From the NCBI RefSeq assembly GCF_002159175.1, contig NZ_NFGZ01000015.1:1-64000 (forward strand): 64,000 bases of DNA. Direction: 5' to 3'. This document shows, piece after piece, positions 1-64,000 of the stretch (positions are counted from its first letter, which is position 1; every line of letters begins with the position of its first letter). A program made the translations under genes and the position numbers. The notes below the pieces were generated by a model that was given only the letters and a program-made list of their open reading frames with translations, was not told the DNA's origin and did no database searches. The DNA comes from Flavonifractor sp. An92. GTDB lineage: Bacteria > Bacillota > Clostridia > Oscillospirales > Oscillospiraceae.

Positions 1-2
1 CC

Positions 3-287
3 CCCACCCCGGCGGCGGCCATGGCCACCCCGGAACCGGAGGTCACCTCCACGCCAGAGCCCACGCCCTCTGCTACGCCGGAACCTACCCCCACCCCGGA
101 GGTGAGCGCGGCGCCGGAGGAATCGACCACCCCCTCCGTCTCGCCCACGGAATCCCCGGAGCCCACCGCCGCGCCGGACGAGGAGTCTGAGATCGGCGTT
201 CCTCTCCCCGTGATGGCTGCGGTGATCGGAGTGGTGGTGGTCCTGGGGGCCGGCCTGCTCTTCCTGACCCGGAAGCTGGGCCGCTGA
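3..287 (+). CDS. C-terminal end of a membrane-anchored surface protein (partial)
   Basis: The reading frame is open from the left window edge, so only the last 94 residues are visible and the true start lies outside. What remains is a linker rich in Pro, Thr, Glu and Ser with repeated TPEPTP-type units (about 60 residues). A single hydrophobic segment follows (VPLPVMAAVIGVVVVLGAGL) and then a short basic tail ending RKLGR. This layout is typical of a cell-surface protein whose outer domain is held away from the membrane by a flexible stalk. No sortase motif is seen. The functional domain is upstream, so no activity can be assigned. It is followed after 46 bases by an SLH surface protein on the same strand. 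Confidence 0.75.
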   Translation, partial: PTPAAAMATPEPEVTSTPEPTPSATPEPTPTPEVSAAPEESTTPSVSPTESPEPTAAPDEESEIGVPLPVMAAVIGVVVVLGAGLLFLTRKLGR

Positions 288-333
288 TCTTTGTCAACCC
301 ACGGGCCAAAGACCCGGGAGTGAAAGGAGTAGA

Positions 334-1437
334 ATGAATATGAAACGCATCCGTACCACCCTGGTGAGCCTGCTGTCCGCAGCCGCCCTGACGCTGTCGC
401 TGACGGTGGCGGTCTCCGCCTCCGGCTACGACTTCCAGGGCACTGCCGGCCAGACCCTGAAGCTCACCACCCCCGCCGCCGTGACGGTGGAGAGCACCGA
501 AGGCGTCTACCGCAACACCATCGACGGGGCCCTCCCCGCCGGGGAGGAGCTGACCTTCACCTTCCAGCTCTCCGCCGGGATGAACAACTACGACGCCGAG
601 CTCTTCCAGGAGAAGAGCCTGCCCCTCATCGCCGTGAAGGCCAGCTACGAGGGCGAGACCCTCTGCACCCCCACCTATGTCAGCGGCAGCAAGGCCGACG
701 GCATCACCCTCTCCGTCCCCGCCCTGGAGGAGGGCAGCTACGTGCTGGTCTTTGGCGCCGGGATCCAGGCCAACAACCCCGACAAGACCCTGGGCCAGGA
801 CATCGTGTTCTCCTTCACCGTGGCCGACGGCGCCACCACCCCGGAGGAGCCCACCGAGACCCCCGAGCAGCCTACTGAGACCCCGGAGCAGCCCGCCGTG
901 GAGTGCCCCTACACCGACGTGTCCGCCGACGCCGCCGGCGCGGTGATGGCCCTGGTGGAGAAGGGCTTCCTCACCCCCGTCTCCGAGACCGAACTGGGCG
1001 CCGCTGAGCCAGTGACCCGCGGCCAGCTCCTCACCTTGATGGGCCAGTGCCGGGACATCAATGTGTCCAAGTATACCGCCTCCTCCTTCACCGACCTGAC
1101 CAATGACGACCCCGCCATGCCCTATGTGGAGTGGGCCGTGGGCAAGGGCCTGGTCAGCGGCTATGGCGACGGCACCGTGGGCGCCGCCGACCAGATCACC
1201 CGGGAGCAGGCCGCCTGCATCCTGGCCCGCTACGCCGCCGCCTTCGAGCTGGAGAATGCCTCCGGCAAGGAGAGCCTGGGCGCCTTCTCCGACAAGGACC
1301 AGGTCAGCGCCTGGGCCAAGGAGTCGGTGCAGTGGGCAGTGGCCGCCGGTCTCTTCACCGGTGAGACCCTCCAGCCCCAGGCTACCGTCACCGTCCAGGA
1401 GATGGCGGTGATGATGGCCGCTGTGGACCTCATCTAA
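334..1437 (+). CDS. Secreted protein with C-terminal SLH repeats
   Basis: The 367-residue product has a signal peptide (residues 3-29: basic MKRIR start, hydrophobic core, cleavage near VSASG). An N-terminal domain of about 130 residues that I do not recognise follows, then a TPEEPTETPEQP-type linker (about 168-190). The last part holds three SLH-like repeats (about 191-235, 252-306, 315-365) with the usual FTD or FSD starts and TREQA-type centres. SLH repeats bind pyruvylated secondary wall polymer, so the protein is probably non-covalently attached to the wall. ATG 334 is 4 bases from the AAAGGAG site and ATG 340 is 10 bases away, so either start is possible. A bidirectional terminator follows. 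Confidence 0.8.
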   Translation: MNMKRIRTTLVSLLSAAALTLSLTVAVSASGYDFQGTAGQTLKLTTPAAVTVESTEGVYRNTIDGALPAGEELTFTFQLSAGMNNYDAELFQEKSLPLIAVKASYEGETLCTPTYVSGSKADGITLSVPALEEGSYVLVFGAGIQANNPDKTLGQDIVFSFTVADGATTPEEPTETPEQPTETPEQPAVECPYTDVSADAAGAVMALVEKGFLTPVSETELGAAEPVTRGQLLTLMGQCRDINVSKYTASSFTDLTNDDPAMPYVEWAVGKGLVSGYGDGTVGAADQITREQAACILARYAAAFELENASGKESLGAFSDKDQVSAWAKESVQWAVAAGLFTGETLQPQATVTVQEMAVMMAAVDLI

Positions 1438-1444
1438 ACGGAAC

Positions 1445-1492
1445 AAAAGAGCCGTGGAGCGCAGCATATCTGCGTTCCACGGCTCTTTTTTA
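1445..1492. terminator. Bidirectional intrinsic terminator
   Basis: A strong inverted repeat (AGAGCCGTGG...CCACGGCTCT) is flanked by an A-rich left side and a T-run on the right. It sits between the convergent SLH gene and tupC and can serve both. Confidence 0.85.
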
Positions 1493-2137
1493 CAGCGTGT
1501 AAAAATCCAGAAAGGCCCGGGTCTCCGGGCTGCGGGGGTGTGACAGCACCTCTCGGGCGCTGCCCCGCTCCTCCAGACGGCCCTCCCGGAGAAAGAGCAC
1601 CTCGTCCGCCATGCGCCGGGCCTGGGTGAGGGAGTGTGTCACCAGCACCACGGTGCAGCCGGTGCGGGAGCGGTACTCCAGGATGCGCTCCTCGGCCAGG
1701 AGGGTGGCGGTCACGTCCATGGCCGCCGTGGGCTCGTCCAGAATGAGGAGGGGGTAGTCCCGCAGCAGCAGCCGGGCCAGGGCCAGGCGGGCGGTCTCCC
1801 CGCCGGAGAGCCGCCCGGCGCTCTGCTTTTCCAGGTGGATTAGACCGAAGGCCTCCAGCTGTGCCCGGGCCGCCTCCCGCCCCGCCCCCGTGAGGCGGAG
1901 GCTGCGCAGCACCTTCATGTGGAAGGGGTAGCTCCGCTGGGGCATGTACCCGGCCCCCAGCGGAGGGAGCTTCCCGGCGTCAGCGGGGATGACCCCGGCC
2001 AGGATGCGGGCAAAGGTGGACTTCCCGCAGCCGTTGGCCCCGATCACCGCGTGGACCGCCCCGTCGGTGAGGGTGAGCTCCGGCAGGTCCAGCACCTTCC
2101 GCCCGGCGTAGGTCTTGGAAAGGGCGGGCAGCTTCAT
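1490..2137 (-). CDS. tupC: Tungstate ABC transporter ATP-binding protein
   Basis: The 215-residue product is an ABC ATPase that powers tungstate import with TupB and TupA. Visible motifs are Walker A GANGCGKST (about residues 33-41), signature LSGGE (about 110), Walker B LLILDEPT (about 129-136) and a switch histidine in LVTHS. The length suits TupC, which lacks the C-terminal regulatory domain of ModC. It overlaps the tupB stop by four bases, so it is translationally coupled. The assignment to tungstate rests on the neighbour TupA and the nearby tungsten aldehyde oxidoreductase. The ATPase alone would not separate tungstate from molybdate or phosphate. Confidence 0.85.
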   Translation of the reverse strand: MKLPALSKTYAGRKVLDLPELTLTDGAVHAVIGANGCGKSTFARILAGVIPADAGKLPPLGAGYMPQRSYPFHMKVLRSLRLTGAGREAARAQLEAFGLIHLEKQSAGRLSGGETARLALARLLLRDYPLLILDEPTAAMDVTATLLAEERILEYRSRTGCTVVLVTHSLTQARRMADEVLFLREGRLEERGSAREVLSHPRSPETRAFLDFYTL

Positions 2138-2820
2138 CTCTTCAGCCTCCCATGCAGCAGGGCCACCCCGGCGTTGAGCACCAGAGACACCCCCAGCAGG
2201 ATGATGCCCAGGGCCAGCGCGGTGGTGAAGGACCCCATATTGGTGTAGTTCATGATGGCGGTAGTCATCACATTGGTTTTATAGGCGATGGCGCCCCCCA
2301 CCATGGACACCGCCCCCACCTCTGCAAAGGCCCGGCCCAGGCCCAGCAGATAGGCTGACAGGAGCTGGTACTGGCTCTCTCCCAGCAGGAGCAGCAGGGT
2401 ACGGCCCCGGCTCAATCCCAGGCCCAGGGCGGTCTCCCGGATGTCGGGTGCCACCGAGGACACATGGGACTCCAGGCTCCCGGCGATGAGGGGGGTGAGA
2501 AGGACCACCTGGGCGATGACCATGCCGCGCACTGTGTAGAGAAGGCGCAGATGCCGCAGGGGGCCCACCCCGGAAAAGAGCATGTAGCAGATGAGGCCCA
2601 CCACCACCGGCGGAAGGCCCATCAGGGTGCGGTTGAGCACCACCAGGACCCCCTTCCACCGCCCGGAGTAGCCGCCCAGCAGCACGCCCAGGGGCCCGCC
2701 CAGGACCAGAGCCAGCAGGGACGAGGCCAGCACCATGCGCAGCGTCGTAGCCAGGATGATCCCAAGCTGCCGGTCCCCTGACAGCAGGAGGGCCACCGCC
2801 TCCCGGAGCGCGGTCTGCAT
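2134..2820 (-). CDS. tupB: Tungstate ABC transporter permease
   Basis: The 228-residue product is a membrane permease of the TupB/WtpB kind. It shows about five to six hydrophobic segments, including the N-terminal SLLALVLGGPLGVLLGG and the C-terminal ALALGIILLGVSLVLNAG. The EAA-type cytoplasmic loop that contacts the ATPase is around DIRETALGLGLSRGRTLLLLLG. Its start has a good AAAGGAGG site. A perfect 12-bp hairpin separates it from tupA upstream. TupC overlaps its end. Confidence 0.85.
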   Translation of the reverse strand: MQTALREAVALLLSGDRQLGIILATTLRMVLASSLLALVLGGPLGVLLGGYSGRWKGVLVVLNRTLMGLPPVVVGLICYMLFSGVGPLRHLRLLYTVRGMVIAQVVLLTPLIAGSLESHVSSVAPDIRETALGLGLSRGRTLLLLLGESQYQLLSAYLLGLGRAFAEVGAVSMVGGAIAYKTNVMTTAIMNYTNMGSFTTALALGIILLGVSLVLNAGVALLHGRLKR

Positions 2821-2843
2821 GGGGACGTCCTCCTTTCTTCAAA

Positions 2844-2876
2844 GAGAGCCTGCCGAATGATTCCCGGCAGGCTCTC
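2844..2876 (-). terminator. Intercistronic hairpin between tupA and tupB
   Basis: A perfect 12-bp stem (GAGAGCCTGCCG / CGGCAGGCTCTC) with a 9-base loop has only a short T-stretch after it on the minus strand. Hairpins after binding-protein genes commonly protect or partly terminate the mRNA, so more binding protein than membrane components is made. That role is inferred here. Confidence 0.6.
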
Positions 2877-2890
2877 GCTGGCTTTTGTGC

Positions 2891-3916
2891 TTACTCCATC
2901 ACGCCCCGGTTGGACTGGAAGGTGAGGAAGGTGGCCTTGTCGGAGAGAATGTAGCTCCCCGTCTCCTCGGCCATGGTGAGGCACACCCCCATGCCGGCGT
3001 TGGAGTAGGTGTACCAGTCGGTGTAGGCCTCCACCGACTCAGCCTCGTCGGTGATGCCCAGTTCCTCCGGCCAGAGGGAGACCTCCTTGGTGTGGGTGCC
3101 CGATTTGTCGCCACGGGAGACGAAGGGATACTCGCCCTCGGCGATGGCGGCGAAAGCGTCCTTCACGGAGGTGGCGTCCTTCACCCCGGCGGGGTCGGCG
3201 GAGGGGCCGCAGAGGACGAAGTAGTTGTACATGTAGGTCAGCCGCTCGCTCTCAAAGCCAGGCAGCACATAGGAGAACCCGGCGGCCACAAACTCCTCCT
3301 CCTGGCTCTTGGAGTGGACCAGCAGCAGGTCGGCATTGCCGCTCTGGGCGTTGGCGATGGCCTTGCCGGTGCCGGCGGAGGTCACCTCCACGGTGTAGCC
3401 GTACTTCTCCTCAAAGAGGGGCAGCAGATAGCCCAGCAGGCCCGAGTCGTTCACCGAGGTAGTGGTGGACATGCGGATGACCTTGGTCTCCTCGGTGGCC
3501 TGGGGGATCTCAGCGGTGGAGACCGGGGCGTCGTCCTTCAGGTAGAAGAGGTACTCGCCGTAGTCGGCGTACCCGTAGTCGGCGGCGGCCTGCTCTCCCT
3601 CTTCGGAGAGCATCCAGTTGATGAGGGCGGCGGCGCCCTCGGTGTTCACATACACGTCCGAAACGGCGTTGCCGTCGGCATCCACAAAGGGAGCATCGGG
3701 ATTCACCGCCAGGAGGGAGTAGTTATTGATCATGTCGTCGTCGGCCTCATAGAGGATGGTGAGGTCCACGGCGGGGGCTTCGCTCTGCTCCGGCGTCTCC
3801 GACGGGGCAGAGGGGGCGGAGGGAGTAGGGGACGCGGCGGTCTGACCGCCACCACATCCGGTCAAGGGCAGGACCAGCAGGGACAGGGACAGCAGCAGGG
3901 CAAGGGACTTTTTCAT
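2891..3916 (-). CDS. tupA: Tungstate-binding lipoprotein, circularly permuted
   Basis: This is the extracytoplasmic tungstate receptor. I chose ATG 3916 because it is preceded by GGAG; an in-frame TTG lies eight codons upstream (3940). From 3916 the product is 341 residues. It has a lipoprotein signal with lipobox LTGC (the Cys lies 21 residues after this start), then a Ser/Pro/Glu linker. The TupA hallmarks STTTSVNDSGLL and SRGDKSGTH are present. Odd feature: the segment that normally ends TupA (ILYEADDDMINNYSLLAVNP ... INWMLSEEGE ... YGEYLFYL) comes first, before STTTS, and the protein stops at FLTFQSNRG. The two halves are therefore in swapped order. Its own promoter lies upstream. Confidence 0.88.
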   Translation of the reverse strand: MKKSLALLLSLSLLVLPLTGCGGGQTAASPTPSAPSAPSETPEQSEAPAVDLTILYEADDDMINNYSLLAVNPDAPFVDADGNAVSDVYVNTEGAAALINWMLSEEGEQAAADYGYADYGEYLFYLKDDAPVSTAEIPQATEETKVIRMSTTTSVNDSGLLGYLLPLFEEKYGYTVEVTSAGTGKAIANAQSGNADLLLVHSKSQEEEFVAAGFSYVLPGFESERLTYMYNYFVLCGPSADPAGVKDATSVKDAFAAIAEGEYPFVSRGDKSGTHTKEVSLWPEELGITDEAESVEAYTDWYTYSNAGMGVCLTMAEETGSYILSDKATFLTFQSNRGVME

Positions 3917-3972
3917 CTTCCGTTCATCTCCGTTCTCCAAGGTTCCCCGCCATCAGGCAGGGGATCAAGCTT

Positions 3973-4001
3973 ATGGTAGCTCTTTCCAACGGAAGTGTCA
4001 A
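3973..4001 (-). promoter_or_regulatory. Sigma-A promoter of tupABC
   Basis: On the minus strand TTGACA (4001-3996), a 17-base spacer and TACCAT (3978-3973) form a near-consensus promoter about 57 bases before the tupA start. It gives tupABC its own transcription unit, separate from the upstream FAD oxidoreductase gene. Confidence 0.75.
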
Positions 4002-4024
4002 ACAGTTTTTCTAAAATATTCGGC

Positions 4025-4951
4025 TCACAGCTCAGACTGAGCGTTGAAAGTCTGACCGATCTGAAGCGCAGCGGTGTGGCCCGCCGCCTCCCCCTGGGCG
4101 GTGACAGTGTCCACGATGCGGTGGACGTGTTCGCAGTTGCCACACAGGTGGACCCAGCCCGGCAGCGGCGTGCCCAGGGGGCGTAGGAGCTCCCGCTCCG
4201 GGACAAGCCCCACGGCGGTGAGAAGGGTGTCACAGGGCAGAATTTCTTCCGCGCCGGTGTCCAGGTGGCGCACCGTTACGGCGGACACCCGGCCCCGGCC
4301 GTGGACCTCGGTGACCGTGGCGCGGAGGAGAAGGGGGATGCCCAACTGCTCAAAACAGGCCTTCTGGTGTCGGGGCTGGCCGCCGCAGAAGGCACGCTGC
4401 TCCACCACCGCCGCCACCCGGCAGCCGTTGCGGGTGAGCTGTTGGGCCATCACCAGCCCGATGTCCCCGCCGCCCAGGATGACGATGGTGTTCCCCACCC
4501 GGCGGCCCTCCAGGTTCACCAGGCGCTGGGCCTCCCCGGCGGTGAAGATCCCCGCCGGGCGGGTGCCCACCACCGGCAGGGCTCCGACGGGGGTCTCCCG
4601 GCACCCGGAGGCCAGCACCAGCTGCCGGAAAGTCAGGCGAAAGAGTCCGGTTTTTGCCCCGGAGAGCAGGGCGGAGTGGTCCGGGTGGACGGAGAGGACG
4701 GTGGTGCCGGCGAGAATCCGCACCGGGGTATCGGCCAGTTCCGCCACCACCCGCCGGGCATACTCCGCGCCGGTCAGATCTGCCCCGAACTGGACCAGGC
4801 CAAAGCCGTGGTGGAGGCACTGGGGGAGTACGCCCCCCAAAGCGTCCTCCCGCTCGGCCAGGACCACGGTGGCCCCGCAGTTTGCCGCGGCACAGGCGGC
4901 GGCCATCCCGGCCGCGCCGCCCCCCACCACCAGCACGTCACAGTGTTCCAC
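4025..4951 (-). CDS. NAD(P)/FAD-dependent pyridine nucleotide-disulfide-type oxidoreductase
   Basis: The 308-residue flavoprotein has an N-terminal FAD-binding VVGGGAAGMAAA (about residues 7-18), a second dinucleotide fold VILGGGDIGLVMAQQ (about 157-171, probably NAD(P)H) and a C-terminal FAD segment near LLTAVGLVPERELL. A single redox-type Cys pair (LCGNC) lies near the C terminus instead of the classical CxxxxC disulfide. In many Clostridia this family is encoded directly beside a GlpA/LhgO-type dehydrogenase with a BFD domain, as here (14-base overlap with the upstream gene), and often with a small DUF1667 protein, which is absent here. The role is probably electron transfer for that dehydrogenase; the substrate is unknown. 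Confidence 0.75.
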   Translation of the reverse strand: MEHCDVLVVGGGAAGMAAACAAANCGATVVLAEREDALGGVLPQCLHHGFGLVQFGADLTGAEYARRVVAELADTPVRILAGTTVLSVHPDHSALLSGAKTGLFRLTFRQLVLASGCRETPVGALPVVGTRPAGIFTAGEAQRLVNLEGRRVGNTIVILGGGDIGLVMAQQLTRNGCRVAAVVEQRAFCGGQPRHQKACFEQLGIPLLLRATVTEVHGRGRVSAVTVRHLDTGAEEILPCDTLLTAVGLVPERELLRPLGTPLPGWVHLCGNCEHVHRIVDTVTAQGEAAGHTAALQIGQTFNAQSEL

Positions 4952-6416
4952 GGTCGTTCCCTCCCAGCCAGTTCGTCCCCGGGCCGTCCCGGCGCAGATT
5001 TTCCACCGGGACCTTTAACTCCCGGGAAAGGAGGGCCATCACCTTCCCGGCGCACACTGAGCCCTGACACCGGCCCAGGCCGGTGCCCGCCCGCCGCTTC
5101 ACGCCGTCCAGGGTGACGGCGCCCCGGGCGATGGCGTCCAGCACCTCCCCCTCGGTGATCTCCCCGCAGCGGCACAAAATTTTCCCATAGGCGGGATTCT
5201 GTCGGATGAGGGCGGCCCGGGCCTCAAAGGACAATTCCTTCACCCGCACCGGCGGCGTGCGCACCGGGTCAAAGGCGGGATTTGGCTCCTTGCGCCCCAG
5301 CTCCTCCGCCACCAGTCCGGCCACATAGCGGCCCAGACCGTCGGCGCAGGTGAGGCCGGGGGTCTTGATACCTAAAAAACTCCAGAAGCGGGGCCGGGGA
5401 TTCTGGATGGTGAAGTTGTGGATGCTCTTCTCCTCACGCACCCAGGTTTCCCCCTCCGGATAGACATAGAAGGGATTGGGGCGGATGGCCCCGAAGGAGC
5501 GGATGGTTTGCGAGAGGTCCAGCTCGGGGAGCACCCGGGCGGTCCAGGTGCGGAGAAAGTCCAGGCCCCGGGCGGTGGTGGACCAGTCGTCTTTGTCCGC
5601 GCCTGGCCCCTCTGAGGGACCCAGCAGCAGTTTCCCCTCCACGGTGGGGACGACGGTGAGGCCCTTGCCCTTTTCCTCCGGCTCGTGGAAGAGAATGTGA
5701 CGAGGCGCGTGGTCCACCGTGTCGTCCAGCACAAGATACTCTGCCTTGCCGGGGAAGATGCGTACCGAGGGTTCCGCCACTAGCTCCTGCACCTGGTCGG
5801 CGTATAGCCCGCAGCAGTTCACCACCGCCCGGGCCCGGAAGGTTCCACGGGCGGTCTCCGCCCCCCAGTCCGGCCCGTCGGAGAAAAGGGCGGTCACTTG
5901 GGCATTCAAAATTATGGTACAGCCGTTGGCGGCGGCGTTTTCCCCGGCGGCCAGCCCCAGCTCCCAGGGGTTCACGGTGCCGGTGCCGGGGGCATAGAGG
6001 GCCCCGGTGACTTCCTCCGTCAGCCCCGGCTCCATGGCCCGGGCCTCCGCCCCGGAGAGGAGGCGCAGCCCCGGCACGCCGTTTTCCTGTCCCTGTCGGA
6101 GCTTGCGCTCCAGCACTCGTTGGGCCCGGGGGCCGCAGCTCACCATCAGGGAGCCGGGGCGGGCAAAGGGCACCCCCAGCTGGGCACAGAGGTCGTCAAA
6201 GGTCCGGTTGGCTTCCACACAGAGCCGGGTTTTCAAGGTGCCCGGCGGGGTGTCGCAGCCGGTATAGACAATGGCGGTGTTGGCCCGGGTGGTGCCGGTG
6301 CATAAATCCTCCCGCCCTTCCAGCAGAGCGGTGTGAAATCCCCAGCGGGTGAGGTGCCGGGCGGCGAAGCACCCCAGCACCCCGCCCCCCAACACCAGAA
6401 CGTCGTAGCGCTCCAT
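4938..6416 (-). CDS. FAD-dependent glycerol-3-phosphate/2-hydroxyacid dehydrogenase-like protein with BFD [2Fe-2S] domain
   Basis: The 492-residue protein belongs to the DAO/GlpA-LhgO family. An N-terminal FAD site VLGGGVLGCFAARHL (about residues 7-21) is followed by a substrate domain and a C-terminal BFD-like [2Fe-2S] domain with Cys pattern CRCGE ... GRCQGSVC (about 415-455). Family members oxidise glycerol-3-phosphate or 2-hydroxyglutarate; the sequence does not tell which applies here. It starts three bases after the MoeA-PBP stop and overlaps the next FAD protein, so it is part of the moeA operon. That setting, between pterin-cofactor genes and the tungstate transporter, is unusual for a glycerol gene. 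Confidence 0.75.
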   Translation of the reverse strand: MERYDVLVLGGGVLGCFAARHLTRWGFHTALLEGREDLCTGTTRANTAIVYTGCDTPPGTLKTRLCVEANRTFDDLCAQLGVPFARPGSLMVSCGPRAQRVLERKLRQGQENGVPGLRLLSGAEARAMEPGLTEEVTGALYAPGTGTVNPWELGLAAGENAAANGCTIILNAQVTALFSDGPDWGAETARGTFRARAVVNCCGLYADQVQELVAEPSVRIFPGKAEYLVLDDTVDHAPRHILFHEPEEKGKGLTVVPTVEGKLLLGPSEGPGADKDDWSTTARGLDFLRTWTARVLPELDLSQTIRSFGAIRPNPFYVYPEGETWVREEKSIHNFTIQNPRPRFWSFLGIKTPGLTCADGLGRYVAGLVAEELGRKEPNPAFDPVRTPPVRVKELSFEARAALIRQNPAYGKILCRCGEITEGEVLDAIARGAVTLDGVKRRAGTGLGRCQGSVCAGKVMALLSRELKVPVENLRRDGPGTNWLGGNDRGTL

Positions 6417-6419
6417 GCC

Positions 6420-8327
6420 TTAAAAATGCCGCCGGACCTGGCCGGGCCGGTCCAGGGTGTAGCCCCCCAGGGCCTCCAGACGGGCGCGGAACTCCGGCGA
6501 GGCCAGCGTCTCCAGAAGGCGCTGGACCATGGGGGTGTCCCAGGCGTAGTCGGGGATGAGAAGGTCGTACTGCTCCACGCATACCGGCAGGAAGTCCAGC
6601 CCATAGAGCCGGGCGGCGGACCAGATGCCCATGCCCGCGTCAGCGGTGCCCGAGGCGATCTGGGCGGCCACCGAGGTGTGGGTGAACTCCTCCCGGTCGT
6701 AGCCGTAGACCTGGGACGGGTCCACCTGTTCCTGCTTGCACAGGTAGTCGGCCAGGATGCGGGTGCCCGAGCCCTTCTGCCGGTTCACATACCGCAGGCC
6801 CGGCCGGGCGATGTCCCGGAAGCCCTGGAGCCCCAGGGGATTGCCGGGGGCCACCATCAGGCCCTGGGTGCGGCCCACGCACTCCACCTGGTACACCCCG
6901 CCGTTGGGAAAATACTTTTCGAGATAGGCGGTGTTGTAGGTGCCGTCGGCCTCGTTCAGGAGGTGACAGCCCGCCGCGTGGGTCTCGCCCCGGCGGATGG
7001 CCATGATCCCCCCCATGGAGCCCACGTGGGTGGAGCTCATAAAGACGGTGGGATCGGCGCTGTGCATCAGGTCGGACACCTCATCCAGCAGGGGGTCGTG
7101 GCTGCCGATGACCACCAGGGTGCGCTCCAGTTCCTCCGCGGGGCGGAGGAGCCGGACCTGGACTTTTTCGCCCGCCTCGTGGCCCTCGGTGCCCTGGGGG
7201 ATCTCCAGAATGCCGTCGGCCTTCATGAAGGAGGACACCACGCCGCTCCCGCGGGCCAGGGGAGAGGCCACCAGCTTCTCTCCCACCCGGCCCATGCGCA
7301 CCCGGACGTACTCCTGGTACTTGAGGCCGGATACCACGCTGCGGGCCAGGGTGGCCTCCACCGTGGGTGCCTTGGGTTGTCTGAGGCCGGTGAACTCCTC
7401 CACCAGCGGCTTCAAAAGCTGCTGGATGACCAGGATGCCCGAAACGGGATAGCCCGGCACGCCCAGGATGGGCACCTTGCCTTTGCAGCCCAGGATGGCG
7501 GGCTTGCCGGGCTTGATGGCCAGGCCGTGGCAGAACACCTCGCCCACCTCCCGGATGACGGCGGCGGAGTAGTCCTCCCGCCCCGCCGACGACCCGGCGT
7601 TGAGGATCACCATGTCGCACTGCCCGGCGGCCTCCTCCACGGCGGCGCGGATGTCCGCCTTCACGTCCTTCACGATGGGGAAGGTGCGGGGCGCCGCTCC
7701 CCACTCCTCCAGCATGGCGGAGAAGATGGAGGAGTTGAATTCCAGCACGTCGCCGGGTTTGGGGTCGGCGGTGGGGGGCACCACCTCGTCCCCGGTGGGG
7801 ATGATGCCCACCACCGGGCGGGCAAAAACCGTTACTTCCAGCACGCCCCCGGCGATCATGGAGCCGATGGCGGCGGGGGTGATGGCGGTGTGGCCGGGGA
7901 GGATCATCTCTCCGGCGCAGATGTCCTCGCCGATCTGGCGGACGTGCTGCCAGGGGGCCGCGGCGTCGTGGAGGACGGCGGTATCCCCCTCCCACACGAC
8001 ATCCTCGATCATCACCACGGCGTCCCGCCCGTCGGGGAGGGGGTCACCGGTATCCACCACCGTGTAGGCTTCGGTGGATAACCGCACTGGGGTGGTGTCG
8101 CTGGCCCCGAAGGTGTCCCGGGCGGTGACGGCGATGCCGTCCATGGCGCAGGCCGGGTAGTGGGGGGCACAGATGTGGGCGTAGACCGCCTGAGCGGTGA
8201 TCCGCCCCCGGGCCTGGGGGACCGGGATGGTCTCCGTCCGGGGAGCAAAGCCCCGCTGGCGCAGGAAGGCGGGGTATTGGTTTAGCGCCTGCTCCAGGGG
8301 CATGTTGGTGAGATAGGTAAAGGCCAT
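6420..8327 (-). CDS. MoeA-type molybdopterin molybdotransferase fused to a periplasmic-binding-protein-like domain
   Basis: The 635-residue two-part protein starts with a full MoeA (about residues 1-405) containing AMDGIAV, PTGDEV, NAGSSAGREDYS and GVPGYPVS motifs. MoeA inserts molybdate or tungstate into adenylylated pterin. The remainder (about 415-635) resembles the PBP-like domain of LysR or ModE-partner proteins: VVIGSHDPLLDEVSDL, NRQKGSGTR, DAGMGIWSAARLYGLDF. This domain often binds an oxyanion or small ligand and may sense or deliver the metal oxyanion (inference). It lies 13 bases after another moeA and 3 bases before the BFD flavoprotein gene. Confidence 0.85.
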   Translation of the reverse strand: MAFTYLTNMPLEQALNQYPAFLRQRGFAPRTETIPVPQARGRITAQAVYAHICAPHYPACAMDGIAVTARDTFGASDTTPVRLSTEAYTVVDTGDPLPDGRDAVVMIEDVVWEGDTAVLHDAAAPWQHVRQIGEDICAGEMILPGHTAITPAAIGSMIAGGVLEVTVFARPVVGIIPTGDEVVPPTADPKPGDVLEFNSSIFSAMLEEWGAAPRTFPIVKDVKADIRAAVEEAAGQCDMVILNAGSSAGREDYSAAVIREVGEVFCHGLAIKPGKPAILGCKGKVPILGVPGYPVSGILVIQQLLKPLVEEFTGLRQPKAPTVEATLARSVVSGLKYQEYVRVRMGRVGEKLVASPLARGSGVVSSFMKADGILEIPQGTEGHEAGEKVQVRLLRPAEELERTLVVIGSHDPLLDEVSDLMHSADPTVFMSSTHVGSMGGIMAIRRGETHAAGCHLLNEADGTYNTAYLEKYFPNGGVYQVECVGRTQGLMVAPGNPLGLQGFRDIARPGLRYVNRQKGSGTRILADYLCKQEQVDPSQVYGYDREEFTHTSVAAQIASGTADAGMGIWSAARLYGLDFLPVCVEQYDLLIPDYAWDTPMVQRLLETLASPEFRARLEALGGYTLDRPGQVRRHF

Positions 8328-8340
8328 GGCGATGTTCCTC

Positions 8341-9564
8341 CTATTCCGCGGTAAAGGTGATGACCGAGATCTCGGTCCCGGCAGAAAAGCCCTCGCAGTC
8401 CCGGGGGATACAGAAGTAGCCGTCCGCCCCTGCCAGGGTGGTGATGAGCCCCGACTTGCCCCGGACGGGGCGGGCCAGCAGGGTCCCGTTTTCCTCGCTC
8501 AGAAAGACCCCGTTGTACTGGGCCCGGCCGTGGTTGGCCCCCACCGTCTCGGTGAGGACGGCCTTCAAGGCACGGCGGCGGAGGGTCCTCCCCTCCAATC
8601 GGGCCAGCAGGGGACAGACGAAGAGATGGGTGGAGAAGAGGGCGGCTACCGGGTGGCCGGGGAGACCCATCAGGGGCTTTTCCCCAGACTTAGCCAGCAG
8701 GGTGGGTTTGCCCGGCTTCATGGCGATGCCGTGGAACAGGAGCTCCCCGAAGGAGGAGAGCACCGTCACGGCGGCGTCCTTGGCCCCCACGGAGCTGCCG
8801 CCCGAGAGGACCACCAGGTCGTTTTCCACCAGAGCTTTGGCCACGCCGGCGCGAAGGGTGGGCTCATCATCGGGGAAAATGCCGTACTGGGTCACCCGGG
8901 CCCCCGCCTGGGTGAGCACCGCCCCCACCAGGGGGGCGTTCACATCCCGGACCTGGCCGGAGCCGGGGACCTGCTCTGGCGGCACGATCTCGTCTCCGGT
9001 GGAGAGGACCCCCACCCGTACCTGAGGCCGCACCGGGACCTCCGTCACCCCCAGGGCGGCCAGGGCCCCGATATCCTGGGGCTGGAGCCGCCGGGCGGCG
9101 GGGAGGACCAGGTCCCCCGGCTTCACATCGTCACCTTTAAAGATGAGGTTGTTGCCCGGGGCCACGCTCTTGAGGATGCCGACGGTACCGTCACCGTAGT
9201 CCTCGCTGTACTCCACCATCTGCACACCATCCGCCCCGGGGGGGAGCGCCCCGCCGGTGGGGATGGCCATGCACTCTCCCGGCCCTACGCTCCCCGGGGG
9301 TGCCTCCCCCATGAGCACCTCGCCCACCCGGGTGAGGAGGGCGGGGAGGGCGTCGGAGCAGCCGAAGGTGTCGGCGGAGCGGAGGGCGTAGCCGTCCACC
9401 GTGGAGCGGTCAAAGCCGGGGACGAACTCGGCCGCCCGGATGTCGGCGGCCAGCACCCGGCCCAGGGCGGCGTCCAGCGGGACGGTCTCGGCCGGGCGGT
9501 TTAACGTCGTGAAGGCGGTCTGGATCAGGTCCAGCACCTCGTCGGGGGTCTTGACGGTGAGCAT
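8341..9564 (-). CDS. moeA: Molybdopterin molybdotransferase
   Basis: The 407-residue enzyme inserts molybdate or tungstate into molybdopterin-AMP. MoeA motifs seen include RSTVDGYALR, GDEIVPPEQ, LSGGSSVGAKD and GLPGHPVAALF. ATG 9564 is preferred to the ATG three codons upstream because GGAG is nine bases before it but directly abuts the upstream ATG. It heads an apparent four-gene operon running to 4025. Because the tupABC and AOR genes are adjacent, I infer that this copy serves tungsten, while the MoeA at 53328-54533 sits with molybdate genes. A 10-bp hairpin lies just upstream of its ribosome site. Confidence 0.85.
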   Translation of the reverse strand: MLTVKTPDEVLDLIQTAFTTLNRPAETVPLDAALGRVLAADIRAAEFVPGFDRSTVDGYALRSADTFGCSDALPALLTRVGEVLMGEAPPGSVGPGECMAIPTGGALPPGADGVQMVEYSEDYGDGTVGILKSVAPGNNLIFKGDDVKPGDLVLPAARRLQPQDIGALAALGVTEVPVRPQVRVGVLSTGDEIVPPEQVPGSGQVRDVNAPLVGAVLTQAGARVTQYGIFPDDEPTLRAGVAKALVENDLVVLSGGSSVGAKDAAVTVLSSFGELLFHGIAMKPGKPTLLAKSGEKPLMGLPGHPVAALFSTHLFVCPLLARLEGRTLRRRALKAVLTETVGANHGRAQYNGVFLSEENGTLLARPVRGKSGLITTLAGADGYFCIPRDCEGFSAGTEISVITFTAE

Positions 9565-9582
9565 GTTCCTCATCTCCTGTGG

Positions 9583-9611
9583 GGAGGGGCTTGTGGGACG
9601 GAAGCCCCTCC
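9583..9611 (-). promoter_or_regulatory. Leader hairpin upstream of moeA
   Basis: A perfect 10-bp inverted repeat (GGAGGGGCTT / AAGCCCCTCC, 9-base loop) ends a few bases before the AGGAG site of moeA. There is no T-run on the minus side, so it is not a terminator. It may be a translational control structure or a protein site between the divergent moeA and E1 genes. Confidence 0.4.
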
Positions 9612-9651
9612 GCTAAAATGGTGATAACCAAACCGATGGGAGGGATGCGCC

Positions 9652-10356
9652 ATGGAGGCGCGGTATCAGCGCAATCTGGGGACACTCAGCGAGGCCGAGT
9701 GCCGCCTGTTGGGGGAAAAGCGGGTCTTTCTGGCCGGGTGCGGCGGCCTGGGGGGCTTTCTGCTGGAACATCTAGTCCGCCTGGGGGTGGGGCACATCAC
9801 GGCGGTGGACGGGGACGTGTTCGAAGTGAGCAACTTAAACCGCCAGCTTTTGAGCACGGCGGAGAATCTGGGTTCCTCCAAGGCGGAGGCCGCCGCCGCC
9901 CGGGCCCGGGAAGTGAACCCTGGCGTGGAGGTGCGCCCGGTGAACACCTTCCTTACAGCGGAAAATGCCCACGAACTGCTGGCCGGTCACGACCTGGCTC
10001 TGGACGCCCTGGACAGCGGCGCGAGCCGCCGGGTGCTGGAGCGGGCCTGCGGGGAGCTGGGCATCCCCCTGGTCCACGGGGCCATCCAGGGCTGGTACAT
10101 CCAGGTGGCGGTGGCCCCGCCGGGAGAGGGGCTGCTGGCGGGGCTCTATCCCCCCGGGCGGGAGGCCGTCCGGGACAAGAGCACCCTCTCCTTCGTCCCC
10201 GCCCTGTGCGCCGCCCTCCAGGCCGCCGAGGCGGTGAAGCTCCTGTGCGGCCGGGAGAGCACCCTGTGGGGCAAGCTCCTCACCGGCGACACCCTGGAGC
10301 AGGAATATCAGGTGCTCCCGCTCGCCGGTTTCTCCGGGTCGGGGAGCGCGAAGTAG
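9652..10356 (+). CDS. ThiF/MoeB/HesA-family E1-like adenylyltransferase
   Basis: The 234-residue protein has the nucleotide-binding GCGGLGGFLLEHL (about residues 29-41), the acidic AVDGDVFEVSNLNRQ with the Arg finger, and a DALDSG segment. Enzymes of this family adenylate the C-terminal Gly-Gly of a ubiquitin-like sulfur carrier. The obvious partner is the MoaD-like protein encoded at 13792-14073. The zinc-binding CxxC pairs of larger MoeB or ThiF proteins are not visible. Its 3' end overlaps the convergent lysR gene by 49 bases. It is transcribed divergently from moeA. Confidence 0.8.
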   Translation: MEARYQRNLGTLSEAECRLLGEKRVFLAGCGGLGGFLLEHLVRLGVGHITAVDGDVFEVSNLNRQLLSTAENLGSSKAEAAAARAREVNPGVEVRPVNTFLTAENAHELLAGHDLALDALDSGASRRVLERACGELGIPLVHGAIQGWYIQVAVAPPGEGLLAGLYPPGREAVRDKSTLSFVPALCAALQAAEAVKLLCGRESTLWGKLLTGDTLEQEYQVLPLAGFSGSGSAK

Positions 10357-11216
10357 TCCAGCACGAAGGAGCGGAAGGTCCGCCCCAGGGCGGTGAGGTG
10401 CTTGGTGCGCTTGAAGCAGACCATCATCCGGCGGCTGAATTTAGCGTTGGAGATGCGCACCAGCCGGATGTGCCGGTCGGCCCGGTAGCGCCCGGCGCAC
10501 CCCTCGGGCACGAAGCCCAGGGCCAGCCCGGCGGCGATGAGCTGCCGGTGCTGCTCCCGGTCGTCGGTGAGACAGCGCACCCGCAGGCGAAGGTTGAGCC
10601 CCGTGCAGAGGTAGTAGGGCTCCTCGATGTAGGTCTTGTCCCGGTTGAGAAAGACGAAGGACTCTCCGCTCAGCTCCTGGGGCAGCACCGCCGGGCGGTC
10701 GGCCAGGGGGTGGGCGGCGTTCACCGCCAGAAAATAGGGCTCATCCCGGAGAAAGACCCCCCGGAACTTGCGGTAGCGGTTCTCGTCGGGGTAGAGGAGC
10801 ATGTCGTAGCGGTTGATGTCGGGCAGTTCCTCCCCCTCGATGCCGCAGCGCAGGTCGTAGTTCACCTGGGGGCAGGTCCGGGCGAAGGACACCAGACAGT
10901 CGGAGAGCAGGTGGTCCGACTCGAAGAGGCCCACGGTCAGCCGCGCCGCGTCCCCGGCGGAGAGCTCGCTCAGGTCCAGCAGGGTGTCGTCTAATGTGCG
11001 CAGCATGGCCCGGGCGCTGGTGAGGAAGCGCTCCCCCGCCTCGTTGAGGACCACTCGCTTCCCCCGCCGCTCGAAGAGGGGCGTGCCCAGCTCCTCCTCC
11101 AGCTTGGAGATGCTCTTGGACAGGGAGGGCTGGCTCAGATGGAGGGAGTCGGCCGCCTTGGAGAGGTTCTGCAGCTGGGCGGCGGTGACGAAATAGCGGA
11201 TCTGGGGGATGTTCAT
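10308..11216 (-). CDS. LysR-family transcriptional regulator
   Basis: The 302-residue product has an N-terminal winged helix-turn-helix (residues 1-60: NLSKAADSLHLSQPSLSKSISKLEEELG) and a LysR substrate-binding domain (about 90-290). It is divergent from the AOR operon, the usual position for a LysR regulator of its neighbour. A near-perfect palindrome lies at 11231-11247, 15 bases upstream of its start. The inducer is unknown; an aldehyde, carboxylate or metal signal would fit the context. The last 16 codons overlap the convergent E1 gene, an unusual shared end. Confidence 0.85.
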   Translation of the reverse strand: MNIPQIRYFVTAAQLQNLSKAADSLHLSQPSLSKSISKLEEELGTPLFERRGKRVVLNEAGERFLTSARAMLRTLDDTLLDLSELSAGDAARLTVGLFESDHLLSDCLVSFARTCPQVNYDLRCGIEGEELPDINRYDMLLYPDENRYRKFRGVFLRDEPYFLAVNAAHPLADRPAVLPQELSGESFVFLNRDKTYIEEPYYLCTGLNLRLRVRCLTDDREQHRQLIAAGLALGFVPEGCAGRYRADRHIRLVRISNAKFSRRMMVCFKRTKHLTALGRTFRSFVLDYFALPDPEKPASGST

Positions 11217-11230
11217 AGCGGCCTCCTGCT

Positions 11231-11247
11231 TATAACCTATGGCTATA
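11231..11247. promoter_or_regulatory. Putative LysR operator
   Basis: The sequence TATAACC TAT GGCTATA has 7-base arms with one mismatch, resembles the T-N11-A LysR box, and lies in the lysR/AOR divergent region. Confidence 0.45.
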
Positions 11248-11470
11248 TCGACTGTCCGCCGGAGAGCTCCGCCCCAGCGGGAAAACAGGGGATGGGGCCC
11301 GGCGCCTCCGGGGATTCCTTGGGCTTTTTCGCCAAATATACGCCCCCTGTTTTTTCCATTATAAGGCCTTTTATATAGAAAAGCAATATGGAAACCGGCG
11401 GGTCTCCTTTACAGTGCCGGGCGTTTTTATTAAACTGAAAATAGAAAATAGCCAGTATAACAAAAAGGAG

Positions 11471-11510
11471 GTGGCACTCGAGTCCCGCAGCGCGGGATTT
11501 GAGGCAAGCT
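11471..11510 (+). promoter_or_regulatory. Hairpin between a strong Shine-Dalgarno site and the first AOR-operon start
   Basis: AAGGAGG at 11465-11471 is nearly 40 bases before the ATG at 11511. Between them is a stem (TCCCGC agc GCGGGA core, extended by CTC/GAG at 11478-11504). A second, weaker GAGG (11501-11504) is part of the stem. Folding either brings the strong site close to the ATG or hides the weak one, suggesting translational control. Confidence 0.5.
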
Positions 11511-11981
11511 ATGAGGCAATTGGTCGTCAAGCCGGAGAAGTGCATCGGCTGCCGCACCTGCGAGCTGGTGTGCTCGTTCGGGCACTATGAGCAGTTCAAC
11601 CCCCGCCTGGCCAACATCACCGTGCTGGAGTACGAGGCGGCCACCCTGGCCGTGCCGGTGGTCTGCCAGCAGTGTGAGGACGCCAGCTGTATGAAGGTCT
11701 GCCCCGTGAAGGCCATCCACCGGGATGAGAACGGGGCCTGTGTCATCAACTACGACAAGTGCATCGGCTGCAAGATGTGCCGCAGCGCCTGCCCCCTGGG
11801 CAACATGTCCTACTCCACCATCGTGAAGAAGGTATTCAAGTGCGACCTGTGCGGCGGAGACCCCAAGTGTGTGAAATACTGCCCCGGCGGGGCCCTGGCC
11901 TTTGAGGACCCGGACGCCCGGGACGTGCGGAAGAAGCTGACCGCCGACAAGATCGTGGCGGCCATGGGAACGGAGGGTTGA
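11511..11981 (+). CDS. Four-cluster ferredoxin-like electron-transfer subunit of the AOR complex
   Basis: The 156-residue protein has four [4Fe-4S] Cys groups: CIGCRTCELVC, CQQCEDASCMKVCP, CIGCKMCRSACP and CDLCGGDPKCVKYCP. It belongs to the 4Fe-4S dicluster family that accompanies tungsten aldehyde oxidoreductases (AorA/WorS-like). It would wire the AOR subunit to the NuoEF-type module. ATG 11511 is chosen; the frame also extends to a TTG four codons upstream. The AOR gene follows after 3 bases. Confidence 0.85.
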   Translation: MRQLVVKPEKCIGCRTCELVCSFGHYEQFNPRLANITVLEYEAATLAVPVVCQQCEDASCMKVCPVKAIHRDENGACVINYDKCIGCKMCRSACPLGNMSYSTIVKKVFKCDLCGGDPKCVKYCPGGALAFEDPDARDVRKKLTADKIVAAMGTEG

Positions 11982-11984
11982 GCC

Positions 11985-13787
11985 ATGGGAAACGGATATG
12001 TTGGGACCATCCTGCGGGTGAACCTGAAAAAGGGCTCCATCGTGAAGGAGCCCCTGAACCGCAAGAACGCCGACGAGTACGTGGGCGCCCGGGGCCTGGG
12101 CACCAAGTACTACTGCGATGAGTGCGACCCCAAGTGCGACCCCCTGGGCCCGGACAACAAGCTCATTTTCATGACCGGCCCCCTCACCGGCACCTGCGCC
12201 ACCTCCTCCGGGCGGTACAACGCGGTGGCCAAGGCCCCCCTCACCGGCACCATCGGCGCGGCCAACTCCGGCGGCCACTTCGGCCCGGAGCTGAAGTACG
12301 CCGGATACGACGGCATCATCTTCGAGGACGTGTCCGAGAAGCCGGTCTATCTCTACATCAACGACGGCGTGGTGGAGCTGCGGGACGCCTCCCACCTGTG
12401 GGGCAAGGACGTGTATGACACCACCGACGCCCTCCGGGAGGAGCTGGGCGACGAGTTCCGCATCGCCTGCATCGCCCCCACCGGCGAGAACGGCTGTCTC
12501 TTCGCCGGTATCATGAACGACAAGCACCGGGCCGCCGGCCGCGGCGGCATCGGCGCGGTGATGGGCTCCAAGAAGCTCAAGGCCATTGCCGTCCGGGGCA
12601 CCGGCTCGGTGACCGTGGCCCGCCCCGAGGCCTTCTTCAAGGCCTGTATGGACGCCCGGGCCACCCTGAAGGCCCACCCCGTCACCGGCGCGGGCCTGTC
12701 CGCCTACGGCACCCAGATCCTGGTGAACATCGTCAACGCCTCCGGCGGCCTGCCCCTCAACAACGGCCGGGACGGCTCGGTGTTCGACCTGGCCGACGAC
12801 ATCTCCGGCGAGACCCTGGCCGCCAAGTACCTGCTGCGCAACAAGGGCTGCTTCGGCTGCTCCATCGGCTGCGGCCGGGCGGTGGAGATCAAGGACGGCC
12901 CCTTCAAGTCCAAGGGCGAGGGCCCCGAGTATGAGGCCGGCTGGTCCTTCGGCGCCGACTGCGGCGTCAGCGATCTGGCCGCCGTGTGCGACGCCAACTT
13001 CATGTGCAACCAGTACGGCATCGACCCCATCACCATGGGCGCCACCGTGGCCTGCGCCATGGAGCTCTATGAGATGGGCGCCATCCCCGAGGAGGACATC
13101 GGCTTCCCCCTGCGCTTCGGCGATGCGGCCGCCATGGTGAAGGCCGTGGAGATGACCTGCAAGGGCGAGGGCTTCGGCAAGGTGATGGGCCTGGGCTCCT
13201 ACCGCATGGCGGAGAAGTACGGTCACCCCGAACTGTCCATGTCGGTGAAAAAGCAGGAGATGCCCGCCTACGACGGCCGTGCCATCCAGGGCATCGGCCT
13301 GGAGTACGCCACCTCCAACCGGGGCGGCTGCCACGTCCGGGGCTACATGATCTCCCCCGAGGTGCTGGGTATCCCCGTGAAAACCGATCCCCTGGTCACC
13401 GAGGGCAAGGCAAGCCTCCTGAAAACCTTCCAGGACCTCACCGCCCTGGTGGACGCCACCGGCATCTGCCTCTTTACCACCTTCGGCATCGGCCTTCCCG
13501 AAGTGGCCGCCCAGTACCGGGAGGCGGTGGGCAGCGACGAGAGCGACGAGGAGATCCTCCTGAAGGGCGAGCGGATCTGGAACCTGGAGAAGCAGTTCAA
13601 CATCGCCGCCGGGGTGGAGAAGGACACCCTGCCCCCGCGTCTGCTGCGGGAGAAGCTGCCCAGCGGCCCGGCCGAGGGCAAGGTCAACGACCTCTACACC
13701 ATGCTGGCCGAGTACTACGCCGCCCGTGGCTGGGACGCCGAGGGCATCCCCACGGCGGAGAAGCTGGCCGAGCTACATCTGAAATAA
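11985..13787 (+). CDS. Tungsten-containing aldehyde:ferredoxin oxidoreductase catalytic subunit
   Basis: The 600-residue enzyme oxidises aldehydes to carboxylic acids at a tungsten bis-pterin centre. The start MGNGYVGTILRVNL and the motifs TGPLTGTCATSSGRYN and AAGRGGIGAVMGSKKLKAI are typical of AOR domain 1. The [4Fe-4S] ligands are C289, C292, C296 and C495 (CFGCSIGC and GICLF), matching the spacing known in archaeal AOR almost exactly. Length is normal for the family. It is preceded by the polyferredoxin and followed by moaD after four bases. The composition of the whole operon matches the Wor/AOR complexes that couple aldehyde oxidation to NAD+ and ferredoxin reduction. Substrate range cannot be read from sequence. 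Confidence 0.92.
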   Translation: MGNGYVGTILRVNLKKGSIVKEPLNRKNADEYVGARGLGTKYYCDECDPKCDPLGPDNKLIFMTGPLTGTCATSSGRYNAVAKAPLTGTIGAANSGGHFGPELKYAGYDGIIFEDVSEKPVYLYINDGVVELRDASHLWGKDVYDTTDALREELGDEFRIACIAPTGENGCLFAGIMNDKHRAAGRGGIGAVMGSKKLKAIAVRGTGSVTVARPEAFFKACMDARATLKAHPVTGAGLSAYGTQILVNIVNASGGLPLNNGRDGSVFDLADDISGETLAAKYLLRNKGCFGCSIGCGRAVEIKDGPFKSKGEGPEYEAGWSFGADCGVSDLAAVCDANFMCNQYGIDPITMGATVACAMELYEMGAIPEEDIGFPLRFGDAAAMVKAVEMTCKGEGFGKVMGLGSYRMAEKYGHPELSMSVKKQEMPAYDGRAIQGIGLEYATSNRGGCHVRGYMISPEVLGIPVKTDPLVTEGKASLLKTFQDLTALVDATGICLFTTFGIGLPEVAAQYREAVGSDESDEEILLKGERIWNLEKQFNIAAGVEKDTLPPRLLREKLPSGPAEGKVNDLYTMLAEYYAARGWDAEGIPTAEKLAELHLK

Positions 13788-13791
13788 GCCC

Positions 13792-14073
13792 ATGACGGTG
13801 AAATTTTTCGCCTACCTGCGGGAGAAGGACTTTGCCGGGACCAAGGAGCTCACCTGTCCCCCCGCCCCCACGGTGCGGGCGCTGGGGGAGGAGCTGTGCG
13901 GGCGCTTTGGGTCAAAATTCCGGGCCGAGTTCTTCTCCCCCGCCGGGGACGAGCTGGGGGAGCGAGTCATCGTGATGGTCAACGGCCGCCGGGTGGAATT
14001 CCTCTCCGGCCTGGACACGCCCCTCAAAGACAGCGATACGGTGCAGATCTTTCCGGTGGTGGCGGGGGGTTAA
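13792..14073 (+). CDS. moaD: MoaD-like sulfur carrier protein
   Basis: The 93-residue beta-grasp protein ends in VVAGG, the Gly-Gly tail that is adenylated by an E1 enzyme and thiocarboxylated to supply sulfur for molybdopterin. The E1 candidate is at 9652-10356. It sits inside the AOR operon, four bases after the catalytic gene and before the NuoE-like gene, as in several clostridial and archaeal AOR loci. No moaE (large MPT synthase subunit) is in the window. It lacks a clear ribosome site, so coupling to the AOR gene is likely. Confidence 0.85.
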   Translation: MTVKFFAYLREKDFAGTKELTCPPAPTVRALGEELCGRFGSKFRAEFFSPAGDELGERVIVMVNGRRVEFLSGLDTPLKDSDTVQIFPVVAGG

Positions 14074-14120
14074 ACGCCCTCCGCCGCCCCGTTACCCTCT
14101 GAAAAGGCGGTGAAGCCCAT

Positions 14121-14594
14121 ATGGATCTCTCCATGGAGGAAATCCAGACCATTTTGAATCGCTATCCCCCGGAGCAGCGGTACAGCCTGGCCATGCTCCA
14201 GGACATGCAGCATCAGTTCAACTACATTCCCCGGGTGGGGATGGAGGCCCTGGCGGAGTACCTGGGCTGTCCCCTGTCCTCCCTGTACGCCATGGCCACC
14301 TTCTACAAGGCCCTGAGCCTCCAGCCCAAGGGCAAGCACATCATCAAGCTGTGCGACGGCACGGCCTGCCACATCCGGGGCTCCACCGCCCTGGTGGACG
14401 GGGTGAAGCGCCTGCTGGGCATCGGCGCGGGGGAGACCTCCCCCGACGGGCTCTTCTCCCTGGAGCTGGTCAACTGCCTGGGCTCCTGCGCCCTGGCCCC
14501 GGTGATGGTCATTGACGACACCTATTACGGAAAAGTGACGCTGGAGAAGCTCCCCGGCATCCTGGCCCAATATCAGGAGGTGACGCCCTCATGA
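14121..14594 (+). CDS. NuoE/HydC-like [2Fe-2S] subunit
   Basis: The 157-residue protein is a thioredoxin-like [2Fe-2S] ferredoxin of the NuoE family. Two Cys pairs bind the cluster: CDGTAC (about residues 76-81) and CLGSC (about 117-121). It partners the NuoF-like subunit that follows with a four-base overlap. In bifurcating hydrogenases and Wor-type complexes it acts as the small flavoprotein partner. Here it is the third functional part of the AOR complex (WorC-like). Confidence 0.88.
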   Translation: MDLSMEEIQTILNRYPPEQRYSLAMLQDMQHQFNYIPRVGMEALAEYLGCPLSSLYAMATFYKALSLQPKGKHIIKLCDGTACHIRGSTALVDGVKRLLGIGAGETSPDGLFSLELVNCLGSCALAPVMVIDDTYYGKVTLEKLPGILAQYQEVTPS

Positions 14595-16384
14595 GTAAGA
14601 CCGTCCTGGTGTGCTGCGGCACCGGCTGCCTGGCCAACGGCAGCGCCAAGGTGGCCGCCGAGTTCCACCGCCTGCTGGAGGGCTCGGATCACGCCGTGGA
14701 GTGGCTGGTAAAGGAGACCGGCTGCAACGGCTTCTGCGAGAACGGCCCCCTGGTGAAGATCGACCCGGACGACATCACCTACTACAAGGTCCAGGTGAAG
14801 GACGTCCCCGAGATCGAGGAAAAGACCGTCCTGGGCGGGGAGACGGTGGACCGCCTCCTCTACAAGAACGACCAGGGCCAGCGGGTGCGCAGTCAGCGGG
14901 AAAACCCCTTCTACGCCCCCCAGCACAAGATCGCCCTGCGCAACATCGGCGCCATCTCCCCCACCAGCGTGGAGGACTACGTGGCCCACGGGGGCTACCA
15001 GGCCCTGCGCAAGGCCCTCACCATGACCCCGGAAGAGATCCTGGACGAGATGGACCGCTCGGGCCTGCGGGGCCGTGGCGGAGCCGGCTTCCCCACCGGG
15101 CGGAAGTGGCGCACCGCCGCCGGGTATGACAAATTCCCCAAATATGTGGCCTGCAACGGCGACGAGGGCGACCCCGGCGCGTTCATGGACCGCTCCATCC
15201 TGGAGGGCGACCCCCATTCGGTGCTGGAGGGCATGGCCATCTGCGCCCTGGCCATCGGCGCGGAGGAGGGCTTCCTCTACATCCGGGACGAGTACGCCCT
15301 GGCGGTGAAGAACGTCCGCGCCGCCATCGCCGAGGCCGAGGCCTACGGCGCGCTGGGCGATCACATCCTGGGATCGGACAAGAAATTAAAACTCTCTGTG
15401 GTCAGAGGCGGCGGCGCGTTCGTCTGCGGCGAGTCCACCGCCCTCATGGCCTCGGTGGAGGGCCGGGTGGGCGAGCCCCGGGCCAAGTACATCCGCTCGG
15501 TGCAGCGGGGTCTGTGGGACCAGCCCACCGTCCTCAACAACGTGGAGACCCTGGCCAATGTGCCGGTGATCCTCCTCCACGGCGGCGACGCCTTCGCCCG
15601 GATGGGCACCGAGGGCTCCAAAGGCACCAAGGTGTTCGCCCTGGTGGGCAAGGTCAAGCGCACCGGCCTGGTGGAGGTGCCCATGGGGGTGACCCTGCGG
15701 CACCTGATCTACGACATCGGCGGCGGCGTGCAGGGGGACCGGCCCTTTAAGGCCGTCCAGACCGGCGGCCCCTCCGGCGGGTGCATCCCGGCGGAGCTGC
15801 TGGATCTGCCGGTGGACTTCGACACCCTCAAGAGCCGGGGGGCCATGATGGGCTCCGGCGGCATGATCGTCATGGACGACCGCAGCTGCATGGTGGAGGT
15901 GGCCCGGTACTACATCAAGTTCCTCTCCGAGGAGTCCTGCGGCAAGTGTACCCCCTGCCGGGAGGGGTTAAGGCACATGCTCCAGATCCTCACCGACATC
16001 TGCGAGGGCCGGGGGCAGCTCAGCGACCTGGACCTGCTGGAGGAGCTGTGCCACACCCTGGCCGACAGCTCCCTGTGCGCCCTGGGCAAGTCGGCCCCCA
16101 ACCCGGTCCTCACCACCCTGAAATACTTCCGGCAGGAGTATGAGGCCCACATCCTGGAGCACCGCTGTCCCGCCGGGGTGTGCGCCGCCCTCACCAGCTT
16201 CGCCATTGACGCGGAGAAGTGCGTGGGCTGCGGCGCCTGCGGCCGGGCCTGTCCCGCCGGAGCGGTGTCCGGCGAGCGGAAGCAGCCCCATGTCATCGAC
16301 CCTGCCCGGTGCATCGCCTGCGGCTCCTGCCGGGAGGCCTGTAAGTTCGGGGCCGTGGTCACGAAAGGCAAGGTGGCGGGATGA
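14591..16384 (+). CDS. NuoF/HydB-like FMN, NADH-binding subunit
   Basis: The 597-residue protein has an N-terminal [2Fe-2S] thioredoxin-like part (about residues 1-100), the FMN/NADH region with RGRGGAGFPTGRKW (about 157-170) and CNGDEGDPGAFMDR, the [4Fe-4S] motif SCGKCTPCREG (about 449-457), and a C-terminal two-cluster ferredoxin with CVGCGACGRACP and CIACGSCREAC. This layout is found in NAD-linked electron-bifurcating enzymes (HydB, NfnB-like, WorB). It would exchange electrons between NAD(H), ferredoxin and the tungsten AOR subunit. It overlaps both neighbours by four bases. Confidence 0.9.
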   Translation: MSKTVLVCCGTGCLANGSAKVAAEFHRLLEGSDHAVEWLVKETGCNGFCENGPLVKIDPDDITYYKVQVKDVPEIEEKTVLGGETVDRLLYKNDQGQRVRSQRENPFYAPQHKIALRNIGAISPTSVEDYVAHGGYQALRKALTMTPEEILDEMDRSGLRGRGGAGFPTGRKWRTAAGYDKFPKYVACNGDEGDPGAFMDRSILEGDPHSVLEGMAICALAIGAEEGFLYIRDEYALAVKNVRAAIAEAEAYGALGDHILGSDKKLKLSVVRGGGAFVCGESTALMASVEGRVGEPRAKYIRSVQRGLWDQPTVLNNVETLANVPVILLHGGDAFARMGTEGSKGTKVFALVGKVKRTGLVEVPMGVTLRHLIYDIGGGVQGDRPFKAVQTGGPSGGCIPAELLDLPVDFDTLKSRGAMMGSGGMIVMDDRSCMVEVARYYIKFLSEESCGKCTPCREGLRHMLQILTDICEGRGQLSDLDLLEELCHTLADSSLCALGKSAPNPVLTTLKYFRQEYEAHILEHRCPAGVCAALTSFAIDAEKCVGCGACGRACPAGAVSGERKQPHVIDPARCIACGSCREACKFGAVVTKGKVAG

Positions 16385-17124
16385 ACATTACCATCGACGG
16401 AAAAGTCTGTACCTGTGAGAAGGGGGAATTCCTCCTCCAGGTGGCCCGGCGCAACGGGTTCTACATCCCCACCCTCTGCCACCACGAGGCGCTGCCCGGG
16501 CAGGGCTGCTGCCGGGTGTGTATCGTGGAGGTGGACGAGGGCCGGGGGCCCAAGATCGTGGTCTCCTGTGTGTACCCGGTGGAGCGGGAGTGTACCGTCT
16601 ACACCGACAGCGACAAGGTCCGCCGCCAGCGGGGGATGATCCTGTCTCTGCTCCACAAGCGGGCCCCGGACAGCGAGCTCATCGCCCAGATGTGCGCCCA
16701 TTACGGCGCGCCCGCTCTGGAGCGGCTGCCCAACGTGGAGCCAGGAAAGTGCATCCTGTGCGGCCTGTGCGCCCGGGCCTGCTCCGAGCTGAGCGTGGGG
16801 GCCATCTCCACCGTCAACCGGGGCGTCACCAAGGAGGTCGCCACCCCCTACCACGATGAGAGCCCGGTGTGTGTGGGCTGCGGGTCCTGCGCCAGCGTGT
16901 GTCCCACCGGGGCCATTGAGCTGACCGAGACGGCGACCACCCGCACCATTTGGGGCAAAACCTTTGCACTGGTGCGCTGTGCCAAGTGCGGCGCGGTGCT
17001 GGGTACGGCGGAGGAGCTGGCTCTGGCCGCGAAGAAGGCGGGCCAGGAGACGGAGACGCTCTGCGAGCGCTGCCGCAAGGTAGCCCTGTCCCAGGTGCTG
17101 GCCCATACCTACGGCGACGAATGA
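16381..17124 (+). CDS. NuoG/HydA N-terminal-like iron-sulfur subunit
   Basis: The 247-residue protein starts with a plant-type [2Fe-2S] domain (CHHEALPGQGCCRVC ... VSC, residues about 33-61) and a His-containing NuoG-type loop. Two [4Fe-4S] clusters follow (CILCGLCARAC about 122-132; CVGCGSCASVCP about 161-172), then two CxxC pairs near the C terminus (CAKC, CERC) that may hold another metal. It has no hydrogenase or molybdopterin domain, so it is an electron-transfer part only. It is the last gene of the AOR operon (WorA-like), followed by a terminator. Confidence 0.85.
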   Translation: MNITIDGKVCTCEKGEFLLQVARRNGFYIPTLCHHEALPGQGCCRVCIVEVDEGRGPKIVVSCVYPVERECTVYTDSDKVRRQRGMILSLLHKRAPDSELIAQMCAHYGAPALERLPNVEPGKCILCGLCARACSELSVGAISTVNRGVTKEVATPYHDESPVCVGCGSCASVCPTGAIELTETATTRTIWGKTFALVRCAKCGAVLGTAEELALAAKKAGQETETLCERCRKVALSQVLAHTYGDE

Positions 17125-17132
17125 CCATCCGA

Positions 17133-17175
17133 TAAAACACCCCCCGGAGCCTCAGGGCTCCGGGGGGTGTTTTTG
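17133..17175. terminator. Bidirectional intrinsic terminator
   Basis: A long G/C stem (CACCCCCCGGAGCC / GGCTCCGGGGGGTG) flanked by AAAA and TTTTT separates the convergent AOR operon and the Crp-type gene. Confidence 0.9.
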
Positions 17176-17190
17176 TCTGTTGGGGAACGG

Positions 17191-17898
17191 TCACCGCCGC
17201 CCAAAGCCGCTGGAGGGGGCGGGCTCCTCGCTCAGGGCCTGGGTCATCCGCGCCCGCTGCTCCGGGGAGAGACAGAGCTTGCCCCGCTCCACGGTGAGGA
17301 GCCCCTGCTCCCGCAGCTTGACCACGGTGCGGTCCACCGTTTTGAGGCTCATGCCCAGCTCCTCGGCCATCTGCTGCCGGGTGGCGGGGAGCCGCACCGA
17401 GCCCGCCGCCCCCGCTGTCTCCCGAAGGAGGTACTCCATGAGCCGCCGGGGCGAGCTGTAAAAGAGCTCCTTGCCCCGGCCGTAGGAGGACTGGTAGAGC
17501 TTGTCGGCCACCTTCCGGGCCATTTCGCGGACCAGATGGGGGTCCCGCTCCATCCAGAACTCAAAGTCCGCCCGGGTGAAGAAGAGCACTGTGCTGGGCA
17601 GGCGGGTCTCGATGGTCACCGACACCCGGGGCCGCCCGGCCAGAACGGTGACGTCCCCAATAAAATCCACCGGGCCGGTGTGCTCGATCATGATGGCGTT
17701 GCCGCTGGCAAATTCGTTGATGACCCGCAGCCCGCCCTCGCACAGCACGCCCACCCGGTCCAGGGGGCTGTCCTTCTGGTGGATGAGATAGCGCTCGGGC
17801 AGCTCCCGCAGGGTATAGACCCCGTGGAGCTCCTCCGGGAGCCCGGCAAACCAGGGCTTCAGGATCGGAAAGCGCTCCAAGACCTCCTGATGTGTCAC
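17191..17898 (-). CDS. Crp/Fnr-family transcriptional regulator
   Basis: The 235-residue regulator has an N-terminal cyclic-nucleotide-binding-like beta barrel (about residues 20-140) and a C-terminal winged helix (about 155-215: ATRQQMAEELGMSLKTVDRTVVKLREQGLL). There is no N-terminal Cys cluster, so it is not a classical oxygen-sensing Fnr. The start is GTG 17898 with GGAGGGG upstream. A TATAAT -10 lies in the upstream region. It is divergent from the membrane-protein/amidohydrolase cluster, which it may control. Its ligand is unknown. Confidence 0.85.
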   Translation of the reverse strand: MTHQEVLERFPILKPWFAGLPEELHGVYTLRELPERYLIHQKDSPLDRVGVLCEGGLRVINEFASGNAIMIEHTGPVDFIGDVTVLAGRPRVSVTIETRLPSTVLFFTRADFEFWMERDPHLVREMARKVADKLYQSSYGRGKELFYSSPRRLMEYLLRETAGAAGSVRLPATRQQMAEELGMSLKTVDRTVVKLREQGLLTVERGKLCLSPEQRARMTQALSEEPAPSSGFGRR

Positions 17899-18068
17899 GG
17901 AAATCCCCTCCAGATTTATCTTGAAAACACCTTGTATAAGATGGCCAAATTATAGCAGAATTTTTTGGTTTTGAAAACAGTCACCTGTCCTGTTGGTCCG
18001 GGGGGCTTTTCCGCTACACTTTAGGGCGGAGGGACCCCCAGACCACTATTTTTTGGAGAGGTGATACC

Positions 18069-18965
18069 GTGAAACGAACGGAGAAGCAGGCGCCCCGCTA
18101 TGCCTACGACACCATCGCCCAGCGGCTGCGCAGTGAGTGGAAGGTCTACCTGGGCGCGCTGGCCCTGGTAGCGGTGGCCGACCTGATCGGCAAAAAGGAA
18201 ATCTCCCTGGGGGTGGGCGCCCTCATCATTTTCCCCATCGTCTACGCCCTGGTGTTCGGCGTGGCCCTGGGCCCTGAGGCCTTAAAATTTTTCAGCGCCA
18301 AGGAGGTCAAGGCGGCCTCCGGTCTGGTGCTGGTGGGCATCGGCCCCTTTATCGCCAAGCTGGGCATCACGGCGGGCAAAGACATCATGACCGTCTTTTC
18401 CGCCGGTCCCGCCCTCTTCCTGCGGGAGCTGGGCAACCTGACCCCCATTTTCCTGGTGCTCCCCATCGCCATTTTCCTGGGCATGAAGCGGGAGGCCATC
18501 GGCGCGTGCCACTCCCTCAACCGGGAGGTCAACCTGGCCCTCATCAGCGACGTGTACGGCGCTGACTCCGCCGAGTCCCGGGGGAGCCTGTCGGTGTACA
18601 TCGTGGGCGGCCTCATCGGCACCATCTACTTCGGCCTCATGGCCTCAGTGTGCGCCTCCACCGGTCTGTGGCACCCCTACGCGCTGGCCATGGCCTCCGG
18701 CGTGGGCGCGGCCATTATGATGGCTGCCGCTTCGGCCAGTCTGGCCTCCATCTATCCGGCCCAGTCGGAGCAGATCCTGGCCTTTGCCGGGGCCAGCGCC
18801 GCCCTGACCAGCATTTTGGGCATCTATGTGGGCCTCTTCATCGCCCTGCCCCTGTCCAATAAACTCTACGCGTTCCTGGAGCCCCGCATCGGGCGCATCA
18901 CCAAGGCCGGCCGCCGGGCGGCGGAGGAGCTGGAGCAGGAGCGCGCCGCCGCAAAGGAGGAATAA
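18069..18965 (+). CDS. DUF3100-like integral membrane protein
   Basis: The 298-residue protein has about eight hydrophobic segments between residues 30 and 275 (for example VYLGALALVAVADLIG, SLGVGALIIFPIVYALVFGVAL, LTPIFLVLPIAIFLGM). Both tails are charged, the C-terminal one being Glu/Ala/Arg rich. It looks like the DUF3100 family, often encoded beside amidohydrolases and thought to be transporters. Start GTG 18069 has GGAGAGGTG. The next membrane gene follows after three bases, so the two may form one transporter. Confidence 0.6.
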   Translation: MKRTEKQAPRYAYDTIAQRLRSEWKVYLGALALVAVADLIGKKEISLGVGALIIFPIVYALVFGVALGPEALKFFSAKEVKAASGLVLVGIGPFIAKLGITAGKDIMTVFSAGPALFLRELGNLTPIFLVLPIAIFLGMKREAIGACHSLNREVNLALISDVYGADSAESRGSLSVYIVGGLIGTIYFGLMASVCASTGLWHPYALAMASGVGAAIMMAAASASLASIYPAQSEQILAFAGASAALTSILGIYVGLFIALPLSNKLYAFLEPRIGRITKAGRRAAEELEQERAAAKEE

Positions 18966-18968
18966 CAC

Positions 18969-19421
18969 ATGGCGATCCGTTATCGGGAATGGTTGATGCT
19001 TCTGCCCCTGGTGGGCGTGGGCATCCTGCTGGCCAACTGGGTGGGCTACGGGGTGAACGCCCTGGATTCCCTGCCCGGGGTCCTCATCATGCTGGCCATC
19101 GCCTTTGTGGCGGTGGTGTGTACCCGGGTGATCCCCCTGAAGCTGCCGGTGGTGGCCTACTGCTCCCTGCTGGGGATGCTGCTGGCCTCTCCCATCTCGC
19201 CGGTATCCACCTTTGTGGTGGAGGCGGTGGAACAAATCAACTTTGCCGCGCCCCTCACCATCGTGGGCGCCTTCGCCGGCATCTCGGTGGGCACCGAGAT
19301 CAAGCGCTTTGTGAAGCAGGGCTGGCAGATGATCCTCATCAGCATTCTGGTGATGACCGCCACCTTCGTGGGCTCGGCCTGCGTGGCCCAGCTGGCGCTG
19401 AAGCTGACCGGAAACATCTAG
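18969..19421 (+). CDS. Small integral membrane protein, probable partner of the preceding protein
   Basis: The 150-residue protein shows about four hydrophobic segments (LMLLPLVGVGILLANWVGYG, GVLIMLAIAFVAVVC, LPVVAYCSLLGMLLAS, APLTIVGAFAGISVG, and the last MILISILVMTATFVGSACVAQLAL). I do not recognise a named family. Its position between the DUF3100-like gene (three bases) and the amidohydrolase (13 bases) suggests a two-subunit transporter for the substrate of that enzyme. This is inference from context only. Confidence 0.7.
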   Translation: MAIRYREWLMLLPLVGVGILLANWVGYGVNALDSLPGVLIMLAIAFVAVVCTRVIPLKLPVVAYCSLLGMLLASPISPVSTFVVEAVEQINFAAPLTIVGAFAGISVGTEIKRFVKQGWQMILISILVMTATFVGSACVAQLALKLTGNI

Positions 19422-19434
19422 GGAGGGACGGAAG

Positions 19435-20748
19435 ATGTACGACTTTTTGATCCGCAACTGTGCGGTACTGAACGAGCACATGGAGGTGGACTTCCACCAG
19501 GACATCGCCATCCAGGGCAAGACCATCGCGGCGGTGGGGCCCACGCCCCTGCCCGGCGCGGCGGCCGAGGTGGTGGACGGCCGGGGGAAGCTCTTCCTCC
19601 CCGGCCTGGTGGACGGCCACATCCACACCTGTCAGCAGCTCCTGCGGGGGCGCATTCTGGACCAGCTGCCCATGATCTGGACCCGCATCATGCTGCCCTT
19701 CGAGAGCGGTCTCACCGCCGAGGCGGTGGAGGTGGAGGCGGAGCTGGCTTGTCTGGAGCTCATCAAGTCGGGCACCACCGCCTTTGCCGATGCGGGCGGG
19801 CGCTTCATGGACCGGGTGGCCGGGGTGGTGGAGCGCGCCGGTCTGCGGGCCGCCCTGACCTGCTCCACCGTGGACGCGGGGGACGCGCCCCCCACCATGA
19901 AGCACTCCACTCAGGCCTGCATCGAGCAGAACGACGACCTCTTTGGCCGCTTCCACGGGGCGGGTGAGGGGCGCATCTCGGTGTTCTACTCCCTGCGCTC
20001 CTTCCTGTCCTGCACGGAGGACCTGACCCTCCGGGTCTGCGAGCGGGCCCGGGCGCGGGGCACCGGTATCCACGCCCATGTGAGCGAGTACCCCAACGAG
20101 GTCAACGCCAGCCTGGAACGCCACCGCCTGCGCCCGGTGGAGTACCTGGACCACCTTGGGGTGCTGGGGCCCAACTTTCTGGCCGCCCACAGCATCCTCC
20201 TCAACGACGACGAGATCGACCTGCTGGCCCAGCGTGGGGTGAAGGTGGTCCACTGTCCCTTCTCCAACTGTGGCAAGGGGGTGCCCTACACCCCGCGGCT
20301 CCTCCAGCGGGGGGCCAGCGTGGGCCTGGGCACCGACGGCGCCGCCCACGGCGGGCTGTCCCTGTGGAACGAAATGAAGATCTTCCGCTCGGTGATGAAC
20401 GCCCATGTGGGCGTGCCCTATGCCAACCCGGTGGTCATGCCTGCCCGCACCATCCTGCGCATGGCCACGGCGGGCGGCGCGGCGGCGCTGGGGTATGAGG
20501 GCCGCCTGGGTGCGGTGAAGGCGGGGTATCTGGCCGATCTCATCTCCATCGACCTGGAGCAGCCCCACATCCTGCCCACCTCCGACCTGCCCAACACCCT
20601 GCTGGAGACGGTGAACGCAGGCGACGTGGCCGACTCCATGGTCCAGGGGCGCTTCCTCATGCGGGACCGGAAGGTGCTGACCCTGGATGAGCAGGCCGTG
20701 CTGGCCCGGGCTCAGGAGGTCCACCGCCAGCTCTTCCCCCAGGGATGA
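19435..20748 (+). CDS. Amidohydrolase-family (SsnA/TrzA-like) metal-dependent hydrolase
   Basis: The 437-residue protein is a TIM-barrel amidohydrolase of the AtzA/TrzN/cytosine-deaminase branch. Metal ligands seen are H62 and H64 in DGHIHTCQQ, a His in HAHVSEYPNEV (about 215), AHSILLNDDEI (about 244) and Asp in GTDGAAHGG (about 304). The family mostly deaminates or dechlorinates purines, pyrimidines or related heterocycles. The substrate here is unknown; HIHTCQ replaces the commoner NAHTH loop. It is coupled to the membrane genes upstream and to the TauE permease downstream (ATGA overlap). Confidence 0.85.
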   Translation: MYDFLIRNCAVLNEHMEVDFHQDIAIQGKTIAAVGPTPLPGAAAEVVDGRGKLFLPGLVDGHIHTCQQLLRGRILDQLPMIWTRIMLPFESGLTAEAVEVEAELACLELIKSGTTAFADAGGRFMDRVAGVVERAGLRAALTCSTVDAGDAPPTMKHSTQACIEQNDDLFGRFHGAGEGRISVFYSLRSFLSCTEDLTLRVCERARARGTGIHAHVSEYPNEVNASLERHRLRPVEYLDHLGVLGPNFLAAHSILLNDDEIDLLAQRGVKVVHCPFSNCGKGVPYTPRLLQRGASVGLGTDGAAHGGLSLWNEMKIFRSVMNAHVGVPYANPVVMPARTILRMATAGGAAALGYEGRLGAVKAGYLADLISIDLEQPHILPTSDLPNTLLETVNAGDVADSMVQGRFLMRDRKVLTLDEQAVLARAQEVHRQLFPQG

Positions 20749-21524
20749 GCGGAGGTCTGGCCTTGCTTTGGATTGTTGTTCTGGCCAACCTGGTGGTTGG
20801 CACCCTCATCGGGATCTCGGGCATCGCGGGCTTCCTGCTGCCCATCACCTTCAGCGGCTTTCTGGGCATGCCGGTCACCGACGCTCTGGCCCTGAGCTTC
20901 CTCTCCTTCCTCACCTCCGGCATTCTGGGGACCTGGTCCTACCACCGCAGCGGAAATCTGGACTGGAAGCTGGGCCTCCCCCTGTGCCTGGGCAGTCTGG
21001 CCGGGGCGCTGCTGGGGGTGAAGCTGAACCTCCTCATCCCCGTGGACGCGGCCAAGGTGCTGCTCTACGCCGTGGTGCTCCTGTCCGGCCTGTCGGTGCT
21101 GCTGAAAAAGGAGAAGGCAGAGCAGAACACCGCCTCCGGCGGTGCGCTCCACAATCCCGTGGTCCTGGTGCTGCTGGGACTGGTCACCGCCGCCATCTGC
21201 TCCCTCACCGGCGCAGGCGGCCCGGTGCTGGTGGTGCCGCTGCTGGCGGTGCTGGGAGTGGACCTGCGCGTGGCGGTAGGGGTGAGCCTGCTGGACTCGG
21301 CGGCCATTGCCCTGCCCGCCTGTGTGGGGTACCTGTCCCACGCGACCCTGGACAATCTGGTCCCCCTGGCGGTGGGGAGCGTCCTGGCCCACGGTGCCGG
21401 CGTGCTGCTGGGCGCCAAGCTCTCCGGACGAGTCAATCTGAAGCTCCTGCGCCTTCTGGTGGGGCTCTTGTCGGTGGGCGCGGCCTGCTACATGCTTTTA
21501 AAACTGTTCTTGAGTTACCTGTGA
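20745..21524 (+). CDS. TauE/SafE-family permease
   Basis: The 259-residue membrane protein has about eight predicted helices in two similar halves. Each half carries the family's glycine-rich loop (GISGIAGFLLPITFSGF near residues 24-40; LTGAGGPVLVVPLLAVLG near 151-168). TauE/SafE proteins export sulfite, sulfoacetate or other organic anions, or import small anions. Its overlapping start with the amidohydrolase suggests it moves a substrate or product of that pathway. A strong terminator follows. Confidence 0.85.
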   Translation: MSGGLALLWIVVLANLVVGTLIGISGIAGFLLPITFSGFLGMPVTDALALSFLSFLTSGILGTWSYHRSGNLDWKLGLPLCLGSLAGALLGVKLNLLIPVDAAKVLLYAVVLLSGLSVLLKKEKAEQNTASGGALHNPVVLVLLGLVTAAICSLTGAGGPVLVVPLLAVLGVDLRVAVGVSLLDSAAIALPACVGYLSHATLDNLVPLAVGSVLAHGAGVLLGAKLSGRVNLKLLRLLVGLLSVGAACYMLLKLFLSYL

Positions 21525-21532
21525 AAACAAAT

Positions 21533-21574
21533 AACAAGCCCCCTCAGCCTGAGGCTGAGGGGGCTTGTTTGTTT
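21533..21574. terminator. Bidirectional intrinsic terminator
   Basis: AACAAGCCCCCTCAG / CTGAGGGGGCTTGTT forms a long stem with an A-rich left flank and TTTGTTT on the right. It lies between the convergent TauE and fucosidase genes. Confidence 0.9.
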
Positions 21575-22883
21575 AGGGTTTCAGCCGGACTTCCAGCACC
21601 GTGTCGGTGGGGTCGGGCAGCACCGGGTCGGGACCCAGATCGGCAAAGGCCAGGTCCGGGTAGTCGCTGTGGACCCAGCTGGTGGAGAGGGGCACCTCGC
21701 TGCCGTCGGCCACCCGGCGGATGCAGGCGATGCGCTCCTTGTCCACCCCGAAGAGGGGCACGGGGCCGATGGTGTTCTCAAAGAGGTGGAAGTAGAGGGA
21801 GTTGCCCTTCCGGGTGACCCGGCCGAAGTCGGGCTTTTCGATGCCCGCAGGGCCGCAGCCGTAGATGCTCTCCCCGTTGTCCTTCATCCACGCGCCGATC
21901 TCCTTCAGAATGGCCAGGGACTCCTTGGGGAAGCGCCCCTCGGCGTCGGGACCCACGTTGAGGAGCAGGTTGCCGCCCTTGGAGACGCACTCCACCAGCT
22001 TCTTGATGAGCATGGGGGCGGGCTTGTAGAAGTGGTCGGTGGCGCAGTAGCCCCAGTGGTTGTTCATGGTGCAGTTGCACTCCCACACCAGGGGCTTGCC
22101 CTCGGCGTCCACCAGGCCCCGGGGCGGGATGATCTGCTCGGGGCTCACGAAATCGCCGTGGAAGGGGGTGGGCTGGCAGGCGGCCAGAGAGCCGAAGCCC
22201 TCGCCGCTCACCTCCAGGCGGTTGTCGATAATGACATCGGGCTGGAGGGAGCGGACCATCTCCATGAGCTCGGTGGCCTTCCAGGCCTCGCCCCGCAGGT
22301 GGTCGTAGGAGAAGTCGAACCAGAGAAGGTCCAGCTTGCCGTAGTTGGTACACAGCTCCCGGACCTGGTTGTGCAGGTACTCCAGATAGCGGTCGAAGTT
22401 CCGGTTCTCGTTCCCGTAGGCGGGGTTATCCCGCATGGGGTGGTACCGGTCGCCGTAGTGGGGGAAGTCGTGGTGCCGCCAGTCGATGAGGGAGAAGTAC
22501 AGGCCCGCCCGCAGCCCGCAGTCCCGGGCGGCGTCCAGGAACTCCCGTACAAAATCCCGCCCGGCGGGGGTGTTGGTGGACTTGAAGTCGGTGTAGGTGC
22601 TGTCGTAGAGACAGAAACCGTCGTGGTGCTTGGCGGTGAGGACGGCATATTTCATGCCGGCGTCCCGCGCGGCCTCCATCCAGGTGTGCATGTCGCAGTC
22701 CCGGGGATTGAACTCCTGGGCGTAGGGGTCGTAGGCTTCGCTGGGAATGTTTTCATAGCTGCGCACCCACTCGCCCCGGGCGGGGATGGCGTACAGCCCC
22801 CAGTGGAGGAACAGGCCGAAGCGGGCCTGGGTGTACCAGGCGGTGCGGCGCTCGTAGGCCGCGCGGTCAAAGGTATAGGCCAT
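21573..22883 (-). CDS. Alpha-L-fucosidase, glycoside hydrolase family 29
   Basis: The 436-residue enzyme removes terminal alpha-L-fucose. Family signs are RFGLFLHWGLY (residues 21-31), YAVLTAKHHDGFCLYDS (79-95) with the substrate-binding His pair, and LLWFDFSYD, where D190 is the expected catalytic nucleophile. The acid/base residue cannot be fixed by eye. There is no signal peptide, so it acts in the cytoplasm on imported fucosides. It is the last gene of the opp-type operon, 12 bases after the OppF gene, linking the transporter to sugars instead of peptides. Confidence 0.9.
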   Translation of the reverse strand: MAYTFDRAAYERRTAWYTQARFGLFLHWGLYAIPARGEWVRSYENIPSEAYDPYAQEFNPRDCDMHTWMEAARDAGMKYAVLTAKHHDGFCLYDSTYTDFKSTNTPAGRDFVREFLDAARDCGLRAGLYFSLIDWRHHDFPHYGDRYHPMRDNPAYGNENRNFDRYLEYLHNQVRELCTNYGKLDLLWFDFSYDHLRGEAWKATELMEMVRSLQPDVIIDNRLEVSGEGFGSLAACQPTPFHGDFVSPEQIIPPRGLVDAEGKPLVWECNCTMNNHWGYCATDHFYKPAPMLIKKLVECVSKGGNLLLNVGPDAEGRFPKESLAILKEIGAWMKDNGESIYGCGPAGIEKPDFGRVTRKGNSLYFHLFENTIGPVPLFGVDKERIACIRRVADGSEVPLSTSWVHSDYPDLAFADLGPDPVLPDPTDTVLEVRLKP

Positions 22884-22895
22884 GGGAACGTCTCC

Positions 22896-23861
22896 TCAGT
22901 CGTCGATGTGGATGCAGGAGACGATGTGGCCGCCTCCCAGGTCCTTGGGCTCGATGGGCTTCTGCCGGCACGCCTCGGTGCAGCGGGGGCAGCGGGTCTG
23001 GAAGGGGCAGCCCACAGGCAGATTGATGGTGCTGGGGATGTCGCCCTGGAGCAGCTCGTGGTCCCGGTTGGCCGTGGGGTCGGGGATGGGCACGGCGGAG
23101 AGCAGCGCCTTGGTGTAGGGATGCTTGGGGTTGCCGTAGAGCTCCTTCTTGGGGGCCAGCTCCACGATGGAGCCCAGGTACATGACGGCGATCCGGTCGG
23201 AGATCATCTCCACCACGCTCAGGTCGTGGGAGATGAAGAGGTAGGTCAGGTCGTAGTCCTGCTGCAGCTTCTGCATCAGGTTGAGCACCTGGGCCTGGAT
23301 GGACACGTCCAGAGCGGACACGGGCTCGTCGGCGATGATGAGCTTGGGCCGCACGGTCAGGGCCCGGGCGATGCCGATGCGCTGGCGCTGGCCGCCGGAG
23401 AACTCGTGGGGGTAGCGGCGGGCGTGCTTGGCGCCCAGACCGACGATCTGGAGGAGCTCATGGGCCACCTTCAGCCGCTCGGCGGCGCTCAGGTTGGTGT
23501 GGACCAGCAGGGGCTCGGCCACCAGATCCTCCACCCGCATGCGGGGGTTCAGGGAGCCGTTGGGGTCCTGGAAGATCATCTGGATGTCCTTGCGCAGGGG
23601 GCGCATCTCCTTCTCGGTGAGCTTGGAGATGTCCTGGCCGTTGAACCAGATCTCGCCGGAGTCGGGGACCAGCAGGTGGTCCACCAGGCGGCCGGTGGTG
23701 GACTTACCACAGCCGGACTCGCCCACCACGGAGAAGGTCTCGCCGGGGTAGATGTCGAAGGAGATGTTGTTGACCGCGTGGACCCGGGCCTTGGAGGCCT
23801 TCATGCCCTTGCCGGCCGGGAAGGTCTTGGTCACATTTTTCACAGAGAGCAGGGGAGTCAT
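22896..23861 (-). CDS. ABC transporter ATP-binding protein, OppF type
   Basis: The 321-residue ATPase has Walker A GESGCGKST (about residues 48-56), signature LSGGQ-like FSGGQRQRIGIARAL (about 154-168), Walker B LIIADEPVSALD and the C-terminal Opp/Dpp extension with Cys-rich CPFQTRCPRCTEAC (about 284-297). In this family that Cys motif often binds a [4Fe-4S] cluster. It pairs with the OppD-like ATPase (four-base overlap). Its substrate is set by the binding protein at 26856-28439. Confidence 0.9.
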   Translation of the reverse strand: MTPLLSVKNVTKTFPAGKGMKASKARVHAVNNISFDIYPGETFSVVGESGCGKSTTGRLVDHLLVPDSGEIWFNGQDISKLTEKEMRPLRKDIQMIFQDPNGSLNPRMRVEDLVAEPLLVHTNLSAAERLKVAHELLQIVGLGAKHARRYPHEFSGGQRQRIGIARALTVRPKLIIADEPVSALDVSIQAQVLNLMQKLQQDYDLTYLFISHDLSVVEMISDRIAVMYLGSIVELAPKKELYGNPKHPYTKALLSAVPIPDPTANRDHELLQGDIPSTINLPVGCPFQTRCPRCTEACRQKPIEPKDLGGGHIVSCIHIDD

Positions 23862-24874
23862 GCGCCGGTCGCCTCCTTGTTATCAGTCTTGACCTGCTCG
23901 GCCTCGTGGAGCCAGCAGCGGCTCTTGCGGTCGCCGCCCAGATCGAAGAGGGCGGGCTCCGCCTTGTGGCAGCGCTCACAGGCCTTGGAGCAGCGGGGCG
24001 CGAACTTGCAGCCCTCGGGCATGAGGGACAGGTCGGGCACGCTGCCGGGGATGGAGGGCAGGCTGGTCACGCCGGAGCCCAGCTTGGGGACCGAGGCGAT
24101 GAGGCCCTGGGTGTAGGGGTGCTTGGGGCAGGCGAAGAGCTCCTCCACGGGGGCCTCCTCCACGATGCGACCGGCGTACATGACGATGACCCGGCTGCAC
24201 ATCTCGGCCACCACGCCCAGGTCGTGGGTGATGAGGAGGATACCGGTGTCGTTCTCCTCCTTGATCTTCCGCATGAGCTGGAGGATCTGGGCCTGGATGG
24301 TCACGTCCAGAGCGGTGGTGGGCTCGTCGGCGATGAGGACGGTGGGGTCACAGCACATGGCCATGGCGATCATCACGCGCTGGCTCATGCCGCCGGAGAG
24401 CTGGTGGGGGAAGCTGCGCAGCACCATGGCGGGGTTGGCGATGCCCACCCGGCCCAGCATGTCCAGCGCGTGCTCCCGGGCGGCCTTCTTATCCAGGTCG
24501 GTGTGGAGCCGGATGGCCTCGATGAGCTGGGCGTCGATGCGCATGGAGGGGTTCAGGGAGCTCATGGGCTCCTGGAAGATCATGGAGATCTCCTTGCCCC
24601 GGATGGCCCGCATCTCCTTTTCGGAGCACTTCAGCAGGTCCTTGCCCTTCAGGAGCACCTGGCCGTCGGTGACGCGGCCGTTGGTGTTGCGGAAGAGCTG
24701 CATGATGGACAGGCTCGTCACGGACTTACCGCAGCCGGACTCGCCCACCAGGCCCACGATCTCGCCGGAGCGGACCTGAAAGCTGACGCCGTTGACGGCG
24801 GTGACGCTCTGCTTCCTGCCGGTTTTAAATTCGGTGCGCAGGTTGCGCACATCCAGCAATACTTGCTCAGTCAT
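23858..24874 (-). CDS. ABC transporter ATP-binding protein, OppD type
   Basis: The 338-residue ATPase has Walker A GESGCGKS (about residues 40-47), signature LSGGMSQRVMIAMAM, Walker B VLIADEPTTALD and the C-terminal family extension GSVPDLSLMPEGCKFAPRCSKACERC with the conserved Cys group. It forms a heterodimer with the OppF-like protein encoded next. The start is 13 bases after the permease gene upstream. The peptide versus sugar question is discussed under the fucosidase. Confidence 0.9.
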   Translation of the reverse strand: MTEQVLLDVRNLRTEFKTGRKQSVTAVNGVSFQVRSGEIVGLVGESGCGKSVTSLSIMQLFRNTNGRVTDGQVLLKGKDLLKCSEKEMRAIRGKEISMIFQEPMSSLNPSMRIDAQLIEAIRLHTDLDKKAAREHALDMLGRVGIANPAMVLRSFPHQLSGGMSQRVMIAMAMCCDPTVLIADEPTTALDVTIQAQILQLMRKIKEENDTGILLITHDLGVVAEMCSRVIVMYAGRIVEEAPVEELFACPKHPYTQGLIASVPKLGSGVTSLPSIPGSVPDLSLMPEGCKFAPRCSKACERCHKAEPALFDLGGDRKSRCWLHEAEQVKTDNKEATGA

Positions 24875-24887
24875 TCCGTCCGCCTCC

Positions 24888-25793
24888 TTACTTGACCTTG
24901 GGGTCCAGGGTGTCGCGCAGGCCGTCGCCGAAGAGGTTGAAGGCCAGCACGGTGAGGAAAATGATCAGGCCGGGGAACAGGATCAGGTGGTCGGCCACGC
25001 CGATGTAGTTACGGCCCGAAGACAGCATGGCGCCCCACTCCGGAGCCGACACGTCGGCACCGAAGCCCAGGAAGCTCAGGGAGGAGGCGGCCAGGATGGC
25101 CGAACCGATGCGCATGGTGAAGTTGACGATCATGGACTGCACGGTGCCGGGGAAGATGTGCTTGATGAGGATGCGGCGGTCCGGGCAGCCCAGAGAGCGG
25201 GCCACTTCCACGTAGAGGCTCCCCTTGACGGAGAGGGTGGCACTGCGCATGATTCGGGCGAAGGACGGTATGGTGAATACCGTCACGGCGATGATGACGT
25301 TGATGAGGCCGGGGCCGATGATGGCCACGATGGCGATACACAGCAGGATGTCGGGCATGGCGAACAGGACGTCACTGCTGCGCATCACGAGGGCCTCCAG
25401 AATGCCGCCGTAGTAGCCGGCCAGGATGCCCAGGATGGTGCCCAGCGCGGCGCCCACGACGACGGCGGCCAGGGCGGAGCCCAGGGACAGCCGGGCGCCG
25501 GCCAGCAGGCGGCTGAACACGTCGCGGCCGAACTCGTCGGTGCCCATGATGTGCTGGGCGCTGGGGCCGGAGCGGATGGCGGAGTAGTCATAGGCCGAGG
25601 GGTCGTAGGGGGCGATGGAGGGACCGATGATGGCGATGATGATGAGGAACAGGATGAAGCATCCGGCCACCACGGCGGTCTTGCGCTGGAAGAATTTCTT
25701 GAAGAACTCCCGGGTCCGGCTGCGATTCTGGAGCACGGGGTCGTCCATGAATTCGTTGGGGTTGGGGGTAACGGAATGGGTATTTTCAGACAT
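24888..25793 (-). CDS. ABC transporter permease, OppC type
   Basis: The 301-residue permease has a cytoplasmic N terminus, a first helix VVAGCFILFLIIIAIIGPSI (about residues 38-57) and five further helices. The EAA loop (about 196-215) is RSLGCPDRRILIKHIFP. It pairs with the OppB-type permease 19 bases upstream. Family 5 importers move di- and oligopeptides, nickel, or oligosaccharides. Confidence 0.9.
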   Translation of the reverse strand: MSENTHSVTPNPNEFMDDPVLQNRSRTREFFKKFFQRKTAVVAGCFILFLIIIAIIGPSIAPYDPSAYDYSAIRSGPSAQHIMGTDEFGRDVFSRLLAGARLSLGSALAAVVVGAALGTILGILAGYYGGILEALVMRSSDVLFAMPDILLCIAIVAIIGPGLINVIIAVTVFTIPSFARIMRSATLSVKGSLYVEVARSLGCPDRRILIKHIFPGTVQSMIVNFTMRIGSAILAASSLSFLGFGADVSAPEWGAMLSSGRNYIGVADHLILFPGLIIFLTVLAFNLFGDGLRDTLDPKVK

Positions 25794-25812
25794 ACAGACG
25801 GCCTCCTTTCCT

Positions 25813-26733
25813 TTAGTCGTAGCGGATCTTGGGGTTCAGGACGCCATAAAGCAGATCCACGATCAGGTTGATGACGATGTACTCCACAGCGAAGAACATG
25901 AGCAGGGCCTGGATGACCTTGTAGTCACGGAAGTTGATGGAGTCCACCATCAGACGGCCCAGGCCCGGGATGGAGAACACGGTCTCCACCAGCACGGAGC
26001 CGGCCAGCAGGCCGCCGATCTGCAGGCCCACCACGGTGACCACCTGCACCAGGGAGTTGCGGAAGGCGTGGCGCAGGACCACCAGGGACTCCCGCTGGCC
26101 CTTGGCGCGGGCGGTGCGGACATAGTCCTCCTGCATGGTCTCCAGCATGGAGGAGCGGGAGTAGCGGGCCAGGGTACCCATGATAGAGCAGCCCATGGTG
26201 ATGGCGGGCAGGATGTAGCCCTTCCAGCTGTCCAGCTGTCCGGTGGGGAGCCAGCCCAGTTTGACCGAGAAGATCTGGATGAGCATGAGGCCCAGCCAGA
26301 AGGAGGGCACCGAAATACCCGACGTGGCGATGACCATGCCGGCGTAGTCCAGGAATTTCCCTCGTTTGACGGCGGATACAATGCCGATGAGGGTACCCAG
26401 GACCACCGACCACAGGATGGCCCACAGCGTCAGGGTCAGGGTGGCCTTCAGACGGGCGGGGAAGATCTCGCTGATGGGCAGACCGTTCTTGTAGGACTCG
26501 CCGAAGTCACCGTGGAAGATGCCCTTCATATAGTTGATGTACTGAACCGGCAGGGGATCGTTGAAGCCCAGCTCCTCCTTCAGCTGTTCGTACTCCTCCT
26601 GAGTGGCCTCTTTGGGGAGCATTTTACGAACGGGGTCGCCGGGGATCAGGTGGATAAAGGCAAAAATCAAAATCGAGATGACCAGCAGCAGGGGGATCGT
26701 GCTGAGCACCCGCTTGACAAAGTAGCGGCCCAA
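25813..26733 (-). CDS. ABC transporter permease, OppB type
   Basis: The 306-residue permease begins with the typical MGRYFVKRVLSTIPLLLVISILIFAFIHLIPGDPV segment and has an EAA loop (about 198-217: RTARAKGQRESLVVLRHAFRNSL). The first helix, the extracellular loop and the final helices fit OppB/DppB. It is separated from the binding-protein gene by a 122-base gap holding a hairpin. Confidence 0.9.
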   Translation of the reverse strand: MGRYFVKRVLSTIPLLLVISILIFAFIHLIPGDPVRKMLPKEATQEEYEQLKEELGFNDPLPVQYINYMKGIFHGDFGESYKNGLPISEIFPARLKATLTLTLWAILWSVVLGTLIGIVSAVKRGKFLDYAGMVIATSGISVPSFWLGLMLIQIFSVKLGWLPTGQLDSWKGYILPAITMGCSIMGTLARYSRSSMLETMQEDYVRTARAKGQRESLVVLRHAFRNSLVQVVTVVGLQIGGLLAGSVLVETVFSIPGLGRLMVDSINFRDYKVIQALLMFFAVEYIVINLIVDLLYGVLNPKIRYD

Positions 26734-26767
26734 ATGCGTTGCCTCCTTTGCAGTTGATATAGAAAGA

Positions 26768-26802
26768 GAGGTCTGGCAGCAGCACAGCCGCCGCCAGACC
26801 TC
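26768..26802 (-). terminator. Intercistronic hairpin after the binding-protein gene
   Basis: A 10-bp perfect stem (GAGGTCTGGC / GCCAGACCTC, 15-base loop) is followed on the minus strand by TCTTTC, not a full T-run. It probably shields the abundant binding-protein mRNA or lets part of transcription continue into the permeases. Confidence 0.55.
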
Positions 26803-26855
26803 ATCTGCGGCCTAAGCCAAAATCACATGAGCGAAGTGGACAGGATCGGGATCGC

Positions 26856-28439
26856 TTACTGAGCCAGGGCGGCGTTGGTCACATCCACGGAGCCGTCGGG
26901 GTTGAGGGTGATGCCGCTGACATAGCTCTTGGCACCGTAGACCAGCTCGTCGTTGCCCAGGAAGAGCCAGGGAGCCTCGTCCCACACGATGGCCTGAGCC
27001 TGCGCGTACAGGTCGGTCAGCTGCTCAGGATCGCTGGTCTTGATGGCCTGATCCAGCAGGGAGTCGAACTCGGTGTTGCGGAAGTAGGCGGTGTTGGCGC
27101 TCTTGGGGGGCACCATGTCGCTGTGCAGGATGGAACGCATGGAGCCGTCGGCGTCGAAGGAGCTGGCGGACCAGTTCACGTACCACATGTTGATCTCGGC
27201 CTCGTCCTCATCGACATAGATCATGTCGCTCAGGGTGCTGGGCTCCATGGGCAGGACTTCCACATCGATGCCGATCTGGGCCAGCTGCTGCTGGACGAAC
27301 TGCATGCCGGTCTGCTCGGCGGAGATGTTGTCGCCCCACAGGGTCAGGGTGAAGCCGTCGCCGTAGCCGGCCTCCTCCATCAGGGACTTGGCCTTCTCCA
27401 GGTCATAGGTGTAGGGAGTCTGCTCGGAGTAGTAGGACACGGTGGAGGGATAGCAGGACAGGACCTCCTCACAGTAGCCGCTGAACACCACGGCGGCATA
27501 GGCCTGCTTGTCGATGGCGTAGTTCATGGCCTGACGCACCCGCTTGTCGGAGAGCTCGGGCAGGTTGGTGTTCAGGGTCACATAGCGCATGATGTTGGAG
27601 GCGACAGCGCCCACGGTGATGTTATCGGTGCCATCCACCTGAGCGGCCTGCACGGTGGGCATGGGGTAGATGTAGTCGGCCTCACCGGTCTGCAGCATGG
27701 CCACGCGGCTGCCGTCCTCGGGCACGGCGCGGAAGGTCAGGCTGTCCACAGTGGCCTTGGTGCCCCAGTAGTCAGCGAAGGGAACCACGGTGACGTGATC
27801 GCCCTCGGTGTGCTCCTTGAAGGTGTACTGGCCGGTACCGGCGGCGTTCTTGTTCAGGTCCAGACCCTCCTCCAGAGCCTTGGGGCTGACGATCTGGAAC
27901 TGGGTGAACTGGTTGATGAAGGAGGAGTTGGGCTCCTTCAGCTTGATGGCCACGGTGTAGTCGTCCACCTTGGTGCAGGACTCCCACTTGGCCACGCGGC
28001 TGTTCTGGCGCAGGGTGGTGTCGGCCAGGCAGCGCTCGTAGTTGGCGATGACCGCGTCGGCGTTGAAGTCGGTGCCGTCGTGGAACTTGACGCCCTGGCG
28101 CAGCTTGAAGGTGTAGGTCAGGTTGTCGTCCTCGGCGGTGTAGCTCTCAGCCAGCAGGGGCACGACCTCCTGGTTCTCGTCAAAGGTCACCAGAGACTCG
28201 TACATGGTGCGGCTGACGGTGATGGAGAGGGTGTCGGTGGTGTTGTGGGGGTCCATGCTCTGGATGTCAGTGTTGAAGGCCACGACCAGATCGTTGTCGG
28301 GCGCGGTGGCGGAGCTGGTGGAGGGCTCGCCGGAGGGAGCGGTGGAGCTCTCGGAGGGCTGGTTGCCGCCGGAGCAGCCAGCGGCGGAGAAGGCGATGGC
28401 AGCAGCCAGCATCAGGGCAGGAATACGTTTCTTCATCAT
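26856..28439 (-). CDS. Family-5 extracellular solute-binding lipoprotein
   Basis: The 527-residue lipoprotein has a signal with the lipobox SAAGC (Cys 22), a Ser/Glu/Thr linker, and then the SBP_bac_5 fold. Family motifs seen are MYESLVTFDENQEVVPLLAESYTAEDDNLTYTFKLRQGVKFHDG (about residues 86-130) and the C-terminal INMWYVNWSASSFDADGSM. Family 5 proteins bind peptides, nickel, heme or oligosaccharides. With a cytosolic fucosidase in the same operon and a ROK sugar regulator upstream, a fucosylated oligosaccharide or glycopeptide ligand is the best guess. Confidence 0.9.
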   Translation of the reverse strand: MMKKRIPALMLAAAIAFSAAGCSGGNQPSESSTAPSGEPSTSSATAPDNDLVVAFNTDIQSMDPHNTTDTLSITVSRTMYESLVTFDENQEVVPLLAESYTAEDDNLTYTFKLRQGVKFHDGTDFNADAVIANYERCLADTTLRQNSRVAKWESCTKVDDYTVAIKLKEPNSSFINQFTQFQIVSPKALEEGLDLNKNAAGTGQYTFKEHTEGDHVTVVPFADYWGTKATVDSLTFRAVPEDGSRVAMLQTGEADYIYPMPTVQAAQVDGTDNITVGAVASNIMRYVTLNTNLPELSDKRVRQAMNYAIDKQAYAAVVFSGYCEEVLSCYPSTVSYYSEQTPYTYDLEKAKSLMEEAGYGDGFTLTLWGDNISAEQTGMQFVQQQLAQIGIDVEVLPMEPSTLSDMIYVDEDEAEINMWYVNWSASSFDADGSMRSILHSDMVPPKSANTAYFRNTEFDSLLDQAIKTSDPEQLTDLYAQAQAIVWDEAPWLFLGNDELVYGAKSYVSGITLNPDGSVDVTNAALAQ

Positions 28440-28574
28440 TTCAGTTACCTCACTTTCAGTCGTTCTTGGGGACGTATGCCAGCGCGGGACGTTCCCACCC
28501 TGGCGCTCGGGGGACCGGGATGCTTATCACCTCATCTCATGGGTCGCCTTTGACCAGTTTCTCGATTATGCTCA

Positions 28575-29762
28575 TCAGGTGCGCGAGGCGCACAGCTGCT
28601 CCAGCACCTGGCGCAGGGCCAGGGCGCTGCCGCCCATCAGGTGGCCGGTCACGCCGAAGTGCTCGAACCGGAGCTGGAAGGTATCTTTCATGTATTCATT
28701 GATCTTGCTGCGGTAGCTGCGCTCCACCAGAGTGGCGAAGATGGGGTTCTGCCGCAGCATGCTCCCACAGAGGAGGACCACCTCCGGCGCATAGGTGTTG
28801 GCCAGAAGGTTGATGGCGATGGAGGTGTACTCCACCACCTGTCCGATCAGGGCCACCGAGAAGGGGTCGCCCCGTTGGAAGTAGTCAAAGAGCCCGGCCA
28901 GTGTGATGCCGGGGTAGACGCTGCGGGCCTCGGCCAGGATGGTGCGCTGGGAGAGGTGGGTCTGAAGGCAGCCCACCTTGCCGCACTCACAGATCTTGCC
29001 GGCGGGGTTGAGGATGATGTGGCCGATCTCGCCGGCCATATTGTTCACGCCCCGGTAGATCTCGCCGTTGAGGATCATGGCCGCGCCGATACCGTCGCCG
29101 ATGCTCAGGGCCACCATGTTGCGGCAGCCGGCGCACTCACCGAAATTCTGCTCGGCCAGGGCCATGGCCTTGGTGTCGTTCTCCAGCAGGAAGTGGTACT
29201 GGGGCATGCGCTCCTTTAAATAAGAGACCACCGGTACGTCCCGCCAGCGGAGGTTGGCCGAGAACTGAAGCACGCCCTGGTCGATGTCCACGATGCCGGG
29301 GACCACCACGCCCACGGTGGAGCGGATGTTCTCCCACGCGTGGCGGGCGAGAAAGCGCTCCAGGCGCTCCGCCATCCAGGGCAGGACGGCGGGGGGGAGG
29401 AACTCCTCCGAATCGGGGAAAGCGTGGTGCTCCTGGTCCAGCAGGCAGCCCCGCGGGTCTACCACGCCCAGAAACAGCTCGCCCCGGCCCAGGAAGGCGC
29501 TGGCACACAGCAGCTGGCTGTGCTCCAGAGAGAGGACCCGGGGGGGACGGCCCACCTGGATGCCGCTCTCCTTTTCCTGCTCCCGGAGGATGCCCAGGGC
29601 CATCAGCTCATCCACGATGCGCCCCACGGTGACGATGCTCATACCCGTGGCCTCCGCGGCCTGGGCCCGGGACATCTCACCGGCCTGGCGGATAGCGGAC
29701 AGGACCAATCGGGTATTATTTTGGTGCATCAAGGTACGATCCACCTTTTTTCCCGAGACCAC
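28575..29762 (-). CDS. ROK-family transcriptional regulator
   Basis: The 395-residue protein has an N-terminal winged helix (about residues 15-75: SRAQAAEATGMSIVTVGRIVDELMALGIL) and a ROK sugar-kinase-like domain. The zinc motif is CECGKVGCLQTHLS (about 259-272), and GIGAAMILNGEIYRGVNNMAGEIGH precedes it. ROK repressors respond to sugars or sugar phosphates. The start GTG 29762 has GGAGG upstream; a later in-frame ATG (MHQNN) is possible. It is transcribed toward the opp-type operon with a 135-base gap in which I see no clear promoter, so it may control or belong to it. Confidence 0.85.
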   Translation of the reverse strand: MVSGKKVDRTLMHQNNTRLVLSAIRQAGEMSRAQAAEATGMSIVTVGRIVDELMALGILREQEKESGIQVGRPPRVLSLEHSQLLCASAFLGRGELFLGVVDPRGCLLDQEHHAFPDSEEFLPPAVLPWMAERLERFLARHAWENIRSTVGVVVPGIVDIDQGVLQFSANLRWRDVPVVSYLKERMPQYHFLLENDTKAMALAEQNFGECAGCRNMVALSIGDGIGAAMILNGEIYRGVNNMAGEIGHIILNPAGKICECGKVGCLQTHLSQRTILAEARSVYPGITLAGLFDYFQRGDPFSVALIGQVVEYTSIAINLLANTYAPEVVLLCGSMLRQNPIFATLVERSYRSKINEYMKDTFQLRFEHFGVTGHLMGGSALALRQVLEQLCASRT

Positions 29763-29833
29763 AGACGCTCCCTCCTGGCACTTTTTTAAGTAAAGATAAT
29801 AAATAAAGGGTGGTGCTTGTGCACTTCGTTTTA

Positions 29834-29862
29834 TATTATACTCAATCTTTTTCTAAAATGCA
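29834..29862 (-). promoter_or_regulatory. Sigma-A promoter of the ROK regulator
   Basis: On the minus strand TTGCAT (29862-29857), a 17-base spacer and TATAAT (29839-29834) match consensus. It lies 70 bases before the GTG start in an AT-rich region. Confidence 0.75.
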
Positions 29863-29869
29863 AGTATTT

Positions 29870-29898
29870 ATTGACATATAGCACAAAAAATATTATAA
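29870..29898 (+). promoter_or_regulatory. Sigma-A promoter of cutC
   Basis: TTGACA (29870-29875), 17 bases, TATAAT (29893-29898): a perfect consensus promoter divergent from the ROK promoter, whose -35 ends eight bases away. A regulator bound here could control both. Confidence 0.85.
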
Positions 29899-29940
29899 TA
29901 AAGTTACCCAAGGAAACTAAATTATTAAGGTGATGAAAAA

Positions 29941-30693
29941 ATGAGTAGCGTGATTTTGGAAGTCTGCTGCGGAAGCGCGGACGACGTCATCCAAGCCCAC
30001 AAGGCCGGCGCGCATCGCGTCGAACTCAACAGCAACCTCTTTCACGGCGGTCTCACACCTACGATCGGCGAGCTGGTAGTGGCCAAGCGGGAGACCGGCA
30101 TGAAGATCATGACCATGGTCCGGCCCCGTGAGGGCGGCTTCTGCTACACGGAGGCGGAGTTTGCCACCGCCCTCGAGGATGCCAAGCAGCTGCTGGCCAA
30201 CGGTTCGGACGGTCTGGTCTTTGGTTTCCTCCATCAGGACGGCACCCTGGACCTGGAGCGCACCCGCATCCTGGCCGAAATGGCGCAGGAGGCCGGCAAG
30301 GAGACCGTGTTCCACCGTGCCATCGACGTGGTACCCGACTGGAAGAGCGTGCTGGACGCCCTGATCGAGCTGAAGATCACCCGCGTGCTCACCAGCGGCC
30401 AGGAGCCCGATGTGTCCCAGGGCACCCAGACCGTGCGCGACATGATCGAGTACGCCGCCGGCCGCATCCAGATCCTCCCCGGCGCGGGCATCACCGCCCG
30501 CAACATGGACCGCATCATCGCGGAGACCGGCTGTGACCAGATCCACCTGGCCGCCCACCGGACCCAGATGGACACCTCCGTGGCCAACAACCGGGCCATC
30601 TACTACGGCGGCGCCCTCTATCCCCCCGAGGACCGGTTCAAGGTCATCGACAGCGACTACATCGGAGCCATGGTGGAGCGGCTCCCCGGCTGA
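29941..30693 (+). CDS. cutC: CutC family protein
   Basis: The 250-residue TIM-barrel protein begins VILEVCCGSADDVIQAHKAGAHRVELNSNLFHGGLTPTIGE, characteristic of CutC. The later motifs MVRPREGGFCYTE, VFHRAIDVVPDW, VLTSGQ and LPGAGITARN also fit. CutC was named for copper tolerance, but its biochemical role is unsettled and the copper link is doubtful outside a few species. Its promoter faces away from that of the ROK regulator, so sugar-linked expression is possible. A terminator follows. Confidence 0.85.
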   Translation: MSSVILEVCCGSADDVIQAHKAGAHRVELNSNLFHGGLTPTIGELVVAKRETGMKIMTMVRPREGGFCYTEAEFATALEDAKQLLANGSDGLVFGFLHQDGTLDLERTRILAEMAQEAGKETVFHRAIDVVPDWKSVLDALIELKITRVLTSGQEPDVSQGTQTVRDMIEYAAGRIQILPGAGITARNMDRIIAETGCDQIHLAAHRTQMDTSVANNRAIYYGGALYPPEDRFKVIDSDYIGAMVERLPG

Positions 30694-30708
30694 TTTCAAA
30701 CAGCATGT

Positions 30709-30763
30709 AAAAAAATCCCACCCCGGAAGGCGGCTTGCCTCCCGGGGTGGGATTTTCTTTTTT
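30709..30763. terminator. Intrinsic terminator after cutC
   Basis: AAAATCCCACCCCGG / CCGGGGTGGGATTTT, symmetrical with T- and A-runs, probably works for both convergent genes. Confidence 0.85.
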
Positions 30764-31457
30764 AAGGAAGTGAAACAAAGCGCTCGGGGTTGGAGCAGTC
30801 CTCATAGAGCAGATTTCCGGCCGCGTCATAGGCCCGCACCCGCCACACCAGGGAGCCGCTGGGGCTGGGGTTCTGGGTGAGGATTCCGGTCCAGATGCCC
30901 TCACCGTCCTCCGCCGGGGTCAGGGTCCCGGCGGCCAGACCGTCGAGCTTTCCCGGCTCCTCCTGCCAGCCCGCCCAGGCCTCCACCCGGGCAACCGCCG
31001 GGTCATCAGTGTAGGCCAGGAGGCAGAACTGGGTGGCCCAGTCGGTCTCCGGAGCCCCGTCGGAGATGGAGGAAAAGACGGAAAACGACTGGAGTTCCAG
31101 CAGTTCTCCCCAGAAGGGGGTGGATTTGGCCTGGACCGAGCGATAGCCGTAGCTGGGATAGGGGCGGCTCAGAGGGCTGAAGGCTTCGGTGAGCAGCACC
31201 CAGGTCTGTTCCCCGTCCCCACGGAGGGTCCAGGTGAAGCGGGGCGTTTTCTCAGCGAAGGGCTCCAGCTCCACCGTGCCGGAGGCCAGAGTGGTCCCGT
31301 GGGGGAGGAGGGCCTGGTCCTCCAGGCGGCGGAGGGTAGCTTCCCGCGGGAGGGGGAAGTCCGTCACCGCCCACAGGAGAAAGAGGGAAAATACCAGCAG
31401 CAGGGCGGAGAGGACGGCGGGGCCCCAGGCTTTCAGGACACGCAGGCGGTAGTTCAT
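30762..31457 (-). CDS. Membrane-anchored protein of unknown function, partner of a HAAS-type protein
   Basis: The 231-residue product has one N-terminal helix (about residues 12-32: WGPAVLSALLLVFSLFLLWAV) followed by DFPLPREATLRRLEDQALL and an extracellular domain ending in WRVRAYDAAGNLLYED. Its helix-DFP-R-LED start and YDAAG end are shared with the product of 32217-32858, so the two are diverged paralogs. It overlaps the upstream gene by four bases. Last gene of the PadR operon. No known domain recognised. Confidence 0.75.
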   Translation of the reverse strand: MNYRLRVLKAWGPAVLSALLLVFSLFLLWAVTDFPLPREATLRRLEDQALLPHGTTLASGTVELEPFAEKTPRFTWTLRGDGEQTWVLLTEAFSPLSRPYPSYGYRSVQAKSTPFWGELLELQSFSVFSSISDGAPETDWATQFCLLAYTDDPAVARVEAWAGWQEEPGKLDGLAAGTLTPAEDGEGIWTGILTQNPSPSGSLVWRVRAYDAAGNLLYEDCSNPERFVSLP

Positions 31458-32206
31458 GGCGTCACCTCCCGGGGCAGAATGACGGAAATACGGAGGGTGT
31501 TGCCGGTCTGATCGTGGATGAGAAGGGTATCGCTCTGAACATCCTCCGCTACGGTAAAGAGTAGCTCGCCGGTGGCGGACAGGGGGGTGAGGGTGTCGGT
31601 GCTCCAGTAGCCGTAGGCCTCCGGATCGCCCTCCACGGCGAAGGGGGCGTTGTCGTACAACTCCGGCTCATCCAGCCAGGGCTGGGCCCAGGTGATGGTG
31701 AGGGGCACCCGCAGCTGGGCCAGGGGCGTGCCGTCCTCCCGGACGGCGTCGGGCCGCTCCACCAGCTCCGCCGTCCCGGCGGGGGTGAAGGTGTAGGGGC
31801 CCAGCTTCCCGCCGCCCCGGGCGGTGCCGGTGGACAGAAGGACCTCCCCTTGGCTGGGAGAACGGTAATCCGGCCACAGAAAGCGCTCGGATAACCGTTC
31901 GTCCCGCATCTGAAAACTCCAGGCGGCCAGCAGCACCGCCACCGTCAGCACCGTGCAGGCGGCGGGGAGGGCCGGGGGACAGTAGGGGTAGAGCTTGTCC
32001 AGGGCCTTACCAACCTCCGCCGGGTCACCCATGGCGGCCACCGCCCGCTCCCGGGCCACGTCCAGTGGGATGCCCCGGTCGGTGAGGGCCTGGACGTGGT
32101 CGTCCAGGTGGTCCCGCAGCTCCCGGTAGGTCTCCCGCCGCCCCGCCTTGGAGCGGATGTGGGCGCACACCGCGTCGCAGTATCGTTCCAGTACAAAGAG
32201 CGCCAT
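31454..32206 (-). CDS. HAAS / permease-prefix-domain membrane protein
   Basis: The 250-residue product starts MALFVLERYCDAVCAHIRSKAGRRETYRELRDHLDDHVQAL ... AAMGDPAEVGKALDKLY. This is the short helical domain often found next to PadR regulators (HAAS or permease-prefix). One transmembrane helix (about 77-95) and a beta-rich extracytoplasmic domain follow. ATG 32206 has GAGGTG seven bases upstream; the frame continues further up without a site. It closely resembles the protein encoded at 32851-33624 in its first 75 residues (AMGDPAEVGKALD shared), showing duplication. Function unknown. Confidence 0.8.
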   Translation of the reverse strand: MALFVLERYCDAVCAHIRSKAGRRETYRELRDHLDDHVQALTDRGIPLDVARERAVAAMGDPAEVGKALDKLYPYCPPALPAACTVLTVAVLLAAWSFQMRDERLSERFLWPDYRSPSQGEVLLSTGTARGGGKLGPYTFTPAGTAELVERPDAVREDGTPLAQLRVPLTITWAQPWLDEPELYDNAPFAVEGDPEAYGYWSTDTLTPLSATGELLFTVAEDVQSDTLLIHDQTGNTLRISVILPREVTP

Positions 32207-32216
32207 GGCTTTCACC

Positions 32217-32858
32217 TCAATTCCATCCGTACAGAGACCAGTCGGGCTGGGGAGAGCGCCAAACCACCGCCCCGGCGGCGTCATAGCCGGTGAGGGAGAG
32301 TGCGTCCATGGCCTGATGGTCCAGCTGGGCGGCCTCCTCCTCCGGTGCCCGGAGGAGGAGGCAGTTGTTCACGCAGTCGGCGGAGGAAATCGTCACCTTC
32401 TGCCAGCCCTCGGGCCCGCCGGGGCGGCAGAGAGCGGGATATGTGACCTCTACGGTTACAATGGAGGCATCATGGCTCACCACCGCCACCACCCCGGGGA
32501 GAAAATCCGGGTCTACGGGCAGGGCGACCAGGGGAGCCTCCGGGTCGTCGGAAATGACCTCCATCTGCCCCGGCTGCCACAGGATACGGGAGAAGAGCAC
32601 CGGCCAGACCTGCTCCCAGGCATAGCAGTCCCCCGCGCGGGTGATGCGGTACTGATGGCCGTAATTCCCCTCCAGCGTGCGGAGCACCTGGCCATTTCCG
32701 TAGAAATTGCGGTCCTCCAGGGCGGAAAAGGCCTGATTCCGGGTGAAGCAGGGGAAGTCCAGCAGCACCCAGCCCAGCACGGCCAGCAGCAGGAGCAGTA
32801 GGAGATCCCGCCGCAGCTTCTGGCCCTGGGTGCGTTGTTTGCGGAAGAATTTACGCAT
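32217..32858 (-). CDS. Membrane-anchored protein of unknown function, paralog of 30762-31457
   Basis: The 213-residue product has a basic N terminus (MRKFFRKQRTQGQKLRR), one helix (about 18-34: DLLLLLLLAVLGWVLLDF), then NQAFSALEDRNFYGNG and an extracellular domain ending LSLTGYDAAGAVVWRSPQPDW. It overlaps the preceding gene by eight bases. The TM-DFP-LED start and YDAAG end match its paralog. Several Cys residues (DCYAW, DCVNNC) may form disulfides. Function unknown. Confidence 0.75.
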   Translation of the reverse strand: MRKFFRKQRTQGQKLRRDLLLLLLLAVLGWVLLDFPCFTRNQAFSALEDRNFYGNGQVLRTLEGNYGHQYRITRAGDCYAWEQVWPVLFSRILWQPGQMEVISDDPEAPLVALPVDPDFLPGVVAVVSHDASIVTVEVTYPALCRPGGPEGWQKVTISSADCVNNCLLLRAPEEEAAQLDHQAMDALSLTGYDAAGAVVWRSPQPDWSLYGWN

Positions 32859-33624
32859 GGCCGTCGCCTCCGTTCAGGGGGAGAGAGAAGGAAAACGGCT
32901 CCCCGCTTTGCGCCAGTGTGAAGGTCAGAATATCGGCCTCCGGCGGCACGTTGTACACCGTCAGGGTAAAGTAAGTGGAAAAAAAGGTGTCATAGCGCCC
33001 GTTGGAGGAGGCGTAGACCTGGAATTCCTCCAGATGCGCCTCCTGGGCCGTGGCCCAGTTGATGTACGTGCTCCCCACGTTGTCGGTGACGGTGAGGGAC
33101 TGAAAGGCCCACTCACTTGGGGAGCGCAGCCAGGGCGAGAAGTGCTCCAGCCGCACCAGCAGGGCCACCGTGTCTCCGTCCCGTACCCCGTCCCAAAGGG
33201 AAAGGGTGTAGCCGCTGTGCTTTGCCGCATTTCGGATGGGGAGGCCGGGGAGGGCCTCACCGGTCTGGGTACTTTGCCACTGGGCGGGATGTTCCTGGGG
33301 GACGAAGGTTTTGGACAGCGTCCAGAGCCCGGTGAGGGCGGGGAGCAGCATCAGCACGGCGCAGAGCACCAGCACCCGCCGGACCCAGATCTGCACCCAG
33401 CCCAGCAGGGGGCTGTGTAGGGCGTCCAGGGCCTTGCCCACCTCCGCCGGGTCGCCCATGGCGTCCACCGCCTGGACCACTGCCTGTTCGTGGGGGACGC
33501 CCCGGCTCTCCCGGGCCCCCACGGCGTCCTCCAGGTGAGCGGTGAGCTCCGCCGTAATGGCGGCGTGGTCGGGGGAAAAGCGGACGAAGCGGCACACCGC
33601 CGCGCAGTAGTCGGGGATGGTCAT
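32851..33624 (-). CDS. HAAS / permease-prefix-domain membrane protein
   Basis: The 257-residue product has the N-terminal helical domain MTIPDYCAAVCRFVRFSPDHAAITAELTAHLEDAVGA ... AMGDPAEVGKALDAL (about residues 1-70), a transmembrane helix (about 77-98) and an extracytoplasmic domain. ATG 33624 has AAGGAG at good distance, 11 bases after the padR stop. In this family the N-terminal domain is believed to interact with the PadR-linked system, but its function is not known. Confidence 0.8.
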   Translation of the reverse strand: MTIPDYCAAVCRFVRFSPDHAAITAELTAHLEDAVGARESRGVPHEQAVVQAVDAMGDPAEVGKALDALHSPLLGWVQIWVRRVLVLCAVLMLLPALTGLWTLSKTFVPQEHPAQWQSTQTGEALPGLPIRNAAKHSGYTLSLWDGVRDGDTVALLVRLEHFSPWLRSPSEWAFQSLTVTDNVGSTYINWATAQEAHLEEFQVYASSNGRYDTFFSTYFTLTVYNVPPEADILTFTLAQSGEPFSFSLPLNGGDGHA

Positions 33625-33635
33625 AGCCTTCTCCT

Positions 33636-33986
33636 TTAGACGGGGGAGAGCAGACCTTCCCCCTCGGCCACGATGGCGTTGACCAGCTTGCTGAAGGACT
33701 GCCACTCGCTCCGCTTCTCCTCCAGCAGCCGACGGCCCCGGGGAGTGATGGCGTAATACTTCCGCTTCCGGCCGCTGGGGGCCTCTTTCTCGTAGGCGCT
33801 CACCGCTCCCTCCTTCTCCAGGCTGTGGAGAATGGGGTAGAGGGTGCCCTCCTTTAAGGTAAAGGTGTGATCGCTCTTTTCCTCCAGGGCGGCGATCATT
33901 TCATAGCCGTACTTATCCCCGGGGGCCAGCAGGGAGAGCACCAGCAGGGTGGTGCTGCCCGCGAGGAGATTGTTGCTCTGTTTCAT
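33636..33986 (-). CDS. PadR-family transcriptional regulator
   Basis: The 116-residue repressor has the winged-helix motif LLAPGDKYGYEMIAALEEKSDHTFTLKEGTLYPILHSLEKEG and a C-terminal dimerisation helix. ATG 33986 has AAAGGAGG. It is the first gene of an operon with two pairs of membrane proteins (33624 down to 30762). A 19-base palindrome covers its -10 element, fitting autorepression; the inducer is unknown, but PadR systems often sense phenolic or membrane-active compounds. Confidence 0.88.
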   Translation of the reverse strand: MKQSNNLLAGSTTLLVLSLLAPGDKYGYEMIAALEEKSDHTFTLKEGTLYPILHSLEKEGAVSAYEKEAPSGRKRKYYAITPRGRRLLEEKRSEWQSFSKLVNAIVAEGEGLLSPV

Positions 33987-34019
33987 GACGGACCTCCTTT
34001 CCAAAGATGCCTCGGCTTC

Positions 34020-34055
34020 CTAGGTATATTATACCTAGATTACCGAGGTAAAGCA
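34020..34055 (-). promoter_or_regulatory. padR promoter with overlapping palindromic operator
   Basis: On the minus strand TTGCTT, a 17-base spacer and TATAAT form a promoter. The -10 lies inside the perfect palindrome CTAGGTATATTATACCTAG (34020-34038). Binding there would block the polymerase. Confidence 0.75.
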
Positions 34056-34195
34056 AGAGAAAGTTACTATTTGAGTTATCAATAAAGAACATAGATAATA
34101 TAAACAGTCGGAATTGGTCAGAACGGGGCGGGCGTGGTAAGATGGAAGCAGATGGAGGAAGCCCCCTCCCACTTGGAGAAAGGAAGTGTCCCGCA

Positions 34196-35470
34196 ATGGC
34201 TGATTACCATGAGATGTGGAAGTCCCTGGGCATGAATCTGGAGGTCCATGACCAGCTGTGCGAAGTGCTCCCGGGCCTGTTCGGCGAGGTGTATCTCTCC
34301 CAGGAAAACCGCCCCGAGGCCATGGATTACTACAATTTCGTCATCGCCGAGATCCACGGCGTCCGGCCCGCCGAGCTCATCGAGCACCAGAAGAAGGGCG
34401 GCAAGGTGTTCGGCACCTTCTGCGTCTATGTGCCCGACGAGATCGTCTTTGCCGCCGACGGCATCGCCACGGGTCTGTGCGGCGGGTCCCAGTTCTGGGT
34501 CCCCGGCGGCGAGAAGGTGCTGCCCGCCAACACCTGCCCCCTCATCAAGGCCAGCGTGGGCGCCCGGCTGGACCGGACCTGTCCCTTCTTCCGCATCGCG
34601 GACATCTACATCGGTGAGACCACCTGTGACGGCAAGAAGAAGGCCTGGGAGATCCTGGGCGAGGACGTGCCCACCTACGTCATGCAGCTCCCCCAGATGA
34701 AGCGGGCCAAGGACGTGAAGGCCTGGGCCGAGGAGATCGCCGCCTTCAAGGACAAGGTGGAGGAGGTCACCGGCAACACCGTCACCCCGGAGAAGCTGGC
34801 CGCTTCCATCAAGCTCATCAACGACAAGCGCCGGGCCCTCGCCCGCCTCTATGACCTGCGCAAGAACGAGAAGCTGCCCATCAGCGGCAAGGATGCCCTG
34901 GTCATCTCCCAGATCGCCTTCTACGACGACCCCGCCCGCTTCACCCAAATGACCAACAAGCTCTGCGACGAGCTGGATCAGCGGGTGAAGGACGGCGTGT
35001 CGGTATTCCCGGCGGGCACCAAGCGCATTCTCCTCACCGGCACCCCGCTGGCCGTGCCCAACTGGAAGCTCCACCATATCATCGAGACCAGCGGCGGCGC
35101 GGTGGTGGCCGAGGAGATGTGTACCGGCACCCGCTACTTCGAGCGCCTGGTGGACGAGTCCCAGACCACCCTGGACGGCCAGATCCAGGCCCTGGCCGAG
35201 CGGTACATGGGCATCAACTGCGCCTGCTTCACCCCCAACACCGCCCGCATCGACGACATTCTCCGCCTGGTGGAGGAGTACCACGCCGACGGTGTCATCG
35301 ACGTGAACCTGAAGTTCTGCTCCCTCTACGACACCGAGGGGTACAGCGTGGAGCGCGCCCTGCGGGAGAAGGGCATCCCCGTGCTGGGCCTGGAGACTGA
35401 CTACACCGACACCGACGCCGGCCAGCTGCGCACCCGCATCGGCGCCTTCCTGGAGCTGCTGGGCGAGTGA
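34196..35470 (+). CDS. Double-cubane-cluster protein, 2-hydroxyacyl-CoA dehydratase family
   Basis: The 424-residue protein resembles HgdB/YjiM-type proteins. Landmarks include NFVIAEIHGVRPAELIEHQKKGGKVFGTFCVYVPDEI, ATGLCGG, NTCPLIKASVGA, DRTCPFFRIADIYIGETTCDGKKKAWEI and GINCACFTPN. The spaced Cys residues fit a double-cubane [8Fe-9S] protein. Such proteins use ATP-dependent activators to reach very low potential, but the reaction is unknown. ATG 34196 is preceded by AAAGGAAG. The next gene, a DUF3343 protein, overlaps its stop. Confidence 0.8.
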   Translation: MADYHEMWKSLGMNLEVHDQLCEVLPGLFGEVYLSQENRPEAMDYYNFVIAEIHGVRPAELIEHQKKGGKVFGTFCVYVPDEIVFAADGIATGLCGGSQFWVPGGEKVLPANTCPLIKASVGARLDRTCPFFRIADIYIGETTCDGKKKAWEILGEDVPTYVMQLPQMKRAKDVKAWAEEIAAFKDKVEEVTGNTVTPEKLAASIKLINDKRRALARLYDLRKNEKLPISGKDALVISQIAFYDDPARFTQMTNKLCDELDQRVKDGVSVFPAGTKRILLTGTPLAVPNWKLHHIIETSGGAVVAEEMCTGTRYFERLVDESQTTLDGQIQALAERYMGINCACFTPNTARIDDILRLVEEYHADGVIDVNLKFCSLYDTEGYSVERALREKGIPVLGLETDYTDTDAGQLRTRIGAFLELLGE

Positions 35471-35724
35471 TGGCGGAAAAACTGTTGGGCTATGTCCTCT
35501 TTCCCAACCACACCGAGGCCATGCGCCTCTACGAGGTGATGAAGGCCCAGGGGGTGCGCTGTACCCTGGCCCCCACGCCCCGGGAGTGCAGCGTGTGCTG
35601 CGGGGTGTCCCTCCGGCTGGAGGATGTGGCCGACCTGGACGCGGCCCGGGCCGCCGCCGAGGCGCACGGCATCGCCATTGAAAACATCCAGAGCCTCCCG
35701 GCCCCCACCCACCACACCTGGTAA
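35470..35724 (+). CDS. DUF3343 protein, putative Se/S carrier-like
   Basis: The 84-residue protein starts at ATG 35470, overlapping the TGA of the upstream gene by one base; a GTG one codon upstream is less likely. Features: YVLFPNHTEAMRLYEVMKAQGVRCTLAPTPRECSVCCGVSLRLED, with a CSVCC group. DUF3343 proteins are described as possible selenium or sulfur carriers, related to the rhodanese/TusA-like YedF area. Coupling to the double-cubane protein is a recurrent pairing. A terminator follows. Confidence 0.8.
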   Translation: MAEKLLGYVLFPNHTEAMRLYEVMKAQGVRCTLAPTPRECSVCCGVSLRLEDVADLDAARAAAEAHGIAIENIQSLPAPTHHTW

Positions 35725-35762
35725 AAAGACGGGACCTGTCCGCGGACAGGTCCCGTCTTTTG
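35723..35762. terminator. Intrinsic terminator
   Basis: AAAAGACGGGACCTGTCC gc GGACAGGTCCCGTCTTTT, perfectly symmetrical and lying between convergent genes. Confidence 0.9.
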
Positions 35763-35764
35763 GG

Positions 35765-36097
35765 TCAGTTCCAGGTTTTCCACACGTCGGGGCAGTAGCC
35801 CACCGTGGCCTGCTTGCCGTTGCGCACGATGGGGGTGCGCAGCAGCCGGGGGTCCTCCAGCAGCTTCTCCAGCTTGTCGGCGTCGTAGGCCAGGTACTGG
35901 ATCAGCGCCGCGTCGGGGTTCTTCTCGTCCACCAGGGCGGAGAGGCCCACCGCGTTCTTCACGCTGGTCAGCTCCCCCCGGCTGATGCCGTATTTCAGCA
36001 GATCCACCGACTGGAATTTGATCCCACGCTCCTTGAAATAGCGCTGGGCCTTCTTCGTATCAAAACACTTGGATTTTCCAAAGATCTGGATGTTCAT
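35765..36097 (-). CDS. ArsC/Spx-family thioredoxin-like protein
   Basis: The 110-residue protein has the ArsC/Spx fold. Features include MNIQIFGKSKCFDTKKAQRYF, with one Cys at the active-site position (C11) and no CxxC, and LLRTPIVRNGKQATVGYCPDVWKTW near the end, which is the Spx/YffB pattern of RTPIV then GY. Arsenate reductases of this fold use C in CxxS; here C11-F-D-T. The chosen ATG 36097 has AGGAGG. Neighbour 36099-36326 is one base away. The function may be a redox regulator or glutathione-independent reductase. Confidence 0.8.
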   Translation of the reverse strand: MNIQIFGKSKCFDTKKAQRYFKERGIKFQSVDLLKYGISRGELTSVKNAVGLSALVDEKNPDAALIQYLAYDADKLEKLLEDPRLLRTPIVRNGKQATVGYCPDVWKTWN

Positions 36098-36098
36098 G

Positions 36099-36326
36099 TC
36101 AGTCCTCCTGTTGTCCCTCGATCCAGGCAAAGCGGGGCCCGGCGTAGCCGTCCCGCTCCACCCACTCGCTCCACATGGCCGCGGGGCGTACCCAGAGGCC
36201 GCCCTCGCCGTACAGCGGGCGGTAGACCACCAGTTCTTCCTCGGTCTCCGAGTGGCGGGCCACCCCCAGCAGCTGGTATTCCTTGCCCTTGAAATGGCGG
36301 TACCGGCCCGGCCGCAGCTCTTCCAT
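36099..36326 (-). CDS. DUF1653 domain protein
   Basis: The 75-residue protein is nearly all DUF1653: GRYRHFKGKEYQLLGVARHSETEEELVVYRPLYGEGGLWVRPAAMWSEWV ... PRFAWI. It is small, soluble and widespread, with no assigned function. ATG 36326 has AGGAG ten bases upstream; a longer frame upstream lacks a site. It forms a two-gene unit with the ArsC-like gene. Confidence 0.85.
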   Translation of the reverse strand: MEELRPGRYRHFKGKEYQLLGVARHSETEEELVVYRPLYGEGGLWVRPAAMWSEWVERDGYAGPRFAWIEGQQED

Positions 36327-36475
36327 TTGCTCACGCTCCTGTCTCTCCGCCCGGCGGGCGGGGCATTTGCAACATTGTACCACATTTTTTCCCTTCCGCA
36401 CAGAAAAAAGCCGCCCGGATGCATGAGAAGGGGGATACAGGGATAGGATGGAAACAGGGGCGCGGAAAATTTAGC

Positions 36476-36505
36476 TTGTACATTTTCCGGGAAGTATGAT
36501 ACAAT
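36476..36505 (+). promoter_or_regulatory. Sigma-A-like promoter of rnjA
   Basis: TTGTAC (36476-36481), 18-base spacer, TACAAT (36500-36505). It implies a leader of about 340 bases before rnjA. Confidence 0.6.
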
Positions 36506-36509
36506 GCTT

Positions 36510-36854
36510 TTTACTGGCAGGCGAGGATGGCCTGTCCGCGCAGAGCGTTCTGCGCTTCTTTTCCGCATGGTCTCCGCGCTGTTTGGAGCGCGGCGGCCCT
36601 GCGGACCTTCTCCCCGTACACGCGGTGCATGCGGCACAGGGCGTCCGGCGGAACCGACAGTTTGATCCGGCGTATCCGGACGGATGCGTTCTACCTTTTT
36701 CCGGCGAGGCAGGGCCGGAAAGAGCGGGAGCGTCCGCCCGTCTTTTGGTATGCCCTGCGCAGGGCGCCGCGGCGTGATCCACAGGAACAAGGGCCTGACA
36801 CACGGCCCATCAACACAGAAATCATCACAGATCAAAGGAGTGTTAACTGACTTC
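36510..36854 (+). other. Long structured 5' leader of rnjA
   Basis: The stretch has no convincing gene (a 107-codon frame ending at 36850 overlaps it but lacks support). Several strong stems are visible: GCGCAG/CTGCGC near 36539-36556, CCGCGCT/AGCGCGG near 36576-36595, TTCCGGC/GGCCGGAA near 36699-36722 and GCCCTGCGCAGGGC near 36751-36764. RNase genes are often autoregulated through such leaders. Confidence 0.5.
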
Positions 36855-38513
36855 ATGGCTGAAAAACTGAAAATCATTTCTCTGGGCGGCCTCAATGAGA
36901 TCGGCAAGAATCTCACCGTCTATGAGTACGGCGGCGACATCATCGTCGTGGACGTGGGCATGGGCTTCCCCGACGACGATATGTACGGCATCGACGTGGT
37001 CATCCCCGACTTCACCTACCTCATCAAGAACAAGGACAAGATCCGGGGCATCTTCCTCACCCACGGACACGAGGACCACATCGGCTCCATCCCCTATCTG
37101 CTGCGCAGCGTCAACGTGCCCATCTACGCCACCCGCATGACCGCCGGCCTGGTGAAGCTGAAGCTGGAGGAGCACCGCCTCCTGGACAAGACCAAGCTCA
37201 TCACCTGCGAGGCCGGAGAGGTGGTGAAGCTGGGCAAATTCTCGGTGGAGTTCATCCATGTGAACCACTCCATCGCCGACGCGGTGGCTTTCGCCATCAA
37301 GACCCCCATCGGCACCGTGGTCCACACCGGCGACTTCAAGATCGACCCCACTCCCATCCAGGGCGGCATGACTGACCTGGCCCGGCTGGGCGAGCTGGGC
37401 AAGAAGGGCGTGCTGGCCCTGCTGGCCGACTCCACCAACGTGGAGCGCCCCGGCTTCACCAAGAGTGAGCGCAGCGTGGGCGCCTCCTTCGACGCCCTGT
37501 TCCGGGGCTGCGACAACCGCATCATCGTCACCACCTTCGCCTCCAACGTGGACCGCATCCAGCAGGTCATCTCGGTGGCCGCCAAGTACGGCCGCAAGGT
37601 GGCCGTCACCGGTCGGAGCATGGAGAACGCCATGAAGGTGTCGGTGGAGCTGGGCTATATGAAGATCCCCGACGGCGTGCTGGTGGATGTGAACCACATC
37701 AAGAGCCTGCCTGACAACAAGGTGTGCATCATCACCACCGGCAGCCAGGGCGAGACCATGTCCGCCCTCACCCGCATGGCCTTCAACACCCACAAGCAGG
37801 TGGAGATCCGGGCCGGCGACCGGGTGATCCTGTCGGCCTCCGCCATCCCCGGCAACGAGCACGCCATCGGCAACGTCATCAACGAGCTCTTCCGCAAGGA
37901 TGCCGAGGTCATCAACGAGCGCAGCGGGCCCCTCCACGTCTCCGGCCACGCCTGCCAGGAGGAGCTGAAGATCATCCACGCCCTGGTCCGGCCCAAGTTC
38001 TTTATCCCCGTCCACGGCGAGCAGCGGATGCTCAAGACCCACGCCAAGCTGGCCCAGGAGGTGGGCATGGACCCCCGGCGCATCCTCATCAGCGACATCG
38101 GCAAGGTCATCGAGCTGACCCAGAACTCCGCCAAGATCAACGGCACCGTTCCCGCCGGAAAGGTGTTCGTGGACGGCTACGGCGTGGGCGACGTGGGCAG
38201 CGTGGTGCTGCGGGACCGCAAGCACCTGGCCGAGGACGGCATGATCGTGGCGGTGGTGTCCATGTCCAGCGAGGACGGCAGCGTGGTCTCCGGCCCCGAC
38301 ATCATCACCCGCGGCTTCGTCTATGTGAAGGAGTCCGAGGGGCTCATGGAGGAGCTGCGCCGGGTGGCGGTCAACGCCCTGGAGAGCTGCCAGCAGGAGC
38401 ACTGCACCGACTGGGCCGCCATCAAGGCCGAGATGAAGAACGACCTGTCCAACTTCCTCTACAAAAAGACCAAGCGCAATCCCATGATCCTCCCCGTCAT
38501 CATGGAGGTATAA
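36855..38513 (+). CDS. rnj: Ribonuclease J
   Basis: The 552-residue metallo-beta-lactamase/beta-CASP nuclease acts in mRNA decay and rRNA maturation. Motifs: LTHGHEDHIGSIPYLL (about residues 71-86), HSIADAVAF with the next metal His, HTGDFKID, GSQGE, and the later SGHACQEELK and VHGEQRML. The C-terminal domain is complete. ATG 36855 is 14 bases after AAAGGAG, rather far. A terminator follows the stop by a few bases. A long leader precedes it. Confidence 0.92.
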   Translation: MAEKLKIISLGGLNEIGKNLTVYEYGGDIIVVDVGMGFPDDDMYGIDVVIPDFTYLIKNKDKIRGIFLTHGHEDHIGSIPYLLRSVNVPIYATRMTAGLVKLKLEEHRLLDKTKLITCEAGEVVKLGKFSVEFIHVNHSIADAVAFAIKTPIGTVVHTGDFKIDPTPIQGGMTDLARLGELGKKGVLALLADSTNVERPGFTKSERSVGASFDALFRGCDNRIIVTTFASNVDRIQQVISVAAKYGRKVAVTGRSMENAMKVSVELGYMKIPDGVLVDVNHIKSLPDNKVCIITTGSQGETMSALTRMAFNTHKQVEIRAGDRVILSASAIPGNEHAIGNVINELFRKDAEVINERSGPLHVSGHACQEELKIIHALVRPKFFIPVHGEQRMLKTHAKLAQEVGMDPRRILISDIGKVIELTQNSAKINGTVPAGKVFVDGYGVGDVGSVVLRDRKHLAEDGMIVAVVSMSSEDGSVVSGPDIITRGFVYVKESEGLMEELRRVAVNALESCQQEHCTDWAAIKAEMKNDLSNFLYKKTKRNPMILPVIMEV

Positions 38514-38557
38514 AAAAATATGAGGCCGGGACCCATCGGGTCCCGGCCTCATTTTGC
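38512..38557. terminator. Intrinsic terminator
   Basis: ATGAGGCCGGGACCC atc GGGTCCCGGCCTCAT flanked by A7 and TTTTG; lies between convergent rnj and metY. Confidence 0.9.
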
Positions 38558-38566
38558 TTTCTGAAG

Positions 38567-39847
38567 TTACACCCGCTCCAGAGCCTTTTCCAGGTCGGCC
38601 TGGATGTCGTGGATGTCCTCGATGCCCACGGAGAAGCGGACCAGATCGGGGGAGACCCCGGCGGCCATCAGCTCCTGGTCGTTCATCTGACGGTGGGTGG
38701 CGGAGGCGGGGTGGAGGACGCAGGTCTTGGCATCAGCCACGTGGGTGGCGATAGAGGCCAGCTCCAGCCCGGCCATGAAGGTCTCGGCGGCCTTGCGCCC
38801 GCCCTTCACGCCGAAGGAGACCACGCCGCAGGAGCCGTTGGGCAGGTACTTCTGGGCCAGCTCATAGTAGGGGTCGCCGGGCAGGCTGGGGTAGCGCACC
38901 CAGGCCACCTTCTCGTGGTTCTGGAGGAACTGGGCCACGGCCAGGGCGTTCTCACAGTGGCGGGGCATCCGCAGGTGGAGGGTCTCCAGACCCACGTTCA
39001 GCAGGTACGCGTTCATGGGGGCGGAGCAGGCGCCGAAGTCCCGCATGAGCTGAGCGGTGGCCTTGGTGATGTAGGCGCCCTCCAGGCCGAACTTCTCGGC
39101 GTAGGTGATGCCGTGGTAGCTCCCGTCGGGGGTGGTGAGGCCGGGGAACTTGTCAGCGTGGGCGAACCAGTCGAACTTGCCGCTGTCCACGATGGCGCCG
39201 CCCACCTGGTTGGCGTGGCCGTCCATGTACTTGGTGGTGGAGTGGGTCACGATGTCGGCCCCGTGCTCAAAGGGGCGGCAGTTGATGGGGGTGGCGAAGG
39301 TGTTGTCCACGATGAGGGGCACGCCGTGGGCGTGGGCGGCCTTGGAGAACTTCTCAAAGTCCAGCACCGCCAGGGAGGGGTTGGAGATGGTCTCGCCAAA
39401 GACGGCCTTGGTGTTGGGCCGGAAGGCGGCCTCCAGCTCCTCGGGGGTGCAGTCGGGCTCCACGAAGGTGAAGTCGATGCCCATGCGCTTCATGGTCACG
39501 GCGAAGAGGTTGTAGGTGCCGCCGTAGATGGCGGAGCAGGCCACCACGTGGTCGCCGCAGGAGGCGATGTTAAAGACGGCGAAGAAGTTGGCCGCCTGAC
39601 CGGAGGAGGTCAGCATGGCGGCAGAGCCGCCCTCCAGGGCGCAGATCTTGGCGGCCACCGAGTCAGAGGTGGGGTTCTGGAGGCGGGTATAGAAATATCC
39701 GGAGGCCTCCAGGTCGAAGAGTTTGCCCATAGCCTCGCTGGTCTCGTAGCGGAAGGTGGTGGACTGGATGATGGGGATGTTGCGGGGCTCGCCGTTGGCG
39801 GGGCGGTAGCCTGCGTGGAGGCACTGAGTGCCGGGATTGTGAGACAT
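38567..39847 (-). CDS. metY: O-acetylhomoserine sulfhydrylase / cystathionine-gamma-synthase family
   Basis: The 426-residue PLP enzyme makes homocysteine from O-acetylhomoserine and sulfide. Motifs: YTRLQNPTSD, EGGSAAMLTSSGQAA, VDNTFATPINCRPFEHGADIVTHSTTKYMDGH (the Lys of STTK binds PLP) and FSVGIEDIHDI near the end. The longer insert and length fit MetY. ATG 39847 is preferred, nine bases from AAAGGA; the ATG three codons upstream abuts it. Its promoter overlaps the end of the next gene upstream. Confidence 0.9.
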   Translation of the reverse strand: MSHNPGTQCLHAGYRPANGEPRNIPIIQSTTFRYETSEAMGKLFDLEASGYFYTRLQNPTSDSVAAKICALEGGSAAMLTSSGQAANFFAVFNIASCGDHVVACSAIYGGTYNLFAVTMKRMGIDFTFVEPDCTPEELEAAFRPNTKAVFGETISNPSLAVLDFEKFSKAAHAHGVPLIVDNTFATPINCRPFEHGADIVTHSTTKYMDGHANQVGGAIVDSGKFDWFAHADKFPGLTTPDGSYHGITYAEKFGLEGAYITKATAQLMRDFGACSAPMNAYLLNVGLETLHLRMPRHCENALAVAQFLQNHEKVAWVRYPSLPGDPYYELAQKYLPNGSCGVVSFGVKGGRKAAETFMAGLELASIATHVADAKTCVLHPASATHRQMNDQELMAAGVSPDLVRFSVGIEDIHDIQADLEKALERV

Positions 39848-39909
39848 AGCGGACATTCCTTTCTCTTCGGCGCGGGGAGAGCTCCGGGGCGCCGGGGCAT
39901 TTGGTTACT

Positions 39910-39938
39910 ATACTACGATGATGTGTGAAACTTGTCAA
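39910..39938 (-). promoter_or_regulatory. Sigma-A promoter of metY
   Basis: Minus-strand TTGACA (39938-39933), 17 bases, TAGTAT (39915-39910). The -35 lies inside the last codons of the GerMN gene. Confidence 0.75.
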
Positions 39939-40846
39939 CTCTTTTCCAGAGCCGGGTCGGGGTCCAGGGGGCCGTCCAGCTCCACGCCGCCGCGGGCGGG
40001 GAGGGGCTGGCCCTCCGCCAGAAGCTGGACCGCGCGGATGGAGTCCATGTTCCCCGCCATGGTGTTGACCACCGAGTACACCAGCAGGCGCAGGGCCTGT
40101 TCATCCTCGGGAAGGCCGTCCCGGAAGGCCTGGGAGAAGTCCACATAGCACACGCCGTCCTCCACCGTGACGCCCCGCAGCTCGGTGCCCTGGGGCAGGA
40201 CGGGGGAGAGGCTCTCATAGGTGGGGCCCTCCAGCAGCGCCTCCAGCAGGGCACGGCTCAGGGAGGCCTCGCCGGTGAGGTGGAGGGGGCGGTACTCCAC
40301 CCCCAGGCCCTCGCCGGTGCTGCGGGGGAAGCGGAGGGCGGCGGTCATCTCCACCAGCTCCTCCTCGCTGCCCTGGAGCAGCAGCTGGTCCGGGGTGTAG
40401 AGGGTGCGGGGGAGGCTCTCGTTCTCGATGCCCTCCACGGTGATGGACAGGGCGTCCACGCCCTCCAGCTGGCACAGCGTCAGGGTGAAGCAGGCGTTGG
40501 CCAGGGTGAGAGAGATGCCGGACAGGCCGTCATACTGCTCGGAGAGGTGCAGGGAGAGCACGCCGTCCTCCAGCGTGAGGCTGCGCAGCTCGGTCCCAGC
40601 GGGGAAGGGCGTGGTGAGCCCCTCCGTATCCGGGCCATCCAGCAGGGCCTCCACCGCCGCCCGGGGCAGGTCCTCCTCCCCGGCAACAGGGGTCCAGGAC
40701 TCCGAATCCAGAGCGGAGGGAGAGCCGTCCTGGGCCAGATAGTAGAGCAGGTAGCTCCCCTCGGCCGGAGTGGCGGAGGGGGTGTCGGTCCCGGTGCAGG
40801 CGCACAGCAGGGACAGCGCGGTGAGCAGAGGCAGCAGGCGTCTCAT
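39935..40846 (-). CDS. Lipoprotein with two GerMN domains
   Basis: The 303-residue protein starts MRRLLPLLTALSLLCAC (lipobox LLCAC) and contains two GerMN-like repeats: residues about 30-150 (VEALLDGPDTEGLTTPFPAGTELRSLTLEDGVLSLHLS) and about 170-285 (LEALLEGPTYESLSPVLPQGTELRGVTVEDGVCYVDFSQAF). GerMN domains occur in spore germination and cell-envelope proteins, such as LpqB and GerM. Its start overlaps the histidine kinase stop, so it is expressed with the two-component system and may act as its surface partner. Confidence 0.85.
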   Translation of the reverse strand: MRRLLPLLTALSLLCACTGTDTPSATPAEGSYLLYYLAQDGSPSALDSESWTPVAGEEDLPRAAVEALLDGPDTEGLTTPFPAGTELRSLTLEDGVLSLHLSEQYDGLSGISLTLANACFTLTLCQLEGVDALSITVEGIENESLPRTLYTPDQLLLQGSEEELVEMTAALRFPRSTGEGLGVEYRPLHLTGEASLSRALLEALLEGPTYESLSPVLPQGTELRGVTVEDGVCYVDFSQAFRDGLPEDEQALRLLVYSVVNTMAGNMDSIRAVQLLAEGQPLPARGGVELDGPLDPDPALEKS

Positions 40847-42300
40847 GGCTGTTCCTCCTTCCAGCAGGGGAAGGTGACCTCGAAGCAGGTCCCCTCCGGG
40901 GTGCGGCGGCGGACCTCCACGGTGCCGCCGTGCTGCTTGGCGGTGTCCCGGACGATGGACAGGCCCAGTCCGGTGCCGCCGGCGGCCCGGGAGCGGGCCT
41001 TGTCCACCCGGTAGAAGCGGTCGAAGATCTTGGGCAGGTCCGCCTCGGGGATACCTACGCCGGTGTCCTCCACCTTCAGGACCACCAGGTCCCCCTGCTC
41101 CTGGGTGCGGCCCCGGCGGCGGAAGAGGCTGACCATCACCGTCCCGCCGGGTAGGTTGTATTTGACGGCGTTTTCCATCAGGTTGAAGGCGATCTGGGAC
41201 AGGTCGTCCTCGGTGGCCAGCACCACGCAGCCGTTGCCCAGGTCCATCTGGAAGGTGACCTCACTTTTCTGGGCCAGGGGGAGGAGCATCCGCTGGGCGC
41301 GGAGCACCACCGCCTTCACATCCACCGGGGTGAGTTCCACCGGAGGGGCGGTGTCCAGCCGGGTGAGGGTGAGGAGTTTTTCGGTGATGCGGGTGAGCCG
41401 CTCGGCCTCGTTGCCGATGTCGGTCACGAATTCCCGGGTGGTCTCGCTGTCCATGTGCTCGCTGTGGAGGATGGAGTCGCTGAGCAGCCGGATGGAGGCC
41501 AGGGGGGTCTTGAGCTCGTGGGAGGCGTCGGAGACGAAGCGGCGGCGGACCTCCTCGGTGGTCTGGAGCCGGCCGGTGAGCTCGTTGAACTCATCGGCCA
41601 GGCGGGTCAGCTCATCCCCGCCCCCCATGCTCACCCGGTAGCTGTACTCGCCCTCCCGCACGGTGCGGATGCCCTGGAGGAGGACGCCCACCCGGCGGGT
41701 CAGGGCCTTGGAGAGGAGCACGCTGAACAGCAGCGCCGCCACGCAGACGATGACGGAGATGCGCATCAGGTTCTCCTGAAAGTCCATCAGCAGCTGGGCC
41801 TGCTCCTCATCGCACTCATAGAGATAGACCGCCCCCTGGGTCATGCCGCGGTAGAGGATGGGGGCGGCGGCCCGGCTGCGGAAGCTCTGCTCCCGGTATT
41901 CCGAGCGGAACACGTCTTTGCCGTCCAGGGCGGTGACCACCTCCCGCAAGAGGGCGTATTTTCCCCGGGCGTTGTCCACCTCGCTGGTGTCGTAGAGTAC
42001 CAGCCCGTCCGGGCCGGTGACCATCAGCCGGTCCACGCCGGTGACGCCCAGCTTGGTGAGAGTGGCCTCCACACCCTCGGCGGTGAGGGGCTCGCTCCCC
42101 GCCAGAGTGGAGGTGATGATGTCGGCCTGCCGCCAGAGGGAGTCCTTTTTGGACTGAAAGACCATGTCCTGCGAGATGATGATGGGGTAGGTGTTCAGAA
42201 AGAGCACCAGCCCCAGAATCAGCAGGCCATAGCTGAGGATGAATTTGGTCTGCAAGGAGTGCCGCACGGACACTCCGCGCCGGTGCGGCGCGTGGGCCAT
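40843..42300 (-). CDS. Sensor histidine kinase
   Basis: The 485-residue kinase has a helix (about residues 19-40), an extracytoplasmic sensor (about 45-175), a second helix (about 178-200), HAMP (about 200-255), HisKA with SDASHELKTPLASIRLL (phospho-His about 267) and HATPase boxes NLMENAVKYN, DTGVGIPE, GGTGLGLSI. There is no PAS domain, so it is not a textbook WalK. The start has GGAGGTG. It is 19 bases after the response-regulator gene. Confidence 0.9.
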   Translation of the reverse strand: MAHAPHRRGVSVRHSLQTKFILSYGLLILGLVLFLNTYPIIISQDMVFQSKKDSLWRQADIITSTLAGSEPLTAEGVEATLTKLGVTGVDRLMVTGPDGLVLYDTSEVDNARGKYALLREVVTALDGKDVFRSEYREQSFRSRAAAPILYRGMTQGAVYLYECDEEQAQLLMDFQENLMRISVIVCVAALLFSVLLSKALTRRVGVLLQGIRTVREGEYSYRVSMGGGDELTRLADEFNELTGRLQTTEEVRRRFVSDASHELKTPLASIRLLSDSILHSEHMDSETTREFVTDIGNEAERLTRITEKLLTLTRLDTAPPVELTPVDVKAVVLRAQRMLLPLAQKSEVTFQMDLGNGCVVLATEDDLSQIAFNLMENAVKYNLPGGTVMVSLFRRRGRTQEQGDLVVLKVEDTGVGIPEADLPKIFDRFYRVDKARSRAAGGTGLGLSIVRDTAKQHGGTVEVRRRTPEGTCFEVTFPCWKEEQP

Positions 42301-42319
42301 GGGACGTCACCTCCCGGGT

Positions 42320-43003
<684 letters not shown>

Positions 43004-43022
43004 AAATGCTCCCTTCGCTGTG

Positions 43023-43481
43023 CTACTCTACGGTGACGTAGTCGATCAGTCCCTGCAAAATGCCCTCGCCGATGCCGTCCACCCGGGTCAGATCCTCCGG
43101 GATGCGGAAGGGGCCGTTGGCCTCCCGGTCCGCTACGATGGCCTGGGCCCGGGCGGGACCGATGCCGGGCAGGCGCTGCAATTCTTCGGCGGTGGCGGTG
43201 TTGAGATCAATTTTCTCGCCGGGCTGGACCTTGCCGCTGCTCTCCGCGTTTCCGCTTTCCGCATCCTCAGGCTCCGCGGTGGGCGAGGGCGAGGAGGTGG
43301 GAGCGGCAGAGGGCTCCGCCGTGGGCTGGGCCAGGGTCTTCTCCTCCTGCGTGAGGATGGCCTGGGTCTCCACCCGGATGGGCGGGGCGTCGCCCATGCC
43401 CCGGAGCATCCAACCGGCGGTGAATGCCACCGCCATGGCGGTCAGGAGGAGGGCCGCCCCCTCCAACCGGGAAATCTTCAT
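43023..43481 (-). CDS. ComEA-like helix-hairpin-helix protein
   Basis: The 152-residue protein has one N-terminal helix (about residues 7-26: LEGAALLLTAMAVAFTAGWML), a Thr/Glu/Ser/Pro linker, and a helix-hairpin-helix pair KIDLNTATAEELQRLPGIGPARAQAIVADREANGPFRIPEDLTRVDGIGEGILQGLIDYV (about 90-150), typical of ComEA. ComEA binds incoming DNA during transformation. No SLBB domain or ComEC gene is nearby, so a wider DNA-binding role is possible. Confidence 0.82.
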   Translation of the reverse strand: MKISRLEGAALLLTAMAVAFTAGWMLRGMGDAPPIRVETQAILTQEEKTLAQPTAEPSAAPTSSPSPTAEPEDAESGNAESSGKVQPGEKIDLNTATAEELQRLPGIGPARAQAIVADREANGPFRIPEDLTRVDGIGEGILQGLIDYVTVE

Positions 43482-43501
43482 CTTTTTCCCTCCCCATTCC
43501 G

Positions 43502-43530
43502 TTGCGCCCGGGGCGTTTCTTTGCTATAAT
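43502..43530 (+). promoter_or_regulatory. Sigma-A promoter of the D,D-carboxypeptidase gene
   Basis: TTGCGC (43502-43507), 17-base spacer, TATAAT (43525-43530). It implies a leader of about 100 bases. Confidence 0.65.
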
Positions 43531-43634
43531 GTGTCTACATAATCTGGCCGGGAGCGACTCTTTCCCCCACGATTTGCCGCGGAGGGACAGACGCCCCGAT
43601 TCTGTTATTATAACACAGCAGTGAGGAGTTTCCT

Positions 43635-45035
43635 ATGAAAAAAAACCGTTTCCTGTCCGCCCTACTCTTGTTCACGCTGCTCGCCGGGCTCCTGATGCCC
43701 ACCGCCGCTCTGGCGGCGGAGGGGAGCGGCAGCGCCATTCTGGACTCCATCCAGGTCCAGGCCAAGGCCGCCATCCTGGTGGATGACGACTACGGCGAGA
43801 TCCTCTACGAGCAGAACGCCCACGAGCAGAACTACCCCGCCTCCATCACCAAGGTCATGACCACCATGCTGGTCATCGAGGCCGTGGACCGGGGCGAGGC
43901 GGCCCTCACCGACATCGTCACGGTGGGCAACCAGGTGAACCTGGGCATCGGCGAAGGCGGCTCCGGCGTGGGCCTGAAGGAGGGGGAGCAGCTGAGTCTG
44001 GAGGACCTGCTGTACTGCGCCCTCACCGCCTCCGCCAACGAGGCCTGTAACGCCCTGGCCCAGTTCCTGTGCGGGGACGTGGCCACCTTTGTGGACCTGA
44101 TGAACCAGCGGGCCGCCGAGCTGGGTATGGAGGACACCCATTTCGCCAACACCCATGGCTACCACGACCCCGATCACTACACCACCGCCTATGACATCTA
44201 CCTCATGTGCCACGAGGCCATGAAGCACCCCACCTTCCGCACCATCGTCTCCTCGGTGGGCCACACCGTGCCCGCCACCAATATGAGCGAGGCCCGGGAG
44301 CTCCACGAGACCAACGCCCTGGTTTCCACCTGGCGCATCACCGGCTACTGGTACCGTTACGCCACCGGCATCAAGACCGGCTCCACCCCCGAGGCGGGCT
44401 ACTGCCTGGCCTCCTCGGCCACCAAGAATGACCGGAACCTGATCGCCGTGGTCCTGGGCGCGGAGAACCCCAAGAACCCGGACGGTTCCACCAACCGCCT
44501 CCAGTTCGCTGAGAGTACACGCCTGCTGGAGATCGGCTTCAACGACTTCTCCCGCCAGACCATCCTGGACGAGACGGTGAGCGACTTCCCCGAGGTGGCC
44601 GTTACCCTCTCCAAGGGCGCCAACTACGTCACCGTGCAGCCCTCCGGCTCTCTGGAGGCCACCCTGCCCAACGACATCGACCCCGCCGCCTTTGAGCGGA
44701 AGGTGGAGCTGCCCGCCGAGGTGGAGGCCCCGGTAGAGCAGGGACAGAAGCTGGGCACCGTCACCATGAGCTACAACGGCAAGGAGTACGGCCAGCTGGA
44801 TCTGGTGGCCACGGCCAGCGTGGAGCGGTCGGAGCTTCTGTACCGTGTGGACCGCATCCAGAAGTTCTTTGACCAGCTGTGGGTGAAGATCGTCCTCATC
44901 GTGCTGGCGGTCCTCATTGTGGTGCTGGTGCTGCGGGGGCTCCTGCTGGGCCGGGGCCGCAGCCGCTACGGCTCTTCCCGCCGGGGCGGGGGAAGCCGTC
45001 GGGGCCGGTATTCCGGCCGCCGTCGCCGCCGTTAA
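43635..45035 (+). CDS. D-alanyl-D-alanine carboxypeptidase (PBP5/DacF-like)
   Basis: The 466-residue enzyme trims peptidoglycan pentapeptides. It has a signal peptide (residues 1-29, ending LAAEG), SITK (active Ser about 72), SAN (about 131) and KTG (about 248). A C-terminal domain follows and then a transmembrane helix (about 414-438: WVKIVLIVLAVLIVVLVLRGLLLG). The tail is very basic, RGRSRYGSSRRGGGSRRGRYSGRRRRR. The Arg-rich tail, probably cytoplasmic, is uncommon. Confidence 0.9.
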   Translation: MKKNRFLSALLLFTLLAGLLMPTAALAAEGSGSAILDSIQVQAKAAILVDDDYGEILYEQNAHEQNYPASITKVMTTMLVIEAVDRGEAALTDIVTVGNQVNLGIGEGGSGVGLKEGEQLSLEDLLYCALTASANEACNALAQFLCGDVATFVDLMNQRAAELGMEDTHFANTHGYHDPDHYTTAYDIYLMCHEAMKHPTFRTIVSSVGHTVPATNMSEARELHETNALVSTWRITGYWYRYATGIKTGSTPEAGYCLASSATKNDRNLIAVVLGAENPKNPDGSTNRLQFAESTRLLEIGFNDFSRQTILDETVSDFPEVAVTLSKGANYVTVQPSGSLEATLPNDIDPAAFERKVELPAEVEAPVEQGQKLGTVTMSYNGKEYGQLDLVATASVERSELLYRVDRIQKFFDQLWVKIVLIVLAVLIVVLVLRGLLLGRGRSRYGSSRRGGGSRRGRYSGRRRRR

Positions 45036-45050
45036 ACCGACCACTATATG

Positions 45051-45086
45051 CCCCGGGCGGGCCGCGCCGCGGCTCTCCGGGGCCTT
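45051..45086 (+). terminator. Possible intrinsic terminator after the carboxypeptidase gene
   Basis: CCCCGG ... CCGGGG stem with a GC-rich interior followed by CCTTTT. Weak T-run, so only moderate support; read-through into the TetR gene is possible. Confidence 0.4.
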
Positions 45087-45113
45087 TTGCAGATCCACGG
45101 GAGGGAGAAGCAT

Positions 45114-45710
45114 ATGGCAAAGCAGAAGCGCAATACCCGCGGCCGCATCATCGAGGCGGCCTGGCAGCTCTTTTATCAGCAGGGCTACGACGACACCACC
45201 GTGGAGGAGATCATCGAGGCATCGGGCACCTCCCGGGGTTCCTTCTACCACTATTTTGAGGGAAAGGACGCGCTGCTCTCTACGGTGTCCTTCCTCTTCG
45301 ACCAGAAGTACGAACAGCTCATGGAGACCATCGACCCGGACATGGACCGCTTCGAGCAGCTCATGTACCTCAACCGGGAGCTCTTCGCCATGATCGAGAA
45401 CTCCATCTCCCTGGACCTGCTGGCCCGGCTCTACTCCTCCCAGCTCATCACCCGGGGGGACAAGCATCTGCTGGACCACAACCGCACCTATTATAAGCTC
45501 CTGCGGCAGATCGTCCTCCAGGGCCAGCAGCGGGGAGAGCTGCGCGGCGATGTGACCGTCAACGAGATGGTGCGGGTCTACGCCCTGTGCGAGCGGGCCC
45601 TCATCTACGACTGGTGCCTCTCCAGCGGAGACTACTCCCTGCGCCGGTACGGCGAGACCATGATGCCGATGTTTTTCCAGGGATTCCGGAGCACAGGAAA
45701 AACTTTGTAG
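45114..45710 (+). CDS. TetR/AcrR-family transcriptional regulator
   Basis: The 198-residue regulator has the helix-turn-helix TRGRIIEAAWQLFYQQGYDDTTVEEIIEASGTSRGSFYHYFEGKDALL (about residues 8-55) and a helical ligand domain. ATG 45114 has GGGAGG nine bases upstream. It sits between the carboxypeptidase and putP genes. A strong palindrome (45789-45820) lies between it and putP. Target and ligand are unknown. Confidence 0.85.
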   Translation: MAKQKRNTRGRIIEAAWQLFYQQGYDDTTVEEIIEASGTSRGSFYHYFEGKDALLSTVSFLFDQKYEQLMETIDPDMDRFEQLMYLNRELFAMIENSISLDLLARLYSSQLITRGDKHLLDHNRTYYKLLRQIVLQGQQRGELRGDVTVNEMVRVYALCERALIYDWCLSSGDYSLRRYGETMMPMFFQGFRSTGKTL

Positions 45711-45788
45711 AATCGTACAAAAGGCTTTTTTAAAAGAAGTACAGCCTGATAATCAAGTAATAGCAAGCGATAGTGGCGATTTTATTGG

Positions 45789-45820
45789 AACAGAGTACAG
45801 AATTTATTCTGTACTCTGTT
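45789..45820. repeat. Perfect 15-bp inverted repeat
   Basis: AACAGAGTACAGAAT / ATTCTGTACTCTGTT with 2 central bases. Followed by CTCTATTTTG on the plus side, so it may be a weak terminator after the TetR gene, or an operator for putP. Confidence 0.7.
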
Positions 45821-45848
45821 CTCTATTTTGTTCCGCTCCGTATTGTGC

Positions 45849-45854
45849 TATAAT
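45849..45854 (+). promoter_or_regulatory. -10 element of putP
   Basis: TATAAT at 45849-45854 with a poor -35 (TTTTGT, 17-base spacer). Located 84 bases before the putP start. Confidence 0.5.
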
Positions 45855-45937
45855 GCCCATACTGCGTCCTCGGGGCCGGTTTCCCCAAAGTGTGTGTGTA
45901 GTATGGACGGCCCGCGCCGTCAGTAAGGAGAGGACCA

Positions 45938-47479
45938 ATGACCAGTTCCCAGTTTTGCATCATGGCCACCATCATCGTCTACCTCTGCATGGTGATCTTC
46001 ACCGGCGTGATGATCGGCCGCCGTTCCAAAAAGAGCTCCGAGGGCTTCTACCTGGGGGGCCGGGGGATGGGACCCCTGGTGACCGCCATGAGCGCCGAGG
46101 CCTCGGATATGAGCAGCTACCTCCTGATGGGTATCCCCGGCCTTGCCTACCTCAGCGGCGTGGCCGACGCCAGCTGGACCGCCATCGGCCTGGCCTTCGG
46201 CACCTATCTGAACTTCCTGCTGGTGGCCCGGCGGCTGCGCCGGTACAGCGTGCAGCTGGACGCCATCACCATCCCCAGCTTCATCTCCAAGCGCTACGGG
46301 GAGAAGAAGCCGGTGATCATGTGCATCTCTGCCCTCATCATCCTCATCTTCTTCGTGCCCTATGTAGCCTCGGGCCTGGCCGCCATCGGCAAGCTCTTCC
46401 ACAGCCTCTTCGGCTGGGACTACATGGCCGCCGTGGTGGTGGGCGCCATCGTCATCATCAGCTATACCTCGGTGGGCGGCTTCTCCGCCGTGGCCACCAT
46501 GGACCTCATTCAGTCGGTCATCATGACCATCGCCCTGACCATCATCGTGGTGTTCGGCGTGGTGCAGGCCGGCGGCATGGAGGTGGTGCTGGACCACGCC
46601 CGGTCCCTGCCCGGCTACCTCAGCTTCACCCAGACCTTCAACGTCTCCACGGGCAGCGCCGAGCCCTACGGCATCATCCGCATCGTGTCCATGATGGCCT
46701 GGGGCCTGGGCTACTTCGGCATGCCCCACATCCTGGTCCGCTTCATGGCCATCCGCAATGAGGAGGAGCTGAAAATCTCCCGCCGCATCGCCGCCGTGTG
46801 GGTGGTCATCTCCATGGCTGTGGCGGTGTTCATCGGCATCGTGGGCCACGCGGTGTCCTCGGTGGGCCGCATCCCCTTCCTGGAGGGCAGCGCCACCGAG
46901 ACCGTCATCGTGCGCCTGGCCGACCTCCTGTCCAGCTACGGCATCTTCCCCGCCATCGTGGCCGGCTGCATCCTGGCCGGCATCCTGGCGGCCACCATGT
47001 CCACCGCCGACTCCCAGCTGCTGGCCGCCTCCTCCGCCTTCTCGGAGAACATCGTGCAGAACATCTTCGGCATCAAGCTCACCGCCAAGCAGAACATGCT
47101 GGTGGCCCGTCTCACCGTCATCGTCATCGCGGTCATCGCCATCTTCCTGGCCGCCGACCCGGAGAGCAACGTGTTCCAGATCGTCTCCTTTGCCTGGGCG
47201 GGCTTCGGCGCCACCTTCGGCCCCGCCATGCTGTGCGCCCTGTTCTGGAAGCGGAGCAACCGTCAGGGCATCATGGCCGGCCTGGTGGTGGGCGGCGTGA
47301 TGATCTTCGTGTGGAAGTTCCTGGTCCGGCCCATGGGCGGCATCTGGGACATCTACGAGCTGCTGCCCGCCTTTCTCTGCGCCACCCTGGCCATTGTGGT
47401 GGTCTCCCTCCTCACCCCCGCGCCGGAGCGGGAAGTGGTGGAGGCCTTCGAGTCCTACAACCGTCCGGCCCAGAAGTAA
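45938..47479 (+). CDS. putP: Sodium/proline symporter
   Basis: The 513-residue sodium:solute symporter has about 12-13 helices. Signature parts: GEGFYLGGRGMGPLVTAMSAEASDMSSYLLMGIPG (about residues 35-70), VGGFSAVATMDLIQ, WGLGYFGMPHILVRFMAI and SCAATMSTADSQLLAASSAF-type ILAATMSTADSQLL. These agree with PutP. Proline fits Stickland metabolism, in which it is an electron acceptor. AAGGAG is eight bases before the ATG. Confidence 0.9.
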   Translation: MTSSQFCIMATIIVYLCMVIFTGVMIGRRSKKSSEGFYLGGRGMGPLVTAMSAEASDMSSYLLMGIPGLAYLSGVADASWTAIGLAFGTYLNFLLVARRLRRYSVQLDAITIPSFISKRYGEKKPVIMCISALIILIFFVPYVASGLAAIGKLFHSLFGWDYMAAVVVGAIVIISYTSVGGFSAVATMDLIQSVIMTIALTIIVVFGVVQAGGMEVVLDHARSLPGYLSFTQTFNVSTGSAEPYGIIRIVSMMAWGLGYFGMPHILVRFMAIRNEEELKISRRIAAVWVVISMAVAVFIGIVGHAVSSVGRIPFLEGSATETVIVRLADLLSSYGIFPAIVAGCILAGILAATMSTADSQLLAASSAFSENIVQNIFGIKLTAKQNMLVARLTVIVIAVIAIFLAADPESNVFQIVSFAWAGFGATFGPAMLCALFWKRSNRQGIMAGLVVGGVMIFVWKFLVRPMGGIWDIYELLPAFLCATLAIVVVSLLTPAPEREVVEAFESYNRPAQK

Positions 47480-47512
47480 AGCGCTCTTTCCACCGGGAAT
47501 GCCCCGGTGGTG

Positions 47513-47556
47513 GAAAAAACCGCGCGTCTCCCAAAATGGAGACGCGCGGTTTTTCG
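47513..47556. terminator. Bidirectional intrinsic terminator
   Basis: AAAAAACCGCGCGTCTCC / GGAGACGCGCGGTTTTT between convergent putP and modC. Confidence 0.9.
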
Positions 47557-48615
47557 TTACGAGGTCAGCAGGAGCAGGTCGTGGGGCTCCACCCGGAGCA
47601 GCAGCTCTCTGGGGGACCCCAGGGCTTCCCAGCGCTCCTTGTCCAGCTCCAGACGGAGGAGGGACTGGCCCTCGCTCCCGCCGGGAGTGGCGAGCATGAC
47701 GATGTTGGAGAAGAGGTTGTCGATTACCCGCACCACCCGGCAGGGGATCACGTTCTCCCCCGGCTCCGCCACCGGGCGGAGGAAGTGGGCCCGGACGCCC
47801 ACGTGGGTGAGGCCCTCCGGCAGAGGTCGGGCGCAGGTGAGGGTAACGCCCCAGTCCAGGGCCTCCACCCGCCCGTCAGGGGTTGGCTTGGCCAGGGAGA
47901 GGTTCTTGCAGCCCGAGAGCAGGCAGGCCGCCACGGTGGCCGGGGCGTCGAAGAGGGCCTGGACGCTGTGGGGCGGGTCGGAGCGGCCCTGGTCCAGGAC
48001 GCACACATTCCGGCACAGGCGCACCACCTCGTCCCGGCTGTGGGTGACCAGCACCACCGGCTTCTGAAAGCGCTCCAGTACGTCCATCAGGTCCAGCTCC
48101 AGCTGCCAGCGCAGGTAGCTGTCCAGGGCGGAGAAGGGCTCGTCCAGCAGCAGCGCCTCCGGGTCCCCGGCCAGGATACGGGCCAGGGCCACCCGCTGCT
48201 GCTGCCCGCCGGAGAGCTGGGCCGGGCGGCGGCGCTCCAGCCCGGTGAGGTAGAAGCGCTCCACCAGCTCCTTGAGCCGCTGCTGTTTGACCGTCTTGTC
48301 TTTCTCACGGCACATGCCGGCCAGAATGTTCTGCTCCACCGTCAGGTTGGGGAAGAGGGCGTAGTTCTGGAAGAGAAAGCCCACCTTCCGCTGCTGGGGC
48401 GGCAGGTCGATGCGCTTTTTCGCGTCGAAGAGGGTGCGGCCATTAAGCTCGATGTGGCCTTTGTCCGGCTTTACGATGCCGGCGATGCACCGAAGGGTCA
48501 TGGACTTGCCGCAGCCCGAGGCCCCCAGCAGGCCCATCACGCCCTGGTCGCTCTCAAAGGACACATTCAAGTGGAAGGAGCCGAAATCCTTCTGGATGTC
48601 CACCACAAGGCTCAC
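47557..48615 (-). CDS. modC: Molybdate ABC transporter ATP-binding protein
   Basis: The 352-residue ATPase starts at GTG 48615, overlapping the modB stop (GTGA). Walker A GASGCGKS (about residues 31-38), signature LSGGQQQRVALARIL, Walker B ALLLDEPFSALD, and a C-terminal regulatory part (about 235-350) ending LLLRVEPHDLLLL. The C-terminal domain distinguishes ModC from TupC. A longer reading of the frame upstream is a shadow of modB. Confidence 0.9.
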   Translation of the reverse strand: MSLVVDIQKDFGSFHLNVSFESDQGVMGLLGASGCGKSMTLRCIAGIVKPDKGHIELNGRTLFDAKKRIDLPPQQRKVGFLFQNYALFPNLTVEQNILAGMCREKDKTVKQQRLKELVERFYLTGLERRRPAQLSGGQQQRVALARILAGDPEALLLDEPFSALDSYLRWQLELDLMDVLERFQKPVVLVTHSRDEVVRLCRNVCVLDQGRSDPPHSVQALFDAPATVAACLLSGCKNLSLAKPTPDGRVEALDWGVTLTCARPLPEGLTHVGVRAHFLRPVAEPGENVIPCRVVRVIDNLFSNIVMLATPGGSEGQSLLRLELDKERWEALGSPRELLLRVEPHDLLLLTS

Positions 48616-49301
48616 GAAGCCACCCCCTTCCGGGCCGACCGGGCGGAGCGGTCCCGCCGCTCCATCATGTTCACGGTCAGCAGCACCACCGCCGAGATGG
48701 CCAGATTCACCAGCACCCACTTCATGGCGGTGGCGTCGTCGCCGGTGCGCCAGAGCTGGTAGACGGTGGTGGAGATGGTGGCGGTCTTGCCGGGGGTGTA
48801 CCCGGCGATCATGGCGGTAGCGCCGTACTCGCCCAGAGCCCGGGCAAAGGCCAGCACCGTCCCCGCCAAAATGCCCTGGCGGCAGTAGGGCATCCGCACC
48901 CGCCAAAAAATCCAGGTGTTGGAGAGGCCCAGAGTCTGGGCGGCCTGGGCCAGGGTCTCGTCGAAGGACTCGAAGGCCCCCCGTGCGGTGCGGTACATGA
49001 GGGGGAAGGCCACCACCGCCGAGGCGAAGATGGCCGAGTACCACACCATGGTGAGCCGCACGTCAAAGGTGTTCAAAAACCACAGCCCCACCACCCGCTT
49101 GGGGCCCAGCAGCCGCAGCAGGAAGTAGCCCACCACCGTGGGGGGGAGGACCAGCGGGAGGGTGAGCACCACGTCCAGCACGCCCTTCAGGAGCCGGGGC
49201 AGCTTTGCCACATAGTAGGCGCACAGAATGCCCAGGAAGAAGATGAGGACGGTAGAGATGGCGGCGATGCGCAGGGAGTTATAGAGCGGGTACCAATCCA
49301 A
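48612..49301 (-). CDS. modB: Molybdate ABC transporter permease
   Basis: The 229-residue permease has about five helices, including ILCAYYVAKLPRL, LVLPPTVVGYFLL and AVVAFPLMYRTARGAF. The EAA loop is ETLAQAAQTLGLSNTWIFWRVRMPYCRQGI. Typical ModB length. It lies between modA (41 bases) and modC (overlap). Confidence 0.9.
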   Translation of the reverse strand: MDWYPLYNSLRIAAISTVLIFFLGILCAYYVAKLPRLLKGVLDVVLTLPLVLPPTVVGYFLLRLLGPKRVVGLWFLNTFDVRLTMVWYSAIFASAVVAFPLMYRTARGAFESFDETLAQAAQTLGLSNTWIFWRVRMPYCRQGILAGTVLAFARALGEYGATAMIAGYTPGKTATISTTVYQLWRTGDDATAMKWVLVNLAISAVVLLTVNMMERRDRSARSARKGVAS

Positions 49302-49342
49302 GGGACCGCCCCCTTTCGGAAAGCAGTGGGGAGGGCGTCATA

Positions 49343-50212
49343 TCAGCCCAGAACGGTGAAGCCCACGCCCTCCAGCACGGCCACGGCGTCGGCATCGGTG
49401 TGGAGGTAATCCAGGAAGGCCTGGGCGGCGTCCTTGGCCTCGGGGGTGCCGCTCTTCATGACGGCGGCGGGGTAGATGACCTGGTCGCACATGTCGGCGG
49501 TGGCCTGGTCCACCACGTTCAGCTCATAGGTGTAGGCGTCGGTGGCGTAGATGATGCCGCAGTCCACGGCGCCCTCCTTGACCTGGTTGGCCACCTCGGA
49601 GACGTTGGAGGCGTAGGTCACCTTGCCGTCCGCTTCCAGACCGGCGATGTCGATGCCCAGGGTGTCCAGGATCTGCAGGGAATAGGCGCCCACGGGCACG
49701 TCGTCATTGCCCAGGCACAGCAGGGAGAGCTTGTCGGTGGCGAGGTCCTGGAAGGACTGGATGTCCTTGGGATTGTCGTCGGGGACGGCCAGAACCACCT
49801 TGTTTTCCACCAGGTCGATGCGGGTGTCGGAGTAGACAAAGTCCAGCCCCTCATTGGTGCCGGTGGTGTCGGCGCTGTCCAGCTGGTTCATCTGCTTCTG
49901 GGCGGCGGAAATGAAGATATCACAGGGCGCGCCCTCCTCGATCTGGGTCTTGAGGGTGCCCGAAGAGTCGAAGGTAAAGGTGAGGGTCACATTGGGGGCA
50001 ACCTCTTTGTAGAGGTCGGCGATCTCGGTGAGGGTGGCCTCCATGGAGGCCGCGGCAAAGACGATCACTTCCACGTTTTCGGTGTTCTCGGAAGGGACGG
50101 CCTGGGAGGGATCGGAAGATGGCTCCTGGGAGGGCTGCGTGGCGGTGCCGCCGCAGGCGGTGAGGCTTACGCCCAGAGCCAGAGCCAGGGCCAGAGACAG
50201 AAACTTTTTCAT
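49343..50212 (-). CDS. modA: Molybdate-binding lipoprotein
   Basis: The 289-residue receptor has a lipobox LTAC (Cys about 20), a Ser/Pro linker and the ModA core starting VEVIVFAAASMEATLTEIADLYK, with FTFDSSGTLKTQIEEGAPCDIFISA and VDCGIIYATDAY. It binds molybdate and, in some homologs, tungstate. ATG 50212 is eight bases from AAAGGAG, and that site is part of an RNA stem (see the 50219-50315 entry). No PBP-permutation here, unlike TupA. Confidence 0.92.
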   Translation of the reverse strand: MKKFLSLALALALGVSLTACGGTATQPSQEPSSDPSQAVPSENTENVEVIVFAAASMEATLTEIADLYKEVAPNVTLTFTFDSSGTLKTQIEEGAPCDIFISAAQKQMNQLDSADTTGTNEGLDFVYSDTRIDLVENKVVLAVPDDNPKDIQSFQDLATDKLSLLCLGNDDVPVGAYSLQILDTLGIDIAGLEADGKVTYASNVSEVANQVKEGAVDCGIIYATDAYTYELNVVDQATADMCDQVIYPAAVMKSGTPEAKDAAQAFLDYLHTDADAVAVLEGVGFTVLG

Positions 50213-50218
50213 GTGGAA

Positions 50219-50315
50219 AACTCCTTTACAAAATCGGTAGGCCGGCCTGTTTCCGGACCGACCCGTTGGTCCGCCGCCGTGGCCCAAAGGGCTTTAGGCG
50301 GACGGACTCGAAGTT
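50219..50315 (-). ncRNA. Candidate Moco-type riboswitch controlling modA translation
   Basis: In the leader between the MOSC-MogA gene and modA, the minus strand begins AACTTCGAG (50315 down), has GCCTAAAGCC, GCGGCGGAC and a GGAAAC GNRA-type loop, and ends AAAGGAGTT. The ends AACTTC and GGAGTT can pair over 6 bp. The 3' half of that pair is the modA Shine-Dalgarno site, so folding would block translation. The order of these blocks matches the RNA at 55668-55761, so both belong to one family. The Moco/Tuco riboswitch family is the natural candidate, but I cannot run a covariance search. A further stem (ATCGGT/ACCGAT) encloses a wider domain reaching 50395. Confidence 0.6.
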
Positions 50316-50395
50316 TTTGGGACGCGGGGGATGAAAGGCTCACCTCCTCCGAGCAAATTTCCCATAAACCGGTACAGCACCGGAGAGGGACCGAT

Positions 50396-51313
50396 TTACC
50401 GGGCGCAGTTGCCGCCGGTGCCCTTTAAAATGTCCAGTCCGTGGCACAGGGGGGGCAGGATGTACTCCAGGCACTCCCGCACCGCCTTGGGGCTGCCGGG
50501 GAGGTTGACGATGAGGGTGCCCTTGCGGATGCCCGCCGCCGAGCGGGTGAGCATGGCCCGGGGGGTGATCTGGAGAGAGAGGGCCCGCATGGCCTCAGGG
50601 ATGCCGGGCACTTCCCGGTCGATGACGTCCTTGGTGGCCTCGGGGGTCCAGTCCCGGGGAGAGAAGCCGGTGCCGCCGGTGGTGAGCACCAGGTCGGCCA
50701 CGCCCTCGTCGGCGATGCGCCGCAGCTCCCCGGCCAGCTCCTCCCGCTCGTCGGGGAGGAGGGCGGTGTGGACCACGGGGTAGCCGGCATCCTTCAAAAT
50801 CGCGCAGATGGTGGGGCCGCTCAGGTCAGCACGCTTGCCCGCCGCGCCGGAGTCGCTCACCGTGATGACGGCGGCCCGGAAGGGAAGCTCCATCCGGAAC
50901 TCGTCCCCGGGGCGGATGTCGCCGCCGTGGAGAACTTTGGTGAACACGCCCTGCTTGGGCATGATGCACTCGCCCATCTTTTTGAAAATCTCGCAGCCGT
51001 TGTGGCACTCCTTGCCGATCTGGGTCAGCTCCAGCACCACGTCGTTGCAGTAGAACTTGGTGCCGATGGGGAGGGTGGCAAAGTCGATGCCGTCCACGAT
51101 GATGTTTTCGCCAAAGGCACCGTCGGTGACCTCCGCACCCCGGGCCCGGAAGGCCTCGATCTTGTCGTGGGAGAGGAGGGAGACCTGCCGGTGCCACTTG
51201 CCCGCGTGGGCGTCGTTCTGGATGCCCCAGTCCTCCACCACATGGGCCACATCCACCGGATGCTTCTGGGTCCCCTTCTTTTCGCTGATACAGACAGCGA
51301 TTACCTTGCTCAT
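50396..51313 (-). CDS. MOSC domain-MogA/MoaB fusion protein
   Basis: The 305-residue protein joins a MOSC domain (about residues 1-143; VISEKKGTQKHPVDVAH, HDGAFGENI-type GAFGENIIV, and the Cys-rich GKECHNGCEIFKKMGECIMPKQGVF) to a MogA/MoaB molybdopterin adenylyltransferase (about 144-305; VITVSDSGAAGKRADLSG, LTTGGTGFSPRDWTPEAT, NLPGSPKAVRECLEYILP). MogA makes the AMP-pterin used by MoeA; MOSC domains handle sulfur or pterin cofactor transfer. ATG 51313 has GAGGTG. Fusion is known in Clostridia. Confidence 0.88.
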   Translation of the reverse strand: MSKVIAVCISEKKGTQKHPVDVAHVVEDWGIQNDAHAGKWHRQVSLLSHDKIEAFRARGAEVTDGAFGENIIVDGIDFATLPIGTKFYCNDVVLELTQIGKECHNGCEIFKKMGECIMPKQGVFTKVLHGGDIRPGDEFRMELPFRAAVITVSDSGAAGKRADLSGPTICAILKDAGYPVVHTALLPDEREELAGELRRIADEGVADLVLTTGGTGFSPRDWTPEATKDVIDREVPGIPEAMRALSLQITPRAMLTRSAAGIRKGTLIVNLPGSPKAVRECLEYILPPLCHGLDILKGTGGNCAR

Positions 51314-51355
51314 GGATAACACCTCGTAATCAAAAAATAAGAGGGAAATTTCGGT

Positions 51356-52333
51356 TTATCCCCCAATCTGGTTCATGTTGCGGCGCTCGTCCTCCCGCTG
51401 CCCAGCGGCGTCACAGAAGTGGTGGCGCAGGGGCTTTTGCAGGATGGCGGCGGCGATGGCCTGGTCGATGGCCTCGTCCCCGGCGCCGCTCCGCAGCAGA
51501 GCGCGCAGGTCCACCCCCGTCTCATATTGGAGGCAGGTTTTCAGAAAGCCGGTGGCGGTGAGGCGCACCCGGTTGCACTGGTGGCAGAACTGGTGGGTCA
51601 TGGCGCTGATGAAGCCGATCTTTCCCACAAACCCGGGGACGGTAAAGTAGTGCCCCGGTCCGGCCCCCAGGGAGTCATCGCAGGGGGCCATGGGTCCGAA
51701 AGCTTCTTCCAGCTTGGCGCGGACCTGCTCCTCGGTGCGGCCGGGGAGGTCGCCGCCCAGTCCGATGGGCATGAGCTCGATGTACCGCACCGCCAGGTCG
51801 TGGTCCCGGGCCAGGGCGGCCAGGGGGACCAGCTGCTCGTCGTTGTCTCCCATGGGGACGCAGTTGAGCTTGACCCGCAGGCCGGGCGCATCCAGAGCGG
51901 CGTAGAGACCCTCCAGGGCTTGGGGCAGCTTGTCCCGCCGGGTGATGGCGGCGTACTGCGCCCGGTCCAGGGTGTCCAGGCTCACGTTCACCGCCGTCAG
52001 CCCCGCCGCCAGCAGGTCGGGGAGCTGGTCGGCCAGCGCGATGCCGTTGGTGGTCATGGCGATGCTCTCGATGCCGTCGATGGCCTTGATGCCCGCCACC
52101 AGCTGGGCCAGTCCCTTCCGGGCCAGAGGCTCGCCGCCGGTGAGGCGGACCTTGCGGATGCCCCGGCGGGCGAAGAGGGTACACAGCCGGATGATCTCCT
52201 CGTAGGAGAGCATATCGTCGTGGGGCATCCACTCCACTCCCTCCGGGGGCATACAGTAGACACAGCGCAGGTTGCACCGGTCGGTGACTGAGATGCGCAG
52301 ATAGTCGATGCTGCGGCCTTGTCCGTCGATCAC
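51356..52333 (-). CDS. moaA: GTP 3',8-cyclase, molybdopterin synthesis
   Basis: The 325-residue radical SAM enzyme makes the first pterin intermediate from GTP. Motifs: CNLRCVYC with CxxxCxxC (about residues 21-28), GGEPL (about 66-70) and the C-terminal cluster [18 protein letters not shown] (about 251-268). The end MNQIGG is the conserved Gly-Gly tail needed for activity. It overlaps the MoaC-MobB gene by four bases. Confidence 0.95.
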
Positions 52334-53307
52334 AGCCGTCCCTCCCGTCCCAAGTAGTCCAGCACGACCTGGGCGGCCCGCTCCCCGTCAAAGGGGATGG
52401 AGGGGACCCCCTCCACGGTCAGGTCCAGGTCGGTGACCAGGGCCAGCAGGGTGGACGCTTCGCACACCGAGGCGTCCGAGTTGCCCTTGCGCACCAGCTC
52501 CAGCTTGGGCCAGGCGGAGTGCTTGAAGCCCTCCAGCAGCACCAGATCGGCGTCGGGGAAATGGGCGATGAGGTCCTGCTCGTCCACCTGACCCCGGCGG
52601 ACCACCTTATATTTCTCACTGTCGAAGATGGCGGTGCCCCAGGCCCCGGCCTCCATGTGGCGGCCGGTGTCGGTGCCAATGGGGTCGGAGAGGAAGGTGT
52701 GCCCGTCGTGCTTGACGGTGGCCACCTTCAGCCCGGCGGCGGTGAGGTGGGGGAGCATGGCGGCGATGAGGGTGGTCTTGCCGGAGTTCTTCACGCCGCT
52801 CACCGCCACCACGGCGGGGCCGGGACGGCCGTCGTTGCGGAAGGTGCCGGACTTGCCGCCTTCCTTATAAATAAGGTGGATGTCGGAGATCTCCATCCGC
52901 TTGTCCACCGCTTTGCACATGTCGTAGATGGTGAGGAGGGCCACCGATACGCCGGTGAGGGCCTCCATCTCCACGCCGGTCTTGGCGTCCAGCTTGGCGG
53001 TACACTCGGCCAGCACGGCGCACTCCTCGGGGAGGATGGTGAAGTCCACCGAGCAGTGGGCCAGGGCCAGCGGGTGGCACAGGGGAATGAGTTCCGAGGT
53101 GCGCTTGGTGGCCATAATGCCGGCCACCCGGGCCACGCCCAGCACATCGCCCTTGGCGGCGGTGTGGCCGGTGATGGCGTCCAGCACCGCCGGGGAGACC
53201 TTGATCTTCCCCTGGGCCACCGCCAGGCGGTGGGTGGGGGCTTTGGCGGAGACATCCACCATGATGGCGTTGCCTTCGTCGTCGAAGTGATTGAATTTCG
53301 GTTCCAT
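52330..53307 (-). CDS. MoaC-MobB fusion
   Basis: The 325-residue protein is two enzymes. MoaC (about residues 1-158) converts MoaA product to precursor Z; motifs [48 protein letters not shown]. MobB (about 163-325) is a GTP-binding partner of MobA with P-loop [12 protein letters not shown] and a [15 protein letters not shown] segment. No mobA is in the window. AOR enzymes use unmodified bis-pterin, so MobB implies other Mo enzymes elsewhere. The start has AGGAGG. Confidence 0.9.
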
Positions 53308-53327
53308 GGGAAAAACCTCCTGAGCGA

Positions 53328-54533
53328 TCAGAGAAGCAGAATTTGGACGGTTTGGCCCGGCTCCACCGGGGGAGAGCCGGCGGGGATATCGACCAGACAG
53401 TTGCAGCCCACCAGGGAGGAGAGGAGCCCCGAGGAGTTCTTACCAGTCAGGGCCACTTTGCCCCGGCGGTACACCCCCCGCAGGAAGCGGCGGCCGGGGC
53501 TCTTCTTGGGGAAGCCGTCCTCCGTCACGGCGGAGAGGGGGAGGAGGGCAAAGTGTTCCTCCCCGGTGAGGGCGGCGAGGAGCGGCCGGGCCAGCAGCTC
53601 AAAGGTGGCGGCGGCGGCGAAGGGGTTCCCGGAGAGGGAGAGGATGGGCTTCCCGTTCTTCAGGGAGTACATGGCGGGGGTACCGGGCTTCAGATTTACC
53701 TTCCAGAACACCCGCTCCACCCCCAGGAGGGGGAGGGCCTGGTGGAAGATATCCTTGTCCCCGGCGGACACACCGCCGGTGGTGAGCACCAGATCGCACT
53801 CCTCCAGCAGAGCGGCGATGGTGTCCGCCACCGCCTGGGGCTCGTCGGGGGAGAGGACGCAGCGGAGCTGGGAGATCCCCAGCTCCTTCAGCCGGGCGGC
53901 GATCAGGTCCTGATTGGAGCCGTAGATCTTCCCGGCGGGGAGGGGGTGGGTCTCGGGGGGGACCACCTCGTCCCCGGTGGAGAGGACCCCCACCACCGGG
54001 CGGCGGCACACGGAGACCTCCCCGATGCCCGCGCTGGCCAGCACGCCGATGGCGGCGGCATCCAGGCGCGTTCCGGCGGAGAGGAGGACCGTCCCCTCCT
54101 TATAATCTTCACCTCGGTCGCAGTAGTTGGCGTGGGGGGCGAGGGATTCATAGATGGACACCTGCTCCATTCCGTTGTCGGTGCGCTCGTGCTGGAGCAC
54201 GCAGTCGCACCCCTCGGGCAGCATGGCCCCGGTCATGATGCGCATGGCCTCCCCCGCCGCCAGGGGGCGGGAGGGCACCATCCCGGCGTACACCGTCTCC
54301 ACCACCGGCAGCACCACCGGGTGCTCCCGGCTGGCCCCCGCCAGGTCGGCCGAGCGCAGGGCGTAGCCGTCCAGGGGGGAGCGGTCAAAGGGGGGCTGAT
54401 CCATGGGGGCGCGGACGTCCCGGGCCAGGGTGCGGCCTAAGGCGTCCATCCGGGGCAAGGTCTCCTCCCCCAGTAGGGAGAGGGAGGAAGTGATGAGGTC
54501 CACCGCCTCCTCCAGCTCGATGCGGGTGCGCAT
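53328..54533 (-). CDS. moeA: Molybdopterin molybdotransferase
   Basis: The 401-residue MoeA inserts the metal into the pterin. Motifs: [52 protein letters not shown]. It is one of four MoeA-like proteins in the window. Its setting with moaA, moaC-mobB, mogA and modABC suggests a molybdate function, in contrast to the tungsten-side copies. The next gene upstream ends three bases before. Confidence 0.9.
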
Positions 54534-54536
54534 ACG

Positions 54537-55562
54537 TCATTCCTCCTTGCCGAAGGGGCAGATGGGGTAGTGGCACTGCTCACAACCCAGGCACAGGCCA
54601 CCATGGCCCAGCCGGGCCAGGTCCGCCTTGGTCACCGGCACGTTGCACAGCACCCGGGGGAGAATGAGGTCGAAGATGGTGGCCTTGGCGTACATGACGC
54701 AGCCGGGGAGGCCCATCACCGGCGTGCCGTCGGGGAAGTGGCCCAGCAGGAACATGGCCCCGGGCAGGACGGGAGCGCCGTAGCTGATGACCTCCACGCC
54801 GGCGGCCTTGATGGCGCCGGGGGTCTGGTCGTCGGGGTCCACGCTCATGCCGCCGGTGCAGAGGATCAGGTCCACGCCGCTCTCGTGGGCGGCCTGGATG
54901 GCGGAGATGATCTGCTCCCGGTCGTCGGGGACCTTCACCTGGGAGCGGACCTCCACCCCCAGCGCCTCCAGCTTGGCACAGATGACGGGGGTGAACTTGT
55001 CCTGGATGCGGCCGTAAAAGACCTCGCTGCCGGTGGTGACGATGGCGGCAGTCTTGCGCACGAAGGGGAGAAGCTCCAGGAGCGGCTTGTCGCCTGCGGC
55101 CTGCTCGGCGGCCCGGACCTTCTCCTCGGCCACCACCAGGGGAATCACCCGCATCCCGGCCAGCTTGTCCCCGGGGTGGACCACCGAGTTGGTGTGGCGG
55201 GTGGCGATCATGATCTCGTCCAGGCTGTTGACGGCGAAGAGCCGCTCCACATCCACCCGGAAGAGACCGTGGATGGCGGCCTTCAGCTCGATCTTGCCCT
55301 CCTTCACGGCGGTGGCGGTCATGTGCTCGTTCTCCGCCAGGGCACGCAGGCGCTGGGCGGCCTCGTCCTCGTGGAGCATGCCCTCGGTTTTCTCCCACAC
55401 ATAGAGGTGGTCCTTGCCCATGGAGAGGAGAACAGGGATGTCCTCCTCGGTGACGATGTGGCCCTTGCGGAAGCGGGCATCCTTGGTGACGCCGGGGATG
55501 ATCTGGGTCAGGTCGTGGCAGAGCACATGTCCCACGGCCTGGGTGGTATCGATGAGCTTCAT
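54537..55562 (-). CDS. Molybdopterin-binding protein with C-terminal Cys cluster (MoeA-like)
   Basis: The 341-residue protein has a MoaB/MoeA-type binding domain in its second half (AAIVTTGSEVFYG about residues 171-183, LILCTGGMSVDPDDQTPGAIK, VMGLPGCVMYAKAT) and ends CLGCEQCHYPICPFGKEE. The CxxCxxCxxxxC set (about 323-335) may bind a metal cluster. An N-terminal HL-type domain lacks the MoeA domains. It is the first gene of the Mo operon; ATG 55562 has AAGGAGG. Its leader holds a candidate Moco riboswitch and a terminator. Confidence 0.82.
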   Translation of the reverse strand: MKLIDTTQAVGHVLCHDLTQIIPGVTKDARFRKGHIVTEEDIPVLLSMGKDHLYVWEKTEGMLHEDEAAQRLRALAENEHMTATAVKEGKIELKAAIHGLFRVDVERLFAVNSLDEIMIATRHTNSVVHPGDKLAGMRVIPLVVAEEKVRAAEQAAGDKPLLELLPFVRKTAAIVTTGSEVFYGRIQDKFTPVICAKLEALGVEVRSQVKVPDDREQIISAIQAAHESGVDLILCTGGMSVDPDDQTPGAIKAAGVEVISYGAPVLPGAMFLLGHFPDGTPVMGLPGCVMYAKATIFDLILPRVLCNVPVTKADLARLGHGGLCLGCEQCHYPICPFGKEE

Positions 55563-55592
55563 AAGGTCCTCCTTCTGCTCTGCGCTCCACGC

Positions 55593-55623
55593 AAAAAAAG
55601 CGCCGCCCATGTCAGGCGGCGCT
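55593..55623 (-). terminator. Leader terminator of the Mo operon (riboswitch expression platform)
   Basis: Minus strand AGCGCCGCC / GGCGGCGCT stem followed by seven T. It lies between the candidate riboswitch and the first gene, 31 bases before the start codon. Confidence 0.85.
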
Positions 55624-55667
55624 CCCGAGTACGGAAAAAGCGGGGACAGAAGGTCCCCGGGGAAGCG

Positions 55668-55761
55668 ACTCCTTTTCAAGGCAGGAAGGCGGGGCGGTTT
55701 CCCATCCCACCCGGCGGCGCGGTGCCATAGGCCGGAGCCCTTAGGCATCTTTGCTCGGAGT
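55668..55761 (-). ncRNA. Candidate Moco-type riboswitch controlling the Mo operon by termination
   Basis: Minus strand from ACTCCGAGC (55761 down) through TGCCTAAGGGC, GCGCCGCCGGGTGGG, a GGGAAACC GNRA-type loop and ending AAAAGGAGT (55668). P1 is ACTCC/GGAGT. After it are a hairpin and the terminator at 55593. The 5' P1 half (ACTCCGAG) can also pair with CTCGGGAG before the terminator stem, giving a possible antiterminator. Bound aptamer would therefore favour termination. This fits the known Moco RNA role, repressing cofactor synthesis genes when cofactor is plentiful. A covariance search has not been run. Confidence 0.7.
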
Positions 55762-55790
55762 GCGGTACGATGCAGTTTGAATTTGGTACT

Positions 55791-55819
55791 ATTATACGAT
55801 AATCCGACGGAAGTTGCAA
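55791..55819 (-). promoter_or_regulatory. Sigma-A promoter of the Mo operon
   Basis: Minus strand TTGCAA (55819-55814), 17-base spacer, TATAAT (55796-55791). The transcript would start near 55784, about 23 bases before the riboswitch. Confidence 0.8.
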
Positions 55820-55898
55820 GGCGGGAAAAAAGAAAGCGGGGTAACGAAAATTATGATATACTAGACAGACAACTGCGAGAAGAAAGGAGCGGGAGCGG

Positions 55899-56852
55899 AT
55901 GGAGCGGACACTCCGGGGGCGCTTTGCCCCCAGTCCCAGCGGGCGGATGCACCTGGGGAATCTGTTTACGGCACTGCTGGCCTGGCTGTCGGTGCGCGCG
56001 GCGGGGGGGACCATGGTGCTGCGGATGGAGGACCTGGACCCGGACCGCTGTCGGGAGGAGTACGCCCAGGTGCTGGCCGACGATTTAAGGTGGCTGGGAC
56101 TGGACTGGGACGAGGGGTATCAGAAGGGGGGACCCCACGGCCCCTACCGCCAGAGTGAGCGGACGGCGTATTACGCGTCCTGCTTCCGCCGCCTGGAGGA
56201 GCAGGGGCTGGTCTATCCCTGCTACTGCACCCGGGCCGAGCGGCTGGCCGCCTCCGCGCCCCACCGGGGGGACGGGCAGGCGGTATACAGCGGGCGGTGC
56301 CGCACCCTCTCTCCGGCGGAGCGGGAGGAGCTGGCGCGCACCCGCCGCCCGGCCTGGCGGGTTCAGGTATCGGAGGAACCAATGTCTTTTATAGACGGAC
56401 ACCTGGGGCCTTATAGCGAACGGCTGGACACCGACTGCGGGGACTTTATCGTCCGCCGTTCCGACGGGGTCTATGCCTATCAGCTGGCTGTGGTGGCCGA
56501 CGACGGGGATATGGAGATCACCCAGGTGGTGCGGGGTGCGGATCTCCTCTCCTCCACCCCCCGGCAGCTGTGGCTCTACCGGCTTCTGGGGCTGCCCGCG
56601 CCGGAATTCTACCATGTGCCCCTGCTGGTGGCGGGGGACGGAAGAAGGCTCTCCAAGCGGGACGGAGACCTGGATCTGGGGGCCCTGCGGGAGCGCTACA
56701 CCCCCTGGGAGCTGACCGGAAAACTGGCGGCCATGGCGGGGCTTCTGGACCGGCCGGAACCGGTCTCTCCGGCGGAGCTGGCGGGCGAATTCGACTGGCG
56801 GAAGGTCCCGAACCACGATTTGGACGTATGTAATTTTTTTCACACCATTTAA
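55899..56852 (+). CDS. gluQRS: Glutamyl-Q tRNA(Asp) synthetase
   Basis: The 317-residue enzyme resembles the catalytic core of GluRS but lacks the anticodon-binding half. It attaches glutamate to queuosine in tRNA(Asp). Motifs: GRFAPSPSGRMHLGN (HIGH-like HLGN), MEDLDPDR, RRLSKRDGD (KMSKS-like), and a zinc site CYC ... YSGRC (about residues 108-133). The upstream region is shared with the divergent Mo operon promoter. There is no clear terminator before the glycine riboswitch. Confidence 0.88.
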   Translation: MERTLRGRFAPSPSGRMHLGNLFTALLAWLSVRAAGGTMVLRMEDLDPDRCREEYAQVLADDLRWLGLDWDEGYQKGGPHGPYRQSERTAYYASCFRRLEEQGLVYPCYCTRAERLAASAPHRGDGQAVYSGRCRTLSPAEREELARTRRPAWRVQVSEEPMSFIDGHLGPYSERLDTDCGDFIVRRSDGVYAYQLAVVADDGDMEITQVVRGADLLSSTPRQLWLYRLLGLPAPEFYHVPLLVAGDGRRLSKRDGDLDLGALRERYTPWELTGKLAAMAGLLDRPEPVSPAELAGEFDWRKVPNHDLDVCNFFHTI

Positions 56853-56913
56853 ACCAAATAGTATAGAAAAATGAGGTAAAATTAAATAATCGTGGCTTAA
56901 AAATTTTAGGGGC

Positions 56914-56942
56914 TTGTATTCAAAAAGCCGATATGCTATAAT
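56914..56942 (+). promoter_or_regulatory. Sigma-A promoter of the grd operon
   Basis: TTGTAT (56914-56919), 17-base spacer, TATAAT (56937-56942), about 35 bases before the riboswitch. Confidence 0.75.
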
Positions 56943-56975
56943 ACAACCATCGAAAAAACAAATATACTGGATGAA

Positions 56976-57166
56976 AGCTGCGGGAGAGATTCGGGCGTGA
57001 AAACGTGCCGGACACCGAAGGTATAAAGGCTTCATGATTGCCGAGTGGAGCTGGAATTTCTCAGGTAACCGTACCGTAGCCGGACAGAGCTCTGAAAAGT
57101 CCATGCGCAAGCATGGCACCGAAGGTGCAACCCCCTGCACGGGGGGAAACTCTCAGGTTCATTACA
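56976..57166 (+). ncRNA. Tandem glycine riboswitch
   Basis: Two adjacent aptamers show the known glycine riboswitch blocks. The first has GGGAGAGA, CACCGAAGG and TTCTCAGGTAACCG. The second has CCGGACAGAGCTCTG, GGCACCGAAGGTGC and AACTCTCAGGTT. The short linker between them is typical. It lies before a terminator (57164-57220) and the grdX-grdE-grdB genes of glycine reductase. The second aptamer's end (ACAGAG) overlaps the first arm of the terminator, so glycine binding would block the terminator and turn the operon on. Confidence 0.93.
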
Positions 57167-57220
57167 GAGTACGGGGCAGATACATTTCGCATGATGTATA
57201 GTGACCCGTACTCTGTTTTT
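57164..57220 (+). terminator. Terminator of the glycine riboswitch
   Basis: ACAGAGTACGGG (57164-57175) pairs with CCCGTACTCTGT (57205-57216), followed by TTTTT. It begins within the second aptamer and ends just before the grdX ribosome site. Confidence 0.88.
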
Positions 57221-57242
57221 GTCTGCAAAGGAGCGAACCGAC

Positions 57243-57629
57243 GTGCTTTTGGTGACGAACAACGAAAAGGTCCGCGCGGCCTATGAGTCCCGGTGTCCCC
57301 TCCAGTTCGTGGACGGTGGACATGTCGAGGTACTGAAGACAGTGCGCGACCTGGTCCACAAGGGGCACAAGCTGCTGACTCACCCTCTCGCTGGCAGCGT
57401 CAAGCCCAATGAGACCCCCTTCCGCTCGGTGGCCCTCACCGAGGAGACCGGGATGGTGGACATGGATTCGCTGGAACTCATCGAAGGAGCGCTGGGGATG
57501 CTTGAGCAGTTCAAGCCCCGCTTCCAGCGCGGCGAGGACGCTCCTCCCAAAATGCGGGAGGACTTTGCGGAGATCGATTATCGGCTCATTGACGGGGCGA
57601 TTGCCCCGCAAATAAAACAAGGAGAGTGA
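57243..57629 (+). CDS. grdX: GrdX family protein
   Basis: The 128-residue protein begins VLLVTNNEKVRAAYES (start GTG 57243, nine bases after AAAGGAG). A GTG further up (57201) lies inside the terminator and cannot be the start. GrdX is a small protein found first in glycine, sarcosine or betaine reductase operons; its role is unknown. It is seven bases before grdE. No membrane segment or known catalytic motif is visible. Confidence 0.85.
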   Translation: MLLVTNNEKVRAAYESRCPLQFVDGGHVEVLKTVRDLVHKGHKLLTHPLAGSVKPNETPFRSVALTEETGMVDMDSLELIEGALGMLEQFKPRFQRGEDAPPKMREDFAEIDYRLIDGAIAPQIKQGE

Positions 57630-57635
57630 GAACTT

Positions 57636-58916
57636 ATGCGGCTGGAACTTGGCGAAATTCACATCAGCGACATTAAGCTCGGCGACTGCTCCAAGGTGGA
57701 GAACGGCACCCTCTACGTGAACGTGGAGGAGCTGCGCGCTCTGCTCCTGGAGGACGAGGACCTGGCCTCGGTCAACTTTGAGGTGGTTCATCCCGGTGAG
57801 TCCGTGCGCATCATCCCCGTTAAGGACGTCATCGAGCCCCGCGTCAAGGTGGAGGGCCCTGGCGGCGTGTTCCCCGGCATGATCTCCAAGGTCACCACCG
57901 TGGGCAGCGGCAAGACCCACGTCCTGAAGGGCTGCGCCGTGGTCACCACCGGTAAGGTGGTGGGCTTCCAGGAGGGCATCATCGACATGACCGGCCCCGG
58001 CGCCGAGTACACCCCCTTCTCCAAGCTGAACAACCTGGTCATGATCTGCGAGCCCAAGGAGGGCATCAAGCAGCATCAGCACGAGCACGCCATCCGGATG
58101 GCCGGCCTGAAGGCTGCCACCTACCTGGGCGAGCTGGCCCGCAACCTGACTCCTGACGAGACCAAGGTCTATGAGACCGACGGCGTCATGAGCGGCAAGG
58201 AGAAGTACCCCAACCTGCCCCGCGTGGGCTATGTCCTGATGCTCCAGAGCCAGGGCCTGCTCCACGACACCTATGTCTACGGCGTTGATATGAAGCGCTC
58301 CATGCCCACCATCATCAACCCCACCGAGACCATGGACGGCGCCATCCTGAGCGGCAACTGCGTGTCCGCCTGCGATAAGAACACCACTTATCATCACCTG
58401 AACAACCCCGTCATCCACGACCTGCTGGAGCAGCACGGCAAGACCCTGAACTTCGTCGGTGTCATCATCACCAACGAGAACGTGTATCTGGCCGACAAGG
58501 AGCGCTCCTCCGACTGGTCCACCAAGCTGGCCAAGTTCCTGGAGCTGGACGGCGCCCTGGTGAGCCAGGAGGGCTTCGGTAACCCCGACACCGACCTGAT
58601 CATGAACTGCAAGAAGCTGGAGGCCGCTGGCATCAAGACCGTCATCATCACCGACGAGTACGCCGGTCAGGACGGCGCTTCCCAGTCCCTGGCTGACGCC
58701 GATCCCTCCGCCGACGCGGTGGTCACCGGCGGCAACGCCAACATGGTCATCCACCTGCCCAAGATGGACAAGGTGATCGGCCACATCGAGGCTGCTGACA
58801 TCATCGCCGGCGGTCACGACGGCTCTCTGAACGCTGACGGCAGCATCGATGCCGAGCTGCAGGTCATCACCGGCGCTACCAATGAGATGGGCTTCAACAA
58901 GCTCAGCGCCCGCTAA
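57636..58916 (+). CDS. grdE: Glycine reductase component B proprotein (alpha/beta)
   Basis: The 426-residue proprotein is cleaved into two subunits of component B. Cleavage is expected at N241-C242 in ILSGNCVSACDKN, where the Cys becomes the pyruvoyl group that holds glycine as a Schiff base. Length and motifs (GPGGVFPGMISKVTTVGSGKTHVLKGCAVV, INPTETMDGA, HHLNNPVIHDLL) agree with GrdE. The codons are enriched in GCT/GGT relative to neighbours, suggesting high expression. The glycine riboswitch upstream marks the substrate as glycine and not sarcosine or betaine. Confidence 0.93.
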   Translation: MRLELGEIHISDIKLGDCSKVENGTLYVNVEELRALLLEDEDLASVNFEVVHPGESVRIIPVKDVIEPRVKVEGPGGVFPGMISKVTTVGSGKTHVLKGCAVVTTGKVVGFQEGIIDMTGPGAEYTPFSKLNNLVMICEPKEGIKQHQHEHAIRMAGLKAATYLGELARNLTPDETKVYETDGVMSGKEKYPNLPRVGYVLMLQSQGLLHDTYVYGVDMKRSMPTIINPTETMDGAILSGNCVSACDKNTTYHHLNNPVIHDLLEQHGKTLNFVGVIITNENVYLADKERSSDWSTKLAKFLELDGALVSQEGFGNPDTDLIMNCKKLEAAGIKTVIITDEYAGQDGASQSLADADPSADAVVTGGNANMVIHLPKMDKVIGHIEAADIIAGGHDGSLNADGSIDAELQVITGATNEMGFNKLSAR

Positions 58917-58935
58917 GTAAAGGAGGGGAACGGTA

Positions 58936-60240
58936 ATGAGTCTGAGAGTTGTTCATTATATCAACCAGTTCTTCGCCCAGATCGGCGGCGAGGAGAAGGC
59001 CGACTACGCCCCCGAGTATCGGGAGGGCGCTGTGGGCCCCGGCCTGGCCCTGAACGCCGCGTTCAAGGGTGAGGCTGAGATCGTGGGCACCGTGATCTGC
59101 GGTGACTCCTACTTCAACGAGAACCTGGATGTGGCCAAGAAGACCGTGCTGGACATGATCTCCGCTGCCAAGCCCGACGTGGTCATCTGCGGTCCTGCCT
59201 TCAACGCCGGCCGTTACGGCGTGGCCTGCGGCACCGTGGCTGCTGCCGTGAAGGACGAGCTGAAGCTGCCCGTCGTCACCGGTATGTACGAGGAGAACCC
59301 CGGCGCCGACATGTTCAAGACCAAGGTCTACATCGTCGCCACCAAGAACAGCGCCGCCGGCATGCGTGACGCTGCCCCCAAGATGGCTTCCCTGGCCCTG
59401 AAGCTGGCCAAGGGCGAGAAGATCGGCGCTTCCGCTGAGGAGGGCTACATGCCCAACGGCCTGCGCGTCAACTTCTTCGAGGCTGAGCGCGGCTCCACCC
59501 GTGCCGTGAAGATGCTGCTGAACAAGCTGGCCGGCAAGCCCTACACCACCGAGTTCCCCATGCCTTCCTTCGACCGCGTGGCTCCCGGTGCTGCTATCAC
59601 TGATCTGGCTCACACCACCATCGCTCTGGTGACCTCCGGCGGTATCGTGCCCAAGGGCAACCCCGATCACATCGAGTCCTCCTCCGCCTCCAAGTTCGGC
59701 CGCTACAACATCAGCGAGTTCGAGGATCTGACCGCTGCTGACCATGAGACCGCCCACGGCGGCTACGATCCGGTCTACGCCAACGAGGATCCCGACCGCG
59801 TCCTGCCTGTGGACGTGCTGCGTAAGATGGAGAAGGAAGGCAAGATCGGCGGTATCTACCCCTACTTCTTCACCACCGTCGGTAACGGCACCGCTGTTGC
59901 CAGCGCCAAGAAGTTCGGCGAGGCCATCGGTAAGGAGCTGCGGGATGCCGGCATCAAGGCCGCTATCCTGACCTCTACGTGAGGCACCTGCACTCGTTGC
60001 GGTGCAACGATGGTTAAAGAGATCGAGCGCGCCGGTGTCACTGTGGTTCACATGTGCACCGTCACCCCCATTTCCATGACCGTGGGCGCCAACCGTATCG
60101 TGCCCACCATCGCGATCCCCCATCCTCTGGGCAACCCCGCCCTCACTCACGAGGAGGAGTTCGAGCTGCGCTACAAGCTGGTCGAGAAGGCCCTGAGCGC
60201 CTTCCAGACTCCCGTCGAGGATCAGACCATCTTCGACTAA
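58936..60240 (+). CDS. grdB: Glycine reductase component B gamma subunit (selenoprotein)
   Basis: The selenoprotein has 434 residues with an in-frame TGA at 59980-59982 read as selenocysteine 349. The part before is MSLRVVHYINQFFAQIGGEEKADYAPEYREGAVGPG ..., ending AAILTST. After the TGA the frame continues GTCTRCGATMVKEIERAGVTVVHMCTVTPISMTVGANRIVPTIAIPHPLGNPAL, matching the family to the stop at 60240. A hairpin (CGTTGC ggt GCAACG, 59995-60009) starts 13 bases after the TGA and is a candidate bacterial SECIS. Ignoring the Sec codon would give two false gene fragments. GrdB makes the Se-carboxymethyl intermediate passed to GrdA. Confidence 0.95.
59980..60009 (+). promoter_or_regulatory. Selenocysteine codon with bSECIS hairpin
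   Basis: TGA followed by a CGTTGC/GCAACG stem with a GGT loop. The distance of about 13-20 bases fits SelB-directed Sec insertion. Confidence 0.85.
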
Positions 60241-60251
60241 GCAATCGGTAT

Positions 60252-60332
60252 TTCCCCGCCCGGCACGTCCGGGCGGGGGCCCCGAGTGTAAAAAATCCCC
60301 CCTGCATCCCAAGGATGCAGGGGGGATTTTCG
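60252..60332 (+). terminator. Double hairpin terminator of the grd operon
   Basis: First stem CCCCGCCCGG / CCGGGCGGGG (60253-60277). Second stem AATCCCCCCTGCATCC / GGATGCAGGGGGGATT (about 60293-60330), followed by TTTTCG. The second is a classical terminator. Confidence 0.9.
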
Positions 60333-60367
60333 TTTTTCTGGAAATGAAGGCGTTGGGGAAAAAGAAA

Positions 60368-60398
60368 AATGAGCGGCTTGTTTTCACAAGCCGCTCTC
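60368..60398 (-). terminator. Terminator of the tRNA-Ser gene
   Basis: Minus strand GAGCGGCTTGTG / CACAAGCCGCTC-like stem followed by ATTTTTC. Confidence 0.8.
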
Positions 60399-60487
60399 TG
60401 GCGGAGACGGAGGGATTCGAACCCTCGAGCCCTTGCGGACTACACGATTTCCAATCGTGCTCGTTATGACCACTTCGATACGTCTCC
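60399..60487 (-). tRNA. tRNA-Ser(GGA)
   Basis: Minus-strand acceptor GGAGACG pairs with CGTCTCC, discriminator G, encoded CCA (60401-60399). The anticodon stem is CACGA/TCGTG with loop TTGGAAA (anticodon GGA), a long variable arm typical of class II tRNA, and the T-loop GGTTCGAATCC. Length is 89 bases. It reads UCU/UCC serine codons. Confidence 0.96.
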
Positions 60488-60834
60488 GTATGGAATTGTT
60501 CGTTGCTGTCAGCAACAGATGTTATTATAGCAGGTTTTTTAGATTCGTCAAGAGGAAATTTAAAAATTCACCAAATTTTTTCTGCGGGGCTGTTGGAGGG
60601 AAAAACTGCGGGTAACAAAATGTAATGGATTGTTACCGATTTGGAAGTAACAGGAAATACAGAAGGGGAGCGGGCCCAGAAATGGAAAATCGAAATCGTT
60701 GCGCCGCAAGGGTTTGCGGACTCCGACAAAATTAGGGGTTGCAATCTGCCTCCAAATAAATTACAATACGGTTACAATCTGATGAAAATAAAGTAACAGA
60801 TTGAAAACAGAAACGTAACAGGAGGTATCCTCAT
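60488..60834. other. Intergenic region before the SleB-type gene
   Basis: An AT-richer stretch of 347 bases without a gene. It holds several GTAACA/TTACAAT repeats, including an exact WalR-type box (next entry), and presumably the tRNA promoter. No credible small gene was seen. Confidence 0.6.
60760..60776 (-). promoter_or_regulatory. WalR-like binding site
   Basis: Minus strand TGTAAC CGTAT TGTAAT fits the WalR consensus TGTWAH-N5-TGTWAH exactly. It lies 59 bases before the SleB-type hydrolase start. Confidence 0.5.
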
Positions 60835-61647
60835 ATGCAGAAGCGAGTGTCCTGCCTGGTGCTGGCCCTGGCCCTCTTTGTGGCCATGAGCACCCATGCA
60901 GCCGCCGCCGAGAGCAGTTGCGGCGTTGTGGTGAACGGCAAAGAGCTGTCCACCGCCGTGGCAAAGGTGATCAACCAGAATACCTACGTGTCCTATTGGC
61001 CGGTGGTCCTGGCCATGTACCCCGACGCCACCGTGTCCTGGGAGAACGGCCAGTCCGTGGCCCGGGCCAATGGCCTCACCCTGTGCGTGCCGGTGGGAGC
61101 CCAGTATATCGTGGCCAACGGCCGCTACCTCTACGTGGCCGACGGCGTGAAGTCGGAGAACGGCAGCATCCTGGTCCCGGCGCAGACCCTGGCCAAGGCC
61201 CTGGGCGCCACCGTGGGCTGGGACAGCATCAACCAGTGCGCGGTGTTCCAGTCGGCCAGCGGCCCCATCGCCTCGGGTGACAGCTACTACAACAGCGACT
61301 CGGTCTACTGGCTCTCCCGCATCATCTATGCCGAGAGCGGCAATCAGTCCCTGGACGGCAAGATCGCCGTGGGCAACGTCATCCTCAACCGGGTGGCCAG
61401 CTCCCAGTTCCCCAACACCATCAAGGGCGTCATCTTCCAGGCCAATCAGTTCAGCCCCGTGAGCAACGGCTCCATCTACAACACCCCCAGCACCCAGAGC
61501 GTCATCGCCGCCAAGCTGTGCCTGGACGGGGCCAACACCGTGGGCAACAGCCTCTACTTCGTCAACCCCCGCGTTTCCCCCAACAGCTGGGCCAGCCGGA
61601 ACCGCACCTGTGTGGCTACCATCGGCGCCCACGCGTTCTTTGCTTAA
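60835..61647 (+). CDS. SleB-like cell wall hydrolase with N-terminal stalk domain
   Basis: The 270-residue secreted protein has a signal peptide (residues 1-25: MQKRVSCLVLALALFVAMSTHAAAA). A copper-amine-oxidase-N-like stalk (about 26-140) follows, including YLYVADGVKSENGSILVPAQTLAKALGATVGWD. Hydrolase_2/SleB (about 150-270) ends the protein. The catalytic Glu is in RIIYAESGNQSLDGKIAVGNVILNRV (about 167). SleB-type enzymes are lytic transglycosylases acting on spore cortex or growing wall. The promoter region has a WalR-type box. A terminator follows. Confidence 0.9.
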   Translation: MQKRVSCLVLALALFVAMSTHAAAAESSCGVVVNGKELSTAVAKVINQNTYVSYWPVVLAMYPDATVSWENGQSVARANGLTLCVPVGAQYIVANGRYLYVADGVKSENGSILVPAQTLAKALGATVGWDSINQCAVFQSASGPIASGDSYYNSDSVYWLSRIIYAESGNQSLDGKIAVGNVILNRVASSQFPNTIKGVIFQANQFSPVSNGSIYNTPSTQSVIAAKLCLDGANTVGNSLYFVNPRVSPNSWASRNRTCVATIGAHAFFA

Positions 61648-61679
61648 TTTGATCACCGACTGCTCCTGGCAGTATGTAA

Positions 61680-61716
61680 TGACCGGACCCCGAGGGGCCC
61701 GGTCCTTTTCTTTTTC
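61680..61716 (+). terminator. Terminator after the hydrolase gene
   Basis: GACCGG-CCCC / GGGG-CCGGTC stem followed by CTTTTCTTTTT. Confidence 0.85.
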
Positions 61717-61717
61717 C

Positions 61718-61885
61718 TCAGAAGCCCATGCTGTCGGTGAAGTCGCTGGCCAGATCGCTGACCATGCGTCCGGCCTTCTTGGCCTTGCGCTTGAGCTGGC
61801 GGCGGTTGGACATGGCGGCCGAGGTGAGCATGACGCCTGCCATCATGCCAAGGCCCATGCCGCCCAGAAAGGGATGCTGATTCAT
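61718..61885 (-). CDS. Small protein, probable membrane-associated (55 residues)
   Basis: The sequence is MNQHPFLGGMGLGMMAGVML, then TSAAMSNRRQLKRKAKKAGR, then MVSDLASDFTDSMGF. An AAAGGAGG site is nine bases before the ATG at 61885, and codon use is like neighbouring genes. The first 23 residues are Gly/Met-rich and mildly hydrophobic, like a short glycine-zipper helix; a basic stretch (NRRQLKRKAKKAGR) follows. It resembles small YtxH-like membrane proteins. I do not recognise it as a named family. Confidence 0.72.
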   Translation of the reverse strand: MNQHPFLGGMGLGMMAGVMLTSAAMSNRRQLKRKAKKAGRMVSDLASDFTDSMGF

Positions 61886-61943
61886 ATTTGGGACCTCCTT
61901 TCGTGATCTGGTCCTATTCTTCCCGGAATGACAGAAAAATGCG

Positions 61944-61972
61944 TTGCTAAATACTGAGATTCAAGCTATAAT
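61944..61972 (+). promoter_or_regulatory. Sigma-A promoter of pyrC
   Basis: TTGCTA (61944-61949), 17-base spacer, TATAAT (61967-61972). Confidence 0.75.
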
Positions 61973-61979
61973 GATGTGG

Positions 61980-62173
61980 GCTGAATCAACCGCATTGCGG
62001 CTTGTTCGACACATATACGCATATCACCGGATACACAGGTGCCGTGCCGCCTGGCACAGCGCACAGCGGCGGTCCGGGGCAAGGGGGCGGAGCGTCAGCC
62101 GGTCCCTTTTTCTATGGACGATAACTGGAATGATTTGGAATAGAAAGGAACGCGACCAGAAAGGAGTGATCCC
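61980..62173 (+). other. Leader before pyrC
   Basis: About 195 bases without a gene. Small stems (CCGC/GCGG near 61990; GTGCC/GGCAC near 62044-62057) and a T-run near 62106-62110 are visible, but no perfect terminator and no PyrR-binding consensus was found. Confidence 0.5.
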
Positions 62174-63454
62174 GTGAAATTGCTGATTCGGCAGGGCCGT
62201 TTCATCGACCCGGTCAGCGGCATTGGCGGCGTAATGGACATTTTGGTGGAGGACGGCCGTGTGGCGGTCCTGGGCAGCAACCTCCAGGACGACGAGGCCC
62301 AGGTGCTGGACGCCACCGGGCTGGTGATGTGCGCCGGCCTGGTGGACATGCACGTCCATCTGCGCGACCCGGGCCTGGAGTACAAGGAGACCATCGAGAC
62401 CGGTACCCTGGCGGCAGCCCGGGGCGGCTTTACCTCCATCGCCTGCATGCCCAACACCCGTCCGGCGGTGGACTGCCCTGAGCAGATCGCCTACGTCAAG
62501 AGCAAGGCCGCCGGAGCCTGCGGCGTGAACGTGTGGCCCATCGGCTCGGTGAGCGTGGGCGAGCGGGGCGAGGAGCTGACCGACTTCGAGGCCCTGAAGG
62601 AGGCGGGGGTGGTGGCCCTCTCCGACGACGGGATGCCGGTGCAGAACGCCAACCTGATGCGCGACGCCCTCATCCTGGGCCACCGGCACGACCTGACCGT
62701 CCTCTCCCACTGTGAGGACGCCGACATGGTGAAAAACTACGCGGTGAACGAGGGCCGGGTCTCCCGGCAGCTGCGCCTGCCCGGCCGGCCCGCCATCGCC
62801 GAGGAGATCATGGTGGCCCGGGACGCCATGCTGGCCGAGGAGACCGGCGCGGCGGTCCACATCTGCCACATCTCCACCGCCAAGGCGGTGGCCCTGGTGC
62901 GCCGCTATAAGAAGAAGGGCGTCCACATCACCTGTGAGACCTGCCCCCAGTACTTCTCCCTCACCGAGGACATCGTGCCCGAGAAGGGGAGCATGGCCCG
63001 GGTGAACCCGCCCCTGCGCACCAAGAAGGACGTGGAGGCCATCATCGAGGGCCTGAAGGACGGCACCATCGACGCCATCGCCACCGACCACGCCCCCCAC
63101 TCCGCCGAGGAGAAGGCCCGGCCCCTCACCGAGGCCCCCAGCGGCATGGTGGGACTGGAGACCGCCCTGGCGGTGACCCTGACCTATCTGTACCACGGCA
63201 AGCACATGCAGCTCTCGGACATCATCCGCAAGATGACCCTCAACCCGGCCTGCATCCTGCGCATCAACAAGGGCCGCCTGGCCATCGGCGGCGAGGCCGA
63301 CATCGTCCTCTTCGACCCCGACGAGGAGTGGACGGTGGACCCGGAGCAGTTCGCCTCCAAGGGCCGCAACACCCCCTTCGCCGGTATGAAGCTGAAGGGC
63401 AAGGTGAAATACACCATCGTGGACGGGCGCATCGTCTATCAGGACCGGACCTGA
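62174..63454 (+). CDS. pyrC: Dihydroorotase
   Basis: The 426-residue enzyme forms dihydroorotate in pyrimidine synthesis. Motifs: CAGLVDMHVHLRDPGLEYKETIETG (metal HxH about residues 59-61), GGFTSIACMPNTRPAVD, CHISTAKAVAL, ATDHAPHSAEEK (catalytic Asp). GTG start 62174 follows AAAGGAG by seven bases. The length fits the class I bacterial type. pyrF follows after 51 bases. Confidence 0.95.
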   Translation: MKLLIRQGRFIDPVSGIGGVMDILVEDGRVAVLGSNLQDDEAQVLDATGLVMCAGLVDMHVHLRDPGLEYKETIETGTLAAARGGFTSIACMPNTRPAVDCPEQIAYVKSKAAGACGVNVWPIGSVSVGERGEELTDFEALKEAGVVALSDDGMPVQNANLMRDALILGHRHDLTVLSHCEDADMVKNYAVNEGRVSRQLRLPGRPAIAEEIMVARDAMLAEETGAAVHICHISTAKAVALVRRYKKKGVHITCETCPQYFSLTEDIVPEKGSMARVNPPLRTKKDVEAIIEGLKDGTIDAIATDHAPHSAEEKARPLTEAPSGMVGLETALAVTLTYLYHGKHMQLSDIIRKMTLNPACILRINKGRLAIGGEADIVLFDPDEEWTVDPEQFASKGRNTPFAGMKLKGKVKYTIVDGRIVYQDRT

Positions 63455-63505
63455 GCGCCCTGACATAAGACCGCATCGAGAATAGAGAAAAGGAAGGTTT
63501 TCAAC

Positions 63506-64000
63506 ATGTCGTTTGATGTACTGCAAGATAAGATCCTGAAGGTCAAGAACCCCACCGTGGCCGGCCTGGACCCCAAGCCCGAGTATGTGCCCGAGTTCCT
63601 CCGCAAGGAGGCCTATGCCCAGTACGGCGAGACCCTCCAGGGGGCCGCCGAGGCCATCTTCGCCTTCAACAAGGGCCTCATCGACGCCCTGTGCGACATC
63701 GTCCCCGCTGTGAAGCCCCAGAGCGCCTACTATGAGCGCCTGGGCTGGCGCGGCATGGAGGTCATGGAGCGCACCATCCGCTACGCCAAGGAGAAGGGCC
63801 TCTACGTCATTGCCGACATCAAGCGCGGCGACATCGGCTCCACCGCCTCTGCCTACGCCGACGGCTGGCTGGGCTCCACCGCCGTGGAGGGCAACTCCTT
63901 CAAGGTCTTTGACGCCGACTGCGTCACCCTCAACGGCTACATGGGCTCCGACAGCGTGAATCCCTTCCTCAAGACCTGCGTGGCCGAGGACAAGACCTGC
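63506..64000 (+). CDS. pyrF: Orotidine 5'-phosphate decarboxylase, N-terminal part
   Basis: The start (165 codons visible; the gene runs off the window) begins MSFDVLQDKILKVKNPTVAGLDPKPEYVPEF. It contains FNKGLIDALCDIVPAVKPQSAYYERLGWRGMEVME and the catalytic VIADIKRGDIGSTASAYADGWLG (about residues 104-126). The KRGDIGSTA form belongs to the long OMPDC branch. Together with pyrC it makes part of a pyrimidine operon. Confidence 0.93.
   Translation, partial: MSFDVLQDKILKVKNPTVAGLDPKPEYVPEFLRKEAYAQYGETLQGAAEAIFAFNKGLIDALCDIVPAVKPQSAYYERLGWRGMEVMERTIRYAKEKGLYVIADIKRGDIGSTASAYADGWLGSTAVEGNSFKVFDADCVTLNGYMGSDSVNPFLKTCVAEDKTC

Follow-up and report, generated by a model that had tools for sequence, protein, structure and literature searches.

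TupA of the TupABC importers belongs to the type II binding proteins. In the Desulfovibrio protein, lobe B is formed by residues 91-200, and the cleft residues are T9-T11, S12, H59, R118, T124 and D170 (PMC5517513). A natural circular permutant has been described among type I binding proteins: TpMglB-2 (Tp0684) of Treponema pallidum, designated 'Type Ic', whose permutation was suggested to relate to membrane tethering (PMC4990184). Tungsten uptake by gut bacteria is of current interest, and tungsten is used by almost all enzymes of the aldehyde ferredoxin oxidoreductase family (PMC11980592); thiF, moeA and tupABC genes near such oxidoreductases have already been described (PMC13328260).

The window that we analyzed is a stretch of 64,000 nucleotides from Flavonifractor sp. 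An92 (contig NZ_NFGZ01000015.1, positions 1 to 64,000). On its minus strand, positions 2891-3916 translate as a single open frame of 341 amino acids, with an ATG at 3916 and no internal stop. Judging from sequence comparisons, the product is very probably a natural circular permutant of TupA that serves a TupABC-type importer as its substrate-binding lipoprotein. The relevant features are listed here with their basis in brackets:

1490 to 2137, minus strand: ABC ATPase of 215 amino acids, presumed to be TupC by position only (profile matches)
2134 to 2820, minus strand: tupB-like permease (NF038017, 168 bits, above the cut-off; NF041773 TupB, 121 bits, below the cut-off of 320)
2891 to 3916, stop codon included, minus strand: gene for the permuted TupA-like lipoprotein, 341 amino acids (translation; relatives)
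3854 to 3916, minus strand: signal peptide and lipobox (LTGC, Cys21), residues 1-21 (by eye from the translation)
3539 to 3769, minus strand: moved module, residues 50-126, corresponding to the C-terminus of canonical TupA (sequence and profile alignments)
3485 to 3538, minus strand: linker joining the old C-end to the old N-end, residues about 127-144 (fixed spacing; confident model)
2894 to 3484, minus strand: body, residues 145-341, corresponding to the part of canonical TupA that starts with the STTTS strand and ends with the helix preceding LDLxIL (alignments)
6420 to 8327, minus strand: MoeA fused to a PBP-like domain (profile matches)
8341 to 9573, minus strand: MoeA (profile matches)
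9652 to 10356, plus strand: ThiF-family protein (profile match)
11499 to 11981, plus strand: 4Fe-4S ferredoxin-type protein (profile match)
11985 to 13787, plus strand: aldehyde ferredoxin oxidoreductase (AFOR_N and AFOR_C), likely a tungsten enzyme (profile match)
14121 to 17124, plus strand: NuoE-like, NuoF-like and ferredoxin-domain proteins, likely an NADH module by our own grouping (profile matches)

Read by eye, the chain runs from a signal peptide with lipobox through a variable linker, a front module and a short joining linker to the body. The front module ends in YGEYLFYL, and the body extends from KVIRMSTTTS to the C-terminal end. The original prediction, that the C-terminal module of a TupA had been moved to the front of this protein, quoted a series of stretches, and the translation contains all of them in the order given: ILYEADDDMINNYSLLAVNP, LINWMLSEEGEQAAADYG, YGEYLFYL, then STTTSVNDSGLLGYLLPLFEEKYG, SRGDKSGTH and SYILSDKATFLTF. 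Among 50 permuted proteins, the spacing between LF and TTTS is 28 residues without exception, and the sequence of the linker is conserved too. A loose pattern detected a lipobox-like motif in 42 of these 50. By the same pattern, the proteins of L032, L037, L040, L043, L045, L047, L049 and L058 have an apparent signal peptide without a lipobox cysteine and may be devoid of a lipid anchor.

The tungsten-type oxidoreductase gene lies 8 kb from the permuted tupA, and the two MoeA genes, the ThiF-family gene and the aldehyde ferredoxin oxidoreductase gene with its ferredoxin- and Nuo-type genes all fall within about 14 kb. One scan for relatives of the permuted gene yielded 56 loci; tupB is downstream of it in 50 of them and the ATPase gene in 47, the rest reaching a contig end. 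The aldehyde ferredoxin oxidoreductase family was present in all ten genomes tested, six with the permuted form and four with canonical matches only. In five of the six, the oxidoreductase gene is on the same contig as the permuted gene and at most 15 kb away; the assembly of the sixth, G123, is split into 410 contigs. Since such a gene also lies within 15 kb of a canonical tupA in G245, G416 and G521, it marks a general tungsten context and nothing special to the permuted form.

The use of tungsten by this enzyme family, together with the described thiF, moeA and tupABC neighborhoods, makes tungstate the likely ligand. The eight named cleft residues correspond to T151-T153, S154, H201, R268, T274 and D326, all of which sit in the unmoved body. 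T151, T152, S154, H201, R268 and T274 are kept in 56/56 permuted rows, and T153 and D326 in 54 each (two Ser and two gaps, respectively); the same residue occupies these eight sites in 60 to 65 of 65 canonical rows. Given this conservation in the unmoved body, nothing points to a changed specificity. Three MoCoBD_1 matches in the window's own genome suggest that molybdate could be used too. These matches, the MoeA genes nearby and three short insertions in the window protein relative to the canonical rows compared would also fit a permuted homologue of TupA that binds mainly molybdate or some other oxyanion. We consider this rather unlikely, as the eight cleft residues are kept, aldehyde ferredoxin oxidoreductase genes are close by, and a MoCoBD_1 match is absent in four of the six permuted genomes tested. 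In a permuted TupA serving tungstate import, tungstate would bind between two lobes closing on it and would then pass to TupB.

Other arrangements were observed in the window and at the loci collected. Two FAD-dependent oxidoreductase genes, with SoxA-like and glycerol-3-phosphate oxidase model matches, separate the permuted tupA from the MoeA genes (4025-6416, minus strand), and relatives of one or both occur in 17 of the 56 scan loci. At L124 (G305:C41:7000-13500), a TupA-like frame of 271 amino acids (3148-3678) has the body without a detected tail and is followed by tupB and moeA matches. At L155 (G731:C59:7500-14500), a plus-strand frame of 720 amino acids from about 1717 shows, on inspection by eye, GGDEF-like and HD-type stretches ahead of a canonical TupA-like domain; its sequence perhaps represents a signaling protein joined to a tungstate-binding domain.

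We then considered the evidence that the front module derives from the TupA C-terminus. Pfam matches fall on the body only (PBP_like_2 at residues 140-335, SBP_bac_11 at 164-252). The NCBIfam TupA model (NF041772) aligned query residues 145-337 with profile positions 15-193, and the upstream stretch of the same gene with positions 192-253 (E 3.2e-4). The window protein scores 145 bits against an equivalog cut-off of 400; this cut-off was reached in 0/295 genomes of an order sample, 0/391 of a class sample and 0/398 of a phylum sample, and missing it therefore does not discriminate. Many full-length TupA-like proteins are present in these three samples, yet none attains the cut-off. In phmmer searches against PDB chains, query residues 146-335 aligned with residues 6-180 of 3muq, and query residues 50-100 with its residues 182-233. 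The swapped order recurred with 3lr1, 5my5 and 3kn3: in each of these four TupA crystal-structure sequences, query 146-337 corresponds to the first part of the chain and query 49-100 to a later part. The second piece alone gave weak scores against 3muq, 3lr1, 5my5 and 3kn3 (14.2, 8.1, 4.1 and 5.1 bits), and was therefore tested by profiles.

Two profiles, one of front modules and one of bodies, were built from 50 full-length permuted sequences (49 scan loci and the window protein). The front-module profile matched the chain end of canonical TupA ORFs with E values from 4e-17 to about 8e-3. In these ORFs the tail match mostly starts no more than 6 residues from the end of the body match, with some overlaps of up to 3; the first ORF of L120, a partial match, is an exception. 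Among the ORFs of other genomes, the two-profile search returned none that was matched by the front-module profile without the body profile. Permuted proteins stop before the position at which the canonical tail begins. At E < 0.5 and in the loci then collected, the order body-then-tail was found in 65 distinct ORFs and tail-then-body in 56, identical rotated strings being merged. In the same loci and at the same threshold, no ORF had three strong modules; L036 has a second, negligible module match (E 0.33). Five ORFs with one module only (L073, L077, L079, L124 and the second ORF of L126, the last two with the body only) were left out of this count. The canonical arrangement given in the original prediction, with the STTTS body first and the tail last, is seen in the 65 ORFs.

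Among the canonical rows compared, the closest is L082, which comes from a genome of the same order (G245) and has the canonical chain order without the insertions seen in the permuted protein. Once the latter is rotated, the two agree at 132 of 243 positions (54%), 98/176 in the body and 34/67 in the tail; the next two canonical rows have a tail identity of 35-36% to the window protein. These comparisons bear on the alternative that the front segment is an unrelated or convergent stretch placed before a truncated TupA. Such a reading could draw on the low scores of the tail against individual PDB chains (at most 14.2 bits), but it is contradicted by the profile matches, which find canonical tails beside the body with E values down to 4e-17, by the identity of the tail to that of L082, and by the early stop of the permuted proteins; we judge it very improbable. 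The profiles, the four swapped PDB alignments and an order kept across genomes support, at the level of sequence, the claim that the front module is a homologue of the TupA C-terminus moved to the front of the chain.

The original prediction had also proposed a search for the same order in other genomes. Among the 56 scan loci, 53 carry both modules, with the swapped order in 53/53 and the canonical order in none; L073, L077 and L079 are interrupted or cut, with one module detected in each. An assembly or frameshift artefact, in which a rearranged contig or fused fragments of this draft genome (60 contigs) simulate the permutation, is scarcely credible and is refuted by the conservation of the order in other assemblies, namely in all 53 two-module loci including an isolate, Slackia equolifaciens DSM 24851 (L036), by a swapped copy in the single-contig genome G1123 (100% completeness), and by a linker length of 28 in 50/50.

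The 56 loci come from Oscillospiraceae, Ruminococcaceae, Lachnospiraceae, Peptococcaceae and other Clostridia or Bacillota assemblies, mostly MAGs, and from Slackia (Actinomycetota). The permuted form was found in 0/9 other genomes of the window's genus and in 8/149 relatives including its own genome, the other seven being verified by module order. The TupA model matched in 7/295 genomes of the order sample, with the permuted form in G000, G110 and G123; in this sample G123 holds a canonical copy beside the permuted one, so that both chain orders occur in one genome. It matched in 50/391 genomes of the class sample, at least four of which have a verified permuted form (the window's own genome, G342, G655 and G498), and in 188/398 of the phylum sample, where nearly all of the matches listed cover the profile almost from end to end without a break. 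The genome collections overlap (G1079 and G498 are apparently the genomes of L024 and L054), and the counts are therefore not independent. The description of a permuted TupA as rare holds in part: the form is uncommon in genome samples, as in the 8/149 relatives, yet one scan sufficed to recover 56 loci.

A 68-sequence tree contained 45 canonical proteins and, after rotation, 23 of the 56 permuted ones; 12 near-copies and eight canonical rows that were long or odd had been removed beforehand. It unites the permuted proteins on a single branch (100/100), and L082 is their sister (99/94). In a 121-row tree, the 56 permuted rows constitute one side of a branch (100), which L082 joins at 95. A 122-row tree, from which the same eight canonical rows had been dropped, placed 63 permuted rows in one group with a support of 100. 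The trees are without an outgroup; the permuted form is regarded as derived because it is placed beside one canonical lineage and because the canonical order is widespread. The TupB partners of the permuted clusters (n = 50) also form one group (99), which fits inheritance of the cluster as a unit; the TupB of L082 was flagged as a long branch in this tree. In the 121-row tree, the actinobacterial rows L036, L044 and L063 branch off basally among the permuted proteins, outside a 53-row Bacillota group (99). A transfer between Bacillota and Actinomycetota is likely. The permuted gene would have originated by a tandem duplication of tupA, followed by fusion and then by loss of the first body and the last tail; no intermediate with duplicated modules was found. 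Separately, L119 (G461) and L120 (G364) have neighboring tandem pairs of canonical tupA-like genes, the copies of which are strongly diverged.

To place the cut, the Desulfovibrio numbering was mapped via the alignment with 5my5 (offset of 23 from the 5my5 chain, counted by hand). In this sequence alignment, the cut is between residues about 180 and 187 of the Desulfovibrio alaskensis protein (DaTupA), inside lobe B; it falls in the loop that connects the helix following TDRGTY to the strand L-ILVEGD. The front module supplies one lobe B strand (window residues about 52-65) and the second half of lobe A. In a canonical chain, lobe A would be split between the N- and C-ends around lobe B. The permuted chain would start with the lobe B strand around LTILYEADDDMINN, build the whole of lobe A as an uninterrupted stretch (residues about 66-225) with the fixed-length linker inside, and then form the central strand (226-238) and the rest of lobe B. 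Since it would start and finish in lobe B, both chain ends and the lipid anchor would be on that lobe. The alignment indicates that the lobe order is changed from A-B-A to B-A-B and that the lipid anchor is moved to lobe B. We class the protein as a permuted relative of TupA and not as a TupA sensu stricto, because its linear order departs from body-then-tail (lobes A-B-A), while the cleft, partners and homology agree.

The structure prediction proposed along with the original claim gave a confident result across both modules, and a complete single fold is predicted. The AlphaFold2 model, computed with 29 of the 50 full-length permuted sequences, has a mean pLDDT of 85.3 and a pTM of 0.76. Blocks over residues 51-150 have a pLDDT of 87-98, with 97 for the linker blocks (131-150). 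Dips to 77-81 are seen in blocks 151-160, 181-190, 201-210 and 331-340; residues 1-50 are below 60, and the last residue is low too. With this model, the first six PDB hits of Foldseek were chains of four TupA entries (191-196 columns, TMt 0.37-0.65). Since this aligner is sequential and can cover the body only, the result agrees with the permutation and does not prove the place of the front module.

The literature search returned, among the matches listed, mostly non-subscription and free of preprints, neither a permuted TupA nor a permuted type II binding protein. A tentative extension of the permuted-TupA reading, which we hold to be possible but doubtful, is that this is the first case of natural circular permutation among type II binding proteins, that it arose once and is common to gut Clostridia and Slackia, and that it was kept because the shift of the anchor from lobe A to lobe B alters presentation to TupBC or the closing of the lobes. 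Where close relatives exist in both chain orders, a natural permutation lends itself well to studying how chain order affects folding, lobe closure and docking. Here, an identity of 54% after rotation, the same cleft residues and the presence of both forms in G123 make a direct comparison of the two orders possible.

Compared with TupA of the TupABC systems of Desulfovibrio alaskensis (5my5) and Geobacter sulfurreducens (3lr1), the window protein shares both modules, the TTTS and SRGD-SGTH motifs, the eight named cleft residues and the adjacent tupB-like and ATPase genes. It differs in the rotated chain with its cut in lobe B, in the fixed-length linker between the old ends, in the short insertions and in an anchor that would be on lobe B. 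With TpMglB-2 it has in common that both are permuted binding lipoproteins of ABC importers with relatives in Gram-positive gut bacteria (PMC4990184). By sequence and structure search, however, the window protein belongs to the TupA family and not to the permuted type I sugar-binding fold (Type Ic); TpMglB-2 has a type I fold, a glucose ligand and another permutation site, and its moved part is reported to be only 13% identical to the E. coli protein (PMC4990184), as against 54% between the rotated window protein and its sister. The present group is relevant to the idea, put forward for TpMglB-2, that permutation is a response to membrane tethering (PMC4990184): at least eight of 50 permuted proteins seem to have a signal peptide without a lipobox cysteine, an argument against tethering being strictly required.
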